From contig JAHRVG010000029.1 of the NCBI GenBank assembly GCA_019090795.1, forward strand, positions 1-64,000: a DNA stretch of 64,000 bases. The letters are read 5' to 3'. A program made the position numbers and the translations under genes. The notes under the pieces are model-generated. The model did not search any database and was not told the origin of the DNA. It saw only the letters and a list, made by a program, of their open reading frames with translations. This stretch comes from Paracoccaceae bacterium. GTDB taxonomy: Bacteria; Pseudomonadota; Alphaproteobacteria; Rhodobacterales; Rhodobacteraceae. Shown here piece by piece: positions 1 through 64,000 of this stretch. Position 1 is the first letter of the stretch. Each line of letters begins with the position of its first letter.

Positions 1-50
1 GATCTACACCCTAGAGTTCGTCGGCAGCGTCAGATGTGTATAAGAGACAG
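1..50 (+). other. Illumina Nextera i5 adapter (sequencing artefact)
   Basis: Bases 1-9 match the end of the P5 primer, 10-17 (CCTAGAGT) fit an 8-base i5 index, 18-31 (TCGTCGGCAGCGTC) are the Nextera read-1 primer core, and 32-50 (AGATGTGTATAAGAGACAG) are the 19-bp Tn5 mosaic end used in tagmentation. The block is contiguous and exact, and the biological reading frame begins directly after it. It is untrimmed library adapter, not genome, and should be masked. The index appears to be the one sold as S516; that is from memory. Confidence 0.98.
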
Positions 51-52
51 GT

Positions 53-676
53 GCAGCTAAAGCGCAAAATTCTGCGATGTCGCCTATTGTAGCTGGAATT
101 GACGTTGTTGCTAAGGCAAGAGAGCAGGTATTAACAACTGCCCGGGTCGTCGCTCCTAGAAAAGAAGCTGCCACGGGTTTTGCCGAGAGTGGCGGCGCTT
201 TAACAAACTCTAGGGCTGAAATTTCAGCAACACACTCACCGGCGAAGCCGGAACAACCCTCACAGCCAAGCGGTTTTGGCAAGAATATTGCCAGCCAGAT
301 TCAAGGCATTACTTTGAAAACAGGCCAGACACGGATTGAATTGGCACCCCGTGGGCTGGGCAGCATTGTGATCGATTTACAGCCAAAGGAATCCGGTGTG
401 CTTCAGGTTATTCTGCGGGCGGAAAACCCGGCGGTATTGCAGGCTTTGCGGACTGACCGAGAAGTTTTACTCGCTGTCTTGTCAAATGGAGATGTGGAGC
501 CGGAAAATATATCACTTGATTTTGAGGGCTTTGGTCAAGGCGGGTTTCAGCATGCCGAAGAGGAAGGGGAATTGTTACACGCGAATACAGATATGGATGG
601 GATCAAGGTGCAGGATGATCCGGTTTTGACGCTAAATCGTCCTGTCGGGCTAGGGCAGCTTGATTTTTTTACTTGA
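53..676 (+). CDS. fliK: Flagellar hook-length control protein FliK, C-terminal part (5' truncated)
   Basis: The frame is open from the first base after the adapter to the TGA at 674-676, so the N-terminal part is missing because the contig begins here. The visible part has a low-complexity Ala/Ser/Glu-rich stretch, then the Flg_hook domain in roughly the last 120 residues (core LAPRGLGSIVIDLQPKESG, then alternating hydrophobic residues and LRTDREVLLAVLSNGD). FliK is secreted, measures hook length and switches the export gate through FlhB. It sits directly before flgD, the hook cap gene, a usual pairing. An internal ATG at 77 is unlikely to be the true start because the frame continues upstream. 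Confidence 0.85.
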   Translation, partial: AAKAQNSAMSPIVAGIDVVAKAREQVLTTARVVAPRKEAATGFAESGGALTNSRAEISATHSPAKPEQPSQPSGFGKNIASQIQGITLKTGQTRIELAPRGLGSIVIDLQPKESGVLQVILRAENPAVLQALRTDREVLLAVLSNGDVEPENISLDFEGFGQGGFQHAEEEGELLHANTDMDGIKVQDDPVLTLNRPVGLGQLDFFT

Positions 677-691
677 TACAGGAGAACATTG

Positions 692-1354
692 ATGGAAATT
701 GGAACAGCGACGGGCCTCCCAGAGCCACAGTCAACAGCTAGTGCTGCCGCATCGCAGTTGAACACGGATCTCGATAGTTTTTTGTTGCTTCTGACGGCAC
801 AAATAACCAATCAAGATCCATTGGAGCCTATGGATTCTACAACGTTCATTTCACAACTCGCGCAGCTGACGCAGGTGGAGCAAACCATCGAGACCAATCA
901 AAATCTAGAGGGCATTGGTCGGCAGCTTTCCAGCTTTAATGAATTGTCGGACGTACAGTTGATCGGGAGGGAGGTATTGGTGGCCTCCGAACACCTTGAT
1001 TTGAATTTTGGTGAGGCTAGGATGCAATTCGAGCTGTTGGACAATGCCGACCAGGTTAGCATCAATATTCTGGACGAGAGTGGGGCTGTCATCAAGGAGA
1101 TTAAAAACCTGCCAATAAGCGGCGGAGAAAAACATACAGTGACTTGGGACGGTTTGGATGCCGATGACCAACTGATTGAAGATGGTGCCTATAAATTTGA
1201 AGTAGTGTCGCTGGATTCAGAGTCTAACCGAATGCCATTTGTGAGTTATGCGACCACCTTTGTTGAGGAATTGAGCTTTACCAATGGCCAGCCAAAACTG
1301 TTGCTTCGTAATAGTGACGAAGTGTCCTCATCCGTTATTTTGGCTGTAAGATAG
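692..1354 (+). CDS. flgD: Flagellar hook capping protein FlgD
   Basis: The N-terminal half carries the conserved FlgD signature (DSFLLLLTAQITNQDPLEPM, then TTFISQLAQLTQVEQ), which acts in hook cap assembly. The C-terminal half is the beta-rich FlgD Ig/tudor region (VTWDGLDADDQLIEDGAYKF). FlgD is exported and caps the growing hook while FlgE subunits polymerise. The 220-residue length is normal. ATG 692 is chosen because GGAG at 681-684 lies 7 bases upstream; a TTG one codon earlier is in frame but closer to that site than usual. It follows fliK by 15 bp and is probably co-transcribed with it. Confidence 0.93.
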   Translation: MEIGTATGLPEPQSTASAAASQLNTDLDSFLLLLTAQITNQDPLEPMDSTTFISQLAQLTQVEQTIETNQNLEGIGRQLSSFNELSDVQLIGREVLVASEHLDLNFGEARMQFELLDNADQVSINILDESGAVIKEIKNLPISGGEKHTVTWDGLDADDQLIEDGAYKFEVVSLDSESNRMPFVSYATTFVEELSFTNGQPKLLLRNSDEVSSSVILAVR

Positions 1355-1385
1355 GGTCATAACTATCAGAAATCTAAGATTTTTA

Positions 1386-1417
1386 GAGAGGCCGAGGCTG
1401 AATCAGCCCGGCCTCTC
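1386..1417. terminator. Strong hairpin between convergent flgD and flagellin 1
   Basis: GAGAGGCCG (1386-1394) pairs perfectly with CGGCCTCTC (1409-1417), and GGC/GCC pairs continue inside around a small loop. It lies 31 bp after the flgD stop and downstream of the converging flagellin gene, so it probably ends transcription from both sides. There is no clear U-run on either side, so the call rests on the stem and its position. Confidence 0.6.
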
Positions 1418-1532
1418 CCTTATGAATTGGGAGGGTGGTGGAAGTTGCGAAATTGGTTGCACATGTTATTACAGAGACCAAACAGCTTCGTGACCGCCCT
1501 CCCTATTATTCCTCTAGAACCTTATGGATCTG

Positions 1533-2369
1533 TTAGCGGAATAGGCTCAGGATATTTTGCGGTGCCTGGTTGGCAATCGACAGGGATTGCGAGGCCAGTT
1601 GTTGTTGCACCTGCAAGGACTGAAGCCTTGCAGCCTCCTTCTCCATGTTGGCATCAACCATTGAACCGACACCACTGTCGATACGATCGGTCAGTTCTGT
1701 CAGGAACGTCTGCTGGGTCTCAATGGATTTCTCCGCGATCCCCAGTGATGTTGCTGAATCCGTTGCAGCGGTCAATTGTGTTGTCACGGTGGTCAGATCA
1801 GCTGCCAGAAGTGCAGTTGTCGAACTTGTGGTCAAATCAATTGCAGCGAGTGCCGATTGAATTGCGCCCAAATCCTGCTGGTTGAAGCTGATGGTTGTCG
1901 TGCCTACAGAACCGGCGCTGCTGCGGGTGATACCTGTGACCACAGTCACAGCGGATGTGCCATTCACCAGATCTTCGCCGTTAAAGGTCGACTGACTGAT
2001 CGTGGTGGTAATCCGCTCCGCCAATTCGTCGAGCTCATTCTGCACAGATGCGCGCACGCTGTCGGAACCGCCCTGTGCAAAGGCAACCCGTTCTGAAAAT
2101 TGATTAACCAAATCAACAACAGTTTCGGCACCAAGCCGGGCTGTCGAGATTGAGTTTTTAGTCAATGTCAGACTGTCGTTCACCGCATTAAACATCCCGC
2201 TGTCGGATTTCAGCGATTCAGAGATGCTGAAAAACGCCGCGTTATCCTTGCCAGAACTGACTTTCATGCCAGAACTGATGCGGTTTTGGGTGTCACCAAG
2301 ATTGTTATTGATTGACCGCAAGGTCGACAATGCCGACGTCGCGGCATTGTTAGTAAGTATAGAAGACAT
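1533..2369 (-). CDS. fliC: Flagellin, copy 1
   Basis: A 278-residue flagellin with the conserved N-terminal (MSSILTNNAATSALSTLRSI) and C-terminal (QQLASQSLSIANQAPQNILS) coiled-coil ends that form the D0/D1 filament core. The middle is short, Ser/Thr-rich, and lacks large surface domains. It is exported through the flagellar system and polymerises into the filament. It differs from copy 2 at 11 positions (25, 26, 40, 111, 118, 137, 156, 193, 194, 233, 237). A GGAG site lies just upstream of the ATG. It follows the flgI-flgJ-flgN-like run on the same strand but has its own conserved 5' region, so it probably has its own promoter. Confidence 0.96.
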   Translation of the reverse strand: MSSILTNNAATSALSTLRSINNNLGDTQNRISSGMKVSSGKDNAAFFSISESLKSDSGMFNAVNDSLTLTKNSISTARLGAETVVDLVNQFSERVAFAQGGSDSVRASVQNELDELAERITTTISQSTFNGEDLVNGTSAVTVVTGITRSSAGSVGTTTISFNQQDLGAIQSALAAIDLTTSSTTALLAADLTTVTTQLTAATDSATSLGIAEKSIETQQTFLTELTDRIDSGVGSMVDANMEKEAARLQSLQVQQQLASQSLSIANQAPQNILSLFR

Positions 2370-2397
2370 AATTTCTCCAATTTTCTGCTTTGTTAAG

Positions 2398-2429
2398 TCG
2401 TCTTTCTGACGAAGTGTGGGGTTTCCACA
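2398..2429 (-). promoter_or_regulatory. Flagellin 1 mRNA leader with two small hairpins
   Basis: On the minus strand, upstream of the ribosome site, TGTGG and CCACA pair around a 5-base loop, followed by TCGTC-AGAAA-GACGA, a 5-bp stem. Both stems are kept in copy 2 although the first loop differs, which argues the structure matters. A 26-bp block further upstream (about 2431-2456, containing CTTGTTTAAGTTCAATTC) is identical in both copies and is the best promoter candidate. In Caulobacter, FlbT acts on a flagellin mRNA leader; a flbT gene lies at 15085. Confidence 0.5.
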
Positions 2430-2492
2430 TGAGCAACGGCTAGCATAGAATTGAACTTAAACAAGAAAATTGTTTTTGGACGCCATGCGTAA

Positions 2493-2915
2493 TTACATCG
2501 ACTGATCTATTTGTTGCGAAAACAACACAGAGCTCGGATGCTTCTCGCCATCAAATCCATAAGATCCTTCTAGGCTGTGGCGTTTGCGGATTCTGGCAAT
2601 TACCGATTTTATTTCATGGGTTGCCTCTACCATATTAGCAAGTAATTGGGCATCTTTCTGGATCAGCCCGTTCAGTTCTTTAAGGCTCTTTCGCAAATCC
2701 TCGGCAGCTTTTGTCTCAAGCTTGAGCTGGGCCTTAATTTCCAGAGATGCCGAATCCAGCTTTTGTAAAAGGTTTGATTTTTGGTCAAACAGATCCACCA
2801 CGCGATCCAGGTCACCTTTGTTGATGGCTGCAATTTCTTCGCTCAACAGATTGAGAAGATCCCTAACCCCTGATTTGTCTTCAAGGGTTTTCTGGGCATT
2901 TAACATTCGTTTCAT
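2493..2915 (-). CDS. FlgN-like export chaperone
   Basis: A 140-residue, almost wholly helical, charged protein with heptad patterning over about residues 15-115, resembling the FlgN family that escorts hook-associated proteins FlgK and FlgL to the export gate. Sequence support is the family's helical pattern and position rather than a sharp motif. AAGGAGGA lies 6 bases before the ATG. It starts 3 bp after flgJ, in the order flgI-flgJ-this gene. Its last ~30 codons are inside the inverted repeat, and the same peptide end (SYGFDGEKHPSSVLFSQQID) is repeated as a relic after fliG. Confidence 0.65.
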   Translation of the reverse strand: MKRMLNAQKTLEDKSGVRDLLNLLSEEIAAINKGDLDRVVDLFDQKSNLLQKLDSASLEIKAQLKLETKAAEDLRKSLKELNGLIQKDAQLLANMVEATHEIKSVIARIRKRHSLEGSYGFDGEKHPSSVLFSQQIDQSM

Positions 2916-2918
2916 TTA

Positions 2919-3227
2919 CTATCCTCCTTGATTTTGAGCGCTTTTGTAGCTGTTAATCGCTGTTTCAATGCTTTGGGCAATTCCAGTGTTTCCCTGCAGT
3001 GCAATTTCATCTGCTACCGCAGTCGCGAGAAAGCTACGCCATTTTTCTTCAGCATCCCCGCCCCCGAAATTGCCAATGTCCACTGTTTTGATCATTTCTT
3101 CTACGACTTGTGAAAGAAACAGGGATTCAAACTTGCGTGCGGCTTCTTTCGCCTCATCGGGCGCATCTTGTTTCGGATGTATTGCAGTGTTGATTGGGCT
3201 GATCGTCGAGCCTTCGAGAATTTCCAT
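2919..3227 (-). CDS. flgJ: FlgJ-type rod-binding protein (single domain)
   Basis: A 102-residue protein matching only the rod-binding domain of FlgJ (EAARKFESLFLSQVVEEMIK, then ATAVADEIALQGNTGIAQSI). FlgJ is the periplasmic scaffold that caps the growing rod. The C-terminal muramidase domain found in enterobacterial FlgJ is absent, the usual state in alphaproteobacteria, where a separate lytic enzyme opens the wall; the candidate here is at 27105. It lies between flgI and the FlgN-like gene with short spacings, indicating one operon. Confidence 0.9.
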   Translation of the reverse strand: MEILEGSTISPINTAIHPKQDAPDEAKEAARKFESLFLSQVVEEMIKTVDIGNFGGGDAEEKWRSFLATAVADEIALQGNTGIAQSIETAINSYKSAQNQGG

Positions 3228-3238
3228 GTGATACCCTC

Positions 3239-4360
3239 TTAGATAATTTCTAGATCTGCATGAAGTGCGCCTGCCGCCTTGATGGCCTGCAGGATCGAAA
3301 TTGTTTCTGAAGCCCCTATTCCGATGGCGTTCAACCCATCCACAAGTCGTTGAAGGCTGACGTCGCCCTCTAGGACGGTAAATTTGGCCTGCTTGTTCTC
3401 GATTGCCACCGTGGTTTGTGGCACTACCACCGTTGTTCCGCCAATCGACAGTGGTGTTGGTTGACTTACCTCAATCCTGTCTTCCACAAGTATTGTAAGC
3501 CCTCCTTGGCTGATGGCAACTTTATCGATACGAACGTTGGCGCCGATTACAATCGTGCCGGACCGGGCATCTATAACTACTTTGGCAACGCTGTCCGGCG
3601 TTACGAGAATATTTTCAACAGTTGCAATCAAATCAATTATAGGAATCTTGTCTGGCGGGCGAATTTCGACTGTTGATAAATCCTGTGCTCTTGCCACCTT
3701 GGAACCGAAGAAATCGTTTATCGCGTCGGTTATGCGGATCGCGGTAGTAAAATCCGGGGTTCGCAGTGACAGTAAGACGGTCTCGAGATCGTTGAGCCTG
3801 AACTCGATTTCATTTTCAACGGTGGCGCCATTTTCGATGCGTGCAACTGTGGGCACGCCCTGAACAATACTTGCATTGGTTCCCTGAGCATTAAAGCCTG
3901 CTACGGCTATCGGGCCTTGGGCGACGGCATAGATTTCCCCGTTGGCGCCGGACAGGGGCGTCACAATCAGCGTCCCGCCGCGTAATGATGTGGCATCACC
4001 CAAGGATGACAACACAACATCTATTGTCGAGCCTGTTTTGGCAAAGGCAGGAAGCATTGAGGTCACCATGACCGCCGCTGTATTCTTTGTTTTGAGGTCT
4101 TCATTTGTGAGGTTGCCCACTCCGAGGCGCTCCAGCATCCCCTCGATAGAACTTTTGGTGAAGGGGCTGTTTCTAATACGATCCCCGGTGCCGTTTAACC
4201 CGACAACTAGCCCATAGCCCACAAGCTGGTTTTTCCGCACACCTTCAAAAATGACGATGTCTTTTATCCTGACTTGAGCCGATGCTTGTGACGCCAAAAC
4301 ACAGGCAAACACCAGCCCAACGAAGGGTATGACCCGCAGGATGCCTTGTACTAGACGCAT
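3239..4360 (-). CDS. flgI: Flagellar P-ring protein FlgI
   Basis: A 373-residue protein of normal length with an N-terminal signal peptide ending near ASQASAQ and the FlgI hallmark RIKDIVIFEGVRKNQLVGYG followed by LVVGLNGTGD. The rest follows the family, ending with a conserved region near GINAIGIGASETISILQAIK-like residues. FlgI is secreted by Sec and assembles around the distal rod in the peptidoglycan layer. It leads the flgI-flgJ-flgN-like operon. A YTATTCTTGC site lies 77 bp upstream on the same strand. Confidence 0.96.
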   Translation of the reverse strand: MRLVQGILRVIPFVGLVFACVLASQASAQVRIKDIVIFEGVRKNQLVGYGLVVGLNGTGDRIRNSPFTKSSIEGMLERLGVGNLTNEDLKTKNTAAVMVTSMLPAFAKTGSTIDVVLSSLGDATSLRGGTLIVTPLSGANGEIYAVAQGPIAVAGFNAQGTNASIVQGVPTVARIENGATVENEIEFRLNDLETVLLSLRTPDFTTAIRITDAINDFFGSKVARAQDLSTVEIRPPDKIPIIDLIATVENILVTPDSVAKVVIDARSGTIVIGANVRIDKVAISQGGLTILVEDRIEVSQPTPLSIGGTTVVVPQTTVAIENKQAKFTVLEGDVSLQRLVDGLNAIGIGASETISILQAIKAAGALHADLEII

Positions 4361-4436
4361 GGGCTTGGCTCTTTCATGAAAACAGTATCTGCACAGATGA
4401 ATATTTTATTTACTATCACCGTTATTTTCGCGGATA

Positions 4437-4446
4437 GCAAGAATAG
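4437..4446 (-). promoter_or_regulatory. Candidate flagellar operator (CTATTCTTGC)
   Basis: An exact CTATTCTTGC on the minus strand in the divergent gap between flgI and the response regulator gene at 4546. The same 8-10-base word recurs upstream of most other flagellar units in the window. A looser copy (TATTCCTTGA) is at about 4465-4474 on the plus strand. Confidence 0.55.
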
Positions 4447-4545
4447 ATTGGAAATAATCATCGGTATTCCTTGACTATTGAAGATTAGAGTGACAAAAAT
4501 GGAAAATAGTGCATAACTATGTATGCAAAACAAACGAGAGATCAT

Positions 4546-5340
4546 ATGACCAGTGTATTCCTTTACGAACCAAGAGATGAGCACCGTTCAGCTATTATTG
4601 TCGAGTTGTTATCCGCGCAAATAGAACCGATGCAAATCAATGATGGTTTCTTTCAAAGGGATTTGGGCTTACTGAATAAAAACGGCGCAAAGGCGCAGCC
4701 GTTCTTAATGGCGAGCAGTCCGCGCGCACTGGATCATATTCGAAATTTGCGCGCTGCAGGATGTCTCAATCCGGTTTTGGTCATGCGCGAGTCACGGAAC
4801 TCTCAGGAAACCGCGGAAGCTTTGGATGTGGGCGCGGATGATGATATTGTTTTGCCGGTGAATGGGATTGAGGTGAGATCACGGATTAGTTCGATTGTAC
4901 GCAGAACTTGTGGGCATATGTCTGACAGCATCTCTATTGATGAGATTACCGCGTATTTGGACGGCCGTGACCCAAAGGTTTCCGGCAACCGGGTCAAGCT
5001 AACCCCGCGAGAGTATGCGATATTTCAATATTTGGTGGTTAACTCGCCCAAGGTGGTTTCGCGGGTTGCCATTTATGATACTGTATACAGCCTGTCCGAT
5101 ACGCAACCTTTTGACAAAGTGATCGACGTATACATCTGCAAAATTCGCAAGAAGATCAGTGCAGCGAGTGAGTCAGGTTACCACTACATTGAGACGGTGT
5201 TCGGTCGTGGTTACAAGTTTTCGCCCCTGCAGGAACTCTCTAAAGACAATGATCTGTATCCGGCAAACGGTAGCATTTCAAATAGGAGCCGAGAAGTATT
5301 TTCACAATCCTTGGCGGCCTTAAACGAAAAACACTACTAG
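4546..5340 (+). CDS. OmpR/CtrA-family flagellar regulator with degenerate receiver (FtcR/Rem-like)
   Basis: The C-terminal part is a clear OmpR-type winged helix (LTPREYAIFQYLVVNSPKVV, then DVYICKIRKKI and GYHYIETVFGRGYKF). The N-terminal ~120 residues have a receiver-like pattern, but the acidic pair and the phosphorylatable Asp are not seen: the expected beta-3 end reads QPFLMASSPRA. That is the pattern of atypical CtrA-family regulators such as FtcR and Rem, which control flagellar genes in Rhizobiales. ATG 4546 has GAGAG upstream; an in-frame ATG at 4519 has a weaker site. It is divergent from flgI, and is the best candidate in the window to bind the recurring CTATTCTTGC word. That link is inference. 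Confidence 0.75.
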   Translation: MTSVFLYEPRDEHRSAIIVELLSAQIEPMQINDGFFQRDLGLLNKNGAKAQPFLMASSPRALDHIRNLRAAGCLNPVLVMRESRNSQETAEALDVGADDDIVLPVNGIEVRSRISSIVRRTCGHMSDSISIDEITAYLDGRDPKVSGNRVKLTPREYAIFQYLVVNSPKVVSRVAIYDTVYSLSDTQPFDKVIDVYICKIRKKISAASESGYHYIETVFGRGYKFSPLQELSKDNDLYPANGSISNRSREVFSQSLAALNEKHY

Positions 5341-5370
5341 GGTAGCTGTTGTAATAGCTCCCAAATTTTT
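5340..5370 (+). terminator. Probable rho-independent terminator after the FtcR-like gene
   Basis: GGG-T-AGCT, an 8-base loop, then AGCT-CCC, followed by AAATTTTT. The stem has one bulged base, and it begins at the last base of the stop codon. Confidence 0.5.
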
Positions 5371-5496
5371 GACCAAACCTTTCTACTGGCTCGCCCTTGT
5401 ACACGGTCACTACGTAATTCCAAGGCGGGAGATCGTCTATTTGGCTTTGTTTGTGACCGTTGACGATGGCTGGGAGGGTTGCTGTCAGGTAGCTGT

Positions 5497-5934
5497 TTAG
5501 GCCGATGCTGCACCGGGCATGGACATTTTTACGGTTATCGCACCGGATTGCTCGTGCAGGTACTCCTCGTCAAATTCAAAGCCGTAGCGCTCATAGAATG
5601 GACGACCGACCTTGTTCTCTTTGAAGACCTCAACCCGCAACGGTCCTTTGAGGCCAACAACATGATCAACCATGGCGCGGCCACGACCCTTCCCATGATG
5701 ATCTGGGTCAAGGAACAGCCCGCCGATTTCATTGCCGATCATGGCAATAAACCCAATGGGGATTCCGTTCTCTTCAATCACCCATGTTTCCGCGTTAGGC
5801 AGATACATGTTGCGCATCGCATCTTTGACGAAAGCCACAAAATCCGGGGCCAGAAACGGATGCGCCAATGTATTGGCCTCTTCCCAAATGGCAATAAGCG
5901 CGTCGGTGTCGTTTGTTGTATATTCTCTGATCAT
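5497..5934 (-). CDS. GNAT-family N-acetyltransferase
   Basis: A 145-residue protein with the GNAT fold in order: N-terminal MIREYTTNDTDALIAIWEEA, central beta strands with GFIAMIGNEIGGLFLDPDHH, the acetyl-CoA loop HGKGRGRAMVDHV, and a C-terminal GRPFYERYGFEFDEE. It transfers an acetyl group to an unknown amine, probably a small molecule or a protein. ATG 5934 is chosen because the family begins here; in-frame codons upstream belong to a broken GTPase gene whose stop lies 4 bases before. That spacing implies the two were once an operon. Nothing links it to motility apart from position. Confidence 0.88.
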   Translation of the reverse strand: MIREYTTNDTDALIAIWEEANTLAHPFLAPDFVAFVKDAMRNMYLPNAETWVIEENGIPIGFIAMIGNEIGGLFLDPDHHGKGRGRAMVDHVVGLKGPLRVEVFKENKVGRPFYERYGFEFDEEYLHEQSGAITVKMSMPGAASA

Positions 5935-5938
5935 TGTC

Positions 5939-6146
5939 TTACTTTCGATTGCGCTTCTGGATCGCTTGGATCGTTTCCTGCAGGGCTTTGGCGTCTCAGC
6001 CGCGTGATCACCCACCAGTGCATTAACCAGTGTGGATTTCCCGACACCGGTCGATCCAATAAAGGAAATTGTCTGCCCCATCTAGCACCAATCCGCAGCT
6101 TCTCTTGCGCGTCGTCACTAAGAGTATTGAGTGCAATCGCGGTCAC
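5939..6146 (-). pseudogene. rsgA: Remnant of RsgA-type ribosome-assembly GTPase
   Basis: Three pieces of one protein can be read in different frames. From 6146 the frame reads VTAIALNTLSDDAQEKL, like the segment before the P-loop in RsgA. A frame change then gives GQTISFIGSTGVGKSTLVNA, the Walker A of RsgA (GSSGVGKSTLVNAL). After about 10 more codons, another frame gives ALQETIQAIQKRNRK and a TAA at 5941-5939, matching the basic C-terminus of the family. The N-terminal domain, the G3 region and the zinc-binding domain are gone. So the gene has a missing 5' part, an internal deletion and at least one frameshift. Confidence 0.75.
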
Positions 6147-6772
6147 TCGAGAACAATGCCGTTGAGATTTTGGTCCCCGGGCAGTTTTGAGCGTTCTAGA
6201 ATAATCTTTGAAATTGCTTGCGAGCGTACGACTTTCAACTTCGCAAAGATCGGAGCGGCGTCACGTTCTTTCATTTGCCCCAGAACCATTACTGCCACTT
6301 CAATATCCAGACTATTCATTATGGCGGCTGCTTCTTTGGGTTTCATGTTGCGATAGATTTCCACAAGCCGTTTAAGGTCATCGCTTTTGGCTTTCTGAGC
6401 GCGAAAAAACAGATCTTCCAGATCTTTCTTCAGGTTGCTCAGGCGCGCTGTATCCTGCTTCAGTTTTTCCTCTGCAAGGCTGACACTTGCCCTGCGCTCT
6501 TCCAGCGAGGCTTTCTGCTTGTTCAGAAGGTCGCGCTCTTCGTTAATCGCCAAGAATATATCCTCTGGCGTTTCACATTGTTGTGGCTTAATCGCGACCA
6601 CTTTGTCTGGTGCCACTTTGGCCGCAAAAACCGGGCTTATGATGTTAAACAAATCCGATCCCTGTTTGTTTTTGTTAACAGTAGTATCGTCAAACAAGGG
6701 GATCACCAGCCTTGCACCACCGGTAATAGCCAAAAGGATCAATAGAGCGCGCAGGGAAATTTTGGGTCTCAC
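6143..6772 (-). CDS. motE: MotE-family flagellar motor chaperone (MgtE N-terminal domain)
   Basis: A 209-residue protein with a membrane/signal segment at about 8-27, a long coiled coil at about 70-140 (NEERDLLNKQKASLEERRAS), and a C-terminal MgtE-N-like helical domain with the family motif MKPKEAAAIMNSLDIEVAVM. In rhizobia MotE is a periplasmic chaperone for the motor protein MotC. No MotC was recognised here; the large exported protein at 40719 is a possible client, which is inference. It overlaps the DUF6468 gene by 4 bp and is last in the fliL-fliM-DUF6468-motE run. Confidence 0.82.
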   Translation of the reverse strand: MRPKISLRALLILLAITGGARLVIPLFDDTTVNKNKQGSDLFNIISPVFAAKVAPDKVVAIKPQQCETPEDIFLAINEERDLLNKQKASLEERRASVSLAEEKLKQDTARLSNLKKDLEDLFFRAQKAKSDDLKRLVEIYRNMKPKEAAAIMNSLDIEVAVMVLGQMKERDAAPIFAKLKVVRSQAISKIILERSKLPGDQNLNGIVLE

Positions 6773-7140
6773 GGCTCTTGACCCCTCGCGGTTTCAAAAA
6801 AACTGCGCACCAGCTCGGATTTTCCGGGTACGGAAACCCATCCAACATGAGCCTTCATTACGTTTTTCTTAGGTTTGAAGATTACTTTTTTCTCGTCATC
6901 CGAATGGTCTTCTGCCGTGCCAGGTGTTTCCGGAGAAGCGGTTTTTCTTGCCTCAACCTCCTTTAACTTTTCCAGCGATAATTCCGAACGATCCACCGCT
7001 TTTGAAAACTGGCCTACCATGGGTTCCAGCCCATTAAGAGCCGACAACAACTTGCGAACCCGAAGATCCACAAGATAGATATAGCCAATCGCGCCGACTA
7101 AAAGCGTTAGGATAAATCCATTTATAATGAGCGTTATCAT
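6769..7140 (-). CDS. DUF6468 flagellar membrane protein (PflI-like)
   Basis: A 123-residue protein with one N-terminal membrane segment (about 3-25), a short helical region (RKLLSALNGLEPMVGQFSKA) and a charged tail. It fits the DUF6468 family, which in alphaproteobacteria sits beside fliM and motE; the Caulobacter member PflI affects flagellum positioning. It starts 3 bp after the fliM stop and overlaps motE by 4 bp, so it is translated within the operon. Recognition rests on size, topology and neighbours. Confidence 0.65.
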   Translation of the reverse strand: MITLIINGFILTLLVGAIGYIYLVDLRVRKLLSALNGLEPMVGQFSKAVDRSELSLEKLKEVEARKTASPETPGTAEDHSDDEKKVIFKPKKNVMKAHVGWVSVPGKSELVRSFFETARGQEP

Positions 7141-7143
7141 TTG

Positions 7144-8073
7144 TTAGTCGTCCACTTCTGTTAACGTATTCGAGATTTTCAGGGCCACCGAGCCGTTCTT
7201 TCGGCACCCCATGGCTGCTTGGAACATTTGCTGCTCGTTGCAGGTCACTAGAACGTCCTGTTCGGTATCCACACCAATATCCAGAACTTGATCCTGCTTC
7301 CATGACAGGACTTCGTGTAAGGGCACTGCTATCTCTTTCAAAACAGCCGTCAGCAAGACATCAGTGCCTTGCAATGTGTTGGACATCGCTTTGCGCCAGA
7401 TATCTTTGCCCCCAATATCGCCGCCGCGAAACGGTTGAGAAAACGCGGCGCTCACCGTTTCAAACGCGATGTATGGGATGATGAATGTTATCAGCCCACT
7501 TTGCTCTTCCAGTGAAATTTCCATTACGACTTTTGCGCAGGCACTATCCAAGGACACAAAATCCATCTCTTCGGGGTCTTCCTTGAGCGTATCAACCCGA
7601 AATGTCACCGGAGTAACTTCCGAGAGCTTTCGCGCCAATTCACGCATCACCACATCATAGAATTTGGCAGCGATACGTTTTTCCAGGCTGGTAAAGTTAC
7701 GCGATTTTAATGAACTCGAAGAGGGCCGCCCACCCAACATTGTCTGAATCACAGGGAAGATCAGTTCTGGTTCTGCGACAACTGCCACAGTGCCACCCCA
7801 AGGGTCGGTCACAGTGACCCCGAAAAGGCTGGGATCGGGAAACGCCTCTAATGCCCCGCCAAAAGACACATAATCAAAGGATTTTAACGTTACATCAGTC
7901 TTGGTTGACAGGTAGTCGTTAAGAGTAAGAATTAATGTCGCTTGAAATTGTTCAAACAGCTCTTCCATCATGGGAAGCCGCCCATAGGTTGTTCTTGATT
8001 TTGCTATGATCTGTTCTTCCACGCACAAGGCTGGTAGGTCATCACTGGCAAGGGGTTGAACATGTTCATTCAT
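7144..8073 (-). CDS. fliM: Flagellar motor switch protein FliM
   Basis: A 309-residue protein with the FliM middle domain (LEKRIAAKFYDVVMRELARK, FIIPYIAFETV) and a C-terminal SpoA/C-ring domain (VLSWKQDQVLDIGVDTEQDV). FliM joins FliG and FliN in the C ring and sets rotation. The N-terminus reads MNEHVQPLASDDLPALCVEE; the usual CheY-binding peptide LSQxEIDALL is not recognisable. It is followed closely by the DUF6468 gene and preceded 18 bp away by fliL, a common order. Confidence 0.9.
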   Translation of the reverse strand: MNEHVQPLASDDLPALCVEEQIIAKSRTTYGRLPMMEELFEQFQATLILTLNDYLSTKTDVTLKSFDYVSFGGALEAFPDPSLFGVTVTDPWGGTVAVVAEPELIFPVIQTMLGGRPSSSSLKSRNFTSLEKRIAAKFYDVVMRELARKLSEVTPVTFRVDTLKEDPEEMDFVSLDSACAKVVMEISLEEQSGLITFIIPYIAFETVSAAFSQPFRGGDIGGKDIWRKAMSNTLQGTDVLLTAVLKEIAVPLHEVLSWKQDQVLDIGVDTEQDVLVTCNEQQMFQAAMGCRKNGSVALKISNTLTEVDD

Positions 8074-8091
8074 TGTATGCGGTGCCTGTTT

Positions 8092-8667
8092 TCATTGAAC
8101 TATAATATCTGCAATAAGCACCTCTTGGGGCGCATCGCTTTCTGTGACAGCGCGTGCTCGACGCAGAAGTTCGGACTTGAGCCTGACGACACCTATGGAG
8201 CCACTCAGGTCCCTCTCGGTCAGTTGCCGTAAATAGTGTTGAAACGCATCTCTGATATAGACCTCACGCTCGGCTACGTGGCTCGCTCCCTCGATTTTTT
8301 CGTCATAGACCAGCGCAAGGTTCAGCTTTAAAAAGCGGCTGCTTTTGCGCCCAGTTTCGGTGATCGAAACGATATTGACGATCATCTCTTTTAGGGGTGA
8401 GACGACCAGTGTGGCGTCAGCAGTTTCATGCTCCGGTTCCATTTCTGTCTCGGCGTGTTTTGATTCCACCTCGGATTCCTCACCGGTTTCTTCTTCACCA
8501 CTACCAACTATCATAGAAAGCACTTTGTCCGGACCCATGGACAGCACCAAACCACCTGCCATTGCAGTCAAGCTCAGGATCACTGCCAGAACCAAAAAAG
8601 GCCACTTTCGTGATGGCTTCTTTTCAGAAGCATTAACGGGCATCACTTCACTGTTTTTGTTAGACAT
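8092..8667 (-). CDS. fliL: Flagellar basal body protein FliL (copy 1)
   Basis: A 191-residue protein with one membrane helix at about 23-44 (WPFLVLAVILSLTAMAGGLV), an acidic Glu/His-rich linker (about 57-82), and the periplasmic FliL domain (VVSPLKEMIVNIVSITETGR, then LRQLTERDLSGSIGVVRLKS). FliL surrounds the stators and supports torque. It heads the fliL-fliM-DUF6468-motE operon, divergent from fliF. A second, more divergent FliL-like gene is at 45827. Confidence 0.88.
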   Translation of the reverse strand: MSNKNSEVMPVNASEKKPSRKWPFLVLAVILSLTAMAGGLVLSMGPDKVLSMIVGSGEEETGEESEVESKHAETEMEPEHETADATLVVSPLKEMIVNIVSITETGRKSSRFLKLNLALVYDEKIEGASHVAEREVYIRDAFQHYLRQLTERDLSGSIGVVRLKSELLRRARAVTESDAPQEVLIADIIVQ

Positions 8668-8683
8668 GGATTACCCATTGAAA

Positions 8684-8693
8684 CTATTCTTAC
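8684..8693 (+). promoter_or_regulatory. Candidate flagellar operator (CTATTCTTAC)
   Basis: A one-base variant of the recurring CTATTCTTGC word, in the 119-bp divergent gap between fliL and fliF. It lies 17 bp from the fliL start and 94 bp before the fliF start, so it could serve both. Confidence 0.5.
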
Positions 8694-8786
8694 TCTATAA
8701 TGAACAAACCGAACTGAATTATCAAGTATAAATTTTTTAACCTTGCTTTTGAAGAATTAACTAGAGTATCTATATTTAAACAATGC

Positions 8787-10433
8787 TTGAAAGTCGTGTT
8801 CTTGAGATCTTTAATTGACAATCTATCCTCACTGGGCACCACACGCCTTGCCGCTTTGGCCAGTATTGGCCTTGGTCTTGTGTTTGCCTTGTTGTTTGGT
8901 GTCGGGACAGTAATGTCACCCAGTTTTGTGCCTCTTTACAACAATCTCTCGGTTGCAGCGGCCAGTCAGGTTGTGAGCACTCTTGAGCAGGCCGGATTCA
9001 AAGTAGAAGTTTCCGGTGGCGGGTCAACGGTGAGTGTTGATCAGGATCAGATTCCGCGTGCACGTATGGCGCTGGCAGAAGGTGGTTTGCCGAATGAAGG
9101 TGTGCCAGGTTGGGAGCTTTTTGATCAATCGAACGGCGTTGGCATGAATAGCTTTATGCAAAAGATAAGCCGCCTTCGCGCTTTGGAGGGTGAGTTGGCC
9201 CGCTCAATTCAGTCATTAAGCTCGGTTAAGGCCGCGAGGGTGCATCTGGTATTGCCCGAGCGTGAAGCATTTTCACGAGTTAAGCCAGCACCGAGCGCAT
9301 CTGTCATTGTTCGAAGCCGCTCCAACGCCCAAATTTCCCAACGGCAAGCTCTGGCCGTTCGCGCATTGGTTGCCGCTGCCGTTCCTGAAATGACGCCAGA
9401 TCAAGTAACCGTCATTTCATCCAACGGAGAAGCTCTTTTGATGGATGGCAAAGAGGGCACAGCCGGGGCAACCATGGATAACATGGGTAACGACATTGAG
9501 GGCCGTTTGGTTGGTAATATTTCCAATATCCTGATGGCGCGTGTCGGGGCTGGAAATGTGCGGGTTCAGGCTACGGTAACGCTGAATCGCGAAAGCAAAA
9601 TTGTGAAAACAAAGAGTTTCGATCCGGATCAGCGGGTGGTTCGATCTACAGAGTCCAGTGAGGAATCCAGCAGTGACGGCAATTCCGGAAATCCACCCGT
9701 GGATATTGGAAACAACCTGCCGGAAGATCTGGGGGGGAACATTGGTTCCGATGCTTCCTCGAGCGAAACCGCGTCAACACGTGAAGTTGTGAACTATGAA
9801 ATAGGAAACTCCGATACCGAAACAATTCGCCAAGCGGGTGACATTGAACGCATATCGGTGGCCGTTCTGGTCAATGGTTTATATACAGTAGACGAACAAG
9901 GGGTTTCTACATACCAGGAGCGCAGCCAGCCAGAGTTGGATCGTTTGCGCCAGTTGATTGAATCCGCGTCCGGCTTTGATCAGGCCCGTGGTGACAGTAT
10001 CACAGTCGAGAGCATGCAGTTTATGGACTATAACGACGGGTTGAACGAGCCTGTAGGTGTATCCTTTAGTCAGATGCTGTCCGAGAATTTGACTTCCATT
10101 TTGCGTGGTGTCTTTGCCATTGGTTTGGTCGGCGCTGTTTTGATGCTGGGCGTTCGCCCGACTCTTAAGCTCATGCTGGAAGCTCCGGCGCCTGTAACTG
10201 AATCTACATTGTTGGTGGAAGACGTACCGCCTGCCAATGGTGGGGTTCAGTTGGCAAGCGCAGGGGCACAGGGTGCTGTGCCTCTACAGAGGCTGGATGA
10301 CAATCTACCACCACTCATCGTCAACAGCAGTAGCGACGAGCGCCAGAGAATTAGTGCTTTTACCAATATTGTGGAACAGGAGCCGGAAGAATCCATGAAA
10401 ATTATCAATCACTGGCTGACAGAGAAGGCGTAG
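8787..10433 (+). CDS. fliF: Flagellar MS-ring protein FliF
   Basis: A 548-residue protein with membrane helices at about 21-43 and 434-458 and the YscJ/FliF ring domains between (PLYNNLSVAAASQVVSTLEQ; IPRARMALAEGGLPNEGVPG; VHLVLPEREAF). A low-complexity Ser/Asn/Gly stretch near residue 290-325 is typical of the loop before the second helix. The cytoplasmic tail (about 460-548) binds FliG. It forms the rotor base and export housing. The start is uncertain: TTG 8787, GTG 8796 and TTG 8802 are in frame and none has a good ribosome site. It leads fliF-fliH-fliN-fliP-fliG. Confidence 0.94.
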   Translation: MKVVFLRSLIDNLSSLGTTRLAALASIGLGLVFALLFGVGTVMSPSFVPLYNNLSVAAASQVVSTLEQAGFKVEVSGGGSTVSVDQDQIPRARMALAEGGLPNEGVPGWELFDQSNGVGMNSFMQKISRLRALEGELARSIQSLSSVKAARVHLVLPEREAFSRVKPAPSASVIVRSRSNAQISQRQALAVRALVAAAVPEMTPDQVTVISSNGEALLMDGKEGTAGATMDNMGNDIEGRLVGNISNILMARVGAGNVRVQATVTLNRESKIVKTKSFDPDQRVVRSTESSEESSSDGNSGNPPVDIGNNLPEDLGGNIGSDASSSETASTREVVNYEIGNSDTETIRQAGDIERISVAVLVNGLYTVDEQGVSTYQERSQPELDRLRQLIESASGFDQARGDSITVESMQFMDYNDGLNEPVGVSFSQMLSENLTSILRGVFAIGLVGAVLMLGVRPTLKLMLEAPAPVTESTLLVEDVPPANGGVQLASAGAQGAVPLQRLDDNLPPLIVNSSSDERQRISAFTNIVEQEPEESMKIINHWLTEKA

Positions 10434-10436
10434 AAT

Positions 10437-11111
10437 ATGACAATGGTATTCAGCCGTAATTTTGATGAAGAAGAAAATTGGGAAAACGGGCAGGGTGGAA
10501 AGAACTGTGCCTGCGACAAGCTTACAGCCGAAGAAGTCGACGCCCTTGTTGAGGCGGCGAAAGCCGAAGCATTCCAATCCGGGCTTGACGAAGGTTATAA
10601 CTCGGCGCTGGCAAAATTTCGCGAAGAGGCCGATCAAACCCAAGGCGCGGCACTGGCTGATATTCAGTCTCAACTGCGCCGCTTGTTTGAGAATATCAAC
10701 CATCACAACACGGCGCTGGAAGCCCAGATATTGGATTTCACACTGTCAATTTGTGAACAGGTCTTCCCATATCTTCAACACACGCAGTCCCATGAACGTG
10801 CTTTGGTGCAAATCAAGAAAACCATGCGGTTAGCCCTGAACAGCCCCCATATCAATATCATGCTGTCAAACGACGCCCTGCCAAAGTTGACACCGTTCAT
10901 TGAACAATTGGCGGACGAACTGGGGATTGAGGATCAGATCAAGCTGTCACCCGATGAGAAACTTGAAGATGGTGCAACCGTGGTTGAATGGCAAAATGGC
11001 TTTATGAGTTATAATTTTGACATTGTCTGCGAGCGTATTTTAACAGCCCTGAAAACCGTTCAATCGACAATTCCGACCCCTCTTATAAAAGGAAGTGAAG
11101 AAAGTGCCTGA
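10437..11111 (+). CDS. fliH: Flagellar export ATPase regulator FliH
   Basis: A 224-residue acidic helical protein. The first half has the glycine- and alanine-spaced helix typical of FliH (AAKAEAFQSGLDEGYNSALA), and the C-terminal half resembles the V-type ATPase E-subunit fold (LDFTLSICEQVFPYL; PDEKLEDGATVVEWQNGFMS). FliH links the ATPase FliI (24185) to the C ring and holds it inactive until docking. It starts 3 bp after the fliF stop and overlaps fliN by 8 bp. Confidence 0.82.
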   Translation: MTMVFSRNFDEEENWENGQGGKNCACDKLTAEEVDALVEAAKAEAFQSGLDEGYNSALAKFREEADQTQGAALADIQSQLRRLFENINHHNTALEAQILDFTLSICEQVFPYLQHTQSHERALVQIKKTMRLALNSPHINIMLSNDALPKLTPFIEQLADELGIEDQIKLSPDEKLEDGATVVEWQNGFMSYNFDIVCERILTALKTVQSTIPTPLIKGSEESA

Positions 11112-11502
11112 AGAAACCACACCTCCAATAAGCGAAAAAACCCAAGCGCCGGAAGGTGATATCAAGAACATTTTGCCGGAATTGCAAACTGAAGAGGATA
11201 TTCAGTCCGCAAAACCGACAAGCACTCTCGAAGGTAAGTCGGGGCGGGGCAAAAGCATTGATGCCATGCTCAATGTAGACATGAATATTCAAGTTGTTCT
11301 TGGTCACAGTCGTATGCCTATTGCCGACTTGCTGAAACTCAGCCGCGGTTCGGTGATCGAGCTGGACCGGCGCATTGGCGAACCTGTTGATATTGTCATC
11401 AACCAAAGTCTCGTGGCTCGCGGTGATTTGATAAAAGTTGGCGAGAGCCGAATTGGCATTTCTTTAACAGAGATTGTCAAAGACTACATCTTTGAAAGCT
11501 GA
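11104..11502 (+). CDS. fliN: Flagellar motor switch protein FliN
   Basis: The C-terminal ~80 residues are a SpoA/C-ring domain (VDMNIQVVLGHSRMPIADLL; GSVIELDRRIGEPVDIVING-like pattern; GDLIKVGESRIGISLTEIVK), the FliN signature. The first ~55 residues are a variable Pro/Glu/Lys-rich tail. FliN forms the bottom of the C ring and anchors FliH. GTG 11104 is chosen because GGAAG sits 8 bases before it; the earlier GTG at 11095 has that site only 0-2 bases away. It overlaps the fliH end and lies 2 bp before fliP. Confidence 0.9.
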   Translation: MPEETTPPISEKTQAPEGDIKNILPELQTEEDIQSAKPTSTLEGKSGRGKSIDAMLNVDMNIQVVLGHSRMPIADLLKLSRGSVIELDRRIGEPVDIVINQSLVARGDLIKVGESRIGISLTEIVKDYIFES

Positions 11503-11504
11503 CC

Positions 11505-12359
11505 ATGGGTTTTGCCGCACCAAGACATACGGTTGATGTTTTGTCAAAAATGCTCGCAGTTTCTGGCCTGGGAATTGCGATAAGCCTTGTTCTGCCTGCG
11601 AGCGCAATCGCACAAGATACTGGCGCAAGCTTGCTGGAATCCCTTTCCGGCGCACTCAGCAATGCCCCTGCAGGATCAGATGAACGCGCTTCGCTGAGTG
11701 GCAATATCATCCAGCTGGCTGCCTTGATGACGATCCTGAGCGTTGCGCCGGGTCTCTTGGTTGTCATGACAAGCTTTACACGGTTTATCATTGTGTTTTC
11801 GATCCTGCGTTCAGCATTGGGATTAAACCAGACACCACCAAATATCGTGCTGTCCAGCATGGCCATGTTTATGACTTTTTTCGTTATGCAGCCTGTTTTT
11901 GAAGACGCATGGTCTGATGGCATCGAGCCTTTGCTAAGCAATTCAATCACCGAAACGCAGGCTTTGCCCCGAATAGCAGAGCCCTTCAAAATGTTTATGT
12001 ATGGCAATACAAGAGATCAAGATATTGAGCTTTTTCGCAATATCGCAGCGGAAAATGGAGATACAGCGACCGAGGAAAACCCGCAATCTGTGGATGATGT
12101 CGGTTGGCGAGAGCTTGTACCTGCCTTCATGATTTCGGAACTGCGCCGTGCTTTCTACATTGGCTTCCTGATTTATCTCCCCTTTGTGGCAATTGATTTG
12201 ATTGTTGCTTCGGTATTGATGGCCGCCGGAATGATGATGATGCCCCCTGTGCTGATTTCACTGCCGTTCAAGATCATATTTTTCGTCCTGATTGACGGTT
12301 GGTACATGCTGGCCGGCAGTCTGATGGAAAGTTACCTGCCGACAGTTGGAGGTGGATAA
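11505..12359 (+). CDS. fliP: Flagellar export gate protein FliP
   Basis: A 284-residue membrane protein with a cleavable signal region (about 1-36, ending ASAIAQ) and four membrane helices. Conserved FliP stretches are seen: LSVAPGLLVVMTSFTRFIIV, RSALGLNQTPPN, LVPAFMISELRRAFYIGFLI and MMMMPPVLISLPFKIIFFVL. FliP forms the core of the export gate with FliQ (26839) and FliR (30021). FliO, which helps FliP assembly in some bacteria, was not found nearby. It is followed 2 bp later by fliG. Confidence 0.96.
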   Translation: MGFAAPRHTVDVLSKMLAVSGLGIAISLVLPASAIAQDTGASLLESLSGALSNAPAGSDERASLSGNIIQLAALMTILSVAPGLLVVMTSFTRFIIVFSILRSALGLNQTPPNIVLSSMAMFMTFFVMQPVFEDAWSDGIEPLLSNSITETQALPRIAEPFKMFMYGNTRDQDIELFRNIAAENGDTATEENPQSVDDVGWRELVPAFMISELRRAFYIGFLIYLPFVAIDLIVASVLMAAGMMMMPPVLISLPFKIIFFVLIDGWYMLAGSLMESYLPTVGGG

Positions 12360-12361
12360 CT

Positions 12362-13480
12362 ATGGAACCAGCACAACTGGCACAACCCGTTAAGAGTAAA
12401 GGATTAACACCCGCTATGGCTTCTACAACATTTGCAACTCCGACAACACCAACTGCCCCACACGGGTTGCAGCGATGGAAAACATTCAAAGGCAAGGAAA
12501 AGGCTGCTATTGTTTTTCTTTGCCTTGGCGAAACGCGGGGCGCCGAGTTGATGAAGAAACTGTCTTCGGTCGAAATTGAACAGATAACAGAGGCGATTTC
12601 AGGTCTCGGTTCAATTACCGGTGAAGAAGTAGAAGCCGTTATAATGGAGTTCGCCAAGCTGTTTGCCCAGGACAGCGGCCTGATCGGATCACTTTCCATT
12701 GCGGAAAACATGCTGCGGGCGTTTTTGCCAGAAGACCAATTACAGGAAGTTCTCAATAACGTGAGAGGGCCGATCAAGGAACGTGATCTATGGGACAGGT
12801 TCAATGCGCAAGATGAAACTGTTATTGCCGAATATCTTGCAGGCGAACATGAACAAACTGCCGCTGCTATCCTTTCCAAACTGAGGCCGGCAATTGCTGC
12901 CAAAGTCATTCCACTACTTCCATCAGATGTCATGGAAGATGTCGTCGAGCGAATGATAACCATGGACTCCATTCCAAGCCTCATTATGGAACAAATAGAA
13001 GAATCCTTGCAAAGTGACGTGATGAATAACACGTCGCAACTTAAAGAGGAGGAAATGCAGCAGCATATGGCTAATATTTTTAATCACCTTCAGCCCGAGT
13101 TGTTTGCAAAGATATCATCCGGTCTGGAAACTAATTGTTCGGATACCCTTGGGGGTATCAAAAAGAAAATGTTCACATTCGATGATCTCATGGATCTTGG
13201 CCCAAGAGAACTTGCCAAGATTACCCGTAGTTTACAAGGTGACACCCTACCGCTTGCCCTTCGCGGCGCGACCAAAGAGTTGCGGGATCACTTTTTGAGC
13301 GCTCTTCCTGCCAGAAGTCGGGATATGTTACTTGAAGAAATGAATTCAATGGGGCCGGTGAAGGGGACAGATGTTCGCGGAGCTCAGATGTTGATCGTAG
13401 ACCAGACAAAAATATTGGTTGAGGAAGGTGAAGTTGCCCTGCCAACAGATGAGGAAGATGGCGACGATGATATCTTTTAG
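12362..13480 (+). CDS. fliG: Flagellar motor switch protein FliG
   Basis: A 372-residue FliG with N-terminal FliF-binding region (FKGKEKAAIVFLCLGETRGA), middle domain, and the C-terminal torque domain (FDDLMDLGPRELAKITRSLQ, ARSRDMLLEEMNSMGPVKGT). FliG transmits stator torque to the rotor. ATG 12362 follows GGAGG by about 7 bases and lies 2 bp after fliP. The TAG at 13478-13480 is only 2 bp before the right inverted-repeat copy begins, so the duplication breakpoint falls just outside the gene and leaves it intact. Confidence 0.96.
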   Translation: MEPAQLAQPVKSKGLTPAMASTTFATPTTPTAPHGLQRWKTFKGKEKAAIVFLCLGETRGAELMKKLSSVEIEQITEAISGLGSITGEEVEAVIMEFAKLFAQDSGLIGSLSIAENMLRAFLPEDQLQEVLNNVRGPIKERDLWDRFNAQDETVIAEYLAGEHEQTAAAILSKLRPAIAAKVIPLLPSDVMEDVVERMITMDSIPSLIMEQIEESLQSDVMNNTSQLKEEEMQQHMANIFNHLQPELFAKISSGLETNCSDTLGGIKKKMFTFDDLMDLGPRELAKITRSLQGDTLPLALRGATKELRDHFLSALPARSRDMLLEEMNSMGPVKGTDVRGAQMLIVDQTKILVEEGEVALPTDEEDGDDDIF

Positions 13481-13482
13481 GT

Positions 13483-13574
13483 AACGCCACAGTCTTGAAG
13501 GATCTTATGGATTTGATGGCGAGAAGCATCCGAGCTCTGTGTTGTTTTCACAACAAATTGATCAGTCAATGTAA
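13483..13574 (+). pseudogene. Orphan 3' end of the FlgN-like gene
   Basis: From about 13485 the sequence reads RHSLEG, then SYGFDGEKHPSSVLFSQQID and QSM, then TAA at 13572-13574, identical to the C-terminus of the protein at 2493-2915. It has no start or body. It was carried along with the duplicated flagellin and shows that the ancestral order was flgN-like gene then flagellin. Confidence 0.92.
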
Positions 13575-13637
13575 TTGCGTGTGGCGGCCAGAAATATTTT
13601 TCTTGTTTAAGTTCAATTCTATGGTAGCAATTGCGTA

Positions 13638-13669
13638 TGTGGCAGTCCCACACTTCGTCAGAAAGACGA
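13638..13669 (+). promoter_or_regulatory. Flagellin 2 mRNA leader with two small hairpins
   Basis: TGTGG (13638-13642) pairs with CCACA (13648-13652), and TCGTC (13655-13659) with GACGA (13665-13669). The ribosome site GGAG is at 13689-13692 and the ATG at 13698. The stems match those of copy 1, while the first loop is CAGTC here and AAACC there. The block shared upstream (about 13611-13636) is the likely promoter. Confidence 0.5.
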
Positions 13670-13697
13670 TTTAACAAAGCAGAAAACTGGAGTAGTT

Positions 13698-14534
13698 ATG
13701 TCTTCTATACTTACAAACAATGCTGCGACGTCGGCATTGTCGACCTTGCGGTCAATCAATAACAATCTTGATGAAACCCAAAACCGCATCAGTTCTGGCA
13801 TGAAAGTCAGTTCAAGCAAAGATAACGCGGCGTTTTTCAGCATCTCTGAATCGCTGAAATCCGACAGCGGGATGTTCAATGCGGTTAACGACAGTCTGAC
13901 ATTGACAAAAAACTCGATCTCGACAGCCCGGCTTGGTGCCGAAACTGTTGTTGATCTGGTTAATCAATTTTCAGAACGGGTTGCCTTTGCACAGGGCGGT
14001 TCCGACAGCGTGCGCGCATCAGTGCAGGACGAACTCGACGAGTTGGCAGCGCGGATTACCACCACGATCAGCCAGTCGACCTTTAACGGCGAAGATCTGG
14101 TGAACAGCACATCCGCTGTAACCGTTGTAACAGGTATCACCCGCAGTAGCGCCGGTTCTGTCAGCACGACAACGATCAGCTTCAACCAACAGGATTTGGG
14201 CGCAATTCAATCGGCACTCGCCGCAATTGATTTGACCACAAGTTCGACAACTGCACTTTTGGCAGCTGATCTTTCAGCCGTGACAACACAATTGACCGCG
14301 GCAACGGATTCAGCAACATCATTGGGGATCGCGGAGAAATCCATCGAGACCCAGCAGACGTTCCTGACAGAACTGACCGATCGTATCGACAGCAGTGTCG
14401 GTTCAATCGTTGATGCCAATATGGAAAAAGAGGCCGCAAGGCTTCAGTCCTTGCAGGTACAACAACAGCTGGCATCGCAATCCCTGTCGATCGCCAACCA
14501 GGCACCGCAAAATATCCTGAGCCTATTCCGCTAA
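13698..14534 (+). CDS. fliC: Flagellin, copy 2
   Basis: A 278-residue flagellin, 267 of 278 identical to copy 1, with the same conserved terminal helices. Five of the 11 changes give Ser here (positions 40, 137, 156 and 233 from Gly; 193 from Thr). It lies 146 bp before flaF-flbT, the usual alphaproteobacterial arrangement in which FlaF and FlbT adjust flagellin export and translation. Flagellin genes of alphaproteobacteria often occur in several copies, but inverted copies 11 kb apart are less common. Confidence 0.96.
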   Translation: MSSILTNNAATSALSTLRSINNNLDETQNRISSGMKVSSSKDNAAFFSISESLKSDSGMFNAVNDSLTLTKNSISTARLGAETVVDLVNQFSERVAFAQGGSDSVRASVQDELDELAARITTTISQSTFNGEDLVNSTSAVTVVTGITRSSAGSVSTTTISFNQQDLGAIQSALAAIDLTTSSTTALLAADLSAVTTQLTAATDSATSLGIAEKSIETQQTFLTELTDRIDSSVGSIVDANMEKEAARLQSLQVQQQLASQSLSIANQAPQNILSLFR

Positions 14535-14680
14535 CAGATCCATAAGGTTCTAGAGGAATAATAGGGAGGGCGGTCACGAAGAGATCGCCCGACCAAAATC
14601 CGGCTTAATCGAGCAGGTTCTGGCTGGAACATTCACCTTGTACGGAGAGACAAGGGTATTTTGAAAGAGAAGAAACGACC

Positions 14681-15079
14681 ATGGGCATAGAAGCATACAA
14701 AAGTATTATCCGAGAGTGTGAAACACCGCGTCAGATGGAACGTCGTATTTTAGCACGCATTACCGGGGCTTTGACGCAACACGCAAAGAAATATGATGAG
14801 GCTATATGCGCTGAAGAGCGTCTGGGAATCTTATACAATGGCTTGGGAGAAACCCTTGTAGAAAACCAGCTCTTTTGGCGTATTTTGAAGAATGATGTCG
14901 CATCAAAAGGGAATTCACTGGAATCCAGCTTGAAGGGGTCATTGATATCTATTGCACTTTGGGTAGAGCGGGAAACCAATTCTGTAATGGGCGGCGCAGC
15001 TGGGGTGCTTGATCTTATCGCCGTTAATCAGAACATTATTACTGGCCTGACGGGTGTGGGCACAGAACAAAAGGACTAG
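14681..15079 (+). CDS. flaF: Flagellar biosynthesis regulator FlaF
   Basis: A 132-residue helical protein matching FlaF (N-terminal IEAYKSIIRECETPRQMERR, then QLFWRILKNDVASKGNSLES). In Caulobacter and Brucella FlaF is needed for flagellin synthesis or secretion and works with or against FlbT. AGAGAAG lies a few bases before the ATG. It is 5 bp before flbT and downstream of flagellin 2. Confidence 0.9.
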   Translation: MGIEAYKSIIRECETPRQMERRILARITGALTQHAKKYDEAICAEERLGILYNGLGETLVENQLFWRILKNDVASKGNSLESSLKGSLISIALWVERETNSVMGGAAGVLDLIAVNQNIITGLTGVGTEQKD

Positions 15080-15084
15080 GGGAA

Positions 15085-15534
15085 TTGCCACTAAGACTGA
15101 CCTTAAAGCCTGACGAGCGGATTATTGTGAATGGATGTGCCATCCGCAATGCGTCGCGGCGGCAAACCCTGACGATTGAAAATCGAGCAGATGTGGTGCG
15201 AGGTCATGATCTGCTAAAAGAAGAAGACGCCAATACACCGGTCACGAGAATATATTTTTCAATTCAGACGGTATTGGTTGCAGCTGAACTGCGTGAAGAG
15301 TTTAATCCGCAAATACAGAAAAACCTCGCTGAGCTAGCTGCCATTTTTGGCCCTGATCACAGGGAAAGTATCGTAAATGCTGCCAATTTTGTGAGTATTG
15401 GCGACTACTATAAGGCAATGCGGGCCTTAACTGGCCTGATTAAATATGAAAGGCAGTTGTTGGGCTTGATGGCACAGGGCAGTGAAAACGAAAATACCGG
15501 CGCTTTCGAAACGACTGAGAAGGAAGCTGGATGA
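15085..15534 (+). CDS. flbT: Flagellin post-transcriptional regulator FlbT
   Basis: A 149-residue protein with the FlbT signature near the N-terminus (LRLTLKPDERIIVNGCAIRN, then TPVTRIYFSIQTVLVAAELR). FlbT in Caulobacter represses flagellin translation through the mRNA leader; in Brucella it acts positively. The start is TTG 15085, supported by AGGGGAA just upstream and by the family N-terminus. It follows flaF by 5 bp and overlaps the next gene by 4 bp. Confidence 0.92.
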   Translation: MPLRLTLKPDERIIVNGCAIRNASRRQTLTIENRADVVRGHDLLKEEDANTPVTRIYFSIQTVLVAAELREEFNPQIQKNLAELAAIFGPDHRESIVNAANFVSIGDYYKAMRALTGLIKYERQLLGLMAQGSENENTGAFETTEKEAG

Positions 15535-16358
15535 TTTCTCTTCAGGGATTGACGTCATTGACGGGGTTGGCATTGGTTGATGCTACACGGGATCGGCAGA
15601 TTCAGACTATTCAAGATTCTGCACAGGGCAAGCGTGAAATCAGTAGTTTTCGTGAACGTATTGGTGATATTGAAACAGTTGATCAGTTGATGGAAGATCA
15701 CGAGCTCTATGTTTTTGTGATGAAAGCATATGACTTAGAAGACCAGATTTTTGGCAAAGCTTTGATGGCCAAGGTTTTAAAGGGTGATTCTGAGGATCCC
15801 GAAGCTTTGGTTAACCGGCTAACCGATCAAAGATTTCGGGATCTTAACCGTGATATGGGGTTTCTGCCTGAAGACGCGGGTAACAATAACACTTTCAAGA
15901 CCGCGTGGCAGGATCAAATGGTCGAGCGATTTATTGATCGCCAATTCATCAACAGCCAGGCCGATCAAAATGAAACCATTGGCACTGTTCTAGAGTTTCG
16001 CAAAAATGCGGCCTCAATTACCGAGCCTTTTGATTTTCTCAAGAATGCAGATCTTTCAGATTTTATTCGCACTACGTTGGGTATACCGGCTGAAACGGCT
16101 GGTTTGGATATAGATCGGCAGGCGGCCCTTATTGAAAGAAAGTTTGATTTTGATAAGCTTCAGGACCCGGATGAAATTGAAAAAATGGTTCTGAAATATG
16201 TTGCTATCAAAGATGCACAAGCAGGGGCCAATACATCGGCAAATATTGCCGTACAACTTATGAATGCGGCTGTTAATGCTAGCTCTAGTGGACAATTTGT
16301 GCCCATTACCATCGATATTGAATCAATCAGGCAAGTTCCGAGAAGTGCCTATAGTTAG
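15531..16358 (+). CDS. DUF1217 flagellar-locus protein
   Basis: A 275-residue, mostly helical protein of the DUF1217 family, recognised by regions such as DQLMEDHELYVFVMKAYDLE, the segment with QMVERFIDRQFI, and its constant place in alphaproteobacterial flagellar clusters. No signal peptide or membrane helix is evident. Its role is not established; export through the flagellar system or service as an assembly factor are both possible. It overlaps flbT by ATGA, so it belongs to the flaF-flbT unit, and it converges on motB with 16 bp between. Confidence 0.75.
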   Translation: MISLQGLTSLTGLALVDATRDRQIQTIQDSAQGKREISSFRERIGDIETVDQLMEDHELYVFVMKAYDLEDQIFGKALMAKVLKGDSEDPEALVNRLTDQRFRDLNRDMGFLPEDAGNNNTFKTAWQDQMVERFIDRQFINSQADQNETIGTVLEFRKNAASITEPFDFLKNADLSDFIRTTLGIPAETAGLDIDRQAALIERKFDFDKLQDPDEIEKMVLKYVAIKDAQAGANTSANIAVQLMNAAVNASSSGQFVPITIDIESIRQVPRSAYS

Positions 16359-16374
16359 AGGTATCGGTGGCCTG

Positions 16375-17340
16375 TTAGGTTGGGTCAGGGTAGAGTAAGA
16401 GAATTCCGATGCGTCGGTTTTCCGGCGCTTTCGGGAATTCTTTGTTAAGCAACCGTTTTTCCGCGAAACCCGAAACGCGTCTGATTCTCGTAGGGTTTGT
16501 TCCTGAAGCGATCATTATGCGCCGGGTTGCATTTGCACGATCTGTCGACAAATCCCAGTTGTCATAACCGGTCTGGTGAGAGAAGGGTGCCGCATCCGTG
16601 TGGCCGGAAATTTCAATTGGATAGGGTAAATCCATTATGGCCTGAGAAATGGCTTGAATAACTTCTCGCGTATTGGGTTGAACTTTTGCACTGCCGGTAT
16701 GGAACATTGCCCGGCCTTTATGATCCACCATTTGAACCAACAGACCATCAGGCGCAATTTCAAATGTCAAATTTTTACTAAGGTCAGCAATTTTTGAATC
16801 GGCTGTAATGGAGCTTTCTATCTGTTCGCGGACAGCATCTAGAAGGTCTTCCCGCTCCTCCCTTTTGTTTAATAACTCTTCGGCATGGGCCAGGGTTTCC
16901 ATGTTTCCAACGGTTTCGGCTTTGCCCGCTTGTGTGGCGCCTTCAACCGGTGCTACTTCGTATTCCACGACCACTTCCGGCTTTGACTCTTTCAGTCGAC
17001 TATCAAATCTTGCCAAGGGGTTTTCCCGGCCAAAATTTGGCATGCTACCCACATTGTTTTCACCGGTTGAACCGCCGAGGATGCCATCTTTCCCCAGAAC
17101 CTGCCCTTGCAACAACCCCTGACCTCGCCCACCCGATTGGGAAAGGCTGGGGGTGAAATAGTCAGCCAAACCGCGCTTTGCTTTTTCGTCCGAGGCCGCC
17201 AAGATCCACATTAACAGAAAAAAGGCCATCATAGCCGTCATGAAATCGGCATAGGCGACTTTCCAAGCACCGCCATGGTGCCCTCCATGGCCATCGCCGT
17301 CAACTTTCTTGATAATAATGACGTTGTTCTTGTCGGCCAT
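16375..17340 (-). CDS. motB: Flagellar stator protein MotB
   Basis: A 321-residue protein with the MotB N-terminal membrane helix AYADFMTAMMAFFLLMWILA; Asp32 in ADFMTAMMA is the proton-carrying residue. A plug and linker of about 150 residues follow, then the OmpA-like peptidoglycan-binding domain (IEISGHTDAAP; NWDLSTDRANATRRIMIASG; RRVSGFAEK). The His/Gly-rich stretch GDGHGGHHGGAWK precedes the helix, as in other alphaproteobacteria. Its partner motA is 1.4 kb away at 18713, with three genes between. Confidence 0.96.
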   Translation of the reverse strand: MADKNNVIIIKKVDGDGHGGHHGGAWKVAYADFMTAMMAFFLLMWILAASDEKAKRGLADYFTPSLSQSGGRGQGLLQGQVLGKDGILGGSTGENNVGSMPNFGRENPLARFDSRLKESKPEVVVEYEVAPVEGATQAGKAETVGNMETLAHAEELLNKREEREDLLDAVREQIESSITADSKIADLSKNLTFEIAPDGLLVQMVDHKGRAMFHTGSAKVQPNTREVIQAISQAIMDLPYPIEISGHTDAAPFSHQTGYDNWDLSTDRANATRRIMIASGTNPTRIRRVSGFAEKRLLNKEFPKAPENRRIGILLLYPDPT

Positions 17341-17391
17341 AGTCTAAATACCTATGCAAATGCTGTATTATTACAGTGCAGCTTGATGAGT

Positions 17392-17401
17392 TTATTCTTG
17401 G
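17392..17401 (+). promoter_or_regulatory. Candidate flagellar operator (TTATTCTTGG)
   Basis: It carries the 8-base core TATTCTTG, about 52 bp upstream of the motB start, in the 97-bp gap between motB and the MucR-like gene. It reads on the strand opposite motB. Confidence 0.45.
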
Positions 17402-17437
17402 TATTTCGGATGTATATTTTGCCCATATCAAGAATTG

Positions 17438-17869
17438 CTATTCCGCATAAACTTTATCGTTTTTAGGCGCATCGCGATGGTATTTGCCAAGCCCGGCTTG
17501 TTTCGCGTGCGCAGCTTTTCGATCCGAATAACTGGGAGCCACCAACGGGATGGTTTCAGGTAAATCAAATAGCTTTCGATATTCACTTTCAGTCAACCCA
17601 TGTTCGGCCCCAAGATGCCGTTTGAGCATTTTAAAACCTTTGCCACAGCACAGACAAAATACCTGATTTTGACTTACTGCTTGGCTCAACGGTAAAGCTG
17701 GCTCTTGCTTTTTTGGAGATTTGGCTGACACTTCAGTGCCTTGTGAACCCAATTTTTTCTGAAGCTTGGAAAGAAGATCGATAATATCATCCGGCGTTAC
17801 TTCTGGCCGTGTGGCATAGGAAGCGAGAACCTGCGCTATTATTTTGTCCTGAGACTCTGCATTGCTCAT
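17438..17869 (-). CDS. MucR/Ros-family zinc-finger regulator
   Basis: A 143-residue protein with the MucR zinc finger CLCCGKGFKMLKRHLGAEHG (Cys-x2-Cys and His-x4-His ligands) followed by LTESEYRKLFDLP, and a C-terminal LVAPSYSDRKAAHAKQAGLG as in MucR relatives. The N-terminal ~60 residues carry a VTPDDIIDLLSKL segment. MucR proteins are H-NS-like or gene-specific repressors and regulate motility in several alphaproteobacteria. It lies between motB and the FliJ-like gene, all on the minus strand, which suggests control of motor genes; that is inference. Confidence 0.88.
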   Translation of the reverse strand: MSNAESQDKIIAQVLASYATRPEVTPDDIIDLLSKLQKKLGSQGTEVSAKSPKKQEPALPLSQAVSQNQVFCLCCGKGFKMLKRHLGAEHGLTESEYRKLFDLPETIPLVAPSYSDRKAAHAKQAGLGKYHRDAPKNDKVYAE

Positions 17870-17978
17870 GTTTTATTGCCCATTTTATTGGAAAGGATTT
17901 AAACCATCTTAACGCCCAGAGCAAATCTACGTTTGTTTTAGGCACAGTTTCCTTTTATACAGCAAACTTATATCATGA

Positions 17979-17988
17979 CTATTCTTGA
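17979..17988 (+). promoter_or_regulatory. Candidate flagellar operator (CTATTCTTGA)
   Basis: It carries the TATTCTTG core in the 132-bp gap upstream of the MucR-like gene and downstream of the FliJ-like gene. It is on the strand opposite these genes. Confidence 0.45.
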
Positions 17989-18001
17989 AATGTATATGCT
18001 T

Positions 18002-18436
18002 TTATTCAACACATCGCGATTTTTGTGACCATCTGGACAAAAGAACTTCTTCTGCCGTTTCTACTTCACGGGCTTCTTGATCTTGGCGCATCCGATCGCT
18101 TAGCGAGTTGTGCATGATGTCGAAAGTCTTGAATTCTTTAAACCCCTCACTGACCTGTTCTTCCAATGCGGAAATATGGGGTTCGAGTTTTGCGATATTT
18201 TCATCAAGTGAGTGAATTTCCGACTTAGCGGCGGGTAAAAAACGCTGCATGTACGGGGTAAGGGCTACATCCACTGAATGTGTTTGATGTTGAATATCAT
18301 CAACAAGGCTCTGTTTTTGCTGATTTAATACTGTGCTCCTTAACCGCAGATTGCCAAGCTCACGGTTAATGATCTCCATTTCATGCTTTTTGAGACGTCT
18401 CAGAAGAGACAAGGCAGCAAGACGACGACGCTTCAT
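18002..18436 (-). CDS. FliJ-like coiled-coil protein
   Basis: A 144-residue basic, strongly heptad-patterned protein (MKRRRLAALSLLRRLKKHEM; then LNQQKQSLVDDIQHQTHSVD), consistent with FliJ, the stalk of the export ATPase that escorts substrates. FliJ is poorly conserved, so support is size, coiled coil and the lack of another candidate in the locus. The start at 18436 is chosen because the upstream gene stops at 18438; a longer start at 18487 would overlap that gene by 50 bp. Its position after motA rather than after fliI is unusual for fliJ. Confidence 0.5.
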   Translation of the reverse strand: MKRRRLAALSLLRRLKKHEMEIINRELGNLRLRSTVLNQQKQSLVDDIQHQTHSVDVALTPYMQRFLPAAKSEIHSLDENIAKLEPHISALEEQVSEGFKEFKTFDIMHNSLSDRMRQDQEAREVETAEEVLLSRWSQKSRCVE

Positions 18437-18437
18437 A

Positions 18438-18716
18438 TCAATGGCCCTTTGCTTTTTTTGCTGCCGCCTCAACGCCGGAATCATCAAGTTTGACCCCCAT
18501 CACGCTCATCAGTTCCGTTCTCATCTTTTCCAGGATCTTGGCCGAGAGGGCGTTCCGTGGGCCAGGGCGGGAAACAGCATATGGCTGGCCTTCCAGTTCA
18601 GCCTCAACCTCGACGTCTTCTTTAACCTCGGATTTCTGAGAAAAGGCAGCGTTGGCGGACAGAATAAACACAAGTGCTGTCAGCCCCAGAGTGCCGCGCT
18701 GCTTTCTAAGGATCAT
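18438..18716 (-). CDS. Small exported protein of unknown function in the motA operon
   Basis: A 92-residue protein with a signal peptide (about 1-26: basic MILRKQRG, hydrophobic LGLTALVFILSANAAFS) and a mature part of about 66 residues that starts acidic (KSEVKEDVEVEAELEG) and ends helical and basic. No family is recognised. It overlaps motA by ATGA and abuts the FliJ-like gene, so translation is coupled to motA. A periplasmic or outer-surface accessory to the stator is plausible. Confidence 0.7.
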   Translation of the reverse strand: MILRKQRGTLGLTALVFILSANAAFSQKSEVKEDVEVEAELEGQPYAVSRPGPRNALSAKILEKMRTELMSVMGVKLDDSGVEAAAKKAKGH

Positions 18717-19579
18717 GCTGCATTAAGTTCCTTTTGTGCAGCTTCCACTTCATAGAAGTCCGGTTGTTTTACACTTGGGATATTTCCCCGACCCATCTCT
18801 ACGCAGATAGCAGGGGGATGATCGGCCACCATAGCGACAAAAATATCCCGGATGATCGTGTAAAAAGTTCCCTCTTCATCTACAATTTGGCCAAGCCTTA
18901 CCGCTATCGGTGCCACCATACAGTAAGCCAGAAACACACCCAAAAAGGTACCAACAAGAGCGCCCCCGATCATGCCGCCCAAAATTTCAGGGGGTTGGTC
19001 GATTGAACCCATCGTCTTAATCACACCCAAAACCGCGGCAACAATTCCGATTGCGGGCAGGCCATCAGCCATCCCCGTCAAGGCATCCACAGGGCCCATT
19101 GACTCGTGATGATGTTTTTTGATCTTTCTGTTGATGACATCTTCGGTTTCGTATTTGTCATCGAACTGCATCGCTAACATACGAAAACTGTCAGTGATCA
19201 GCTCCGGTGCGAAATGATCCTTCAGAATTTTTGGGTACCGCTGGAAGACGGCGCTCTCTTTAGGGTTTTCGATATGCTCATCAAGGCCCAAAATCCCGTC
19301 TGCCTTATAAATTCGCGTCAGTTCATACATCAGTTTCAACAAATCACTATAGTCGGCAGTCTTCCACTTCGGGCCTTTGATGACTGTCAAAATGCCTTTA
19401 CCAGCGCCCAATACAACTGCGAACGAGTTGGCAACCACCAGAGAGCCAATAGACGCCCCCCCAATCATCATGCCCTCGTAGGGCAGCGCGTGCAAAACGA
19501 CCCCCATGCTGCCGCCCGACAAGACAAAACCGCCAAAGACCAGACTGAAGACCATTATTAGCCCAATTGCAAACGACAT
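18713..19579 (-). CDS. motA: Flagellar stator protein MotA
   Basis: A 288-residue protein with four membrane helices and the MotA hallmarks MMIGGASIGSLVVANS, the charged cytoplasmic loop with ESMGPVDALTGMADGLPAIG, and LGVIKTMGSIDQPPEILGGM. It forms the stator channel with MotB and pushes FliG. It is the first gene of a minus-strand run, motA, small exported protein, FliJ-like gene. Three candidate operator copies lie in the gap upstream. Confidence 0.96.
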   Translation of the reverse strand: MSFAIGLIMVFSLVFGGFVLSGGSMGVVLHALPYEGMMIGGASIGSLVVANSFAVVLGAGKGILTVIKGPKWKTADYSDLLKLMYELTRIYKADGILGLDEHIENPKESAVFQRYPKILKDHFAPELITDSFRMLAMQFDDKYETEDVINRKIKKHHHESMGPVDALTGMADGLPAIGIVAAVLGVIKTMGSIDQPPEILGGMIGGALVGTFLGVFLAYCMVAPIAVRLGQIVDEEGTFYTIIRDIFVAMVADHPPAICVEMGRGNIPSVKQPDFYEVEAAQKELNAA

Positions 19580-19600
19580 AGATATCCATCCACTTGAAAA

Positions 19601-19677
19601 TTATTCTTGCTAATTAATATAAGCACAATTGACAAATAGTCAAAGGTAAATAAGAATAAGGTGATAACTATTCTTGC
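19601..19677. promoter_or_regulatory. Cluster of three candidate flagellar operators between motA and the glycosylation operon
   Basis: TTATTCTTGC at 19601-19610 (plus), CTTATTCTTA at 19651-19660 (minus) and CTATTCTTGC at 19668-19677 (plus) lie within 77 bp of the divergent gap. The last ends 4 bases before the ATG at 19682, which favours that start over a GTG at 19661, since that would place the site inside the gene. Confidence 0.6.
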
Positions 19678-19681
19678 AGAG

Positions 19682-20653
19682 ATGAAAGATGTCATGAATA
19701 ACCTAAAGACCTTTATCTATTTTGTGGAACCCGAAGTTATTGAAGGGGTTTTGTCCGGCTGGCCGCAAGAGATGAGGTTGGCGCTGTGTCTGTATAAAAG
19801 CGGCCGGTGCGAAATCATGATGTTTCACTGCAGGGAGGGGCAAGGCATCATCAAGAGAATGCGGGACATCCTGAAGCTTGAGGAGGGAAGTTTTGGAGTT
19901 GTTCCTGAAACACGGGGCTATCCGACGAAGGCAATCCGGTTTTCCGATCAGCAACATTTTCTAAAACTGATGATGGAGAAAGAGGATCTTTGTGAAATTG
20001 CTTCCGACTATGCGATTAACTATCGTTTTGCGGAGGAGGAGGGGCTGGATCCGAATTACTTTACTAATCGTTCCTACAAAGGCAAAAAACCTACGAGTAA
20101 TCCAGTTGCCAAGGCCAACCTGTGTGCCAAGCCATTTGTGTCTCGAAGGTCGAAACCCAAGGCGCCACCAACGCTGGGCAAGGGGGGCAAAAGCCAACAT
20201 ATTACCAACTTTATCTCTGGTGGAAAAACACAATACAGGGGAAATTTTGCTGAAGTTGCACGGATCGAGAAAAATGGTCGGAACATTTTGTTAACACTAA
20301 ACCCCGATACGGCATTGAGTAACCTGCCGACCTTGCGGGCTTCCGGCATCATTCACATCGAGGAATTTAACCAGTTTCTGCTCGAGCGCCCATTGCTGGA
20401 AAAATGGAAGGCGGGGCAGTCCGCAGTCATTCAAATGCCGATTGACCAACTGTTCAGCAAGTTCCCGTCCGATTATTTTGATACTCCCCGCCTCGCGGTA
20501 GTGATGATTGTACCCAAGGATATTTTTGTGACTTGTGGCCCCGAAATTCCATCTGAGGAGGCTGATCTGGACGCAGTTCATCCGGCAAATTATTCCTTAC
20601 AGTCAAAGGGTGCTCAGGTAGTGAACTTTAGGGATACCCAAAAGTGGCAGTGA
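19682..20653 (+). CDS. Unrecognised protein heading a putative glycosylation operon
   Basis: A 323-residue soluble protein with no signal peptide or membrane helix. It has an N-terminal mixed region (about 1-120), a basic low-complexity linker (about 130-175, with FVSRRSKPKAPPTLGKGGKS), and a C-terminal region of about 140 residues (FAEVARIEKNGRNILLTLNP; IIHIEEFNQFLLERPLLEKW). I do not recognise the family. Its stop overlaps the start of the next gene (TGATG), so it is translationally coupled to the glycosyltransferase-methyltransferase. A role in choosing or modifying the substrate is a guess from position. Confidence 0.7.
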   Translation: MKDVMNNLKTFIYFVEPEVIEGVLSGWPQEMRLALCLYKSGRCEIMMFHCREGQGIIKRMRDILKLEEGSFGVVPETRGYPTKAIRFSDQQHFLKLMMEKEDLCEIASDYAINYRFAEEEGLDPNYFTNRSYKGKKPTSNPVAKANLCAKPFVSRRSKPKAPPTLGKGGKSQHITNFISGGKTQYRGNFAEVARIEKNGRNILLTLNPDTALSNLPTLRASGIIHIEEFNQFLLERPLLEKWKAGQSAVIQMPIDQLFSKFPSDYFDTPRLAVVMIVPKDIFVTCGPEIPSEEADLDAVHPANYSLQSKGAQVVNFRDTQKWQ

Positions 20654-21993
20654 TGAAATGCGCAATCATAACGTCGGTGGGGCCGGGGCATGAACAGTTG
20701 TTACAAGACAGTTGCCGCCCCTCGGTAGAGGCCGCAAGGGGCTACAGTGCTGGTCCCTTTCAGACAATTAAACACATAGTTATGGATGATACCAAAGGCC
20801 TCTATGGGCGCTCCAAGCGCCGTAATGAGGCCATCCAAATGGCTGTGTCGGACGGGTTTGACTGGGTATTTTTTCTGGATGCCGATGATGTGTTGACGCC
20901 CAATGCCTTTGAGGGGTTTGGGCGCTGTATTGAGGCTGAGCCCGAACTGGATGCCGTTTGGGGTTTGATCTGTGAGTTCGACGGCGATGAAGAACCTATT
21001 TTGAGGCCCGGTCAACCGGAGCAAATGAACAGTCGGCAAGACCTATTGGCCACGGAACCCTTCTTGGCAATTCAGATCGGGGCCTTTATGCGCACAGAAT
21101 GTGTTGCGCGTTTTGGGTTTGACGAAAGCATGAATACGGGTGAGGATTTCAAGCTCTACTATCAGTTATGGGCAAATTGTTCTTGCGCAAAACGGCCGGA
21201 AATATTTTTCGTTAACCGCAGGGGCGTCCACAGTACAGGCCCGCGTTCAGCTACTGGCAAAGATTGGCAAGACAGTGTCAGTGCGCAATGGGCGGAACAA
21301 ATAGCGCAAACGCCATTGTGGATGACGGTAAAGTCGGGGGGTGAAGATGCGGAAATGCTGGTTAACAACCCAAACGACATCATCCAGAGGGCGTATTTAA
21401 GGGGGCAGTTTTTCGAGGCAGATTCTCTCGCAAAACTACATGGCCTGATCAAGAACCCGGCGCCCCGTATTCTGGAGGTTGGTGCAAATATCGGTAACCA
21501 CGTCGTTTGGTATGCTCGAAACCTGAATGCCGAACGTATTTATCCGGTTGAGCCCAATCCGCTGGCGCTCGATATTTTAAGGGAAAATGTTCAAGCAAAT
21601 AATCTGAACGGGTGCATTGACGAGCGTGGGATGGGATTTGGTGCTGGGAAAACCTCTGGCCGGTTTCGGGTGGAAACTGATGATGCAGATAACCTCGGTG
21701 CAACGCGGTTGGTTGCGGATCAGGCTGGTGAAATTGATGTGAAAACGCTCGATGCGCTTATGGGCAGCGACAAAGTTGATTTTATCAAGATTGATGCTGA
21801 AGGTATGGAGTTGGATGTTCTGGAGGGGGCCGCGGCCCTGATTGCGCGGGACAAGCCAGTTATTTGGGTTGAAGTTCTGCGCAACAACCTGCTGGGATTT
21901 GCCCAGAATTGGTGCCGTAAAGCGGGTTATCAAATTGTTGATAGTACGCCATATTTGAACACAATAGACTATTTCGCCGTTCCGAGGGATTGA
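20653..21993 (+). CDS. Fused GT2-type glycosyltransferase and FkbM-family methyltransferase
   Basis: The first ~220 residues resemble a family 2 glycosyltransferase: KCAIITSVGPG start, RSKRRNEAIQMAVSDGFDWV, and the DxD-type nucleotide-sugar/metal site FFLDADDVLTP (Asp76, Asp78). The last ~180 are an FkbM-type SAM-dependent O-methyltransferase: ILEVGANIGNHVVWYARNLN at about 273 (SAM loop) and DFIKIDAEGMELDVLEGA at about 376. The pairing suggests a sugar is attached and then O-methylated by one polypeptide. ATG 20653 overlaps the upstream stop. Between stator and filament genes, the likeliest target is flagellin; that is inference. Confidence 0.82.
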   Translation: MKCAIITSVGPGHEQLLQDSCRPSVEAARGYSAGPFQTIKHIVMDDTKGLYGRSKRRNEAIQMAVSDGFDWVFFLDADDVLTPNAFEGFGRCIEAEPELDAVWGLICEFDGDEEPILRPGQPEQMNSRQDLLATEPFLAIQIGAFMRTECVARFGFDESMNTGEDFKLYYQLWANCSCAKRPEIFFVNRRGVHSTGPRSATGKDWQDSVSAQWAEQIAQTPLWMTVKSGGEDAEMLVNNPNDIIQRAYLRGQFFEADSLAKLHGLIKNPAPRILEVGANIGNHVVWYARNLNAERIYPVEPNPLALDILRENVQANNLNGCIDERGMGFGAGKTSGRFRVETDDADNLGATRLVADQAGEIDVKTLDALMGSDKVDFIKIDAEGMELDVLEGAAALIARDKPVIWVEVLRNNLLGFAQNWCRKAGYQIVDSTPYLNTIDYFAVPRD

Positions 21994-21994
21994 T

Positions 21995-23851
21995 ATGCAA
22001 ACGATAACAATGTCACGGAAAGACCGCCGCCGTCGCGAAGCTAAGGCTGCTAAACTCTATGGTGTTTCGGGTGAAAAAGCCCTGATTGTTCATCAGGCGT
22101 ATAATGCGCTGTTTCATAAACAACTTGAAAAAGTGGTAGAACTGATCGGGCCTATTTCGCGCAGTGATCCAACCAACAAACACCCCTGGATCATTCTGGG
22201 TGGTACTGCTCTGGAAAAAATAGAGGGTAAGACCGCGAAGGTGTTTTTTGAACAAGCCCATGCCATAGCGCCAAACGATCCGGTTGTTCTGGGCGGAATG
22301 GCAAAGGCACATGTGCTAGAGGCAGAAGTTGAGCCCGCTACACTGCTTATGGAAAAGGCATTTGCTGCAGGCAACGACGACAAAGGCTTGGTTAATTTAT
22401 ATATTGAACTGATGGCCCGCCTCGGGCGCAGCCTGAAGGCCGTTGATGTGGTTAGCCGCGTGGTTGGAAAGTTGAACGACGCGGGGCTAAGTTATCGGCT
22501 GGCAATCGTACTTACCGATGCTGATGAAACCAACGCCGCAGCGTTTTGGTTTCATCGCGCCTATCAGTTGGAACCGGAAAAAGAGGAACATCAAATCGGG
22601 CGCTTGCGCGGCCTGATGTTTTCGCGAAAGTTTGAAGAAGTTGAGAAAGAAGCGCCGAGCCTTTTAGAAACGGTTAAAAACCGTGATGAGGTGATGACAA
22701 TCTATCTTATGGCGCTGCGGCTTCTTGGAAAATACGACATTGTCACCGATTATTGCGATACTTTCGAGTTTTCGGATATCAAGGCCTTTGCGCTTGCCCG
22801 TGGCCTGATGGCAAACGTCTATCAGGATCTGGGGCAATGGGACCGGGCCGAGCCTGCCTATTTGGAAGCGATGCACATTGCTGGTGAGCCAGGTAAAATC
22901 TCCAAGGCGCTTGGGGTTTATAAGTATCGCGAAAGGGAAATAGGGGATGGATTCAGGTATTATTCTGACAGATTTCCAGCCCAAAACCGCAAACATATCC
23001 CACTGGAAAATGCCGCACCGGAGAATTTGAAAAACCTTTCGCGTATTCACTTGATGGGAGAGCAAGGCATCGGCGATCAGCTAGCCTTGCTCAGTCTGCT
23101 ACGCACCGCACCTATTGATCTTGAAAAAACCGAGGTTATTTACGTTAGCGATGAGAGGTTTGACCCGGTTTTGCAAAATAACTTGTTGTCGATTGATTTT
23201 CTATCTCAAGACCGTTTTTTCAACGAACCTCGCTCATTGCAGTCAAATGAACTGGTTTATTTGGGTGATCTGTCCCAATATCTTGACAATACTGATCCGG
23301 CAACGATTCAAGGTGCCTATCTGGTTGCCAATGAAAACCGGGTTGCGCATCTGAAGAAGAAATATCAGGAAATGGCGAGTGGACGTCCGATTGTTGGTGT
23401 TGCCTGGAACAGCGCAAGCCTGATCGGGCATATGCGATCTTTGCCTTTGACCGAAATACTGACGACCATTCAACAAGAGGCGCTGGTCATCAATTTGCAG
23501 TATAACGCAAGTGCTGCGGAGATTCAGGCCGCCAGCAAAATCCGGCCTGATCTTGAATTTTTTGACGACAAAGAAGTAAATCAAATGACGGATCTTGGTG
23601 GTTTTGTCGCCCAGATCGCGACGTTGGACCGGGTGGTTACAATTGACAACACGACCGCGCATTTTTGCGGTGCACTGGGCCATCCCGATACACATGTTTT
23701 GATCCCGATTGGTTCGGAATGTATGTGGTATTGGGGGCGAAACGGAGGTTTAGATCCATGGTATGGAAACCTGCATTTACACCGCCAAACACAGCTGCGG
23801 GATTGGGCCAAACCAATAGAATCAGTGCGCCAGTATAGCTATGATTCGTAG
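21995..23851 (+). CDS. TPR-repeat glycosyltransferase
   Basis: A 618-residue protein. The N-terminal half (about 25-300) is a run of TPR-like helix pairs (WIILGGTALEKIEGKTAKVF; AEPAYLEAMHIAGEPG). The C-terminal part (about 345-618) resembles GT-B glycosyltransferases of the heptosyltransferase/O-GlcNAc-transferase type: GEQGIGDQLALLSLLR near 355 and RVVTIDNTTAHFCGALGHPD near 550. TPR-glycosyltransferases of this layout O-glycosylate proteins such as flagellins and adhesins. It begins 1 bp after the preceding stop, so the three genes form an operon. Confidence 0.78.
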   Translation: MQTITMSRKDRRRREAKAAKLYGVSGEKALIVHQAYNALFHKQLEKVVELIGPISRSDPTNKHPWIILGGTALEKIEGKTAKVFFEQAHAIAPNDPVVLGGMAKAHVLEAEVEPATLLMEKAFAAGNDDKGLVNLYIELMARLGRSLKAVDVVSRVVGKLNDAGLSYRLAIVLTDADETNAAAFWFHRAYQLEPEKEEHQIGRLRGLMFSRKFEEVEKEAPSLLETVKNRDEVMTIYLMALRLLGKYDIVTDYCDTFEFSDIKAFALARGLMANVYQDLGQWDRAEPAYLEAMHIAGEPGKISKALGVYKYREREIGDGFRYYSDRFPAQNRKHIPLENAAPENLKNLSRIHLMGEQGIGDQLALLSLLRTAPIDLEKTEVIYVSDERFDPVLQNNLLSIDFLSQDRFFNEPRSLQSNELVYLGDLSQYLDNTDPATIQGAYLVANENRVAHLKKKYQEMASGRPIVGVAWNSASLIGHMRSLPLTEILTTIQQEALVINLQYNASAAEIQAASKIRPDLEFFDDKEVNQMTDLGGFVAQIATLDRVVTIDNTTAHFCGALGHPDTHVLIPIGSECMWYWGRNGGLDPWYGNLHLHRQTQLRDWAKPIESVRQYSYDS

Positions 23852-24007
23852 CGGAAAAACCTTTGTTGTTTTGCATTTCGAAACAGCCCCACCACAATTA
23901 GGCCACTGTTTTTGCCTTATGCACAAAAACCGCCATTTTTAAGACAAATTTGACTCTAAAGTCCGGATATTAAACAATACCTCTGTGTAATGAGTAGAGG
24001 TTGTAAA

Positions 24008-24196
24008 ATGTATTCGCTAATGCTGCTAAGTTTGGCGTTTTATACTATCGGCGCAGTTCTTTTTGCCTTTGATTTGGCCAAGAGAAAAACCGTCTATAGG
24101 GGAACGTGGCCAGAGGACAATGTTTGGAAGGACGCCGAGGAATGGGACACATTCCGGCGCAAACGCAATACTTCAAACGTGGATCTATCCTTCTGA
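24008..24196 (+). CDS. Small single-pass membrane protein
   Basis: A 62-residue protein with one hydrophobic helix (about 2-22, SLMLLSLAFYTIGAVLFAFD) and a charged, Trp-containing tail (WPEDNVWKDAEEWDTFRRKR). No family is recognised. ATG 24008 has AGAGG 7 bases upstream; an in-frame ATG at 23990 is weaker. Its 3' end overlaps the converging fliI by 12 bp. Confidence 0.55.
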   Translation: MYSLMLLSLAFYTIGAVLFAFDLAKRKTVYRGTWPEDNVWKDAEEWDTFRRKRNTSNVDLSF

Positions 24197-25558
24197 TGGT
24201 ACTGGGTGCTGGGTGGGGAGGTCGACCTTAATTGCGGCCTCGCCCAACAGCTTGTAAATTTCTGCAAAAGAATAGTCGGCGATCATTCCCTCGTTCTTGC
24301 GTTGGGATAGAAATGCCTCACTCAGTGCGAAAAACCGGATGGCGGCGTCAATCATTGGATCGGTGCCGCTTTTATATGCGCCGATCCGGATGAGCTCTTC
24401 CATGTCATTGTAAACTGCGAGAGCGCTTCGGGCGGCTTGAAGAACAGCATATTCAGCCGGGCTGTGGCAGTCTGGCAGCATACGTGAAATGCTTTTTTGA
24501 ATATTGATTGCCGGATAGCGGCCCCGCTCTGCGATAGACCTGTCCAAAACTATATGGCCGTCCAAAATGCCGCGAACGGAATCCGCAATTGGGTCATTCA
24601 AATCATCACCGTCCACCAAAACGGTGAATAACCCGGTAATATCGCCCGCTCCATCCGGCCCGGGGCCAGCACGCTCAAGCAATCTTGGCAGTTCGGAAAA
24701 CACAGTGGGGGGATAACCCTTGGCTGTGGGGGGTTCACCGCCTGACAAGCCGATTTCGCGCTGCGCCATGGCAAAGCGCGTGACGCTGTCGAGCAAGAGT
24801 AGCACCTGTTTTCCTTGATCGCGAAAATACTCGGCAACAGCCATGGCTGTCCAGGCGGCCTGTCTGCGCATCAAGGGGGGTTCGTCACCAGTTGAAACAA
24901 CCAATACCGTGCGTTTCATGCCCTCTGCGCCCAAATCGTCCTGAATAAAATCCTGAACCTCGCGGCCACGTTCCCCAACAAGACCGACAACGATTATATC
25001 AGCCTGCCCATTGCGGGCAAACATTGCCATCAGGGTTGATTTGCCGACGCCGGAACCGGCAAAAACACCCATCCTTTGGCCCCGGCAGATCGGTGTAAAA
25101 ATATCGACCGTTTTGATATTCGATTCAAGGCGCTCGCCAACACGGCGCCGATCAAAGGCTGGAACAGGTGCTGTTTTTAAGGACTGGGGTCTCGTGCCCT
25201 CAAACAAGGGGCCTTTGTTGTCCAGTGGCTTGCCCAGAGCGTCCATGACCCTCCCCACCCAAGAGGGATCAGGGCGAATGACATCGCCGTAAGAGCTGAG
25301 TTCGACGGCATCACCAACGGCAACACCATCCCAGGTTCCAAAAGGTAAGACTCGGGTTCCTTGTGAATCTATTCCGACCACTTCGCCAAGAATAATCTTC
25401 TGCTTTCCATGTATTAAACAACGCTGACCGATTCCCATCGCCCGCTCCAGCCCTGTGACCGTGAGGGATAGCCCGGTAATAGCACTAACCTCCCCAACTA
25501 TTCTTAGGGTATCAATGTTTCGTACAAGCATAGATAGTTCAGATAGGGCAGTAATCAT
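24185..25558 (-). CDS. fliI: Flagellum-specific ATPase FliI
   Basis: A 457-residue F1-beta-like ATPase of normal length. Walker A is GSGVGKST at 168-175, the Walker B region is KQVLLLLDSVTRFAMAQREI, and the family stretches GGEPPTAKGYPPTVFSELPR and GHIVLDRSIAERGRYPAINI are present. It powers substrate unfolding at the export gate with FliH (10437). It is a single minus-strand gene divergent from the flgB-flgC-fliE-fliQ run. Confidence 0.97.
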   Translation of the reverse strand: MITALSELSMLVRNIDTLRIVGEVSAITGLSLTVTGLERAMGIGQRCLIHGKQKIILGEVVGIDSQGTRVLPFGTWDGVAVGDAVELSSYGDVIRPDPSWVGRVMDALGKPLDNKGPLFEGTRPQSLKTAPVPAFDRRRVGERLESNIKTVDIFTPICRGQRMGVFAGSGVGKSTLMAMFARNGQADIIVVGLVGERGREVQDFIQDDLGAEGMKRTVLVVSTGDEPPLMRRQAAWTAMAVAEYFRDQGKQVLLLLDSVTRFAMAQREIGLSGGEPPTAKGYPPTVFSELPRLLERAGPGPDGAGDITGLFTVLVDGDDLNDPIADSVRGILDGHIVLDRSIAERGRYPAINIQKSISRMLPDCHSPAEYAVLQAARSALAVYNDMEELIRIGAYKSGTDPMIDAAIRFFALSEAFLSQRKNEGMIADYSFAEIYKLLGEAAIKVDLPTQHPVPSEG

Positions 25559-25626
25559 GGTTTACCTATGGCATTAATATTTTATTCATGTTATCCTTAG
25601 ATTAGACATAGGGTATCCAAGAATCA
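25498..25626. promoter_or_regulatory. Candidate flagellar operators around the fliI/flgB divergent start
   Basis: CTATTCTTAG at 25498-25507 (plus) lies inside the fliI 5' end, and TGATTCTTGG at 25617-25626 (minus) lies just before flgB. Both are one or two changes away from CTATTCTTGC. The second overlaps the region upstream of the flgB ribosome site (GGGGGGTAAAG). Confidence 0.35.
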
Positions 25627-25639
25627 AGGGGGGGTAAAG

Positions 25640-26032
25640 ATGGGTCTTGAATCAATATCATTTTTTAAAACCGCGTCGCAACGCCTGCAATGGCTTAGCG
25701 CTCGGCAAAAAGTGATTTCGCAGAACATTGCCAACAGTGACACGCCTAATTTCAAGGCAAAAGACGTCAGTTCGTTTTCAAAAATGCTTGAGGGAGTACA
25801 GCAAACCGGTCTTGCAACCACAAGTGCCAAGCATATTGGCGGCGGGCAAAACTCTGGCGTCCGCACGGAAACTACCAAAGATGTCTGGGGTGAAACAATA
25901 GATGGCAACACTGTTGTTTTGGAGCAGCAATCCATTCTGGCGAACGAAGTCGGTGAAGATTATCAGCTTGCCGCCCGTTTGTACCGCAAGGGCTATGAGC
26001 TTCTAACTCTGGCAGCCACCGGCATTCGGTAA
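25640..26032 (+). CDS. flgB: Flagellar proximal rod protein FlgB
   Basis: A 130-residue rod protein with the N-terminal signature ARQKVISQNIANSDTPNFKA shared by rod and hook proteins, and a C-terminal helix (DYQLAARLYRKGYELLTLAA). It is exported and forms the proximal rod with FlgC and FlgF. A G-rich ribosome site lies just before the ATG. First in flgB-flgC-fliE-fliQ-sltF-flhA-fliR-flhB. Confidence 0.95.
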   Translation: MGLESISFFKTASQRLQWLSARQKVISQNIANSDTPNFKAKDVSSFSKMLEGVQQTGLATTSAKHIGGGQNSGVRTETTKDVWGETIDGNTVVLEQQSILANEVGEDYQLAARLYRKGYELLTLAATGIR

Positions 26033-26058
26033 ACCTCGTAATAAAGGAATATAGAACA

Positions 26059-26469
26059 GTGGAAGCTCTGAAATCAATACTCTCGATTGCGTCAAGTGGA
26101 ATGCGCGCACAAGGAGAGCGGATCAAGATTATCTCCGAAAATGTTGCGAACGCGAATTCACTTGGTTCCACATCTGGTGAAGATCCGTATCAGCGGAAGA
26201 CGATATCATTTGTAGAAATGGTTGATAAAAAATCGGGCGCATCTTTGGTGGACTTCAAGGATGTGGGTCGTGATCAATCTGACTTCAAACAGATTTATGA
26301 CCCTAGCCATCCTGCTGCGGATGAAACCGGATATGTAAAGGGGACAAATGTAAATACTTTAATCGAGATGGCCAATATGCGGGAAGCGTCCCGCAGCTAT
26401 GAAGCCAACCTCAATATGTTTGAGGCCGGGCGCAGGATGCGCAACCAATTGATTGACCTTCTAAAGTAA
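26059..26469 (+). CDS. flgC: Flagellar proximal rod protein FlgC
   Basis: A 136-residue rod protein with SIASSGMRAQGERIKIISEN near the start and a C-terminal EMANMREASRSYEANLNMFE helix, both standard for FlgC. The start is GTG 26059, preceded by AAGGAATA, since no in-frame ATG precedes the conserved region. It follows flgB by 26 bp. Confidence 0.95.
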   Translation: MEALKSILSIASSGMRAQGERIKIISENVANANSLGSTSGEDPYQRKTISFVEMVDKKSGASLVDFKDVGRDQSDFKQIYDPSHPAADETGYVKGTNVNTLIEMANMREASRSYEANLNMFEAGRRMRNQLIDLLK

Positions 26470-26481
26470 AGACTGAATACC

Positions 26482-26796
26482 ATGGCGAATATCACCTCAC
26501 TAATATCCTCCAGCGCTGTACAGGGTGCCTATAGCCGCTCTAAGGAGTTGGCTGCAGATTCCACACAAAAGCCGGAAGATTCGAAGTTTTCCGAAATGCT
26601 GCAAACTGCGTCTAGCGATGCTGCCTCCAAAGTGCGCGAAACCGATGCTGTGCTGGAGGCGGGCCTGGAAGGCAAGGTGGAAACGCAACAAATCGTCGAG
26701 GCAGTTATGGCGCTGGAAACGAGCGTTACAGTAGCGATTTCGGTTCGAGACAAAATTGTAGCTGCATATCAGGAAGTTTTACGTATGCCGATTTGA
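26482..26796 (+). CDS. fliE: Hook-basal body complex protein FliE
   Basis: A 104-residue protein whose C-terminal half matches FliE (QQIVEAVMALETSVTVAISV, then RDKIVAAYQEVLRMPI). FliE joins the MS ring to the rod and is the first exported rod component. The start follows flgC by 12 bp. Confidence 0.93.
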   Translation: MANITSLISSSAVQGAYSRSKELAADSTQKPEDSKFSEMLQTASSDAASKVRETDAVLEAGLEGKVETQQIVEAVMALETSVTVAISVRDKIVAAYQEVLRMPI

Positions 26797-26838
26797 CCAT
26801 GTTTTTGGCATGGGTAGTAATAAAGAGATGAGGCAGTA

Positions 26839-27108
26839 ATGGATCCCGTAAGCATTTACACGATTTTCTCGGATATGATTTTGACGGTGCTGTTTGCCTC
26901 GGGGCCTATTTTGATATTGGCCGTGTCTATCGGTTTGGCAATCGCTTTCATTCAGGCGCTGACCCAGATCCAAGAGATGACTTTGACATTTGTTCCCAAA
27001 ATTGTGGCAATTTTTTTGGGGCTAATGCTGTGGAGTCCCTACATGTATAAAACCATAAAGAAGCTTTCCGACCAGACTTTCCTTCTAATTTCGGGCGGTT
27101 CACTGTGA
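26839..27108 (+). CDS. fliQ: Flagellar export gate protein FliQ
   Basis: An 89-residue protein with two membrane helices and the FliQ core FIQALTQIQEMTLTFVPKIV. It wraps the FliP-FliR gate. It overlaps the following transglycosylase gene by GTGA. Confidence 0.95.
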   Translation: MDPVSIYTIFSDMILTVLFASGPILILAVSIGLAIAFIQALTQIQEMTLTFVPKIVAIFLGLMLWSPYMYKTIKKLSDQTFLLISGGSL

Positions 27109-27935
27109 TCGCCTGTCGAACCCTGCTAGCCGCATTATTGGCAATAGGGTTTTGGGCAATGCCCAGTCCAATAGCATTGGCTGGCTGGGGCGGGTTTTAC
27201 ACGAGCACGCAGAAAAAAACCGTAAAGGATGTAAATTTGGGCCGACCCGTGCAGAACGTGTGCATAAGGGAAATATTGCTGGCCCAGTCGCGCTATAATA
27301 TTCCCGACAATATTTTGCTGGGGATTGGGCTGCAGGAGGCGGGAACTAGGATACAAAAGCAACTGGTTGTGTGGCCTTGGGCGATCAACGCAGAAGGGCA
27401 GGGTTCCTTTTTCGACACCAAAGCCCGTGCAGTGAATTGGGTGCAGGAGCAGCTGAATGGTGGAATGCGTTCAATAGATGTGGGTTGTATGCAGATAAAT
27501 CTGCGCTGGCATCCGGATGCTTTTGACAATTTGGCAGAGGCCTTTAGCCCCAAAGAGAACGTCGATTATGCAGCACGCCTGTTGCTAAGCCACTACAGTG
27601 CCACGGACAGCTGGCATACTGCGGCAGGGCGCTATCACTCTAAAACACCTGAAAAGCAGGAGATTTATCTGGCATCTCTGGAGCGCAATATTCGTGTAGC
27701 GAATGCGCAGATTGACAGGTTTATGGATATTTCCGGCCTAAAATCAACTGGCGTTGAAACAACAAGGCAAGTTGCCAAGCAAGAGACGCCTAAATCACCC
27801 AGTGGCAGTTTTTGGACTGCCGCGCTGACGGCACAGGGCACATCCAAGGCCCGCTTTCGTAGTCTTTATAGCCAAGCAGAACTTCAACCCATCCTGCCTA
27901 ATTTCACAAAACATTCGCTACGGGGAACGCAATGA
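27105..27935 (+). CDS. Flagellar lytic transglycosylase (SltF-like)
   Basis: A 276-residue protein with a signal peptide (about 1-26, ending PSPIALA) and an SLT lytic transglycosylase domain at about 50-200. The probable catalytic residue is Glu78 in LLGIGLQEAGTR, followed by the motif DVGCMQINLRWHPDAF. The C-terminal ~70 residues are a linker-like tail. In Rhodobacter sphaeroides the SltF enzyme opens peptidoglycan for the rod and binds FlgJ, which lacks its own muramidase domain, as here. The start is GTG 27105 overlapping fliQ, and the stop overlaps flhA. Confidence 0.85.
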   Translation: MIACRTLLAALLAIGFWAMPSPIALAGWGGFYTSTQKKTVKDVNLGRPVQNVCIREILLAQSRYNIPDNILLGIGLQEAGTRIQKQLVVWPWAINAEGQGSFFDTKARAVNWVQEQLNGGMRSIDVGCMQINLRWHPDAFDNLAEAFSPKENVDYAARLLLSHYSATDSWHTAAGRYHSKTPEKQEIYLASLERNIRVANAQIDRFMDISGLKSTGVETTRQVAKQETPKSPSGSFWTAALTAQGTSKARFRSLYSQAELQPILPNFTKHSLRGTQ

Positions 27936-30031
27936 GTTCAACCTCTGAAAATCAGGCGGGGCGTGAAAGCTTGCTGCTGTTCAGCTTGTCCAACCGTGAT
28001 ATTGGGTTCGCGGTAGGCGTCATTTTGATATTGGCGATGCTGTTTGTCCCGTTGCCGGCAATGATACTGGACTTGGGGCTGGCGATTTCGCTGTCCCTAG
28101 CTGCATTGATCCTGATGGTGGCCTTGTGGATACCCAAGCCACTGGATTTTAATAGTTTTCCCACGTTGTTACTGGTTGTGACGATGCTACGCTTGTCTTT
28201 GAACGTTGCTTCGACCCGTTTGATCCTGAGCGAAGGGCATACAGGCTCCGGCGCGGCGGGCGGTGTTATCGAGGGCTTTTCCCGCTTCATTGTGGCAGGT
28301 AGCTTTGTTATCGGGATCGTCATTTTTGCTATTCTGGTTATCATTAACTTTATCGTCATTACCAAGGGTTCCACCCGTATCGCAGAAGTTTCCGCCCGGT
28401 TTTCACTTGACGCAATGCCCGGCAAACAAATGGCGATAGATGCCGATTTAGGTGCTGGGCTGATCGACGAAGAGGAGGCCCGCAGCCGCCGTAAAGAGCT
28501 GGAAGACGAAAGCCGGTTCTTTGGGGCGATGGACGGGGCTTCCAAGTTTGTCAGGGGGGATGCAATCGCAGGGATTATCATCACCTTGATAAACGCGGTT
28601 GGGGGCATTTTGATCGGGACGGTTCAGCATGACTTGAGCTTGTCCGAAGCCGCAAATGCTTACACAGTGTTAACCATTGGTGACGGGCTGGTTAGTCAGA
28701 TACCCGCTTTGATCGTTTCCCTTGCTGCCGGCTTGATTGTGACAAAGGGAGGCACGACCGGAGCCGCGAACGAAGCAATTCTTAATCAACTTAGCAAGTT
28801 TCCAAAGGCACTTTATATGGCGGCAAGCCTGCTGTTTGGGATAGGGTTGCTTCCGGGTTTTCCGTTGGTTGTGTTTGCCTTTCTGTCTGCGGTTATGGCT
28901 GGTATTGGCTATTATATTCAAACCAATGCGGTAACTTTGGATCAAGCGAAGCAGCGGGTGGATGCCGAAGAGCTTTTGTCTCAGGAAAACCAGTCAGAAG
29001 ATGATATTCAGGATATCATTAAACTCGATGATTTGTGGCTGGAACTTGGTATGGATATGGTCCCCCTCGTGAACAGTGACGAAGCTGCGCTGCCTGGGAA
29101 AATCAAGAGCCTCCGGAAACTGTTTGCCAAGGAGTTTGGCTTTATACTGCCGCCAGTCCGGATCAAAGACGAACCCATGTTGCCAAACAGTAATTATGCC
29201 ATTTTGGTTCAAGGTGTAGAAGTTGCGCGCGGCGAAGTTCACCCCGCAAGAATGATGGTTATCAACCCGAGCAATACCCCGCTTTCTTTGCCAGGAATAC
29301 ATACGAAAGAGCCAGCATTCGGGTTGGATGCTGTATGGGTGACCGTTGAGGACGCAGACGCGGCCGAGGCCGAGGGGTATACTGTTGTTGATCCGGAAAG
29401 CGTGATTACAACCCATCTTACAGCCATCATCAAAGAACACATGCCGGAGCTGTTAACCTATGGTGCCACCTGTTCGATGATTGATAAACTGGATCGCGAG
29501 TACAAAAAACTGGTGAGTGAAATTTCTATCAGTTCTCCGGCCATCCTGATCCAGCAGGTTTTGCAGGCATTGCTTATGGAACGCATTTCCATTCGGAATT
29601 TCCCTCTCATTGTCGAAGCGATTACCGAAGCCAGCCGCACGAGCACAAAAGTAACCACTATCACCGAATATGTGCGCCTCCGGCTGTCAAATCAGATTTG
29701 TAAATCTCTAACCGATGATTCCGGGTTTATTTCCGTTATCACCATGTCGCCCGATTGGGAGAAGGAGTTTAAAGAGGCTGTTCGGGTTAACGGGGATGAG
29801 CGAAACTTCGTCATGTCGCCGCAGCGTGTGCAGGAATTTGTGCTGGCCGCACGCAAGAACATTCAGCAATACGCAGAGACAAATGAATGGCCGGCCCTGA
29901 TGGTTGCACCCGAAGTGCGCAGTTTTGTGCGTTCCATGTTGGAAAGGGCCAGCCCGTTAACGCAAATTATTTCGCATAACGAAGTGCATCGCAAAGCGAT
30001 TTTGCGTACCGTCGCTACGATTGGGAATTAG
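27932..30031 (+). CDS. flhA: Flagellar export apparatus protein FlhA
   Basis: A 699-residue protein with about eight N-terminal membrane helices and the FHIPEP-family loop (RFSLDAMPGKQMAIDADLGA, then EARSRRKELEDESRFFGAMD). The cytoplasmic part from about 350 on is the nonameric export ring that docks chaperone-substrate complexes. Its ATG overlaps the previous stop (ATGA) and its end overlaps the in-frame start codons proposed for fliR. Confidence 0.97.
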   Translation: MSSTSENQAGRESLLLFSLSNRDIGFAVGVILILAMLFVPLPAMILDLGLAISLSLAALILMVALWIPKPLDFNSFPTLLLVVTMLRLSLNVASTRLILSEGHTGSGAAGGVIEGFSRFIVAGSFVIGIVIFAILVIINFIVITKGSTRIAEVSARFSLDAMPGKQMAIDADLGAGLIDEEEARSRRKELEDESRFFGAMDGASKFVRGDAIAGIIITLINAVGGILIGTVQHDLSLSEAANAYTVLTIGDGLVSQIPALIVSLAAGLIVTKGGTTGAANEAILNQLSKFPKALYMAASLLFGIGLLPGFPLVVFAFLSAVMAGIGYYIQTNAVTLDQAKQRVDAEELLSQENQSEDDIQDIIKLDDLWLELGMDMVPLVNSDEAALPGKIKSLRKLFAKEFGFILPPVRIKDEPMLPNSNYAILVQGVEVARGEVHPARMMVINPSNTPLSLPGIHTKEPAFGLDAVWVTVEDADAAEAEGYTVVDPESVITTHLTAIIKEHMPELLTYGATCSMIDKLDREYKKLVSEISISSPAILIQQVLQALLMERISIRNFPLIVEAITEASRTSTKVTTITEYVRLRLSNQICKSLTDDSGFISVITMSPDWEKEFKEAVRVNGDERNFVMSPQRVQEFVLAARKNIQQYAETNEWPALMVAPEVRSFVRSMLERASPLTQIISHNEVHRKAILRTVATIGN

Positions 30032-30791
30032 GCAGGTGGATTTGTCTGTCCTTGTGACCGCCCAAATTACTGGCGCTGTGGTGGTTTTTGCTCGCATTGG
30101 CAGCATTCTGATGTTTATGCCGGGATTTGGTGAAACCCGAATTCCGATGCGCTTTCGGTTGATTTTTGCACTGGTCCTTTGCCTTGCATTATACCCGGCC
30201 ACCCCGGTTGGGCCGTTGCAGTTTGACTCTTGGCTGGCTTTTGCCCCCCTTGTCGCCATTGAGGTGACAATCGGGCTATGGATAGGGCTTACCGCTCGCA
30301 TCATCATGTCAGCCTTGCAACTTGCTGGCTATCAGATTGGATTTGCATCCGGGCTTGCAAATGCTTTCGCGCCTAACATGGATATGTTTCAGGGTGCCAC
30401 TATTGTCGCTTCGGCGCTCTTGATGTTTGAACTGGTTTTGATTTTTGCTACCGATTTACACCACGTTATCATACGCGCCCTTTTGGCGAGCTATACGATT
30501 TTTCCGACCGGCCAGGTGATGTTGGGGGATTTAGCGGGGCACATTGTCAAGGCTGTCGATAAGAGCTTTTACATTGGTCTAAGCTTGGCAGCCCCCTTTT
30601 ACGTAATGGGTATGGTGATGAACGCCGGTTTGGGTTTGGCTAACCGAATGATGCCCTCATTGCCTGTTTTCTTTGTTGCCGGACCGATTTTTACTGGTGC
30701 AGGGCTTTACATCTTGGCCGTATCCGGTCCGTCCATTGTGCGCGGCTTTCAGCAAAGTTTTGCTGAATGGCTGGCTACTCTGACATTTTAG
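30021..30791 (+). CDS. fliR: Flagellar export gate protein FliR
   Basis: A 256-residue, six-helix membrane protein with FliR features: FARIGSILMFMPGFGETRIP near the start, YQIGFASGLANAFAPNMDMF in the middle and LPVFFVAGPIFTGAGLYILA near the end. It completes the FliPQR gate. The start is uncertain: TTG 30021, GTG 30036 and TTG 30042 are all in frame and there is no clear ribosome site. It ends 9 bp before flhB. Confidence 0.93.
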   Translation: MGIRQVDLSVLVTAQITGAVVVFARIGSILMFMPGFGETRIPMRFRLIFALVLCLALYPATPVGPLQFDSWLAFAPLVAIEVTIGLWIGLTARIIMSALQLAGYQIGFASGLANAFAPNMDMFQGATIVASALLMFELVLIFATDLHHVIIRALLASYTIFPTGQVMLGDLAGHIVKAVDKSFYIGLSLAAPFYVMGMVMNAGLGLANRMMPSLPVFFVAGPIFTGAGLYILAVSGPSIVRGFQQSFAEWLATLTF

Positions 30792-30800
30792 GAGTTCCAG

Positions 30801-31925
30801 ATGGCTGAAGACGAAGACAAGAGTAACAAGACCGAAGAACCTACCGATCAGAAACTGCGAAAAGCGCGTGAAAAAGGCGATGTTCCCAGCTCACAGGAAG
30901 CCGGTAGCGCGATGGTAGTTTTTGCACTTTTTATGGTTGTGGCCTTTATTTTGCCTCAGGTGTTCAGAGACTTTGCCCGTTCTGCCGCGACTTTCATTGA
31001 AATGGCACCCAAGAATGGCGGGGGTAGCACAAACGAAAATCCGGTTACTGCGCTGTACGCTTTCTATTCTCTGATAAAATCCCTGTCTTTGGATATAGCG
31101 CCTATTTTTCTGGCTATGGTCGTGGCTACCTTGATAGGAGTTCTGCTTCAGGGTGAAACCGTAGTCGCCATGGATCGCATTGTTCCCAAACCCGAAAAAC
31201 TGTCCCCGCTGGGTGGGCTGAAAAAGATGTTCTCGGTTGATAGAGCCGTGGAATTTTTGAAGAACGTGACAAAAGTAGCGATCGTGGCCGCAATTGCATA
31301 TGTGGTTGCCAGTGAAGCAATCAGCGATATCTGGACTATGGAACAATTTGTACCCGAAACGCTGCTTTTATACATAAGCACCGTTGCTAAAAAGTTGCTC
31401 CTTTTCGTGGCCATTTTTCTAATCCCGATTGCCTTGTTTGATATTATCTGGAAACGACTTCAGTGGATTAAAAAACAGCGCATGACAGTTCAAGAAATTC
31501 GGGACGAGCACAAAGACATGGAGGGGGACCCAAAGATAAAGTCGCAGCGCGCGGAACTGCGCCGGAAACGTGCTAACCAACGAATTGCAACAGCGGTGCC
31601 AACAGCAAGTGTCATTATTACCAACCCTACCCATTATGCCGTGGCGCTAAAATACGAGATGGGTGTGGATGTGGCTCCTGTTTGTGTGGCCAAAGGGGTG
31701 GATTTAATGGCCAAGAAAATTCGCGAACTGGCCAGTGATCACGACATTCCCATTATCGAAAACAAAACTTTGGCGCGTGCCCTTTACGCAACGGTGGAGG
31801 TCGACGATCAAATCCCTGCTGAGCATTGGCAGGTAATTGCGGAAATTATCGGTTACGTTATGGATCTGCGCCGCAACATACGGCGCAGGCCACCTGCGGG
31901 TTCCGCGCTATATCAGGAAACATAA
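30801..31925 (+). CDS. flhB: Flagellar export switch protein FlhB
   Basis: A 374-residue protein with four membrane helices and the autocleavage site Asn275-Pro-Thr-His in VIITNPTHYAVALKYEMG. The cytoplasmic domain switches the gate from rod/hook to filament substrates after FliK signals. The N-terminal EPTDQKLRKAREKGDVPSSQ is also typical. It ends the flgB to flhB operon and converges on the receiver gene 31 bp away. Confidence 0.97.
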   Translation: MAEDEDKSNKTEEPTDQKLRKAREKGDVPSSQEAGSAMVVFALFMVVAFILPQVFRDFARSAATFIEMAPKNGGGSTNENPVTALYAFYSLIKSLSLDIAPIFLAMVVATLIGVLLQGETVVAMDRIVPKPEKLSPLGGLKKMFSVDRAVEFLKNVTKVAIVAAIAYVVASEAISDIWTMEQFVPETLLLYISTVAKKLLLFVAIFLIPIALFDIIWKRLQWIKKQRMTVQEIRDEHKDMEGDPKIKSQRAELRRKRANQRIATAVPTASVIITNPTHYAVALKYEMGVDVAPVCVAKGVDLMAKKIRELASDHDIPIIENKTLARALYATVEVDDQIPAEHWQVIAEIIGYVMDLRRNIRRRPPAGSALYQET

Positions 31926-31956
31926 CCCTAGGGCCTGTTGACATTCAGGCGCCGAA

Positions 31957-32328
31957 CTAACGCGCTAAAATTTCTCTGATCTGGTCCGGTAATGTCATTG
32001 GATCAAATGGTTTCGTAACCACGTCTAGTGCACCCAGTTCTTTCAATGCGGCAACATCTTTTGCCTGTGCACGCGCGGTCATAAATATCGCGGGTATATT
32101 TTCCATATCCGGCATCACTTTGATTTCCTGATACAGGACATCACCGCTCATTTCGGGCATTTGGACATCAAATAAAAACAGGTCGGGCTTGAAGTTATGT
32201 GCCTCCTCAAGCGCCTGCTTTCCTGATGCGCACTGGAGGATCTCGAACCCACCAATTGTTTCAAGTGACAATTTGGCTATTTCCTGAATGTCCAGATCGT
32301 CTTCAACGTGTAGTATTTTCAACCCCAT
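31957..32328 (-). CDS. CheY-like single-domain response regulator
   Basis: A 123-residue complete receiver: acidic pair HVEDD near residues 9-11, phospho-acceptor Asp54 in LFLFDVQMPEMSG, Thr in FMTARA, and Lys in VVTKPFD. No output domain. It lies 12 bp after the histidine kinase gene on the same strand, so that kinase is the likely phosphodonor. It could signal to the motor like CheY or feed an Hpt protein. No chemotaxis genes lie in the window. Confidence 0.93.
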   Translation of the reverse strand: MGLKILHVEDDLDIQEIAKLSLETIGGFEILQCASGKQALEEAHNFKPDLFLFDVQMPEMSGDVLYQEIKVMPDMENIPAIFMTARAQAKDVAALKELGALDVVTKPFDPMTLPDQIREILAR

Positions 32329-32340
32329 TGTATTCTCCCC

Positions 32341-34047
32341 TTATTCTGCTGCGATTTGCAGGCTATCAGAAACTTCTCCGCTTACGTCATTATCTGTTTT
32401 GGGCAGTTCAAAGAAGAACTTCGTTCCCTCGCCCGGCTTGCTGACAAAATCTATCGTACCATTTTGCTTTTCAACCAGCAATTTAACGATGCTCAGGCCC
32501 AGCCCGGTGCCACCTTTTTCACGGCGGTCAGAAGAATCAGCCTGCGTAAATCGCTCGAAGATTGTGGCCTGCGCCCCTTGGGGTATCCCCATTCCGAAAT
32601 CTTCCACACTTATATAAATGGTACTGTCTCTCTCTTCCAGATCAATAAGGATTTCGGCGCCTTTGTTTGAGAATTTTGCCGCGTTGGACAAAAGGTTGTT
32701 CATAACCTGGAATACGCGGTCTCTGTCGCAATAGGCCAAAACACCTTCGTTAAGCCCAATACCTACCATCGAAACATCGTATTGCTTACAATAAGGTGCA
32801 TTTTCTTGGATGGAGTCATTAATTAATTCAGCCATGTCAATAGGTTCCAAGTTGAATTCCATACGCCCTGCCGCTGTTTTTTCCAAATCGAGGATGTCAT
32901 TGATAAGGAGGCTTAACCGGTCCGAATTGCGATGGGCAATATTAAGCATTTTTGTGGCGCCTTCGTTGAATTCACCAAATGCACCGGATAAAACGAGGCC
33001 CAACGCACCCTTGATCGACGTTAAGGGTGTGCGCAGTTCATGGCTAACCGTGGAGATAAACTCGTCCTTGGTTTTATCAAATGCGTGACGTTCGGATATA
33101 TCGCGCACAATCGTCATGAAATAGGGCTTGCCAACATCCGGGCGAACCAACTGTATTTTTACTTCGTATGGCTTCCCACCCATGATCAACTCTTGAGTTA
33201 TTTCCTCGACTTCGCTATTCACCAGTGGTCGCACGCACTCGTAGAATGTTTTTACATTCATCGCGCTGTTTTCACCGTTTGGCATGAATCGATCAAAGAC
33301 TGTCTTTTGTGGATAATTGCTCTCATTCCAACCGGTTGCTTTCATTGCAGCTTGATTGAGGTATGTGTAACAAAGTGTACCAGCTTCAAACATGTAAATC
33401 TCGTCACGCAAGATGTGCAAAGATCTTCTGGTATTCTTGTCACCGGTTGCAACCTTGGTATCCGAAATATCCGTCCGGATTGCGATACTGCCGATCAGTT
33501 CACCCTTTTTATTCATTTGCGGGACATAGGTTGAATGGGTATGGACCGGTTTACCATCCTTGGTTTCCAACTGCACATTTCCGGACCATTTCTTGCCCAT
33601 TCTAAGCGTGACCCTGATTTCATGCAGCAAAGCTTCTTCTTGGTCCGGCCAGTAAGTCGAAGATGTTTTCCCAACCAAATCGTTTAGCTTGTAGCCCATT
33701 ATAAAAAGGAACTTTTCATTCGCATAGGTGATGTCGCTATTCAAATCGGTTTTGGTAACCATCGAGTGCTGGTTTAAAGCTTCTGTTTGGTGGGCAGTAT
33801 CGCGCTCCTCCTTATGTACAACTTTGAAATAATTATGAAAACTCCAAAAACATCCGAGGTATACTACCGTCAATACCAGTGTCAGCAATGTGGTAATTGG
33901 CGGCAATACCGGAAGGGCAAAAATTTCTGTCACCGCGAGTATTTTGTAGATAAAAAGTATCGCAGCCGGGCTTACAAACGAAATTACCACTAGTGTAAGA
34001 AGATACCGAGAGTCTTTGTTCATCCAGATTTGTTTCGCGTTGTCCAT
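32341..34047 (-). CDS. Membrane PAS-domain sensor histidine kinase
   Basis: A 568-residue kinase. Two membrane helices (about 17-38 and 45-69) are followed by two PAS domains (about 95-200, with ITYANEKFLFIMGYKLNDLV; about 210-320, with VRDISERHAFDKTKDEF). The HisKA domain has phospho-accepting His336 in STVSHELRTPLTSIKGALG, and the ATPase domain has the N box (VMNNLLSNAAKFS), G1 (VEDFGMGIP) and G2 (GGTGLGLSIVK). The loops outside the membrane are short, so sensing is probably cytoplasmic through PAS. It is co-transcribed with the receiver gene. Confidence 0.95.
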   Translation of the reverse strand: MDNAKQIWMNKDSRYLLTLVVISFVSPAAILFIYKILAVTEIFALPVLPPITTLLTLVLTVVYLGCFWSFHNYFKVVHKEERDTAHQTEALNQHSMVTKTDLNSDITYANEKFLFIMGYKLNDLVGKTSSTYWPDQEEALLHEIRVTLRMGKKWSGNVQLETKDGKPVHTHSTYVPQMNKKGELIGSIAIRTDISDTKVATGDKNTRRSLHILRDEIYMFEAGTLCYTYLNQAAMKATGWNESNYPQKTVFDRFMPNGENSAMNVKTFYECVRPLVNSEVEEITQELIMGGKPYEVKIQLVRPDVGKPYFMTIVRDISERHAFDKTKDEFISTVSHELRTPLTSIKGALGLVLSGAFGEFNEGATKMLNIAHRNSDRLSLLINDILDLEKTAAGRMEFNLEPIDMAELINDSIQENAPYCKQYDVSMVGIGLNEGVLAYCDRDRVFQVMNNLLSNAAKFSNKGAEILIDLEERDSTIYISVEDFGMGIPQGAQATIFERFTQADSSDRREKGGTGLGLSIVKLLVEKQNGTIDFVSKPGEGTKFFFELPKTDNDVSGEVSDSLQIAAE

Positions 34048-34441
34048 TTTCTGCCCTACTCAATTACAATGCACTGTCATGTTAGACAGTATTTGGGCCT
34101 TAAAATGGCCCCTTATCCGAGTGACATATATTCGGATTGGTACAAAAATAAGGCAGAGTCTGGTTTCATAGTTGCGTAAAAGACACATTGAGGCGTTGCT
34201 TGTTTTGGCGGATGTTAACCGTTTGAAGTAGTTATTTTTCATAGATGCCCGCTGGGGATACCTTATGGGTGAAACTATAATTTTAGCACACAACGCTAAA
34301 TAGCATGCCAAGTGCCTTACTTTGGCCCCAATGATCATCGAAACAATAATGACTACTTGTTATAAATAGTGCGCAGTATGGAAACAGTGACGTGTTTTTA
34401 CTGCCACACTATTTTCCCCTCTTATGGTGTTGGGCCAGAAT
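34048..34441. other. Intergenic region between the divergent kinase and receiver genes
   Basis: About 394 bp, AT-rich. It must hold the promoters of the kinase-receiver pair and of the receiver-Hpt pair. A short inverted repeat GGGCC-TTAAAAT-GGCCC is near 34095-34111. No copy of the CTATTCTTGC word was seen, unlike in most other gaps of the locus. A 92-codon minus-strand frame here has no recognisable features. Confidence 0.4.
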
Positions 34442-35431
34442 ATGAAAATACTATCTGTAGATGACGATCCTATTATCCTAGAACTCTTGACGGCTGTTCT
34501 TGCATCTATTGGCCAAACAGACGTCACGACAGCAGAGTCGGCGATGGAAGCTTTAGAGTTGATCGAGAAGCAAGACACCCCCTTCGATTGTTTTTTGCTT
34601 GATATTCAAATGCCAAAAATAGACGGTATCCAGCTCTGTAAAGCTGTTAGGTTGATGCCAGAGTATAATAGAACGCCGATTCTGATGATTACGGCGATGT
34701 CAGATAAAACTTACATCGACAAAGCTTTTGTCGCGGGTGCCACAGATTATGTCACCAAGCCGTTTGATGTGATAGAATTGGGTGCGCGCGTTAGAACCGC
34801 CGAAAGTCTGGTAAATGCATGGCGTGAAAAAGCCGCCACTGCTGACAATCTGGTGGCTCAACGCGAATATGTCGGTTCAGAAAAAGCGTTTGAACTGGAT
34901 GAAAAATTCCCGATTGACGACGTTGAGGGTGTTATTGATTACGTTGCGCTTGAAAATTATGTAAGCCAATTGTCACGCGGCAGCCTGTTTGGTTCCTCAA
35001 TTCTGGCTTTTAGCATCGTAGAAATTAATCAGTTGTACCGTGATACGACCGCATTTGACTTTGAAGCCCTGATTACCGATGTCGCCGAGGCGGTTACAAT
35101 CTGTTTTGATGGAAACCAATCTCTGGTGTCTTATGCGGGCAACGGAACCTTTGTGTGCATTATTGACTCAATTGACAAAGCGCCTACAGAAATTCTGGAA
35201 CAAGAGCTGCGGAACACAATTGCATCCATGGATCTGTGTTACAGTGATGGCCGATCTCTCGTGTTTACGATAACCGCCGGAGATTCGATCAGACTTTCCT
35301 TCCGGTCGGGGCAAGATGTTGTCAAGGCTTTGTCGCAAGCGGCGAAATCGGCAAGGTTCAAAAGTGAAGACATGCTTCCGGCGCAGCCAATCGTGCCGTT
35401 GGATGTCTTTCTGGGTGGCTATGCGGGGTGA
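34442..35431 (+). CDS. Response regulator with degenerate GGDEF-like output
   Basis: A 329-residue protein. Residues 1-120 are a full receiver (VDDDP, phospho-acceptor Asp54 in CFLLDIQMPKIDG, Lys in YVTKPFD). The C-terminal ~170 residues have the fold pattern of a GGDEF domain, but the signature position reads YAGNGTFVCII instead of GGDEF, so diguanylate cyclase activity is unlikely. It may act as a c-di-GMP or protein-binding output. ATG 34442 starts the canonical receiver; an ATG 18 bases earlier is possible. It is 7 bp before the Hpt gene. Confidence 0.85.
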   Translation: MKILSVDDDPIILELLTAVLASIGQTDVTTAESAMEALELIEKQDTPFDCFLLDIQMPKIDGIQLCKAVRLMPEYNRTPILMITAMSDKTYIDKAFVAGATDYVTKPFDVIELGARVRTAESLVNAWREKAATADNLVAQREYVGSEKAFELDEKFPIDDVEGVIDYVALENYVSQLSRGSLFGSSILAFSIVEINQLYRDTTAFDFEALITDVAEAVTICFDGNQSLVSYAGNGTFVCIIDSIDKAPTEILEQELRNTIASMDLCYSDGRSLVFTITAGDSIRLSFRSGQDVVKALSQAAKSARFKSEDMLPAQPIVPLDVFLGGYAG

Positions 35432-35438
35432 TGTTGAA

Positions 35439-35789
35439 ATGGTAGATGTATTGCAGGATCACCTAAAGGCCGTTCGCGAAAGATTCACCAATCTGTTGGA
35501 TGAGCGGCTGGATGAATTAGAGGTCGCACGAGAGCAGATTGATCTGGATGTAAAGCGGAATGAAGCTTTTGAAACAATCCAGTTTATTGCCCATAAAATC
35601 GCAGGCACTGCTGGCATATTGGGATATGAAAGCTTGGGCAGACAGGCAAGGGTTGCAGAGAATGCTATTATCCAGCTTGCTACTGATGGCTCTTTGAACA
35701 CCTCAGATCCAGATACTTTGAAAGTCATAGATATTTTTATCGAAACAGCCGCAGAGATCTCTGCCAATTCTTACTATGAAAAAACCTAG
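35439..35789 (+). CDS. Hpt phosphotransfer protein
   Basis: A 116-residue helical protein with the Hpt motif FIAHKIAGTAGILGYESLG; His52 is the expected phosphoryl carrier. With the kinase, two receivers and this protein, the pieces for a His-Asp-His-Asp relay are all present within 4 kb. ATG 35439 is preceded by GGGTGA; an in-frame ATG at 35421 would overlap the upstream gene by 11 bp. It converges on the next gene with 13 bp between. Confidence 0.85.
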   Translation: MVDVLQDHLKAVRERFTNLLDERLDELEVAREQIDLDVKRNEAFETIQFIAHKIAGTAGILGYESLGRQARVAENAIIQLATDGSLNTSDPDTLKVIDIFIETAAEISANSYYEKT

Positions 35790-35802
35790 TGTTTTGTTTC
35801 AA

Positions 35803-36474
35803 TCAATTGTTGCCGTTTTCCTGAATATAATATCCAACCGAACGAACTGATTTTACCAGATAACGCGCATCAAGTTTGTCCTTTAGCTTCTTGCGAATGT
35901 TGGTGATGTGAACATCATATTTGCGGTCTCCATAGACCCAGTCTTTATCATCAATATGCCTTGCAATTTCGTTTCTGGTAACGGTCTTGCCTTTGTGGTG
36001 CACTAGGAAATTCATAATTTTAAATTCGGTATGAGTCAGCAGTACGTCATCAAAGATCGGCTTGATGTCTGAAGGTTGCTCCATTTTGCTGTCCGCGGCC
36101 TGTGCAATGCGCACTCTAAGACGGGCAGAAAATTCGGCATTGGAAAAAGGAACATTGAGCACATCATCCGCTCCTGCAGAAAAAGCGTCGAGAACGCTTT
36201 CCTCCGAGTTGATATGATCCAGCACAATTATTGTCCAGTTAGCCTTGCGCGCACGACAAAACGCGATCAGGTCGTAACAGTCTCTCAGATTATCGCTATT
36301 ACCAATAATGAGTAGCCCCGGCGAGTTTGAAGATACAACCGTGCGCCGGGCGGGAAACGGTGTGGCGCATTTAATGGTTTGTTGGCCACCTAAGCCACTC
36401 AAGTGGCTTGCAATCTCCTTGCGCAAAGCTGCCTTTTTTTCAACAAGGATCGCGAGCTTAATTTCCTCAGCCAT
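35803..36474 (-). CDS. OmpR-family regulator with degenerate receiver
   Basis: A 223-residue protein. The C-terminal winged helix is clear (LLTHTEFKIMNFLVHHKGKT, VHITNIRKKLKDKL, YLVKSVRSVGYYIQ). The N-terminal receiver-like region lacks the acidic pair (it reads AILVEKKAAL) and the beta-3 Asp (GLLIIGNSDNLRD), though the later AGADDVLNVPF resembles the usual KPF region with Lys lost. It is likely phosphorylation-independent, like the gene at 4546. ATG 36474 starts the conserved region; a longer GTG start at 36513 exists. It is adjacent to flgL but on its own transcript. Confidence 0.82.
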   Translation of the reverse strand: MAEEIKLAILVEKKAALRKEIASHLSGLGGQQTIKCATPFPARRTVVSSNSPGLLIIGNSDNLRDCYDLIAFCRARKANWTIIVLDHINSEESVLDAFSAGADDVLNVPFSNAEFSARLRVRIAQAADSKMEQPSDIKPIFDDVLLTHTEFKIMNFLVHHKGKTVTRNEIARHIDDKDWVYGDRKYDVHITNIRKKLKDKLDARYLVKSVRSVGYYIQENGNN

Positions 36475-36573
36475 ACTGACTCTGCGATTTATCGCGTAAC
36501 TTTTTGTATACACGGCATTTTTTCATGCAACTAATGATATTTATATTTGACCATAGTCCAATCCATAATAAAT

Positions 36574-36596
36574 AAATGCCAGCTATGCTAGCATTT
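36574..36596. repeat. Inverted repeat between flgL and the OmpR-family gene
   Basis: AAATGCCAGC-TAT-GCTAGCATTT forms a 10-bp stem with one mismatch in the 286-bp gap. Downstream on the minus strand it is followed by ATTTATTATGG, so it may end the flgE-flgK-flgL transcript; it could also be an operator for the regulator gene. The rest of the gap shows nothing recognisable. Confidence 0.4.
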
Positions 36597-36760
36597 AGAT
36601 TGATCAAGACAAAAAAATTCCATTTAGAGTGGAGATTTACAGGGCCAAATATAGTGCTATCGCACGGGGAATTACAAACTATTTTCTGGCTCCGACGCCC
36701 TCTCGGCCATGTGGAAAATCCCTCAAAAAGGGCCACGGAACGATGAAAATATCATGCGCC

Positions 36761-37843
36761 TTACAGGAAATTCAGAAATGTTAACTTCGACAGGCGAGAA
36801 GTTACTGTATAAGTCGCCTGAAGCTGGGTTTCCAACAGTAGAATGCGGCTGGAAGCTTCGTATAGATCCACCCCCTCCAGCCCGCTGATGCGTGAATTAA
36901 AGACATCCCCCAGGTTTTTCTGGGCCAATATCCTTTCATCTAGTGACTTCTGTTGCGACCCGAGATTTGCCTCAACTTTAATGAGCCCGGAAACTCCGTT
37001 GGACAATGCACTTACTGCATTACTCATCCAGACTTCATAGGCCTCCCCATCGGGAATCTTACTGACATCAATTGTTGCAATCATTGAAAGTCCGCGAAGT
37101 ATCTCTGTGAACGCGGGGTCATTGGCCTGAATTCCGTAAGATAGCGTCGTGTTTTTATCAATCTGGCTTTGAAGCCTCGGAGTGGCCGATCCGCCCAGTT
37201 GTAACAATGGCGAGCCATTGTAAAAGGTTGACTCAAAGTTGCGATTGGGGGTTCCAGTATCCGTGCTTGTGAAAATATCCTGAATCACGCTTGCTTTTTG
37301 TGCGGCGTCGGTGGCGTCCGTTAATCCGGACCCTATTACACTCGCCAGTACATCACTGGGGGATAATCCGGTCGTGGCATTTATGCCTTCCCATTTTTGC
37401 AGCGTGGTTTGGCCGCTATCAATTCCCGAAAACAAAGCTGTGTTTTGATACGTGCTATTGAGCTGTCCGGCTAGTTGTTCGAAAGCAGCCAATGCGGCTT
37501 CTTGCAGGCCTTTTGCGCTAGTTGTTGGCACATTGGCATTCGAGGTAGCAATATCCAGAAAATCCTGTGTGATGTCACGAATACCTCCCAGCGTTAAGCT
37601 GGTGAAATCGAGCTTGTTGGCCAAGAACTCGTTTGAAGAAATAATCTCATCATTGCGATTCAGTTGCATGCGCAAAGCAAGAACTTCTGATGATTGAAAG
37701 CCGAGAGATTTATAGACGTCTGCTTTCAAACCCGTCGCAACCTCTAGAGAAGCGTTGTTCAATTGATTCTGAAGGTCGCTAGTCTGGCTTCGCCATGTAG
37801 CCAGTAAATCATACGTTGAGCTGGCGCGCGCGATACCAATCAT
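36761..37843 (-). CDS. flgL: Hook-filament junction protein FlgL
   Basis: A 360-residue protein with flagellin-like ends: N-terminal LQNQLNNASLEVATGLKADV and a C-terminal coiled coil (EASSRILLLETQLQATYTVT). FlgL is the second junction protein between hook and filament. It follows flgK by 13 bp and ends the flgE-flgK-flgL run. The intergenic region downstream has the hairpin at 36574. Confidence 0.9.
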   Translation of the reverse strand: MIGIARASSTYDLLATWRSQTSDLQNQLNNASLEVATGLKADVYKSLGFQSSEVLALRMQLNRNDEIISSNEFLANKLDFTSLTLGGIRDITQDFLDIATSNANVPTTSAKGLQEAALAAFEQLAGQLNSTYQNTALFSGIDSGQTTLQKWEGINATTGLSPSDVLASVIGSGLTDATDAAQKASVIQDIFTSTDTGTPNRNFESTFYNGSPLLQLGGSATPRLQSQIDKNTTLSYGIQANDPAFTEILRGLSMIATIDVSKIPDGEAYEVWMSNAVSALSNGVSGLIKVEANLGSQQKSLDERILAQKNLGDVFNSRISGLEGVDLYEASSRILLLETQLQATYTVTSRLSKLTFLNFL

Positions 37844-37856
37844 AGTTTAAATTCCT

Positions 37857-39269
37857 TCATACTGCTGCCAACAATGTGTCCAACATTTGTGTCAAAGATT
37901 GCGTGACCTGAGCATTTGCCGCATAGCTTTGCTCAATCAAAGTCAATTGTTGCAACTCGGCATCCAGATTGACTCCCTGAACTCCCAGCCGGGCGGATTG
38001 CACAGTCTGCGCCTTGGTGCCCAGCTCTTCAACTTTTACCTGAGCATCCACCTGAACCAACTTTTGATCAGCCACCATTCCCGCAAGATAATCCAAAAGC
38101 TCAGCGGAACTTCCCTGTCCTGCCTGCGGGTCAAAATTCTGCGCAGTTTCAAAAACTGCCAGAAACTTGAGTGGTTGTGTGCTGTCACCTGCAGCACCTT
38201 CAGTTGTTGCGCCTACCCCGTCCCGGATACGCCAGAGATCGCCGCCTCTGTTTGGATCAACCGCGGAATTGACTGTTAATCGACCTGCCAACCCCTCCTG
38301 CTGTGCAGGATTATAGGCAGCCCCTTGGTCGGTAAATAAACCTGCTTGCCCGACGGAAAGTGATGAATCAGCTGCTTCAAAACTCTCAACCAAGACCCGC
38401 GCAAACTCATCTAGTTGCAGTTTCATCTGCGGCAGTACGTCATCCTTCAGGTCAAACCACCCGGCGAGTTGACCACCACTGAAACCGCGTACCCCTGTCT
38501 TATTCGGTGTTATTTCAATGTCACCAACGTTCAACTGCCCAAGAGATGTGTCATACGAGACCTCAAATGCGGCAGATTTATCGACCAGCACGGTTCCCTG
38601 GCCGGTTGCAATGCTTACATTGCCGCGGGTATCCGTGGAAGTATTCACGTCCAGCAAAATTGAAAGGGCGTCAATTTCCTTTGCCCGTTCGTCTTGCAAA
38701 TCTGCCCTTTGGGTGGTGGTTTGTTGTGATCCTGCGATTTGAATGTTCAACTGTGCAATCTTGTTTAGATGCTTGTTCACAGTCGTTACATCATTTTGAA
38801 TTCCGGCCGTCACGGATTGCAGTGTTTGATCCAATGTATTGGAGGCATCATTCAAACTACTGGCCAGCCCCAGAGCAGATGCCAGCACATTGTTTTGCAG
38901 AGACGTATCTGCAGGAGAATTGCTTAGAAGCCCGAAACTCGAGTACAGGTTGGAAAACTGCCCTGCCATGGTAAGCGTGTCGCCGGGCTTTCCAAGCCGA
39001 AAGGAATAAGTGTCTAGCTGGCTTGCGATTATTTCCTGTCGGGCCACGCCAGCCAGTTCTGATCTAAAAAGGCGATCAAGACTACTGTTTACCTCTCGCG
39101 TCAGCCCAGTAGCCAACACCCCGCCGCCAGGGCCACTTTCAGTGACCAGACTTCTTCTGACATAGCCCTCGCGGTTTGCGTTGGCTATGTTGGCGGCCGT
39201 CAGTTCCGCCCATCTTGCAGTAACAGACAGGCCGCTGCTGCTGTTTCTGAAAGCGGTTGAAATGCCCAC
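37857..39269 (-). CDS. flgK: Hook-filament junction protein FlgK
   Basis: A 470-residue protein with the FlgK N-terminus (STAFRNSSSGLSVTARWAEL, then TAANIANANREGYVRRS) and C-terminus (LIEQSYAANAQVTQSLTQML). The central region has the FlgK helical stretch with LNKIAQLNIQIAGSQ. It is exported late with the help of a FlgN-type chaperone (candidate at 2493). Confidence 0.95.
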   Translation of the reverse strand: MGISTAFRNSSSGLSVTARWAELTAANIANANREGYVRRSLVTESGPGGGVLATGLTREVNSSLDRLFRSELAGVARQEIIASQLDTYSFRLGKPGDTLTMAGQFSNLYSSFGLLSNSPADTSLQNNVLASALGLASSLNDASNTLDQTLQSVTAGIQNDVTTVNKHLNKIAQLNIQIAGSQQTTTQRADLQDERAKEIDALSILLDVNTSTDTRGNVSIATGQGTVLVDKSAAFEVSYDTSLGQLNVGDIEITPNKTGVRGFSGGQLAGWFDLKDDVLPQMKLQLDEFARVLVESFEAADSSLSVGQAGLFTDQGAAYNPAQQEGLAGRLTVNSAVDPNRGGDLWRIRDGVGATTEGAAGDSTQPLKFLAVFETAQNFDPQAGQGSSAELLDYLAGMVADQKLVQVDAQVKVEELGTKAQTVQSARLGVQGVNLDAELQQLTLIEQSYAANAQVTQSLTQMLDTLLAAV

Positions 39270-39311
39270 GTGGTATCCTCTTCCTACTTTTTAGTCATTC
39301 AAACGGCTAAT

Positions 39312-40616
39312 TTAGCGTTTCAATCGTGTGGTTTCGTCAAGCATCTCGTCTGTTGTGGTTATGATTTTTGCATTCGTTGAATAAGCGCGCTGGATGCGGA
39401 TGAGATCCGTAAGCTCTTGTGCGATTTCAACATTGGAACTCTCCAGAACCCCGTTAGATATTGTTCCCACACCACCTTCTCCTGCAAAGGACAAGAGTGC
39501 CGCCCCAGAGAAGCGCGTTGTGCTGAAGTTGTTACCAGTGCTGGCTTCCAGTCCGACAGGATTGGTTACATTCGCCAGTGGGATGTTGAAAAGAGGTTTA
39601 CGGTTGCCATTGTCATACAGGCCGAAAATATTTCCTTTATCATCAATTTCAGTCGACAGTAAATTACCGGAGGCGGCTCCATCGGCAACGACTTCTACTG
39701 GCGTATAGTCACCTGAAAACTGGGTCATTCCATCAAAACTGTTCGGGGCTCCTGCTGCAACGGTCAGAACTTGTGGAGTTGTACCATTGTCGACCGTGAG
39801 TGTTGCGATGCCGGTTGTAACATCAAATGCAAATGCTGCCGGAGCAGGAGCCGTACTGGTCACGCCGGAATAGGTCGCGGGTGATCCCGCATTCGCGCCA
39901 CTGTCATTGAATTCAACGTTGACAGACCCATAAGTGGCGCCATCGGCCCCCTCAAATGTCAGCTCCCAAGTGTTTTCGGTTGATGAAGGTTGCCATGAAA
40001 ATTTCAATCGACTGGCCTCGCCCAAGGGAGAGAAAAACTCGGCAGAGGATGAAAAAGGATCACCCGGCGTTGGCAGACCTGCTTCTTGTGATGGCAAGTT
40101 CCCTGCAACTGAAATTGCAGTGGTCGGAGAACCGGGAGTTAATCCAGTATCGACGTTTACAGTGGTCAGCTCTGAAAAGTTGTTTGCGTCTACAGCACCC
40201 AAAGTACTGTCTTCACCATAGGCAAAGCCTGCTAGGTAAAACCCGGCAGCATTGCGCAAATCACCGTTGGCATCAGGCAGGAAAGAGCCTGCACGCGTCA
40301 ACATATAGTTGGCTACATTTGGGTCGTTCGGCGTCTTGGAAACCACAAAGAAACCATCCCCTCTAACTGCCATATCGGTAGAGGAGCCAGTGCCAAATAC
40401 CTCTGTGCCTCTTGACATGTCCAGAGCCGAAACAGCGCGCACACTATTTGTTACCGAGGTTTTAATATTGCCGGAAGTTGACGTTACCATTTGGGTAAAA
40501 GTTCGTCGAAATGCGTTTGTATTGGCGTTCGCGATGTTGTCCGAAATATTGCCGATTGCAGTTGCATTTGCCAACAACCCGCTGACACCTGTTTGCATTG
40601 CATTAGTGATGCTCAT
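39312..40616 (-). CDS. flgE: Flagellar hook protein FlgE
   Basis: A 434-residue protein with the rod/hook N-terminal motif (GVSGLLANATAIGNISDNIA, then NANTNAFRR) and C-terminal LTDLIRIQRAYSTNAKIITT. The central hook domain includes GTGSSTDMAVRGDGFFVVSK, as expected for FlgE. Polymerises under FlgD capping with length set by FliK. Likely first gene of flgE-flgK-flgL; a TATTCTTG site lies 77 bp upstream. Confidence 0.95.
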   Translation of the reverse strand: MSITNAMQTGVSGLLANATAIGNISDNIANANTNAFRRTFTQMVTSTSGNIKTSVTNSVRAVSALDMSRGTEVFGTGSSTDMAVRGDGFFVVSKTPNDPNVANYMLTRAGSFLPDANGDLRNAAGFYLAGFAYGEDSTLGAVDANNFSELTTVNVDTGLTPGSPTTAISVAGNLPSQEAGLPTPGDPFSSSAEFFSPLGEASRLKFSWQPSSTENTWELTFEGADGATYGSVNVEFNDSGANAGSPATYSGVTSTAPAPAAFAFDVTTGIATLTVDNGTTPQVLTVAAGAPNSFDGMTQFSGDYTPVEVVADGAASGNLLSTEIDDKGNIFGLYDNGNRKPLFNIPLANVTNPVGLEASTGNNFSTTRFSGAALLSFAGEGGVGTISNGVLESSNVEIAQELTDLIRIQRAYSTNAKIITTTDEMLDETTRLKR

Positions 40617-40692
40617 AACTTGACTCCCTCAATTAGGATTTTGACTTCGGGTATTAAATGGGATCGTGATGTTTAGAATTTGTTAAAATTTT

Positions 40693-40702
40693 ATATTCTT
40701 GC
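40693..40702 (+). promoter_or_regulatory. Candidate flagellar operator (ATATTCTTGC)
   Basis: It carries the TATTCTTGC core in the 102-bp gap upstream of flgE and just past the end of the 638-residue gene. It reads on the strand opposite flgE. Confidence 0.45.
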
Positions 40703-40718
40703 AAAAAATGCCCAGATT

Positions 40719-42635
40719 TTATTGCGAGGATGTGTTGATGACATTCATTACATCCAGTACGCGGGTCGCGTTCGATAGGTCGTTTGAAATGGCATTTTTC
40801 CGCAAAATACCATCAATTTCGGTTTCTTCAAACAAACCTGCCGCGATTTCGTGCCATTGCGGAACATCAGTTAAATCGGGGAATATTTTCACCAGCTTTG
40901 ACGCCAAATCAGCGTCTTTTTCTCGATATGCAGCCAACAACATGTTCAAGGCTTCTGTAAACCCAAATTGATCGCCTTCTTGTTCCCACAATAAATTGTA
41001 GGTCTCAATTGCGTTTTTCCAATCTGCCACCGAGAAATACGCTTTGGCCTTAATCCGTAAATAGTCGCTGGAAGGTTTAGTTGCCTTACTGGTCAGGATT
41101 GATTGGGAGTCCCCCGTGAGGTTGAATAGCCTGGCTTTCTGGAACGTAAACTCATCTTCGATTTTCGGGTCAGTGCTTTGGGCCCCAAAGGTCAAAATAG
41201 GTATGGCCTCGTCGTATTGTCCACCCCGCAAAAGTGCTTTTACCTGCTTTAGTTTCAACTGGTCCAGATGTTCCAACGTAACTTCAAACAAGCCGAGATC
41301 CTGGGCAACGGACAGATAGTTAAAAGTAGTATCATATTCACGCGCTGCCGCGTTAGAGGCACCAATGGCAAGCAGGCGATCTGCAAATTTTTCTGAATAA
41401 TCCCCGAAACCTTCCTGAAACCGGTAATCGAGTGCGATGCGTTTGTGCCCCAGCATGAACTTCGACACCTCCAATTTGCCCGAGGCGCCCTTCTCATAAT
41501 AGCCTTGTAGCAAAAAGTGCGCCTTTTTCTTGGCAGCCAAGGTTGAGGGTTCATCCAGTTTTATGTAAATTAATTCTCCAAGGACTTCCAATGCTGCGGC
41601 TACATCGTCTTGGGCCAGCTCAGCCTCTACCAACCGGTTGAGGGTTCTTTGGGCCAGTGCATCCCCACGCCATGCGAAACGGCTTTGCGCCAGCAGTTCA
41701 CGCACATCTTCTGGTGCCAGTGTTTTGGTTTTTACACCTAATTCAATCAGGGACATACGTGCAAGCTGTGCCCACTGATCGTTCCCTTCGCTTGCCTTTA
41801 CATAGTTATCAAAAGCAACAAGAAAATCCTCTCCCAATTCCGCAGTCTGACCCAAAAGATATTGATATGCGCTGCTATCCTTTAAGTTCCGGTTTTCTGT
41901 GAAGAGCAAAGCGAACCCTTTGGCGGCCTCCCAATTTTTCAACTTGATCGCCGCTTCGAGCAGTTTTGGAAGCGCCAATTCTTCTATCAGGCCATTTAGG
42001 GCTGCAAGATCTTTTGCGGCATTCACTAAATAGGGCTCAGCGGAATCAACGTTTCCGGTGCGTATAAAGTAAAGTGACCGCAACAAGGCGTGATTGGGCC
42101 AAGCTTCCGGCTCTTCCAAAGCTTTAACCTCTCCTTCGGAGAGCGCCATACCCCACGGGTTCAAAACGTTTGCGGCAATGGAAATCCCCACCTTGCGTGC
42201 CTTCTGCTCTGGCGTGAGTATGGCGGCATCAAGGGCAGACAGGATAGAACGGCTTTCGACTGTCATTGCATTGGACAGATAGAACTCGGCCAGATTAAGG
42301 AGTGCACTGGAATTTTCGTTCGACAACGACAATCCCGTTTTGTTGTCATCTATCGCTTGAATCAGCCGCCGCCGTGTTTCCAAAAACCCTTCTGTGCCAA
42401 TCATTGAAAAATTGATCATGGGCGGCAAAATTATTTCCTGTGGCTGTTCTGGCACATCAGCAAGCAAAGGCGCTACCGGTATTGTGTGTGCTTCCGCCGC
42501 TTCGCGAGTGTGCTCGGAACCAGCAGAAATTTCTGCGTTTCCTTTTATTGAGGGCACAGGCTCGGCCATCACGACCGAAGAGGCCAGCAAAGCGCAACCA
42601 AAGATTACTGGAAATATGAACCGTCTGGTTGGCAA
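40719..42635 (-). CDS. Large exported helical-repeat protein of unknown function in the flagellar locus
   Basis: A 638-residue protein with a signal peptide (about 1-25, ending SSVVMAE), a Pro-rich segment to about 70, then almost wholly alpha-helical repeats with TPR/Sel1-like spacing (LLNLAEFYLSNAMTVESRSI; LPKLLEAAIKLKNWEAAKGF; YFSVADWKNAIETYNLLWEQ). It should lie in the periplasm. I cannot name a family. It sits between flgE and flgF, divergent from flgF. By analogy with periplasmic TPR motor proteins (PflA in Epsilonproteobacteria) and with rhizobial MotC, whose chaperone MotE has a homologue here, it may be a motor or stator scaffold; that is inference. Confidence 0.8.
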   Translation of the reverse strand: MPTRRFIFPVIFGCALLASSVVMAEPVPSIKGNAEISAGSEHTREAAEAHTIPVAPLLADVPEQPQEIILPPMINFSMIGTEGFLETRRRLIQAIDDNKTGLSLSNENSSALLNLAEFYLSNAMTVESRSILSALDAAILTPEQKARKVGISIAANVLNPWGMALSEGEVKALEEPEAWPNHALLRSLYFIRTGNVDSAEPYLVNAAKDLAALNGLIEELALPKLLEAAIKLKNWEAAKGFALLFTENRNLKDSSAYQYLLGQTAELGEDFLVAFDNYVKASEGNDQWAQLARMSLIELGVKTKTLAPEDVRELLAQSRFAWRGDALAQRTLNRLVEAELAQDDVAAALEVLGELIYIKLDEPSTLAAKKKAHFLLQGYYEKGASGKLEVSKFMLGHKRIALDYRFQEGFGDYSEKFADRLLAIGASNAAAREYDTTFNYLSVAQDLGLFEVTLEHLDQLKLKQVKALLRGGQYDEAIPILTFGAQSTDPKIEDEFTFQKARLFNLTGDSQSILTSKATKPSSDYLRIKAKAYFSVADWKNAIETYNLLWEQEGDQFGFTEALNMLLAAYREKDADLASKLVKIFPDLTDVPQWHEIAAGLFEETEIDGILRKNAISNDLSNATRVLDVMNVINTSSQ

Positions 42636-42700
42636 ATTGACCTCTATTTTTGATAGTTAGTATTTATACTTGATTTATATTAAAAATAAAGCCAGAATGT

Positions 42701-42710
42701 ACAAGAATAA
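42701..42710 (-). promoter_or_regulatory. Candidate flagellar operator (TTATTCTTGT)
   Basis: It carries the TATTCTTG core on the minus strand in the 117-bp divergent gap between the 638-residue gene and flgF, 43 bp before the flgF start and 66 bp before the other. Confidence 0.5.
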
Positions 42711-42752
42711 AATAATATAACCATGATTAATCTTACATGGTAGAGGAGTATC

Positions 42753-43490
42753 ATGGAGAGTTCCACACCAGTAACCCTATCCCTTACTTCCGTGTTGAAG
42801 CGCAATCTGGATCTGACCGCGAATAATATTGCCAACGCAAATACGGCAGGTTTCAAGGGCGAGCGCATGTCTTTTGATTCCTATGTGGTCAAATCGGGCG
42901 GAAGCGAGACCTCATTTGTTATAGACCAAGGCTCCTTTCTTGATAGCAGGCAAGGCTCAGTGGAATACACGGGCAACGCGCTTGATCTAGCCCTGCAAGG
43001 GGTCGGCTGGTTTTCCTACAGAACACCCGAAGGGGAAATTTCCTATGGCCGCAACGGGCAGTTTCATGTGGATTCCGTGGGAAACCTTGTCACTTTAAAT
43101 GGGGATAAAGTATTGGATGACGGCGGTGGCGAAATTGCTTTCCCACCCGATACGGCCAGTTCTGCCATCATATCTGCCGACGGTTCAATTTCCGCGCCGG
43201 ACGTTGGAACAATAGCCAAAATCGGAGTGTTTACCCTGCCAGATTTGCAATCCTATGAACGCATTGGCGCTGGTCGCTTTGTGCCCCCTGCTGGACAAGC
43301 GTCACAGGCCTACATCGACGACTCCACACGGGTCATGCAGGGCGCGCTAGAGGGCAGCAACGTACAGCCCATACTTGAAATGTCACGGCTCATCGACATT
43401 CAACGGGCCTATGAAAGATCCACCAAACTCATGGATGGCGCAGACGAACTGCGCCGCAAGGCTTTGCAACAAATTGGTCGCCCAGCGTAA
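42753..43490 (+). CDS. flgF: Flagellar proximal rod protein FlgF
   Basis: A 245-residue rod protein with NLDLTANNIANANTAGFKGE near the N-terminus, GNALDLALQGVGWFSYRTPE in the middle and EMSRLIDIQRAYERSTKLMD at the end. Shorter than FlgG and FlgE, as usual. First gene of flgF-flgG-flgA-flgH, with AGAGGAG ahead of the ATG. Confidence 0.94.
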   Translation: MESSTPVTLSLTSVLKRNLDLTANNIANANTAGFKGERMSFDSYVVKSGGSETSFVIDQGSFLDSRQGSVEYTGNALDLALQGVGWFSYRTPEGEISYGRNGQFHVDSVGNLVTLNGDKVLDDGGGEIAFPPDTASSAIISADGSISAPDVGTIAKIGVFTLPDLQSYERIGAGRFVPPAGQASQAYIDDSTRVMQGALEGSNVQPILEMSRLIDIQRAYERSTKLMDGADELRRKALQQIGRPA

Positions 43491-43520
43491 TTATCACCGT
43501 CAACAAGGACACAAAGTAAA

Positions 43521-44306
43521 ATGAAAGCCCTCGGAATTGCCGCAACCGGAATGCTCGCCCAACAAACAAATGTGGATGTGATTTCCAATAATATCGCAAA
43601 CGCAAACACGACTGGCTTCAAAAGCAGCCGGGCAGCCTTTCAAGACTTGATTTACGAGACCATCAAGCGCGAAGGGGCCATTACTTCTGATCAAGGCTCG
43701 ACCCGCCCGACAGGTGTCGATATTGGGCTGGGTGTTCAAACCGCAGGAACCATTCGGCTGAATACGCAAGGCGGATTGCTGGCTACAGAAAACCAGTTGG
43801 ATATGGCGATCGACGGTCAGGGATATTTCACCATTAACCTGCCAAACGGAGGCCTTGCCTATACACGGGATGGCGCGTTTCAGCTTTCTGCAGAGGGCGT
43901 TCTTGTGAATCTTCAGGGTTATGAAATGGCTCCGGGTATTACCATTCCCGAGAACACTGTTAAAATTGAAGTCAGTGATCAGGGCCTTTTGATGGCCTTT
44001 GTCGAAGACGACCCAACGCCCGTGGAGCTAGGTCAGGTTACCTTAAGCACATTTACCAACAGTGCGGGCCTAAAGGCTTTGGGGGACAATCTGCTGCAGG
44101 CTACATCGGCTTCTGGTGATCCGATTCAGGCCAACCCTGGCGATCCGGGTGTCGGGATCATCCGGCAAGGGTTCCTGGAAACCTCCAATGTAAACATCAT
44201 TCAGCAGATTACCGCCTTGATTGCCGCGCAACGGGCTTATGAAATGAACTCGAAAACAATAGAAACTGCCGATCAGATGTTGTCGGCTGCGAACCAGATC
44301 CGGTAA
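43521..44306 (+). CDS. flgG: Flagellar distal rod protein FlgG
   Basis: A 261-residue protein, the standard FlgG length, with ATGMLAQQTNVDVISNNIAN, the FlgG-type IDGQGYFTINLPNGGLAYTR and the C-terminal ITALIAAQRAYEMNSKTIET. It forms the distal rod through the P and L rings. It lies 1 bp before flgA. Confidence 0.97.
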   Translation: MKALGIAATGMLAQQTNVDVISNNIANANTTGFKSSRAAFQDLIYETIKREGAITSDQGSTRPTGVDIGLGVQTAGTIRLNTQGGLLATENQLDMAIDGQGYFTINLPNGGLAYTRDGAFQLSAEGVLVNLQGYEMAPGITIPENTVKIEVSDQGLLMAFVEDDPTPVELGQVTLSTFTNSAGLKALGDNLLQATSASGDPIQANPGDPGVGIIRQGFLETSNVNIIQQITALIAAQRAYEMNSKTIETADQMLSAANQIR

Positions 44307-44307
44307 A

Positions 44308-44970
44308 ATGAAAAACTTCCTCTTCTTTTTGTGTTTGGCGCAATTTGTATTCCTCTCCTCAGCTGGGGCGGAATCGCTTGAGGTTCTGATTCAGGAAGAG
44401 GCCGCCGAAACCTATGGCAGCGACATGCCCAATAACGGAACCTTTAAGATTTTGTTGCAATCGGGCGGCTTGAAAGAAGCCGTCGCCATTTCTGCTTTTT
44501 GGATGGATCGAAATTCAAGCCAGTTTGTGGCCAACGCGGCAACCGAGGAGGGCAGGTTAAAGCGCGTAAAGGGTTTGGCGATCCTGTCTATAGAAGTTCC
44601 GGTTCCAGTGCGCCGCTTGCTTCCGGATGAAATAATCTCAGCTCAGGATATAACCACACAAAGCCTGCCTTACTCACGGGTCGGCAGCTATGCGGTGGTT
44701 GACATCAATGCAGCGCTTGGCAAGCAGGTACAGCGTCTGCTTCCAAAAGGCAGGCCTATCATGACGCAGTCGATCACTGACCCGCTGGTTATAGACCGGG
44801 GCGATAACGTGGAAATCCGCTATACAGATGGCCCGATAACGTTGACAGCACGGGGGCGGGCGCTCGCGGATGCCTCCCGTGGGCAAGAAATCAAAATCGT
44901 AAACCTTGTTGGAAACACAATTCTCGTCGGTATTGCTTCGGCAGACGGGCTTGTGGAGATCATTAAATGA
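44308..44970 (+). CDS. flgA: P-ring assembly chaperone FlgA
   Basis: A 220-residue protein with a signal peptide (about 1-22, ending FLSSAGA) and a C-terminal SAF/FlgA region (VPVRRLLPDEIISAQDITTQ; GRPIMTQSITDPLVIDRGDN; IKIVNLVGNTILVGIASADG). FlgA is a periplasmic chaperone for FlgI. It overlaps flgH by 4 bp. Confidence 0.93.
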   Translation: MKNFLFFLCLAQFVFLSSAGAESLEVLIQEEAAETYGSDMPNNGTFKILLQSGGLKEAVAISAFWMDRNSSQFVANAATEEGRLKRVKGLAILSIEVPVPVRRLLPDEIISAQDITTQSLPYSRVGSYAVVDINAALGKQVQRLLPKGRPIMTQSITDPLVIDRGDNVEIRYTDGPITLTARGRALADASRGQEIKIVNLVGNTILVGIASADGLVEIIK

Positions 44971-45722
44971 CGAAATATCAAAAAACCCCCCTTTTGGCGA
45001 CCCTTGTTGCATTTTCCATTGCAGGATGCGGTACCCAATCTTTCAAGGACCGTGATCCAAAGATTTCGGACATAAACCTGAACGACGAAGGGATCCATGT
45101 TCAGGTTCCTATGCCAGACCCCACGGCCAAGCGTGTTTTTTATCGAGCAGAAGCGGCATCATTGTGGAACCCGGGTACCAAGGGCTTTTTTGCCGATCAG
45201 CGCGCCACCACGGTGGGCGATCTTTTAACCGTCAATATTGAAATCAACGACGAAGCCAGTTTTAGCAACGCATCCAACACCAGCCGTAAAGGTTCCAGCA
45301 CTATCGAGAAGCCGGTTCTGTTCGGTTACGAGAAGAAAATTGACAGGGTTTTGCTGGGTCTTTCAGAATCGGACGTGCCCACGGGTGATTTGGCACAGCT
45401 TGCATCCAACACATCGGCAAGCGGGGATGGCAGGATAAAACGCGACGAGAGCATCAAGCTTAAAATTGCGGCTTTGGTCATTCAGGAACTTCCAAATGGC
45501 AGTTTGGTGATTGCTGGTCGTCAGGAAGTTAAGGTCAATCATGAATTGCGTGAACTGAGGATAGCAGGAATTATCCGCCCTCAGGATATTGGGACAGATA
45601 ATACCATCCCTTATGATAAGATAGCTGAGGCACGTATTGTGTATGGTGGCCGCGGGCAACTTTCACGCACGCAAAGAACCAATTATGGTGGTACAATCGC
45701 TGACATTATCTTGCCATACTGA
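44967..45722 (+). CDS. flgH: Flagellar L-ring lipoprotein FlgH
   Basis: A 251-residue outer-membrane lipoprotein with lipobox FSIAGC (Cys21), then FlgH features: SLWNPGTKGFFADQRATTVG, DLLTVNIEINDEASFSNASN and the C-terminal NTIPYDKIAEARIVYGGRGQ. It forms the L ring around the distal rod. It is followed by a 104-bp gap and the second fliL. Confidence 0.97.
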   Translation: MTKYQKTPLLATLVAFSIAGCGTQSFKDRDPKISDINLNDEGIHVQVPMPDPTAKRVFYRAEAASLWNPGTKGFFADQRATTVGDLLTVNIEINDEASFSNASNTSRKGSSTIEKPVLFGYEKKIDRVLLGLSESDVPTGDLAQLASNTSASGDGRIKRDESIKLKIAALVIQELPNGSLVIAGRQEVKVNHELRELRIAGIIRPQDIGTDNTIPYDKIAEARIVYGGRGQLSRTQRTNYGGTIADIILPY

Positions 45723-45782
45723 ACATCAAGTTACCTTAGTTGAGAACAACAATACCTTAATTACGAATAATTTCCGCCATAT

Positions 45783-45817
45783 TGGTTGGCCATAACCATT
45801 ACAAACAAATGTAATGG
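45783..45817 (+). promoter_or_regulatory. Two overlapping, mutually exclusive hairpins before fliL copy 2
   Basis: CCATTACA (45796-45803) pairs perfectly with TGTAATGG (45810-45817) around AACAAA, ending just before the ribosome site and 9 bases before the ATG. An upstream TGGTT (45783-45787) can instead pair with AACCA (45794-45798), using part of the same bases. Such alternative pairing could control translation of the gene or read-through from flgH. Confidence 0.4.
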
Positions 45818-45826
45818 TGTGGTGAA

Positions 45827-46348
45827 ATGAAAAAAGTAATAAGTATTCTTGTTGTACTGCAAGTAGTCTTCCTGATCTTGGGATATGGCGTGGGAACTTT
45901 CTTGGGAACCGCGGACCATGCTGAAAAGATCAGTTCGTCAAACAATGAAGATTCCCATGGATCAGCGACTGTCTCCGATAACCATTCCGGAGACAGTGCG
46001 GATCATAACGGAGAGGCTGACAAAAAACCAATTGTTGTCAAACTCGGTCAAATGCTCATCCCCGTCTACAAGCCCCGTAGCGTTAGTTATGTAGTGATAA
46101 ACTTGGGCATATCTGTAGATAATTTGGATACAGCAGAGCACTATAACATTGGTGAGAACGGCGTAAGGTTGAGAGATGCCATCTTTGCTTCGCTCAAGAA
46201 AACCGCCGACGGTCGGGCAATGCGCGGAGCAGTTATAGATACTGAGAATATATCGAAATCCATTACCGAAGGTGTTCAACAGAAGTTTGCCGGAATTAAT
46301 GACGTGCTTTTCCTCGACTTCTACAAAAAAGACATCGCGCGCAGCTAA
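45827..46348 (+). CDS. FliL-like protein (copy 2)
   Basis: A 173-residue protein with an N-terminal membrane helix (about 3-24, ISILVVLQVVFLILGYGVGT), an acidic Asp/Ser/His-rich linker (about 32-67), and a periplasmic domain with the FliL pattern (KPRSVSYVVINLGISVDNLD, then LRDAIFASLKKTADGRAM and QQKFAGINDVLFLDFYKKDI). It is more divergent than the gene at 8092. It lies at the end of the flgF-flgG-flgA-flgH run and is followed by a terminator. A TATTCTTG word (45844-45851) falls inside its first codons. Confidence 0.7.
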   Translation: MKKVISILVVLQVVFLILGYGVGTFLGTADHAEKISSSNNEDSHGSATVSDNHSGDSADHNGEADKKPIVVKLGQMLIPVYKPRSVSYVVINLGISVDNLDTAEHYNIGENGVRLRDAIFASLKKTADGRAMRGAVIDTENISKSITEGVQQKFAGINDVLFLDFYKKDIARS

Positions 46349-46379
46349 GGCTCGCCATTTCACCCTGCACCAAAACTAG

Positions 46380-46414
46380 CGGAATTCACCCCGAAAAGGG
46401 TGCGTTCCGTTTTT
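46380..46414 (+). terminator. Rho-independent terminator after fliL copy 2
   Basis: CGGAA (46380-46384) and CACCC (46387-46391) pair with GGGTG (46398-46402) and TTCCG (46405-46409), with two unpaired bases on each side, followed by TTTTT (46410-46414). It closes the flagellar locus. Confidence 0.8.
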
Positions 46415-46735
46415 GAGTTAGCGGCTGTTATCATGCTACAGGAATGTGGATGCGTGGTGCGGTCAGTGGGCATCGCGACAATTCGTGTTGGGTTGGCCAC
46501 CACGCATATAGCTGCAGATTGCGGAATCAATTCTAGTGGACAAGGGGTATGGTAAGACACTGCTGCATGAGTGATTGAGCCACTCATTTTGGTTGGATAG
46601 CAGGCGTTGTGAAGATCACGTTTTAGGGTGTAAATACCAACGCTCTGTAATAGCAGCCATTGCTTTTGCAGATGTAGTCCATTTCGAATTATGCCTGATA
46701 TGGCACAAATGATGAAACCACGTAGAGGTAGATCA
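46415..46735. other. Gene-free junction between flagellar and metabolic regions
   Basis: About 320 bp with no credible gene. The only structure seen is a perfect 10-bp inverted repeat ATGCGTGGTG (46450-46459) and CACCACGCAT (46498-46507) with 38 bases between. No insertion sequence, tRNA or attachment site was found. Confidence 0.5.
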
Positions 46736-46761
46736 CCGCGCCCAAATTTCTTTGGGCGCGG
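46736..46761 (-). terminator. Hairpin after the TRAP binding protein gene
   Basis: CCGCGCCCAAA (46736-46746) and TTTGGGCGCGG (46751-46761) form a perfect 11-bp stem with a TTTC loop, 16 bp past the stop of the minus-strand gene. No U-run follows, but the stem is strong and well placed. Confidence 0.65.
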
Positions 46762-46777
46762 GTTATCGCGTAAACGC

Positions 46778-47908
46778 TTAGTTAGGGTATTTTGTGAAAT
46801 CTATTTTGGAATAGATTTCTTTCTCCAGCAAGGCTGCATAGGCCTTGGTATCTCCATTGATCGGAGCGACCAAAGCGGCCCATTTTTCGATCAGTGCCGA
46901 ATATGTATCCAACAAAGGAGCTGGATCAGCGATACCATGCTTTTCCTTGGCGATCATGACGATATCTGCCAAATCCGCTTTGCGGAAAGTTGTGATATTG
47001 GCAAGCAGTTCTGCGGAAGGTTCGTGGATGTTAAGGCCAAGTCCTGCTGCCTCTTTCAAAACGGCCTCATCAACATCGCCATAGCCCTGTTCTGTCATGG
47101 CTGAGGCAAGGGGAATGTTGACCATGAACTGCGTTTTCTGCTCGGCGGACAAGCCTTCCCAGAAGCTTTTGCCAACAATAAAGTTACCAGCAGAGTGATA
47201 GGTGCCAAGTGGTAACGTTGTCAGATGCTTTGCCACATCAATCAAGCTGTGACTTTTGAGAGCACCAATCGGCTGAACTGCGGCATCTACAACACCGTGG
47301 CCCAATGCGTCATGCATTTCGCTGGAAGGCACGCCAACTGGCGTTGCGCCGACAGTTACTGCCCAGCGATCCCAGGCGCTGCCGCCGGTGCGTAGCTTGA
47401 CGCCCTTCATATCTTCGATAGTGACAATCGGTTCTTTACTGATCAGCACATAGGGTGCTGTGCTGAGGCCGCCCAGCATGACAATACCGTTTCTAGAGAA
47501 TTCGTCCCGGCATGGCGCACAGTTGAGCATGATGAATTCTGATGTTGCTCCCGTCATCACATACTGGTTGTCGCCTAGCAGTGCCATATCGGCAACCATT
47601 TGTGCATAGGGCATTTCTGCCTTGAAATAGGTCAATGCCAAGATGCCCATTTGGGCAACACCGTCGCGCAAGCCCGACAAAGTTGGTTTCGCACCCAGCA
47701 GCGCACCGCCATTAAACACCTTGAAATCAAACGCGTCAGGAAACTGCGCTTCGGTCAGATCAGCATATTGCTGATGCCCTTTTGACGTTGGGTGCTTGGG
47801 TGAAGTCCAACTGCTGATTGTCACGCGTTGTTCGGCCATAGCTGCACCAGCGGCAGCAATGAAAGCCGTTGCGGTCGCAGCGGCGACCAGTTTGCTTAGT
47901 GTTTTCAT
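46778..47908 (-). CDS. dctP: TRAP transporter solute-binding protein DctP
   Basis: A 376-residue protein with a signal peptide (about 1-25, ending GAAMAE) and the DctP fold: LRDGVAQMGILALTYFKAEM near the start and the central LISKEPIVTIEDMKGVKLRT, then MHDALGHGVVDAAVQPIGAL. It binds a carboxylate in the periplasm and passes it to DctQM. An unusual LNCAPCRDEF segment provides two cysteines in Cys-x2-Cys spacing. The start at 47908 has AGAGGA upstream. The substrate is unknown; the neighbouring CoA enzymes suggest an organic acid that is then activated and beta-oxidised. Confidence 0.92.
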   Translation of the reverse strand: MKTLSKLVAAATATAFIAAAGAAMAEQRVTISSWTSPKHPTSKGHQQYADLTEAQFPDAFDFKVFNGGALLGAKPTLSGLRDGVAQMGILALTYFKAEMPYAQMVADMALLGDNQYVMTGATSEFIMLNCAPCRDEFSRNGIVMLGGLSTAPYVLISKEPIVTIEDMKGVKLRTGGSAWDRWAVTVGATPVGVPSSEMHDALGHGVVDAAVQPIGALKSHSLIDVAKHLTTLPLGTYHSAGNFIVGKSFWEGLSAEQKTQFMVNIPLASAMTEQGYGDVDEAVLKEAAGLGLNIHEPSAELLANITTFRKADLADIVMIAKEKHGIADPAPLLDTYSALIEKWAALVAPINGDTKAYAALLEKEIYSKIDFTKYPN

Positions 47909-48020
47909 TTTCGTCCTCTTTCTGTTCTTCTTTGAATGGTTTGCCCCCTGTTTCAATTACTCGGCTTCAAGGGATCATTACGCCAATCTCTCGGCGCCTT
48001 TATTTACGTTTCGGGCAACG

Positions 48021-49328
48021 TTAGCCGCCCAAACCGGGTAAATATAATACGACCTGCGGGAATGCGATCATGATTGCCAGTACGACCACGTCCGATAACA
48101 GGAACCAAAGCACACCTTTGAATATCGCGCTGATCGGTACGGAGTTGCCGACAATGCCTTTGATAACAAACACATTCAGCCCTACGGGCGGCGTTATTAA
48201 CCCCATTTCCACCAATTTGGTCGCCAGCAGGCCAAACCAGATCAGGCTTATGTGCTGGGCTTCAAAAATTGGTAGCAGGATCGGCAAGGTCAACAACATG
48301 ATGCCCAGTGGATCAAGGATCATTCCCAGTAACAGGAAAATTATCGCCGTACCCAATACAAGAATCAGATAACTGGCCCCCATTTCGATTACAGCAGAGG
48401 ACATAGCGGAGGGTACGCCGCTGATTGCCAGAAACCGGGTAAACAGATTGGCCCCTACAGCGATAATGAAAATCGCCGCAGTTGTCTTGGCAGTGTCAAT
48501 AAGCGCAACCTTGGTTACTTTCCAATTCAGCGTTTTGCGGGCAGCCGCGACGACAAATGACATCGCTGCGCCAACGGCCCCTGCCTCGGTCGGGGTGAAA
48601 ACACCCGTGAAAAGCCCGCCAAATACACCGGCAACCAAAGCAAGTACTGGCCAGGTTTCACCCAGAGCCTCGATGCGTTCACGCGTTGTTATGGTTTCGT
48701 CGATGGTTGGTGCAAGCGATGGGTTCAGGGTGCAGCGGATCACAATCACCACTGTATATCCCACCATAGTCAGCAGGCCGGGTACAATGGCCGCCAAAAA
48801 CAGCTTGCTGATCGCCACCTCTGCAAAGATGCCATAGATGATCAGAATGATACTGGGCGGGATCAGCGACCCCATCGTGCCAGCCGCCGCAACGACCGAA
48901 GCGCTTAGGCCCGGATCATATTTGCGCTGCAACATTTCTGGCACCGCAATACGGCCCATTGCGGCCGCCGTTGCAAGGCTGGAACCGGAAGCCGCAGAAA
49001 ACAAAGCTGCGCCGCCAATACTGGCCACTGCCAACCCGCCGGGCATCCATGACAACCAGACACGGGCTGCGCGAAAGATACCTTTGGTCAGCTCGGTCTG
49101 ATAGCAAATATAGCCCATTAGCAGGAACATTGGAATCGAACTAAGCGTCCAATGCGCCGCAAAATCATACGGGATTGCCGTCAGCAAGCCCCAGGCAGGT
49201 ATGCTGCCCAGCATATACCAGAACCCCCCGAAGGAAACCAACCCGAGGGCGACGGCGATTGGTACCCGAATAAGGACAAGGACGATAACAAGGATGATAC
49301 CGGATATGCCGGTTGCAAAAAAGGACAT
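48021..49328 (-). CDS. dctM: TRAP transporter large permease DctM
   Basis: A 435-residue, about 12-helix protein with DctM motifs (GLASVVAAAGTMGSLIPPSI-like region at LSASVVAAAGTMGSLIPPSI; GVFTPTEAGAVGAAMSFVVA; LVEMGLITPPVGLNVFVIKG). It is the sodium-coupled transport subunit. It lies 5 bp after dctQ in the transcription direction and 112 bp before dctP. Confidence 0.96.
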   Translation of the reverse strand: MSFFATGISGIILVIVLVLIRVPIAVALGLVSFGGFWYMLGSIPAWGLLTAIPYDFAAHWTLSSIPMFLLMGYICYQTELTKGIFRAARVWLSWMPGGLAVASIGGAALFSAASGSSLATAAAMGRIAVPEMLQRKYDPGLSASVVAAAGTMGSLIPPSIILIIYGIFAEVAISKLFLAAIVPGLLTMVGYTVVIVIRCTLNPSLAPTIDETITTRERIEALGETWPVLALVAGVFGGLFTGVFTPTEAGAVGAAMSFVVAAARKTLNWKVTKVALIDTAKTTAAIFIIAVGANLFTRFLAISGVPSAMSSAVIEMGASYLILVLGTAIIFLLLGMILDPLGIMLLTLPILLPIFEAQHISLIWFGLLATKLVEMGLITPPVGLNVFVIKGIVGNSVPISAIFKGVLWFLLSDVVVLAIMIAFPQVVLYLPGLGG

Positions 49329-49333
49329 CTGTA

Positions 49334-49861
49334 TTAGTCTCCTGCGGTCATATCAGAGGATTCAACGACCATGTCTTCATTGGTAAAGGGGCGGCGGATA
49401 AGCTTGAGCAGTAAAACGACGGTCAGCAAGCCACAGCCAATTGGCAAAAAGAAACGCCCCGGCCACAGTGCGACACTGAACATGCCCATAGAATATTCAC
49501 CGACTTCGAATTTTTCCAACGCGTCAAACCAAGTACGATAGGTCAGCAGCGCCAAATAGAAGGTTGAAAACGTCAGTGCTATCACATCCAGAACTGTCTT
49601 GCCGCGATCCGGCAGCAGGGAATAGATGACATCAACATGAATATGCCCGTTTTTCTTCTCAACAAAGGCAAGTGGCAGAAACACCAGTGCGACCATGTAA
49701 TAGCCGGATACGATCTCAACTGTGCCCGGTAGCGGCTCTGGTGAAAACTGGCTCAATATTACATCAAGCGTCACATGCAGCATCATTGCAGCTGCAAGGA
49801 CAATTGAGGCGACCATTAACAGACTTGATAGTGCGTCGGTCACCTTCATTAGTAATTGCAT
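49334..49861 (-). CDS. dctQ: TRAP transporter small permease DctQ
   Basis: A 175-residue protein with four membrane helices and the DctQ pattern (EIVSGYYMVALVFLPLAFVE, then KKNGHIHVDVIYSLLP). It pairs with DctM. GGGAGGATA lies before the ATG. The 57-bp gap upstream, after the enoyl-CoA hydratase, holds a short ACTAGTTTT direct repeat. Confidence 0.92.
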   Translation of the reverse strand: MQLLMKVTDALSSLLMVASIVLAAAMMLHVTLDVILSQFSPEPLPGTVEIVSGYYMVALVFLPLAFVEKKNGHIHVDVIYSLLPDRGKTVLDVIALTFSTFYLALLTYRTWFDALEKFEVGEYSMGMFSVALWPGRFFLPIGCGLLTVVLLLKLIRRPFTNEDMVVESSDMTAGD

Positions 49862-49918
49862 TGTATCCTCCCCGTTTTTCTTACTAGTTTTAATATTTCT
49901 TATACTAGTTTTTCTATT

Positions 49919-50695
49919 TCAAAGACCATGAAACACCGGCGAACGCTTTTCAAGGAATGATTTGGCTCCCTCGCCGTGATCTTGGCTTTTAACGACCTGT
50001 CCCTGGGCCATGATCTCGACCTCCAGAAATGCCTCTAGCGACGGTGATTGTGCCATGCGCAGCATTCGTTTGTTGGCAGCAAAGGCAAAGGTTGGCCCCG
50101 CCGCTAGTTCAACGGCGTAATCGCGTGCAGCCTGATCCATATCTTCATCGCTGTGCACCTGTGTCACCAACCCCAGAGACAGCGCCTCATCTGCGCGCAC
50201 AGTGCGCGCGCTATAGGCAAGATCAATGGTGCGTTGGCGCCCCAGTTGATTGCTCAGGAAGTAGGCAGCGCCGCCATCCATCGCCAACCCGATTTTTTTA
50301 AACACCAGCGCCATTTTTGCCGTTTCTGAGGCCACAATCACATCGCAGGCCAGTGCAATGCTCATTCCGATCCCCACTGCAGGGCCGCGTAAGGCGCAAA
50401 CCACCGGTTTATTGATGTTGTGAATCGCCAATATCATCTGGTGGGCGCGCATTATCCTGTTTCGATCGCCAACGATGTCATCTTTCCCCATCGAGCTGAC
50501 ATCCGCACCGGCACAAAATGCACGGCCCTCTGAGCGCAGCAATACAGCACGCACGGATGTATCGCTATCAAGGCGGCGAAACACCGCCAGCAATTCGGCG
50601 CGCATTTCCAGCGTAAGCGCATTCAGCTTGTCCGGACGATTCAGCGATACGGTTACCAGCCCGTCTTTCTGCTCTACGGTAATTTCATTGGTCAA
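49919..50695 (-). CDS. Enoyl-CoA hydratase/isomerase family protein (1)
   Basis: A 258-residue crotonase-fold protein. The oxyanion-hole region is SEGRAFCAGADVSSMGKDD and the second is KPVVCALRGPAVGIGMSIAL; the position after it (LAMDGGAAYFLSNQLGRQRT) has Asp-Gly-Gly rather than the double Glu of classical hydratases, as in isomerases of the PaaG type. It hydrates or isomerises an enoyl-CoA. The start is TTG with GGGAGGGTG 6-7 bases upstream; an ATG nearby is out of frame. It is in the minus-strand run with the dehydrogenases and CoA-transferase. Confidence 0.92.
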   Translation of the reverse strand: MTNEITVEQKDGLVTVSLNRPDKLNALTLEMRAELLAVFRRLDSDTSVRAVLLRSEGRAFCAGADVSSMGKDDIVGDRNRIMRAHQMILAIHNINKPVVCALRGPAVGIGMSIALACDVIVASETAKMALVFKKIGLAMDGGAAYFLSNQLGRQRTIDLAYSARTVRADEALSLGLVTQVHSDEDMDQAARDYAVELAAGPTFAFAANKRMLRMAQSPSLEAFLEVEIMAQGQVVKSQDHGEGAKSFLEKRSPVFHGL

Positions 50696-50713
50696 TTTTC
50701 ACCCTCCCTTTTA

Positions 50714-51868
50714 TCAGTCGCGAAAAATCGCGGCGGCGATTGCGTTCTTGTGAATTTGCGTTGTCCCGCCGGTTATGGTCAGCATCCGCACATCGCGCAC
50801 CATGCGTTCCAGCGGCAGTGATCCGAAATAACCATATCCGCCAAACATCTGCATCGCGTCATGGGTGACTTTCTGGGCCATCTCTGTCGATTGCAATTTA
50901 GCGATGGAACATAGGATCGGATCAGGCTTGCCCGCGTCGATCATTGACAGTGCGTTATAGCACAAGGCCCGCGCCGCCTCGATTTGAACGCGCATGTCGG
51001 ACATCATCCATTGCAGCCCCTGCATTTCAGACAGGGTTTTTCCGAACTGGCTGCGGGTTTTCATGTAGTTCCGCGCCTCGTCAAAAGCGCCCTCGGCCAC
51101 GCCAAGCGCCAAAACCCCCATGCCAGTGCGGGTCGCATTATAAACCGCAATCGGTTTGACAAAACCGCTGGAATTTTCTGCCACGCCTTCTGTTACCAGA
51201 TGATCTGCAGGCACGAACACATCGTCAAAATGGATCTCGCATTCGTTACAACCGCGTGCCCCCATCTTTTGTTCAAGGATATGGATCGTGACGCCGGGGC
51301 TATCGCGTTTGACCAGAACCGTACCGACCCCGCGCGCGCCTTTGCTTTCGCAAAAACGGGCATAGACCAGCAGATAATCTGCGCGGTCCCCGAAAGTGGT
51401 AAAAATCTTACCGCCGTTCAGCAGATAGCCGCCATCGGTTTTGCGCACCGAAGTTGTTACTGCCGTGGCATCTGATCCGGCCTGTGGTTCTGTCCAAGCG
51501 ATAGAACAATCAATTTCGCCACGCGCGAAACGGGGCAAGAATGCCTGTTTCAATTCTTCCGACCCACAGGTGGCAATGATCCGAGGCGAAACGTTCTGGT
51601 CATGCACAATCAGCGCGGTGTTGAAATCGACCTTGGCGATTTCCTCGATCACCAGATAGACATCCACCAGCGACGCGCCGTCGCCGCCGTATTCCTCGGG
51701 GATGGTCATGCCGAGATAGCCCAGATCGGCCAGTCGTTTGTGGTTTTCGTCAGGGTAAACCCCCTCGGCATCCCAACGCGCGGCGGTGTCCTTGAACACG
51801 CCTTGCGCCAGTTTACGGGCGGCATCCTGAAGCGCTATTTGTTCGGTAGACAGGCTGTTAATGTGCAT
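50714..51868 (-). CDS. Acyl-CoA dehydrogenase (1), possibly non-catalytic partner
   Basis: A 384-residue flavoprotein of the acyl-CoA dehydrogenase family (IAWTEPQAGSDATAVTTSVR; RSQFGKTLSEMQGLQWMMSD; MQMFGGYGYFGSLPLERMVR). At the usual catalytic-Glu position it reads MLTITGGTTQIHKN, with Gly instead of Glu, and the alternative position used in isovaleryl-CoA dehydrogenase reads YNATRTGMGVLALG, with Thr. So neither known Glu is evident. It lies 9 bp after the next dehydrogenase gene, which has the alternative Glu, suggesting the two work as a complex. Confidence 0.9.
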   Translation of the reverse strand: MHINSLSTEQIALQDAARKLAQGVFKDTAARWDAEGVYPDENHKRLADLGYLGMTIPEEYGGDGASLVDVYLVIEEIAKVDFNTALIVHDQNVSPRIIATCGSEELKQAFLPRFARGEIDCSIAWTEPQAGSDATAVTTSVRKTDGGYLLNGGKIFTTFGDRADYLLVYARFCESKGARGVGTVLVKRDSPGVTIHILEQKMGARGCNECEIHFDDVFVPADHLVTEGVAENSSGFVKPIAVYNATRTGMGVLALGVAEGAFDEARNYMKTRSQFGKTLSEMQGLQWMMSDMRVQIEAARALCYNALSMIDAGKPDPILCSIAKLQSTEMAQKVTHDAMQMFGGYGYFGSLPLERMVRDVRMLTITGGTTQIHKNAIAAAIFRD

Positions 51869-51877
51869 CTCGACCCC

Positions 51878-53059
51878 CTAGCCACGCCGCTGGTTAAAGC
51901 TGTGACCATAGGTCAGAGCTGCGATGGTATTGCGCAGGATTTCAACTGTGCCACCGCCGAGCGCAAAACCGCGGGCATCGCGCACCATGCGCTCCATCGG
52001 GTATTCGCGGGTGTATCCATTGTGGCCGTGAATCTGCAGCGCCTCGTTGGTGACTTTCTGCGCCATTTCATTGGCGAACAGTTTGGCCATTGTAGCATCC
52101 ATCGGATCGGGAAACCCGTTGGCGGCCTGATGGGTCGCGGCGCGGTAGACCATAAGGCGACCGGCGTGGATTTGGGTGGCCATATCGGCAATTTTCCATT
52201 GCAGGCCCTGAAATTCGTTAATTGGGCGGCCGAACTGATGCCGCACTTCGCTGTATTCTTTGGCTGCATCAAAGGCACCCTGCGCCAGACCGATGCACAT
52301 GGCGGCATTGCCAACCCGTTCCGGGCCAAATGAACTCATCAACAGTCCAAATGATTTGGAACTTTCGGGATTGCCGACAAGCAAAACATCCTCAGGACCA
52401 ACGTGGTAGTTTTCCAGCGTGATGTCTGCCTCTGGCAACCCGCGACCGCCCATCTTCTTGGAGATATGGCCGACAGTGACGCCTTTTTTCTTCATGTTGA
52501 CGATAAACGCGCCGATGCCTTTGGCGCCTTTTGATCCGGCACAACGCGCAAAAACCATCAGATAATCGGCTACATGGCCGCCGGTGCAGAAACATTTCGA
52601 CCCGTTCAACAGCCAGCCATCGCCATCCTCGACTGCTGTGGTGCGCAGATCGGTGACGGCTGATCCGGCCTCGGGTTCGCTGATTGAAATCGCAATGAAT
52701 GTCTTGCCCTGCGCCACGCCTGGCAACAGCCGTTTCTTTTGCTCATCCGTACCCAACTGGTTGATTGCCCGTGCCGGACCGTTCAAATACAGCTGACACA
52801 CCAACGATGTGTTAAAACACACCCGCGCCATTTCTTCCAGAAACACAGCGCCCTGAATGATAGGCGCGCCTGATCCGCCGTATTCTTCGGGAACAAACAT
52901 GCCCAGATATCCCAGCTCGGCCAGCTTATCGCGGTTTTCGGTGGGGAAGGTTTCGTGTTCATCCCAATAGGCGGCCTTTGCGCTAAATTCGGTTTCGGCA
53001 AGGCGGCGTACCGTATGGCGGAAATCTTCTAGTTCATCATCAAGTTGGAAAGAGACCAT
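51878..53059 (-). CDS. Acyl-CoA dehydrogenase (2)
   Basis: A 393-residue member of the family (IAISISEPEAGSAVTDLRTT; RHQFGRPINEFQGLQWKIAD; LQIHGHNGYTREYPMERMVR). The classical Glu site is Gly (FALGGGTVEILRN), but Glu is present at the isovaleryl-type position (SSFGPERVGNAAMC), so it is probably catalytic. It oxidises an acyl-CoA to the 2-enoyl form with FAD, passing electrons to ETF. ATG 53059 follows AAGGA; a TTG three codons earlier is in frame. Confidence 0.92.
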   Translation of the reverse strand: MVSFQLDDELEDFRHTVRRLAETEFSAKAAYWDEHETFPTENRDKLAELGYLGMFVPEEYGGSGAPIIQGAVFLEEMARVCFNTSLVCQLYLNGPARAINQLGTDEQKKRLLPGVAQGKTFIAISISEPEAGSAVTDLRTTAVEDGDGWLLNGSKCFCTGGHVADYLMVFARCAGSKGAKGIGAFIVNMKKKGVTVGHISKKMGGRGLPEADITLENYHVGPEDVLLVGNPESSKSFGLLMSSFGPERVGNAAMCIGLAQGAFDAAKEYSEVRHQFGRPINEFQGLQWKIADMATQIHAGRLMVYRAATHQAANGFPDPMDATMAKLFANEMAQKVTNEALQIHGHNGYTREYPMERMVRDARGFALGGGTVEILRNTIAALTYGHSFNQRRG

Positions 53060-53071
53060 CGGGGGCAATCC

Positions 53072-54262
53072 TTATTCTGGGTTTGTGGGTGCTGGCTTAC
53101 GGCCTAGCACCTGATTAGTGTGTTCACCGGCATTTGGCGCGCGGCTGGGTTTGGTGCGGGCGTGCCGCGAAAATCGAAAAGGGGAGGCTGGCACCGGGAC
53201 CGAACCAAGGCCTGCGTGCGGTTGCTCAACAATCATGCCACGTTTGACCATGTCGGGATCGCGGGCGATCTCGCTGATCTGGCGCACGGGCGCAGAGGGA
53301 ACATTGGCCTGATTGAGGGCGGCGAAAACCTGCTCCCGCGTTTGTGTTCCGGTCCAGGCGCCGACCAGCGCATCAACCTCGGCACGGCGCGCTGTGCGTT
53401 CGATATTTCCCGCATAACGGGGATCGGTGGCCAGATGCGGCGCACCCATAGCCCGCGCCATCGCGGCCCAATGGCGATCGGTAAGGCACATGATCGAGAC
53501 CGACCCGTCCGTAGTGGGGTAAATATCATAAGGCGTAACTTCGAGTACGCCCTGACTGTTGCCCGCGCGGGGTACAAAGTTATCTGGGTTCAGCAGATAG
53601 CTGGAAATATTAGAGGCCAGCGCGTGGTGCGCTACGTCTTGCATTGCCACCTCTACTTTTTGGCCGATACCGCTGTTGCCTCGTTCCAGTAGGGCCGCCA
53701 GGATGCCGCCATAAAGATGTACACCGGTCAGAAAGTCGGTGATCGCAGCGCCGGATTTCAGCGGTGGCCCATCGGCAAAACCGGTGATCGACATCAACCC
53801 GGAAAAGGCCTGTATGGGGAAATCCATCGCCGGGGCATCATGGCATTCAGAATCAGCCGCATAACCCTTGCCAGAGCCGTAAACCAGCCGTGGATTGAGC
53901 GGATGTATTACATCCTCAAAGCCCAGACCCAACCGTTCCATGGTGCCGGGCCGGAAATTCTCGATCAAAACATCGGCATCTGCCACCAGATCCAGAAACG
54001 CCTGACGGTCCGTTTCGTCATGTAAATCAAGGGTGACGCTTTTTTTGTTTGAGTTTAGCATCATCACCGCCGGGTTTTCCCCGGCACGGGTTTTGAAGCG
54101 GATCGGATCACCGGTTGGCCCTTCGATCTTGATCACCTCGGCCCCCAGAAACCCGAACAGCAAACCACAATACGGGCCGAGGTAAACCTGCCCCATGTCA
54201 ATCACCTTGATGCCGTCAAGCGGTTGGCCGGTTTGTGGCGTTTGTTCGGAACTCTGGGCCAT
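53072..54262 (-). CDS. Class III (CaiB/BaiF family) CoA-transferase
   Basis: A 396-residue protein with the family start (LDGIKVIDMGQVYLGPYCGL), the CoA-binding MMLNSNKKSVTLDLHDETDR, and the region HDAPAMDFPIQAFSGLMSIT, where the Asp before FPIQA matches the residue that forms the CoA thioester intermediate. It moves CoA from a donor acyl-CoA to a carboxylic acid, here probably the imported substrate. It sits 3 bp from the neighbouring hydratase gene and 12 bp from the dehydrogenase. Confidence 0.94.
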   Translation of the reverse strand: MAQSSEQTPQTGQPLDGIKVIDMGQVYLGPYCGLLFGFLGAEVIKIEGPTGDPIRFKTRAGENPAVMMLNSNKKSVTLDLHDETDRQAFLDLVADADVLIENFRPGTMERLGLGFEDVIHPLNPRLVYGSGKGYAADSECHDAPAMDFPIQAFSGLMSITGFADGPPLKSGAAITDFLTGVHLYGGILAALLERGNSGIGQKVEVAMQDVAHHALASNISSYLLNPDNFVPRAGNSQGVLEVTPYDIYPTTDGSVSIMCLTDRHWAAMARAMGAPHLATDPRYAGNIERTARRAEVDALVGAWTGTQTREQVFAALNQANVPSAPVRQISEIARDPDMVKRGMIVEQPHAGLGSVPVPASPFRFSRHARTKPSRAPNAGEHTNQVLGRKPAPTNPE

Positions 54263-54265
54263 TGT

Positions 54266-55036
54266 CTAGCGTCCTTTGAAAACGGGTTTGCGTTTCTCTA
54301 GAAATGCTGAAACCGCGTTCTGGTGATCCTCTGTTTCCATGATGTAGGCCTCGCCCACAGCTTCCAGCTCCAGATAGGAGGCGAAATCAATATCCATGCC
54401 CCGGTTCAGCATTGCCTTGCCTAGGCCAAAGGCGCGGGTTGGTCCTGCGGCTAGCTTTTCCGCCAGCGCCATGGCTTCGTCCAAGATGGTTTCAGAGGAG
54501 TGAACCGCATGTACGATGCCAAGATTTTGCGCTTCTTCGGCGCCAATTGTTTCCGCCAGAAAAAACATCGCCTTGGCACGTTGGGTGCCAATCATGCGTG
54601 CCAGCAGATACAAACCGCCACCATCGGGAACAATAGCCACGCGCGAATAGGATTGGCAAAACTTGGCCAAAGGCGACGCTAAAATCAGATCGCCGAGCAG
54701 TGCCAGATTGAACCCTACTCCGTATGCAGGCCCGTCCACCGCAGCAATAATCGGCTTTTCTAGATCATAGAATATTCGCGTGACACGGTGCTGTTGCTTT
54801 AGGCGATCCCGCATTTCAACCGGCGTTGCTTTAGCAAAAGAACTGATATCGCCACCTGAACAGAACGCACCGGGCCCACCGGAAAACACTACGGAACGCA
54901 CATCAGGGTCGTCGCGCACTTCGGTAGCGATTTTTTCCATTTCCAGACGCGCCGTGTAATTGAGGGCATTGCGCTTTTCCGGAAAGTCGATGGTCATCAC
55001 CCCGACGTTTCCGATTTTCTCATATCTCAATGGCAT
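54266..55036 (-). CDS. Enoyl-CoA hydratase/isomerase family protein (2)
   Basis: A 256-residue crotonase-fold protein (GGPGAFCSGGDISSFAKATP; KPIIAAVDGPAYGVGFNLAL; VAIVPDGGGLYLLARMIGTQ). As in the first copy, the active-site segment has Asp-Gly-Gly. The two differ enough to be separate enzymes. It is the first gene of the minus-strand operon, with GGGGAGG 5 bases before the ATG, facing the divergent gap with the two palindromes. Confidence 0.92.
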   Translation of the reverse strand: MPLRYEKIGNVGVMTIDFPEKRNALNYTARLEMEKIATEVRDDPDVRSVVFSGGPGAFCSGGDISSFAKATPVEMRDRLKQQHRVTRIFYDLEKPIIAAVDGPAYGVGFNLALLGDLILASPLAKFCQSYSRVAIVPDGGGLYLLARMIGTQRAKAMFFLAETIGAEEAQNLGIVHAVHSSETILDEAMALAEKLAAGPTRAFGLGKAMLNRGMDIDFASYLELEAVGEAYIMETEDHQNAVSAFLEKRKPVFKGR

Positions 55037-55234
55037 TGAAACCTCCCCAGATCTCCGCGCGGTGATTCGGCTAAAAATTTTGCAAGCAGGCGCAAGTCAG
55101 CAGGCAAAAATGTCTAGTAACTGTTCGCAAATCTGTGCCTTTCCTCGTGTTTAAGGTGACGCCAGAACATGCATCCGAAAAATTGAATCGTTTCATTCAG
55201 GCTAGCAAACAAGACAGCTTGCATCTAGTATTAT

Positions 55235-55298
55235 TTCTAACAAATGTTTGAAACACGCCCTATCAACGCAAATGTGTTATTTCTAACAAATGTTTGAA
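55235..55298. promoter_or_regulatory. Two copies of an 18-bp palindromic operator in the divergent gap
   Basis: TTCTAACAAATGTTTGAA occurs at 55235-55252 and 55281-55298, inside a longer 22-bp direct repeat (55231-55252, 55277-55298), with starts 46 bp apart. It fits the symmetric consensus TTCnAACAnnTGTTnGAA. Palindromes of this length with AACA/TGTT arms are typical of TetR-family regulators of fatty-acid and CoA metabolism. It lies between the two divergent metabolic operons, and no regulator gene is present in the window. Confidence 0.8.
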
Positions 55299-55379
55299 GT
55301 ACCCTTTACCAACGGAAATACAACCTATACCGTTGTATGGCCGTACCTTTAACCTCTGTAACTAAAGGATAAAATAACA

Positions 55380-56351
55380 ATGTCGTTCCACCCCGCTTTT
55401 GAAAACCTGCGCTTGCCGGTTGTCTGTTCGCCGATGTTCATCATCTCGACGCCAGAATTGGTTATTGCACAATGCAAGGCCGGCGTGGTCGGGAGCTTCC
55501 CGGCACTGAACGCCCGCGAGGCCAAAGGCGAGCCGCCAATGCTGGAAACCTGGCTGCGTCAGATCACCGAAGAGTTGGATGCGTACAATCAGGAAAACCC
55601 TGATGCTCCGGCTGCCCCTTTTGCCGTGAACCAGATTGTGCACCGCTCGAATGACCGGATTGATCGGGACGTGGAGATTTGCGCCAAATGGAAGGTGCCG
55701 CTGTGGATCACCTCGCTTGGTGCACGTGCAGATGTTAATGAGGCTGCGCATTCTGCGGGCGGGTTGGTGTTGCACGACGTGATTAATAATCGTTTTGCCC
55801 ATAAGGCGATTGAAAAAGGTGCCGACGGGTTGATTGCCGTTGCAGCAGGTGCCGGAGGGCATGCGGGTAGCGTCTCGCCTTTGGCACTCATTCAGGAAAT
55901 CCGTAGTTGGTTTGACGGGCCACTGTTGTTGTCTGGTTCCATTGCCACTGGGGATGCAATTCTCGCAGCCCAAGCAATGGGGGCCGATTTGGCCTATATC
56001 GGCTCTGCGTTTATTGCCACGAAAGAGGCCAACGCCGAGGAAGCATTCAAACAGATGATTGTGGATTGCAGCGCTGACGATGTGGTTCTGACCGATTATT
56101 TCAGTGGTGTGAACGGAAACTACCTTAAGCCTTCGATCGCCCTTCAAGGGCTGGATCCGGATAATCTGCCAAGTCAGAAAAAAAGCATGAACTTGTCATC
56201 GACGGATGAAACGCCAAAAGTATGGCGCGACATTTGGGGATCGGGGCAGGGGATTGACCCAGTGAAATCCGTGGTCTCTGCGGGCGATTTGGTGGCGCGG
56301 TTGTCGCGGGAATACTACGCTGCGAAGCAGCGGATAGCGGCATTGAAATAG
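55380..56351 (+). CDS. Nitronate monooxygenase/2-nitropropane dioxygenase family FMN enzyme
   Basis: A 323-residue TIM-barrel protein with LPVVCSPMFIISTPELVIAQ at the start, the active-site segment VAAGAGGHAGSVSPLALIQE (His in GGHAG) and the FMN-binding LLLSGSIATGDAILAAQAMG, then GADLAYIGSAFIATKEA. Members oxidise nitronates or act on enoyl-acyl substrates; in beta-oxidation-type clusters their role is often not known. It leads the plus-strand operon, downstream of the two palindromes. Confidence 0.9.
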   Translation: MSFHPAFENLRLPVVCSPMFIISTPELVIAQCKAGVVGSFPALNAREAKGEPPMLETWLRQITEELDAYNQENPDAPAAPFAVNQIVHRSNDRIDRDVEICAKWKVPLWITSLGARADVNEAAHSAGGLVLHDVINNRFAHKAIEKGADGLIAVAAGAGGHAGSVSPLALIQEIRSWFDGPLLLSGSIATGDAILAAQAMGADLAYIGSAFIATKEANAEEAFKQMIVDCSADDVVLTDYFSGVNGNYLKPSIALQGLDPDNLPSQKKSMNLSSTDETPKVWRDIWGSGQGIDPVKSVVSAGDLVARLSREYYAAKQRIAALK

Positions 56352-56386
56352 GCAGCGCGACATGTGCAAAAACAAAAGGCAGAAAA

Positions 56387-57508
56387 ATGAATTTTGATTT
56401 TTCAGACGACCAAGAGGAAATCCGTCAGGCGGTGGCGAAGCTGTTGGATGGGCATACTTCATTCGCGAAATCCCATGAACTGCTGGATGCGGGAGCGGGG
56501 TTTGACCGGGATCTCTGGGCTAAACTGGCCGAGGGCGGTTGGCTGGGTGTCACCATTCCCGAGGTGCATGGTGGTTCTGGTATGGGGGCGGTTGAGCTGG
56601 CGATACTGGCTCAGGAAATGGGCCGCACTCTGGCCCCAATCCCCTTTGGTGCGGCGCAATATCTGGCGATTCCGGCACTGGTAGAGTTCGGCAGCGATGC
56701 CCAACAAGCCGCGCTGTTGCCAGAAATGGCTACGGGTCAGAAAATTGCCACGGTAGCCTTGGCTGAGACCTGCGGTTTTGCGCCGGGTGCGGTTGCCGCC
56801 AAAGTGGTTGACGGGCGTATCAGCGGGGTGAAATCCCCTGTTTCCGATGGGGCTGTTGCTGATGTTGCCATTGTCGCGGCGCTGGATAAAAACGATGCAC
56901 CGGGTTTCTATATTGTTGATCTCAAGGGAGAGGGTGTTCAGGTTGAACCTCTTGTCGGCATGGATCCGACTCGCCCGCAATCTCGCCTTGTTTTTGCAGG
57001 CGCTGAGGCGGATCAATTGGCTGGCGCCAACGCTGCTGCGATTGATCGGTTAATGGATGGCGCGGCGGTTCTGGTGGCGTTCGAACAACTGGGTGTTGCG
57101 GGGCAGGCCTTGGATATTTCCACTAAATACGCGCTGGAACGCACCGCTTTTGGCCGCCCGATCGGTAGCTTTCAGGCGCTCAAACATCGTATGGCCGATA
57201 TGTTTGCCAAGATCGAACTGGCGCGCTCCAATGCCTTTTTTGGCGCTTGGGCGTTGGCCGAAAATGATGAACGCCTGCCCGAGGCCGCAGCCTGCGCCCG
57301 CCTGACAGCCCTTGAGGCCTGCCAGTTTGCTGGTGAAGAAGCGATCCAGATTCATGGTGGCATTGGCTATACTTGGATTGCCGACCCGCATTTGTTTTTG
57401 CGTCGCGGCTGGCACCTGAAGGCAATGCTTGGCCCCACTACGATTTGGAGCGAGCGCTTGGTAAGCGCGCTCAAGGCCCCCGAAACAACGTCAGCAAAGG
57501 CCGTATAA
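56387..57508 (+). CDS. Acyl-CoA dehydrogenase (3), probable non-catalytic subunit
   Basis: A 373-residue, slightly short family member (MNFDFSDDQEEIRQAVAKLL; ERTAFGRPIGSFQALKHRMA; IQIHGGIGYTWIADPHLFLR). The C-terminus reads AMLGPTTIWSERL where a Glu-containing YEGT-type motif is expected, and no Glu is seen at the isovaleryl-type site (AVLVAFEQLGVAGQAL). This matches the short, non-catalytic partners of heteromeric dehydrogenases in sterol side-chain breakdown. It lies 1 bp before the next dehydrogenase gene. Confidence 0.88.
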   Translation: MNFDFSDDQEEIRQAVAKLLDGHTSFAKSHELLDAGAGFDRDLWAKLAEGGWLGVTIPEVHGGSGMGAVELAILAQEMGRTLAPIPFGAAQYLAIPALVEFGSDAQQAALLPEMATGQKIATVALAETCGFAPGAVAAKVVDGRISGVKSPVSDGAVADVAIVAALDKNDAPGFYIVDLKGEGVQVEPLVGMDPTRPQSRLVFAGAEADQLAGANAAAIDRLMDGAAVLVAFEQLGVAGQALDISTKYALERTAFGRPIGSFQALKHRMADMFAKIELARSNAFFGAWALAENDERLPEAAACARLTALEACQFAGEEAIQIHGGIGYTWIADPHLFLRRGWHLKAMLGPTTIWSERLVSALKAPETTSAKAV

Positions 57509-57509
57509 C

Positions 57510-58739
57510 ATGGATTTCAGCGATACCCCCGAAGAAGCCGCATTCCGCAAAGACGCCTGTGCTTGGCTTGAAGCCAACGCCACCCTGCGCGATGGCAGCG
57601 AAAAAGTGCAAGATGCCTTTATGGCCAACACACCCGAAGAAGTGACCGCCGCGCAGGCTTGGCAAAAACGCAAGGCTGAAGGGGGCTGGGCTGGCATAAC
57701 TTGGCCCAAAGAATATGGCGGGCGCGGTGGCAACGAGATGCAACAGATCATCTGGAATCAGGAAGAGGGCCGCTATAAAGTACCGCCCAATATCTTTGTG
57801 GTCAGCTCCGGTTTGGTCGCCCCGACCCTGATTGCTCATGGCACCGATAAGCAGAAAACTGAAATTCTGCCAAGCCTGCTCAGCGGGGAGGGTGTCTGGT
57901 GTCAGTTGTTCTCTGAACCTGCCGCAGGTTCAGACCTTGCAGGTATCCGTACGCGGGCGCGTCGTGACGGAGATGACTGGGTTATTACCGGCCAAAAAAT
58001 CTGGACCTCGGGCGCGCATTATTCTGGGTATGGTATTCTGCTGGCCCGTTCCAATCCTGATGTGGCCAAACACAAGGGCCTGACCATGTTCGTGGTCAAA
58101 ATGGATTCGCCTGGTATCGAGGCCCGCCGGATCAAACAAATTTCCGGCCACTCCAGTTTTAACGAAGTGTTTCTGGATGAACTAAGAATTCCCGACAGTG
58201 ACCGGCTTGGCCCGGTTGATGGTGGTTGGCGTGTGGCAATGACGACGCTGACCAATGAACGCTACACTTTGGCCATCGGTCGTTCGGTCGGCGGGATGCG
58301 CGCCGAAGAGCTGATTCCGCTGGCATCCGGCGTTACCCTAAACGGCCGTCCCGCTATTGAAAACGATCAGGTGCGTGCCAAGATCGCTGAATTTGCCAGC
58401 CGCCAGCGCGGGATGGAGTTCACCAGCTATCGTATTATGACCGCGCTTTCTCGTGACAAGGAGCCGATGGTCGAGGGATCAATCGGCAAGCTTATGCTAG
58501 GTAAACTGCGTCAGGAAATGGCTAGTTTTGCTTTGGAACTTACTGGTAGTACCGCAGGAATTAGCGACCAACCCAAGGATGAAACCGGGCTTTGGCGGGT
58601 TGATTATCTGACCGCGCCGGGCAACCGGATTTCCGGCGGTTCAGATGAAATTCAGCGCAACATCATCGCGGAACGGTTGTTGGGGATGCCTCCGGAAATT
58701 CGCACGGATAAAGACACACCATTTTCGCAACTCAAGTAA
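57510..58739 (+). CDS. Acyl-CoA dehydrogenase (4), probable catalytic subunit
   Basis: A 409-residue family member (MDFSDTPEEAAFRKDACAWL; QLFSEPAAGSDLAGIRTRAR; GNRISGGSDEIQRNIIAERL). Glu is present at the isovaleryl-type catalytic site (TTLTNERYTLAIGRSVG). The preceding gene lacks that Glu, so the two likely form one heteromeric enzyme, as in the FadE pairs for bulky substrates in actinobacteria. The 1-bp gap to the upstream gene supports coupled expression. Confidence 0.92.
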   Translation: MDFSDTPEEAAFRKDACAWLEANATLRDGSEKVQDAFMANTPEEVTAAQAWQKRKAEGGWAGITWPKEYGGRGGNEMQQIIWNQEEGRYKVPPNIFVVSSGLVAPTLIAHGTDKQKTEILPSLLSGEGVWCQLFSEPAAGSDLAGIRTRARRDGDDWVITGQKIWTSGAHYSGYGILLARSNPDVAKHKGLTMFVVKMDSPGIEARRIKQISGHSSFNEVFLDELRIPDSDRLGPVDGGWRVAMTTLTNERYTLAIGRSVGGMRAEELIPLASGVTLNGRPAIENDQVRAKIAEFASRQRGMEFTSYRIMTALSRDKEPMVEGSIGKLMLGKLRQEMASFALELTGSTAGISDQPKDETGLWRVDYLTAPGNRISGGSDEIQRNIIAERLLGMPPEIRTDKDTPFSQLK

Positions 58740-58765
58740 CAATCCAACAAAAGGGAAAATCTGCC

Positions 58766-59536
58766 ATGAATAATCCAATGTCACTCGAGGGCTCCGTTAT
58801 CATCGTGACCGGTGCGGGTCAGGGAATTGGTCGAGGTGTTGCTACTCTCGCTGCCGATCTTGGCGCGCGTGTCGTGGCCGTTGATATGAATGCGGAAGCT
58901 GTAAATGAAACCGCCGATTTGATCGGGGAGGCTTGTGTGGCTTTGGTCGGTGATGTGGCCGATCCCGAATTTCCCGATCGCATGGTGAAATTTACCGTCG
59001 ATACATTTGGCGACATAAACGGGTTGGTAAATAACGCGGGCATCGTACGCGCCGCGATGGCCGACAAGATGACCCGTGAAACATGGCAACAGGTTATCGA
59101 CGTTAACTTGACAGGTGTGTTTGCCTGTCTTCAGGCCGTGGGTATCTATTTCAAAGAACAGGTGAAACTGGGTAAAACCGGCCTTCGATCAATTGTTAAT
59201 ATTTCATCTGATGCTGGGCGCAAAGGCACTATCGGGCAGATCAACTATGGCGCAGCCAAGGCGGGTGTTCTGGGTCTGACCATGAGTGCGGCACGTGAAT
59301 GGGGACGTTACGAAATCAACGTTAACACCGTGGCCTTTGGCATGATCGAAACCCCGATGACAGAGACCATTCGCTCCGACAAATTCCGCGATAAATATCT
59401 GTCTCAAATTCCGATGGGTCGGATGAGCACCCCTGAGGAAGTCGCCAAGCCCGTCTGTTTTCTGCTGTCCGGTGCAGCGTCTTATATCACCGGTCAACAT
59501 CTGAGCGTGAATGGTGGTTATCACATCGGATTTTAA
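58766..59536 (+). CDS. Short-chain dehydrogenase/reductase
   Basis: A 256-residue classical SDR: NAD(P)-binding VTGAGQGIGRG, NNAG in GLVNNAGIVRAAM, catalytic Ser in NISSDAGRKG and Tyr-x3-Lys in INYGAAKAGVLG. The Asp after beta-2 (VVAVDMNAEA) favours NAD(H). It probably oxidises the 3-hydroxyacyl-CoA made by the hydratases. Last gene of the plus-strand operon, before the terminator at 59560. Confidence 0.93.
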   Translation: MNNPMSLEGSVIIVTGAGQGIGRGVATLAADLGARVVAVDMNAEAVNETADLIGEACVALVGDVADPEFPDRMVKFTVDTFGDINGLVNNAGIVRAAMADKMTRETWQQVIDVNLTGVFACLQAVGIYFKEQVKLGKTGLRSIVNISSDAGRKGTIGQINYGAAKAGVLGLTMSAAREWGRYEINVNTVAFGMIETPMTETIRSDKFRDKYLSQIPMGRMSTPEEVAKPVCFLLSGAASYITGQHLSVNGGYHIGF

Positions 59537-59559
59537 GACCACAGAAAATTTCTTAAAAA

Positions 59560-59594
59560 ACAGGCCCGTAGTTTTCTGCGGGCCTGTCTTGTTT
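59560..59594. terminator. Bidirectional rho-independent terminator
   Basis: ACAGGCCCGTAG (59560-59571) pairs with CTGCGGGCCTGT (59576-59587) around TTTT, one G-U pair. The plus strand continues CTTGTTT and the minus strand continues TTTTTTAAG, so both converging transcripts end here. Confidence 0.9.
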
Positions 59595-59604
59595 GTGCAG
59601 AGGG

Positions 59605-61710
59605 TTATTTTGCCACCGGAATAATCACCGCGTCGGCTGCAACGACACCTTTGCCAACCTCGCCAACGATTAGTGGATTGATGTCAATTGAATCCAGCGT
59701 TTCGGGGTGTGCCGCTGCAAATACGGATAACCGCGAAAGCGCCTCGGCGACCGCATCAACATCACGCGCTGCTGCGCCGCGAAACGCCCCCAGCAATTTC
59801 TTGCCATGAATTTCCTCGATCATGCGGTGCGCTTCGTCCTTGCCAAAGGGGGCAATGCGAAAGGCCACGTCGCCCAGAGCTTCGACCAAAACACCGCCCA
59901 AGCCGAACATCACCACGGGACCAAACAGCGGATCACGGGTCACACCCAAAATTGCTTCTAGACCCGGCGCCGCCTGTTGCGCCACAACGATGCCGTCGAT
60001 TTTGGCGTCCGGCATAGCATCTGCCGCTTTGGCGAGTACGGATTTTGCGGCCTCTTGGACAGCCTCTTTGCTGGTTAGGTTCAGCACAACCCCGCCAATA
60101 TCGGATTTGTGCAGAATATCGGGAGAGGCGATTTTAACCACGATGGGAAAGCCGATGTCTTGCGCCGCCACCGCTGCCTCGGCAGGCGTTTTGGCCAGAA
60201 CTTCGCGCACAATGCCAAGGCCGGTTTTTGCCAGAATTTCTTTGGCCTCAATCTCATTCACCATCGTGGATGGTAGATCGGGGATAACGGCAATTTCGGG
60301 TAAGGGATCTGGAGTTTCATGATTGCGAAACGCATCACCGAAAAACCGCAGGGTGGCAAGCGCGCGCACTGCGCGGGTGGGTTCGTCGAACACCATAAAG
60401 CCTGAGTCTTCGTATAGCTTTCGGTCTTCGGGTTCGGTAAGCGAACAAAACACCATCGGGCGGCCCGGATATTTGGCGCGGATTTTTTCTAGAATGATGC
60501 GGATTTGATCGTTCAGAGATTTAATCAGACCAACGCCGGACATAAAGATAATCGCGGCGTCATAATCGCCTTCACCAAATAACACATCCATGTTCATTTC
60601 CAGGAGGTCCATCTGGTTTACCATCTGTGCAGTGACATCAACTGGGTTGCGTACACCGGCAAAAGGCAGTGCTTTCTTTAGTTTTGCTTGCGCTGATTCG
60701 GGCAAAGGGGCCACATCCAGACCCTGAGCTTCGGCCTCATCCGCCATCAAAACACCGACACCACCGGACACGGTAACCAACCCGGTGCGGCCGCTGTTCA
60801 TAAACGATCCACCAGCGGCACAGGCATAGGTCGCGTCGAGCATATCGTCGACGGAATCTGCCCGATAAACCCCGTACTGGCGCAATGCCGCATCATAGAT
60901 TGCATCTGATCCAGCCAATGAAGCAGTATGTGATTGCGCCGCATCTGCGCCCACTTCGCTGCGGCCCACTTTCATCATCACAACCGGCTTACCAAGGTCG
61001 CGTGCCTGCGACAGCGCATCGAGAAAGCGGTCTCGATCCGTTGCCCCTTCAAGATAACCCATGATGACCTTGGTGTTCGGATCTTCGGCACAATAGGCAA
61101 GGCTGTCGGCAAAATCGACATCGCTGGAATTGCCAGTGGTTGCCCAAAGGTTGATACCAATGCCACGATGTACTGCAAGCTGTAGGCAAAACGAACCAAA
61201 AGCCCCGCTTTGACTGACAATAGAGACCCCGCCAGCCTGCGGAAGGGCCTGCTCAATGGATGTGGTGAAAGTTCCAAACAGGTTCTTGCGGATATTTGCG
61301 ATGCCAAGGCAATTGGGACCAACAACCCGCATACCGGCTTCGCGGGCTATATCCGCAATTTTTGCCTGAAGTGCCGCGCCTTCAGCATCCATTTCGGCAA
61401 ATCCTGAACTGAAAATAACAACACCGCGAACGCCCTTGAGGGCGCAATCCTGTACTGCCTGTACCGCGAGCGACGCAGGCATCGCGATAATTGCTAGATC
61501 CACAGGCCCGGGAACCGCACCAATACTGGGATAGGCCTTCAGCCCTTGAACCACTTCGCGTTTGGGGTTGATTGGATAAATTGCCCCAGCGAACCCGTAG
61601 CGTTTAAGATAATCAACCGGCCGCCCACCGATGCGCGTCGGATCTCCCGAAGCACCGATAACCGCCACTGATTCTGGCGAAAAAAGCGCGTCCATTCCCT
61701 GTGTTCTCAT
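59605..61710 (-). CDS. ADP-forming acyl-CoA synthetase (acetate-CoA ligase family)
   Basis: A 701-residue fusion of the alpha and beta parts of NDP-forming acyl-CoA synthetases. The CoA-binding domain begins FSPESVAVIGASGDPTRIGG; the ligase domain includes GVSIVSQSGAFGSFCLQLAV and a histidine-containing RSEVGADAAQSHTASLAGSD segment; an ATP-grasp domain follows from about 480 (EAKEILAKTGLGIVREVLAK). It activates a carboxylate with ATP, giving ADP. It could activate the imported acid or recover energy from the product. ATG 61710 has AAGGA 8 bases upstream. Confidence 0.93.
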   Translation of the reverse strand: MRTQGMDALFSPESVAVIGASGDPTRIGGRPVDYLKRYGFAGAIYPINPKREVVQGLKAYPSIGAVPGPVDLAIIAMPASLAVQAVQDCALKGVRGVVIFSSGFAEMDAEGAALQAKIADIAREAGMRVVGPNCLGIANIRKNLFGTFTTSIEQALPQAGGVSIVSQSGAFGSFCLQLAVHRGIGINLWATTGNSSDVDFADSLAYCAEDPNTKVIMGYLEGATDRDRFLDALSQARDLGKPVVMMKVGRSEVGADAAQSHTASLAGSDAIYDAALRQYGVYRADSVDDMLDATYACAAGGSFMNSGRTGLVTVSGGVGVLMADEAEAQGLDVAPLPESAQAKLKKALPFAGVRNPVDVTAQMVNQMDLLEMNMDVLFGEGDYDAAIIFMSGVGLIKSLNDQIRIILEKIRAKYPGRPMVFCSLTEPEDRKLYEDSGFMVFDEPTRAVRALATLRFFGDAFRNHETPDPLPEIAVIPDLPSTMVNEIEAKEILAKTGLGIVREVLAKTPAEAAVAAQDIGFPIVVKIASPDILHKSDIGGVVLNLTSKEAVQEAAKSVLAKAADAMPDAKIDGIVVAQQAAPGLEAILGVTRDPLFGPVVMFGLGGVLVEALGDVAFRIAPFGKDEAHRMIEEIHGKKLLGAFRGAAARDVDAVAEALSRLSVFAAAHPETLDSIDINPLIVGEVGKGVVAADAVIIPVAK

Positions 61711-61951
61711 GGTCTTTTCCTTAGTGATATTTTGGCCTTCAAGTCACATTTCCGTGGCCCTCGGCAGGTACATGTTTTCGGTTCGAATAATAGTCGATTT
61801 CAGCCCCTACCTCTAGCAATTTTGCACTGTGGCATTGCCGGGAATTCCTTTTCCTGCATTACGGCAATCGGAGCGAAATTAACGCTGGACAGGCTTAAGG
61901 GAAACTTTTGAGGGCGGTGTTGCTATGGTCACAGGCTTTGGCTGGTTCGGC

Positions 61952-62620
61952 CTAGCCCTGTTGTAGCTTTTGGCGCAAAATATCCAGTTCTTCTGACTGA
62001 CCACGGCAATGGGGCGAGGTTGAAAATCTGTAATCCCCCCTAATTCTTGCGGGGCTTGAATCAAGTAACAGCACACGATCCGCTAGCTCTACGGCGTCTT
62101 GCAAATGATGGGTTACGATAAAGGTATGATAATTGGCGGCCTGCAATATGCCCCGTGTCAGGCTGCGCATCCGGCTCGCAGTTGCCTCGTCAAGCGAGGC
62201 AAAGGCTTCGTCCAGAATAAGGGTATCGGGATTGGCTGCCAAAGCGCGCGCCAAGGCAACGCGCCGCTGTTGACCAAGGGAAAGCTGGCTCGGAAAGGCT
62301 GCATGGCGCTTGCCTAGTTCAACCTGCGCCAGGGCGGCGAGAGCATTGGACTTGTCGCATCCTGTCGCAATCAGGATGTTATCCAACGCGCTGCGCCAGG
62401 GCAAAAGGGTTGGTTCTTGAAAAACTATGCCCACGCGCCCGACGCCGGTAAGGGTGCCGTCAAAGACAGGATCAAGGCCAGAAATAATCCGCATCAGAGT
62501 GGATTTTCCGACACCAGACGGGCCAGTCAGGGCCACGGTTTCACCCCGCTCCACGCTAAGGTAAATATCTCCCAGAACCTGCGTATCGCCAAAGGTTTTC
62601 TCAATGAGGTCAAGTTTCAT
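61952..62620 (-). CDS. ABC transporter ATP-binding protein
   Basis: A 222-residue ATPase of the nitrate/sulfonate/taurine group: Walker A GPSGVGKST, Q-loop GIVFQEPTLLPWRSALDN, signature LSLGQQRRVALARAL, Walker B LILDEAFASLDE and H-loop VTHHLQDAVELADR. ATG 62620 has AAGGAG 7 bases upstream; an earlier in-frame start would overlap the permease more. It couples ATP hydrolysis to the permease at 62617. Confidence 0.93.
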   Translation of the reverse strand: MKLDLIEKTFGDTQVLGDIYLSVERGETVALTGPSGVGKSTLMRIISGLDPVFDGTLTGVGRVGIVFQEPTLLPWRSALDNILIATGCDKSNALAALAQVELGKRHAAFPSQLSLGQQRRVALARALAANPDTLILDEAFASLDEATASRMRSLTRGILQAANYHTFIVTHHLQDAVELADRVLLLDSSPARIRGDYRFSTSPHCRGQSEELDILRQKLQQG

Positions 62621-63405
62621 CCTGACACTCCTTTTCGGCGCCACGCCGAGGAGGATTTTTCCCATGGTTGTACCACCAGATATTCGATCACCAGCATGAT
62701 GGCGATAAACCCGAAGGCATAGGCAAGGATATGTCCGACCTCGAATAATTGAAAGTTCAAATGAATTTGAAAGCCGATACCATTGCTGCGGCCCAAAAAT
62801 TCAACCACCAGTACGATCTTCCAGATAAGGGCAAACCCGGCCCGCCCGGCAGAGGCAAAATGGGGCGCAAGCTGGGGCATGATAACATGGCGCCATCGCG
62901 ACAGGGGGCGCATTTCAAACGTCTGGGCCATATCATCGAGTGCCGGATCAAGAGCGCGCGCGCCTTCGCGCATCATCACTGCGATCATCGGTATTTTGTT
63001 GAGCGCCACAGCCGTAACCGCGGCAACCTCGGTTAGACCTATCCAAAGATAGCATAACACGATGACGACCAAAGCGGGTAGGTTCAGAAAGATGATTAAC
63101 CACGGGCTCGCCCAACTGTTAAAACTCGGATTGCGCCCTGTGGCGATGCCCAACAAGCTGCCGATGCTCATGGCCAGGATGAAGGCGGCGATGACCCGTG
63201 CCAAAGTGGCCACCATATGAAATGCCATCTCGCCCGACAGCGCTTCCTCCCAGAATATCCGCGCGACAATATCAGGAGAAGGCAACAATGTGCCATCCTG
63301 TACATAAAGGGCCGCCCCCGCCCAGAGGGCAAGAAACACCAGAAGCGAAACAACCCCTTTGGAAAGGCCTGCGTAGCTATTTTGTGGGGGTATAGAAGAT
63401 GCCAT
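62617..63405 (-). CDS. ABC transporter permease (SsuC/TauC type)
   Basis: A 262-residue protein with about six membrane helices and the ABC permease coupling region (DPALDDMAQTFEMRPLSRWR, then HVIMPQLAPHFASAGRAGFA). It resembles inner-membrane permeases for sulfonates, taurine or pyrimidines. ATG 63405 starts the conserved region and overlaps the upstream gene by 29 bp; GTG 63444 is a longer alternative. It overlaps the ATPase gene by 4 bp. Confidence 0.88.
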   Translation of the reverse strand: MASSIPPQNSYAGLSKGVVSLLVFLALWAGAALYVQDGTLLPSPDIVARIFWEEALSGEMAFHMVATLARVIAAFILAMSIGSLLGIATGRNPSFNSWASPWLIIFLNLPALVVIVLCYLWIGLTEVAAVTAVALNKIPMIAVMMREGARALDPALDDMAQTFEMRPLSRWRHVIMPQLAPHFASAGRAGFALIWKIVLVVEFLGRSNGIGFQIHLNFQLFEVGHILAYAFGFIAIMLVIEYLVVQPWEKSSSAWRRKGVSG

Positions 63406-64000
63406 CAGGAAGTGATTTAGCCTTTCCAACAAGGGGTACACCACCAGTTTCGGCCATCAGCGCCAGAAATGCGGATGCTGCTGCGGGGTCAATCGGGTCT
63501 GTTGACGGAATGCCTGCGCGAAACCCGACTTTGAGGGCTCTGAAGGCAGCATCATTTTTGGTTTTCATACGCGGGCGCAGGCGATCCCATTCGGCGTCAT
63601 CCTTGGCCAGCTTGTCTTTGGCGGCGCGCGAGGCCGCCGCAAATCCGGCAACCAAATCGGGGTGGTTGCGCAGAAATTCACCTTTGACCACATACCCAAG
63701 CAGAGGAATATCTGGGTCCAGCCCCAGAGCGGTCGCCGCATCCGCAACCGAGATGACTTCGCGAAAGCCTTTGGCCTTCATTTTGGCTAAAAAGTGCCAG
63801 AAATTGATGGTGCCCTGCAATTCGCCTTGTAGCGCTTTTTTGAAAATAAGCGGAGGTGCACCAAAAACCTGTTCGGTTTCACGCTTCAAATCAAATCCCA
63901 ATTTTTGTTGCGCATAGGCTTGCAATATCAACCAGCTTTTATCGACCGGGCCTCCGGCTATGCCGACTTTCAGACCGGAAAGATCGGATAGCTTGTGTAT
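63377..64000 (-). CDS. ABC transporter substrate-binding protein (SsuA/THI5-like), 5' end outside window
   Basis: The frame is open to the last base of the window (it reads DLSGLKVGIAGGPVDKSWLI on entry), so the N-terminal part and signal peptide are missing. The visible ~207 residues match the periplasmic binding proteins of sulfonate/pyrimidine ABC systems (LKVGIAGGP; GTINFWHFLAKMKAKGFREV; LLGYVVKGEFLRNHPDLVAG). The ligand cannot be told. It is the first visible gene of an operon with the permease and ATPase. Confidence 0.85.
   Translation of the reverse strand: MHKLSDLSGLKVGIAGGPVDKSWLILQAYAQQKLGFDLKRETEQVFGAPPLIFKKALQGELQGTINFWHFLAKMKAKGFREVISVADAATALGLDPDIPLLGYVVKGEFLRNHPDLVAGFAAASRAAKDKLAKDDAEWDRLRPRMKTKNDAAFRALKVGFRAGIPSTDPIDPAAASAFLALMAETGGVPLVGKAKSLPDGIFYTPTK

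Follow-up and report, generated by a model that had tools for sequence, protein, structure and literature searches.

What is the function of the large open reading frame that separates flgF from flgE in this Rhodobacteraceae flagellar locus? The gene, which we refer to as Q, lies in a window of 64,000 nucleotides (the whole stretch of DNA that was analyzed), occupies positions 40719..42635 of the minus strand with its stop codon included, and encodes 638 amino acids from a TTG start. The original prediction, which named no strand, described its product as an exported protein built almost entirely of helical repeats, and our observations agree with that description. The opposite (plus) strand of the same interval carries stops throughout, and a ribosome-binding site, AGAGGT, ends four bases 5' of the TTG codon. 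By inspection and a crude hydropathy analysis, the N-terminus of Q (MPTRRFIFPVIFGCALLASSVVMA, followed by EP) is basic and then hydrophobic, ends in a V-M-A site, and resembles a Sec signal, so that residues 1-24 (42564..42635, minus strand) constitute a putative signal peptide. Past the N-terminus, hydropathy reveals no segment that looks membrane-spanning, the highest 19-residue mean being 1.08. Pfam yields sub-threshold TPR matches only (best E 0.0014). A 17-row AlphaFold2 model of Q (mean pLDDT 82) is helical from residue 84 to residue 635 and contains no strand at all, and residues 1-66 are modeled with a pLDDT below 50. Together with the profile co-linearity described below, these helices delimit a repeat domain that spans residues 60-626 (40758..42458, minus strand).

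The locus in the window is a fla2-type Rhodobacterales flagellar cluster. Pfam and NCBIfam scans identified fliK, flgD, flagellin genes, flgI, motE, fliM, fliL, fliF, fliN, fliP, fliG, flaF, flbT, motB, mucR, motA, fliI, flgB, flgC, fliE, flhA, fliR, flhB, a flgL-like gene, flgK, flgE, flgF, flgG, flgA, and flgH. This gene content, and the local orders flgF-Q-flgE-flgK, fliL-fliM-x-motE, and motB-mucR, are as in Marinovum algicola pMaD5, the fla2-type reference described by Tomasch et al. in 2025 (PMC12363192). The same scans confirmed the neighbors that had been predicted for Q, which is divergent from flgF (42753..43490, plus strand) and is followed on its own strand by flgE (39312..40616, minus strand). 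The stator genes lie farther away, motA (18713..19579, minus strand; the single MotA match in the window's genome) at 21 kb and motB (16375..17340, minus strand; identified by domain scan) at 23 kb. The gene for the E-ring protein homolog MotE (6143..6772, minus strand) is 34 kb from Q and was recognized through a sub-threshold Pfam MgtE_N match and an NCBIfam FlbB collar match (E 1e-8, under the cut-off). MotE and MotB are the predicted partners of Q.

Three other features of the cluster were observed along the way. A gene after flgH (45827-46348, plus strand) is a second, weak FliL-like gene (Pfam FliL E 0.042; the clear fliL is at 8092-8667), and the gene at its position is annotated as FliL family in Roseivivax and as hypothetical in other fla2 clusters. 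A 330-aa protein with no Pfam match is encoded divergently from motA (19661-20653, plus strand), and a gene of about the same size points away from motA in the opened fla2 clusters of Salipiger, Marinovum, Loktanella, and Roseivivax. An FkbM methyltransferase/glycosyltransferase gene and a TPR-glycosyltransferase gene lie inside the cluster at 20644-23851 (plus strand), perhaps for flagellin modification; the pair is present in Salipiger abyssi, and the annotations of Marinovum, Loktanella, and Roseivivax do not show it beside motA.

Q and flgF are separated by a common intergenic region of 117 bp (42636..42752) that contains an inverted pair of elements, CTTGATTTATATTA at 42669 on the plus strand and CTGGCTTTATTTTT at 42695 on the minus strand. 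It had been proposed that the two genes share a flagellar-type operator. This holds only in part: the left half of the pair was recognized by eye in 7 of 10 other intergenic regions viewed, yet when at most one mismatch is allowed it is carried by just one of 19 other intergenic regions in the window that measure 60 bp or more, and the evidence falls short of an operator that serves the cluster as a whole. The window contains no exact CtrA-type site (TTAA-N7-TTAA).

The position of Q is constant among its close relatives. A tblastn search with Q returned 19 plasmid records (11 from Sulfitobacter, two each from Salipiger, Alloyangia, and Loktanella, and one each from Marinovum and Roseivivax), of which the loci in 11 were inspected. 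A profile search matched 17 of 295 genomes of the family, and after four with E values of 7e-5 to 7e-4 were dropped, clear members remained in 13, the window's genome counted; a scan of genome contigs with the single Q protein returned no relative. In all 27 loci inspected, Q is flanked by flgF and flgE, one on either side; this set comprises the opened plasmid records, the family members, and three same-genus genomes, the window included. Two distant homologs of Q, with 27% identity, also lie between flgF and flgE. In Roseivivax marinus TCYB24 (positions 19704-21555 of locus L014) Q appears as two overlapping open reading frames, and in one other genome it is in two pieces; these splits reflect either decay or sequencing error.

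To which known proteins is Q related? In the published fliL-pflI-motE-motA-motK operon, the gene after motA is motK (PMC10954123). Twenty other Rhodobacteraceae motA loci were examined, of which 14 have a clean open reading frame of 666-810 aa 3' of motA, and the MotK alignment was made without the six loci that lack a clean frame. In a one-sequence search, the post-motA open reading frames of Cereibacter ovatus, C. johrii, and Luteovulum azotoformans match this MotK family with E values of 2e-128 or lower. A profile comparison of the Q family with the MotK family gave E 1.7e-12 over 421 columns (1.2e-9 in an earlier run with 12 rows), while controls consisting of reversed sequences, BamD, a CycH-like TPR protein, FlhA, FliF, and FlgK gave E values of 0.006-0.66. 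The two distant Q homologs by themselves matched MotK with E only 2.8e-5. The gene that follows motA in Phaeobacter inhibens encodes CP4, and CP4 mutants are reported to be immotile (PMC12363192); by position, CP4 is MotK. In three fla1-type loci, motA and MotK follow flgK-x-flgI rather than motE, so MotK, too, is separable from motE.

A second line of evidence comes from more distant genomes. The Q profile matched 86 of 210 alphaproteobacterial genomes, or 85 of 209 without that of the window, and the matches lie mostly in open reading frames of about 930-1480 aa, with 8 of the 85 outside that range. MotE was located by a separate search, two genomes with weak MotE matches were left out, and the best Q match in each genome was used. 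Sixty-three of the 85 distant matches lie on the same strand as MotE and no more than 12 kb downstream of it, with a median gap of 3.5 kb; if genomes of 3.3 Mb are assumed, about 0.1 of the 65 same-contig cases would be expected near MotE by chance. For the remaining 22, position gives no link to MotE (16 lie on a different contig, four are in genomes with no MotE match, and two are far away). Thus, with the 27 close loci at flgF and flgE and these 63 downstream of motE, we did not find that homologs of Q routinely occur outside flagellar loci. Caulobacter CC_2058 occupies the same motE-adjacent position, next to CC_2059 (PMC10954123, PMC13023049), and is also known as fssB (PMC7885107). The motE-adjacent family is tied to CC_2058/FssB by gene position, the sequences compared being those of other alphaproteobacteria. 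At four of the 21 motE-adjacent loci mapped, an open reading frame resembling the window's MotB (blastp E 1e-10 to 7e-8) stands directly before the large motE-adjacent protein.

A profile was made from 20 of these 21 loci, one being left out for want of a clean frame. Q matches this profile with E 1.1e-39 over 555 columns, a value that is not an independent test since the 20 proteins had been selected by means of the Q profile. The independent tests are the adjacency to MotE, the comparison of MotK with the motE-adjacent family, and the reciprocal search. MotK matches the motE-adjacent family with E 3.2e-28, and three Cereibacter-group MotKs do so with E 4.3e-8, compared with 7e-6 for BamD, 2e-4 for CycH, 0.0012 for MotC, and 0.13-0.16 for the reversed controls. 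Earlier accounts linked MotK to CC_2058 through fold and gene order (PMC10954123, PMC13023049); this comparison adds evidence at the level of sequence for homology between MotK and the motE-adjacent proteins at the CC_2058 position. When the motE-adjacent profile was searched against the window's genome at E of 0.001 or less, the sole match was Q (8.6e-26). The same profile recovers Q in 12 of the 13 genomes that have it and MotK in four of five genomes that have MotK only, missing one genome in each set.

Realignment places residues 60-626 of Q against columns 581-1141 of the 1158 columns of the motE-adjacent profile, and residues 277-684 of MotK against columns 580-1052. Q therefore starts where the N-terminal part and linker of the larger proteins end. 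The repeat domain of the CC_2058/FssB-position proteins is co-linear with the whole repeat domain of Q, which has about half to two thirds of their length and lacks their N-terminal 580 or so columns; moreover, their genes lie downstream of motE, whereas Q is remote from it.

We consider it likely, with a probability of roughly 0.8, that Q is the MotE-partner spoke of the fla2-type motor, a homolog of the MotK/FssB-family repeat domain that has been reduced to the superhelix. MotK and MotE are reported to be required for rotation of the flagellum and not for formation of filaments, and MotK binds both MotE and MotB2 (PMC10954123). Likewise, deletion of fssB leaves the filaments in place and makes the cells nonmotile, much like motB mutants (PMC7885107). 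Since Q is a relative of these proteins, which are needed for rotation, it is probably a stator-supporting spoke of the fla2-type flagellum. The original prediction of a periplasmic TPR scaffold that works with MotE and the stators thus gains support from profile homology, and on sequence grounds such a motor-scaffold role is probable. The part of that prediction that made Q an unrelated new component does not stand, because Q belongs to the known MotK/FssB kind. In Campylobacter jejuni, the MotE homolog FlgY forms the E-ring and the spokes consist of PflA; stator density is missing from pflA mutants (PMC11870540, PMC13023049). By homology, Q would take the position of a motor spoke and bridge the MotE ring and MotB, which would let the stators engage; a cell without Q would be expected to assemble a flagellum that does not turn, which is to say that it would be paralyzed.

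The constant place of Q between flgF and flgE in all of the close loci, and the divergent promoter region that it has in common with flgF, would also be accounted for if Q were a periplasmic factor for assembly of the rod or hook, a chaperone or checkpoint for FlgF or FlgE that happens to have TPR-like repeats. The P. inhibens CP4 mutant, which is reported to export fewer flagellar proteins, the set being reduced (PMC12363192), points the same way. However, homologs in other lineages adjoin motE or motA rather than flgE, and the published mutants of those homologs build filaments that they cannot rotate (PMC10954123, PMC7885107). We regard an assembly factor as improbable.

Helical repeats can also resemble one another by convergence, in which case Q would be an unrelated TPR-like protein and its homology to the MotK/FssB family spurious. 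TPR proteins do give background cross matches, as seen for BamD against the motE-adjacent family and against MotK (E 0.0013), and the comparison of Q with the three Cereibacter-group MotKs alone is not significant (E 0.027). Against this stand E values of 1e-12 to 1e-39 that extend across most of the repeat domain, the placement of 63 of 65 same-contig distant matches near MotE, and a reciprocal search that returned a single match from a genome in which other TPR proteins are also encoded. A generic TPR artifact is unlikely given how much weaker the reversed, BamD, and CycH controls are, and spurious homology as a whole seems to us very improbable.

Structure comparisons bear on the kinship of the spoke proteins. 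The best Foldseek match of the Q model in the PDB is 9hmf_K, a chain of the C. jejuni flagellar periplasmic scaffold (E 9.6e-6, TM 0.25), and unrelated TPR chains follow closely at 1.2e-5. The MotK model also has 9hmf_K as its best match (E 4.4e-5, TM 0.17; next 3.6e-4). To judge from its length, chain K would be PflA, and MotK and CC_2058 have been called PflA-like (PMC13023049). This joint match is suggestive only of a kinship with the C. jejuni scaffold: the TM-score of Q to 9hmf_K is just 0.25, PflA has an AMIN domain whereas Q has none, generic TPR proteins lead a VIA-align search with the Q model, in which the C. jejuni entry is absent from the best 50 rows, and PDB sequence searches with Q return generic TPR or weak matches.

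The original prediction had noted a MotE chaperone at the locus and no recognized MotC, and this holds. A search of the window's genome with a MotC profile, run without a positive control, returned nothing, and the NCBIfam MotC models do not match Q at E of 1 or less, although one of them finds genuine MotC well over its cut-off. MotC of Sinorhizobium meliloti, the rhizobial MotE client, is like Q in general character, being periplasmic, rich in TPRs, free of an AMIN domain, and a partner of MotE (PMC13023049); yet a MotC-type identity for Q is scarcely credible, and orthology is rejected, since no sequence relation was found (profile E 0.075 for Q and 0.51 for MotK) and, in the loci viewed, MotC genes directly follow motB, which Q does not.

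If Q is the spoke of the fla2-type motor, then that spoke lacks an AMIN-like part. MotK of Cereibacter sphaeroides shares with Q an export-type N-terminus, a homologous repeat domain, and a flagellar cluster that encodes MotE, but it also has an AMIN-like beta-sandwich and a gene placed directly after motA, and Q has neither. In the MotK model (mean pLDDT 72), strands occupy residues 24-119 and helices follow. Pfam AMIN models barely register in MotK (best 0.099), so the AMIN label of MotK rests on the published account and the model. An AMIN-like N-terminal domain is absent from Q, as judged from its length and from its model, which has no strands and begins its repeats near residue 84. The single Pfam AMIN match in the window's genome is on another contig. 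Binding to peptidoglycan or to the cage has been ascribed to the AMIN domain, and in the case of Q such a contact with the wall or cage would be either absent or otherwise supplied. We give about even odds to the idea that the fla2-type spokes lost AMIN and that a MotE ring with its spokes needs no anchorage of its own to the wall in order to recruit stators. Were this so, Q would be a minimal spoke, carried on plasmids together with a whole flagellum, and a natural test of what AMIN does; with the AMIN-like part gone, the role of that domain can be put directly to the test. A likely MotE partner of the fla2-type flagella can now be named. A literature search, which covered articles without their supplementary tables, found no published identification of Q in fla2 clusters, and the word "hypothetical" is absent from the Marinovum sedimenti paper.

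Q and MotK differ greatly in how widely they occur. MotK matches were found in 197 of the 295 family genomes and Q in 13. Three genomes have both, on different contigs, and the other 10 Q genomes have no MotK match, a tendency toward mutual exclusion with a Fisher p of 0.0013 over the 295 genomes. This distribution fits two types of cluster, and functional replacement of one protein by the other need not follow from it. A 2025 survey counted 284 flagellar clusters in Rhodobacterales; 43 are of fla2 type, and plasmids carry 21 of these (PMC12363192). The C. sphaeroides cluster that encodes MotK is called fla2 in its own description (PMC10954123) and is fla1-type in the Rhodobacterales naming. 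The proteins CP1-4 have been described as exclusive to fla1 (PMC12363192), a statement that needs qualifying, given that CP4, judged by its position, is MotK and that fla2 has a homologous repeat domain.
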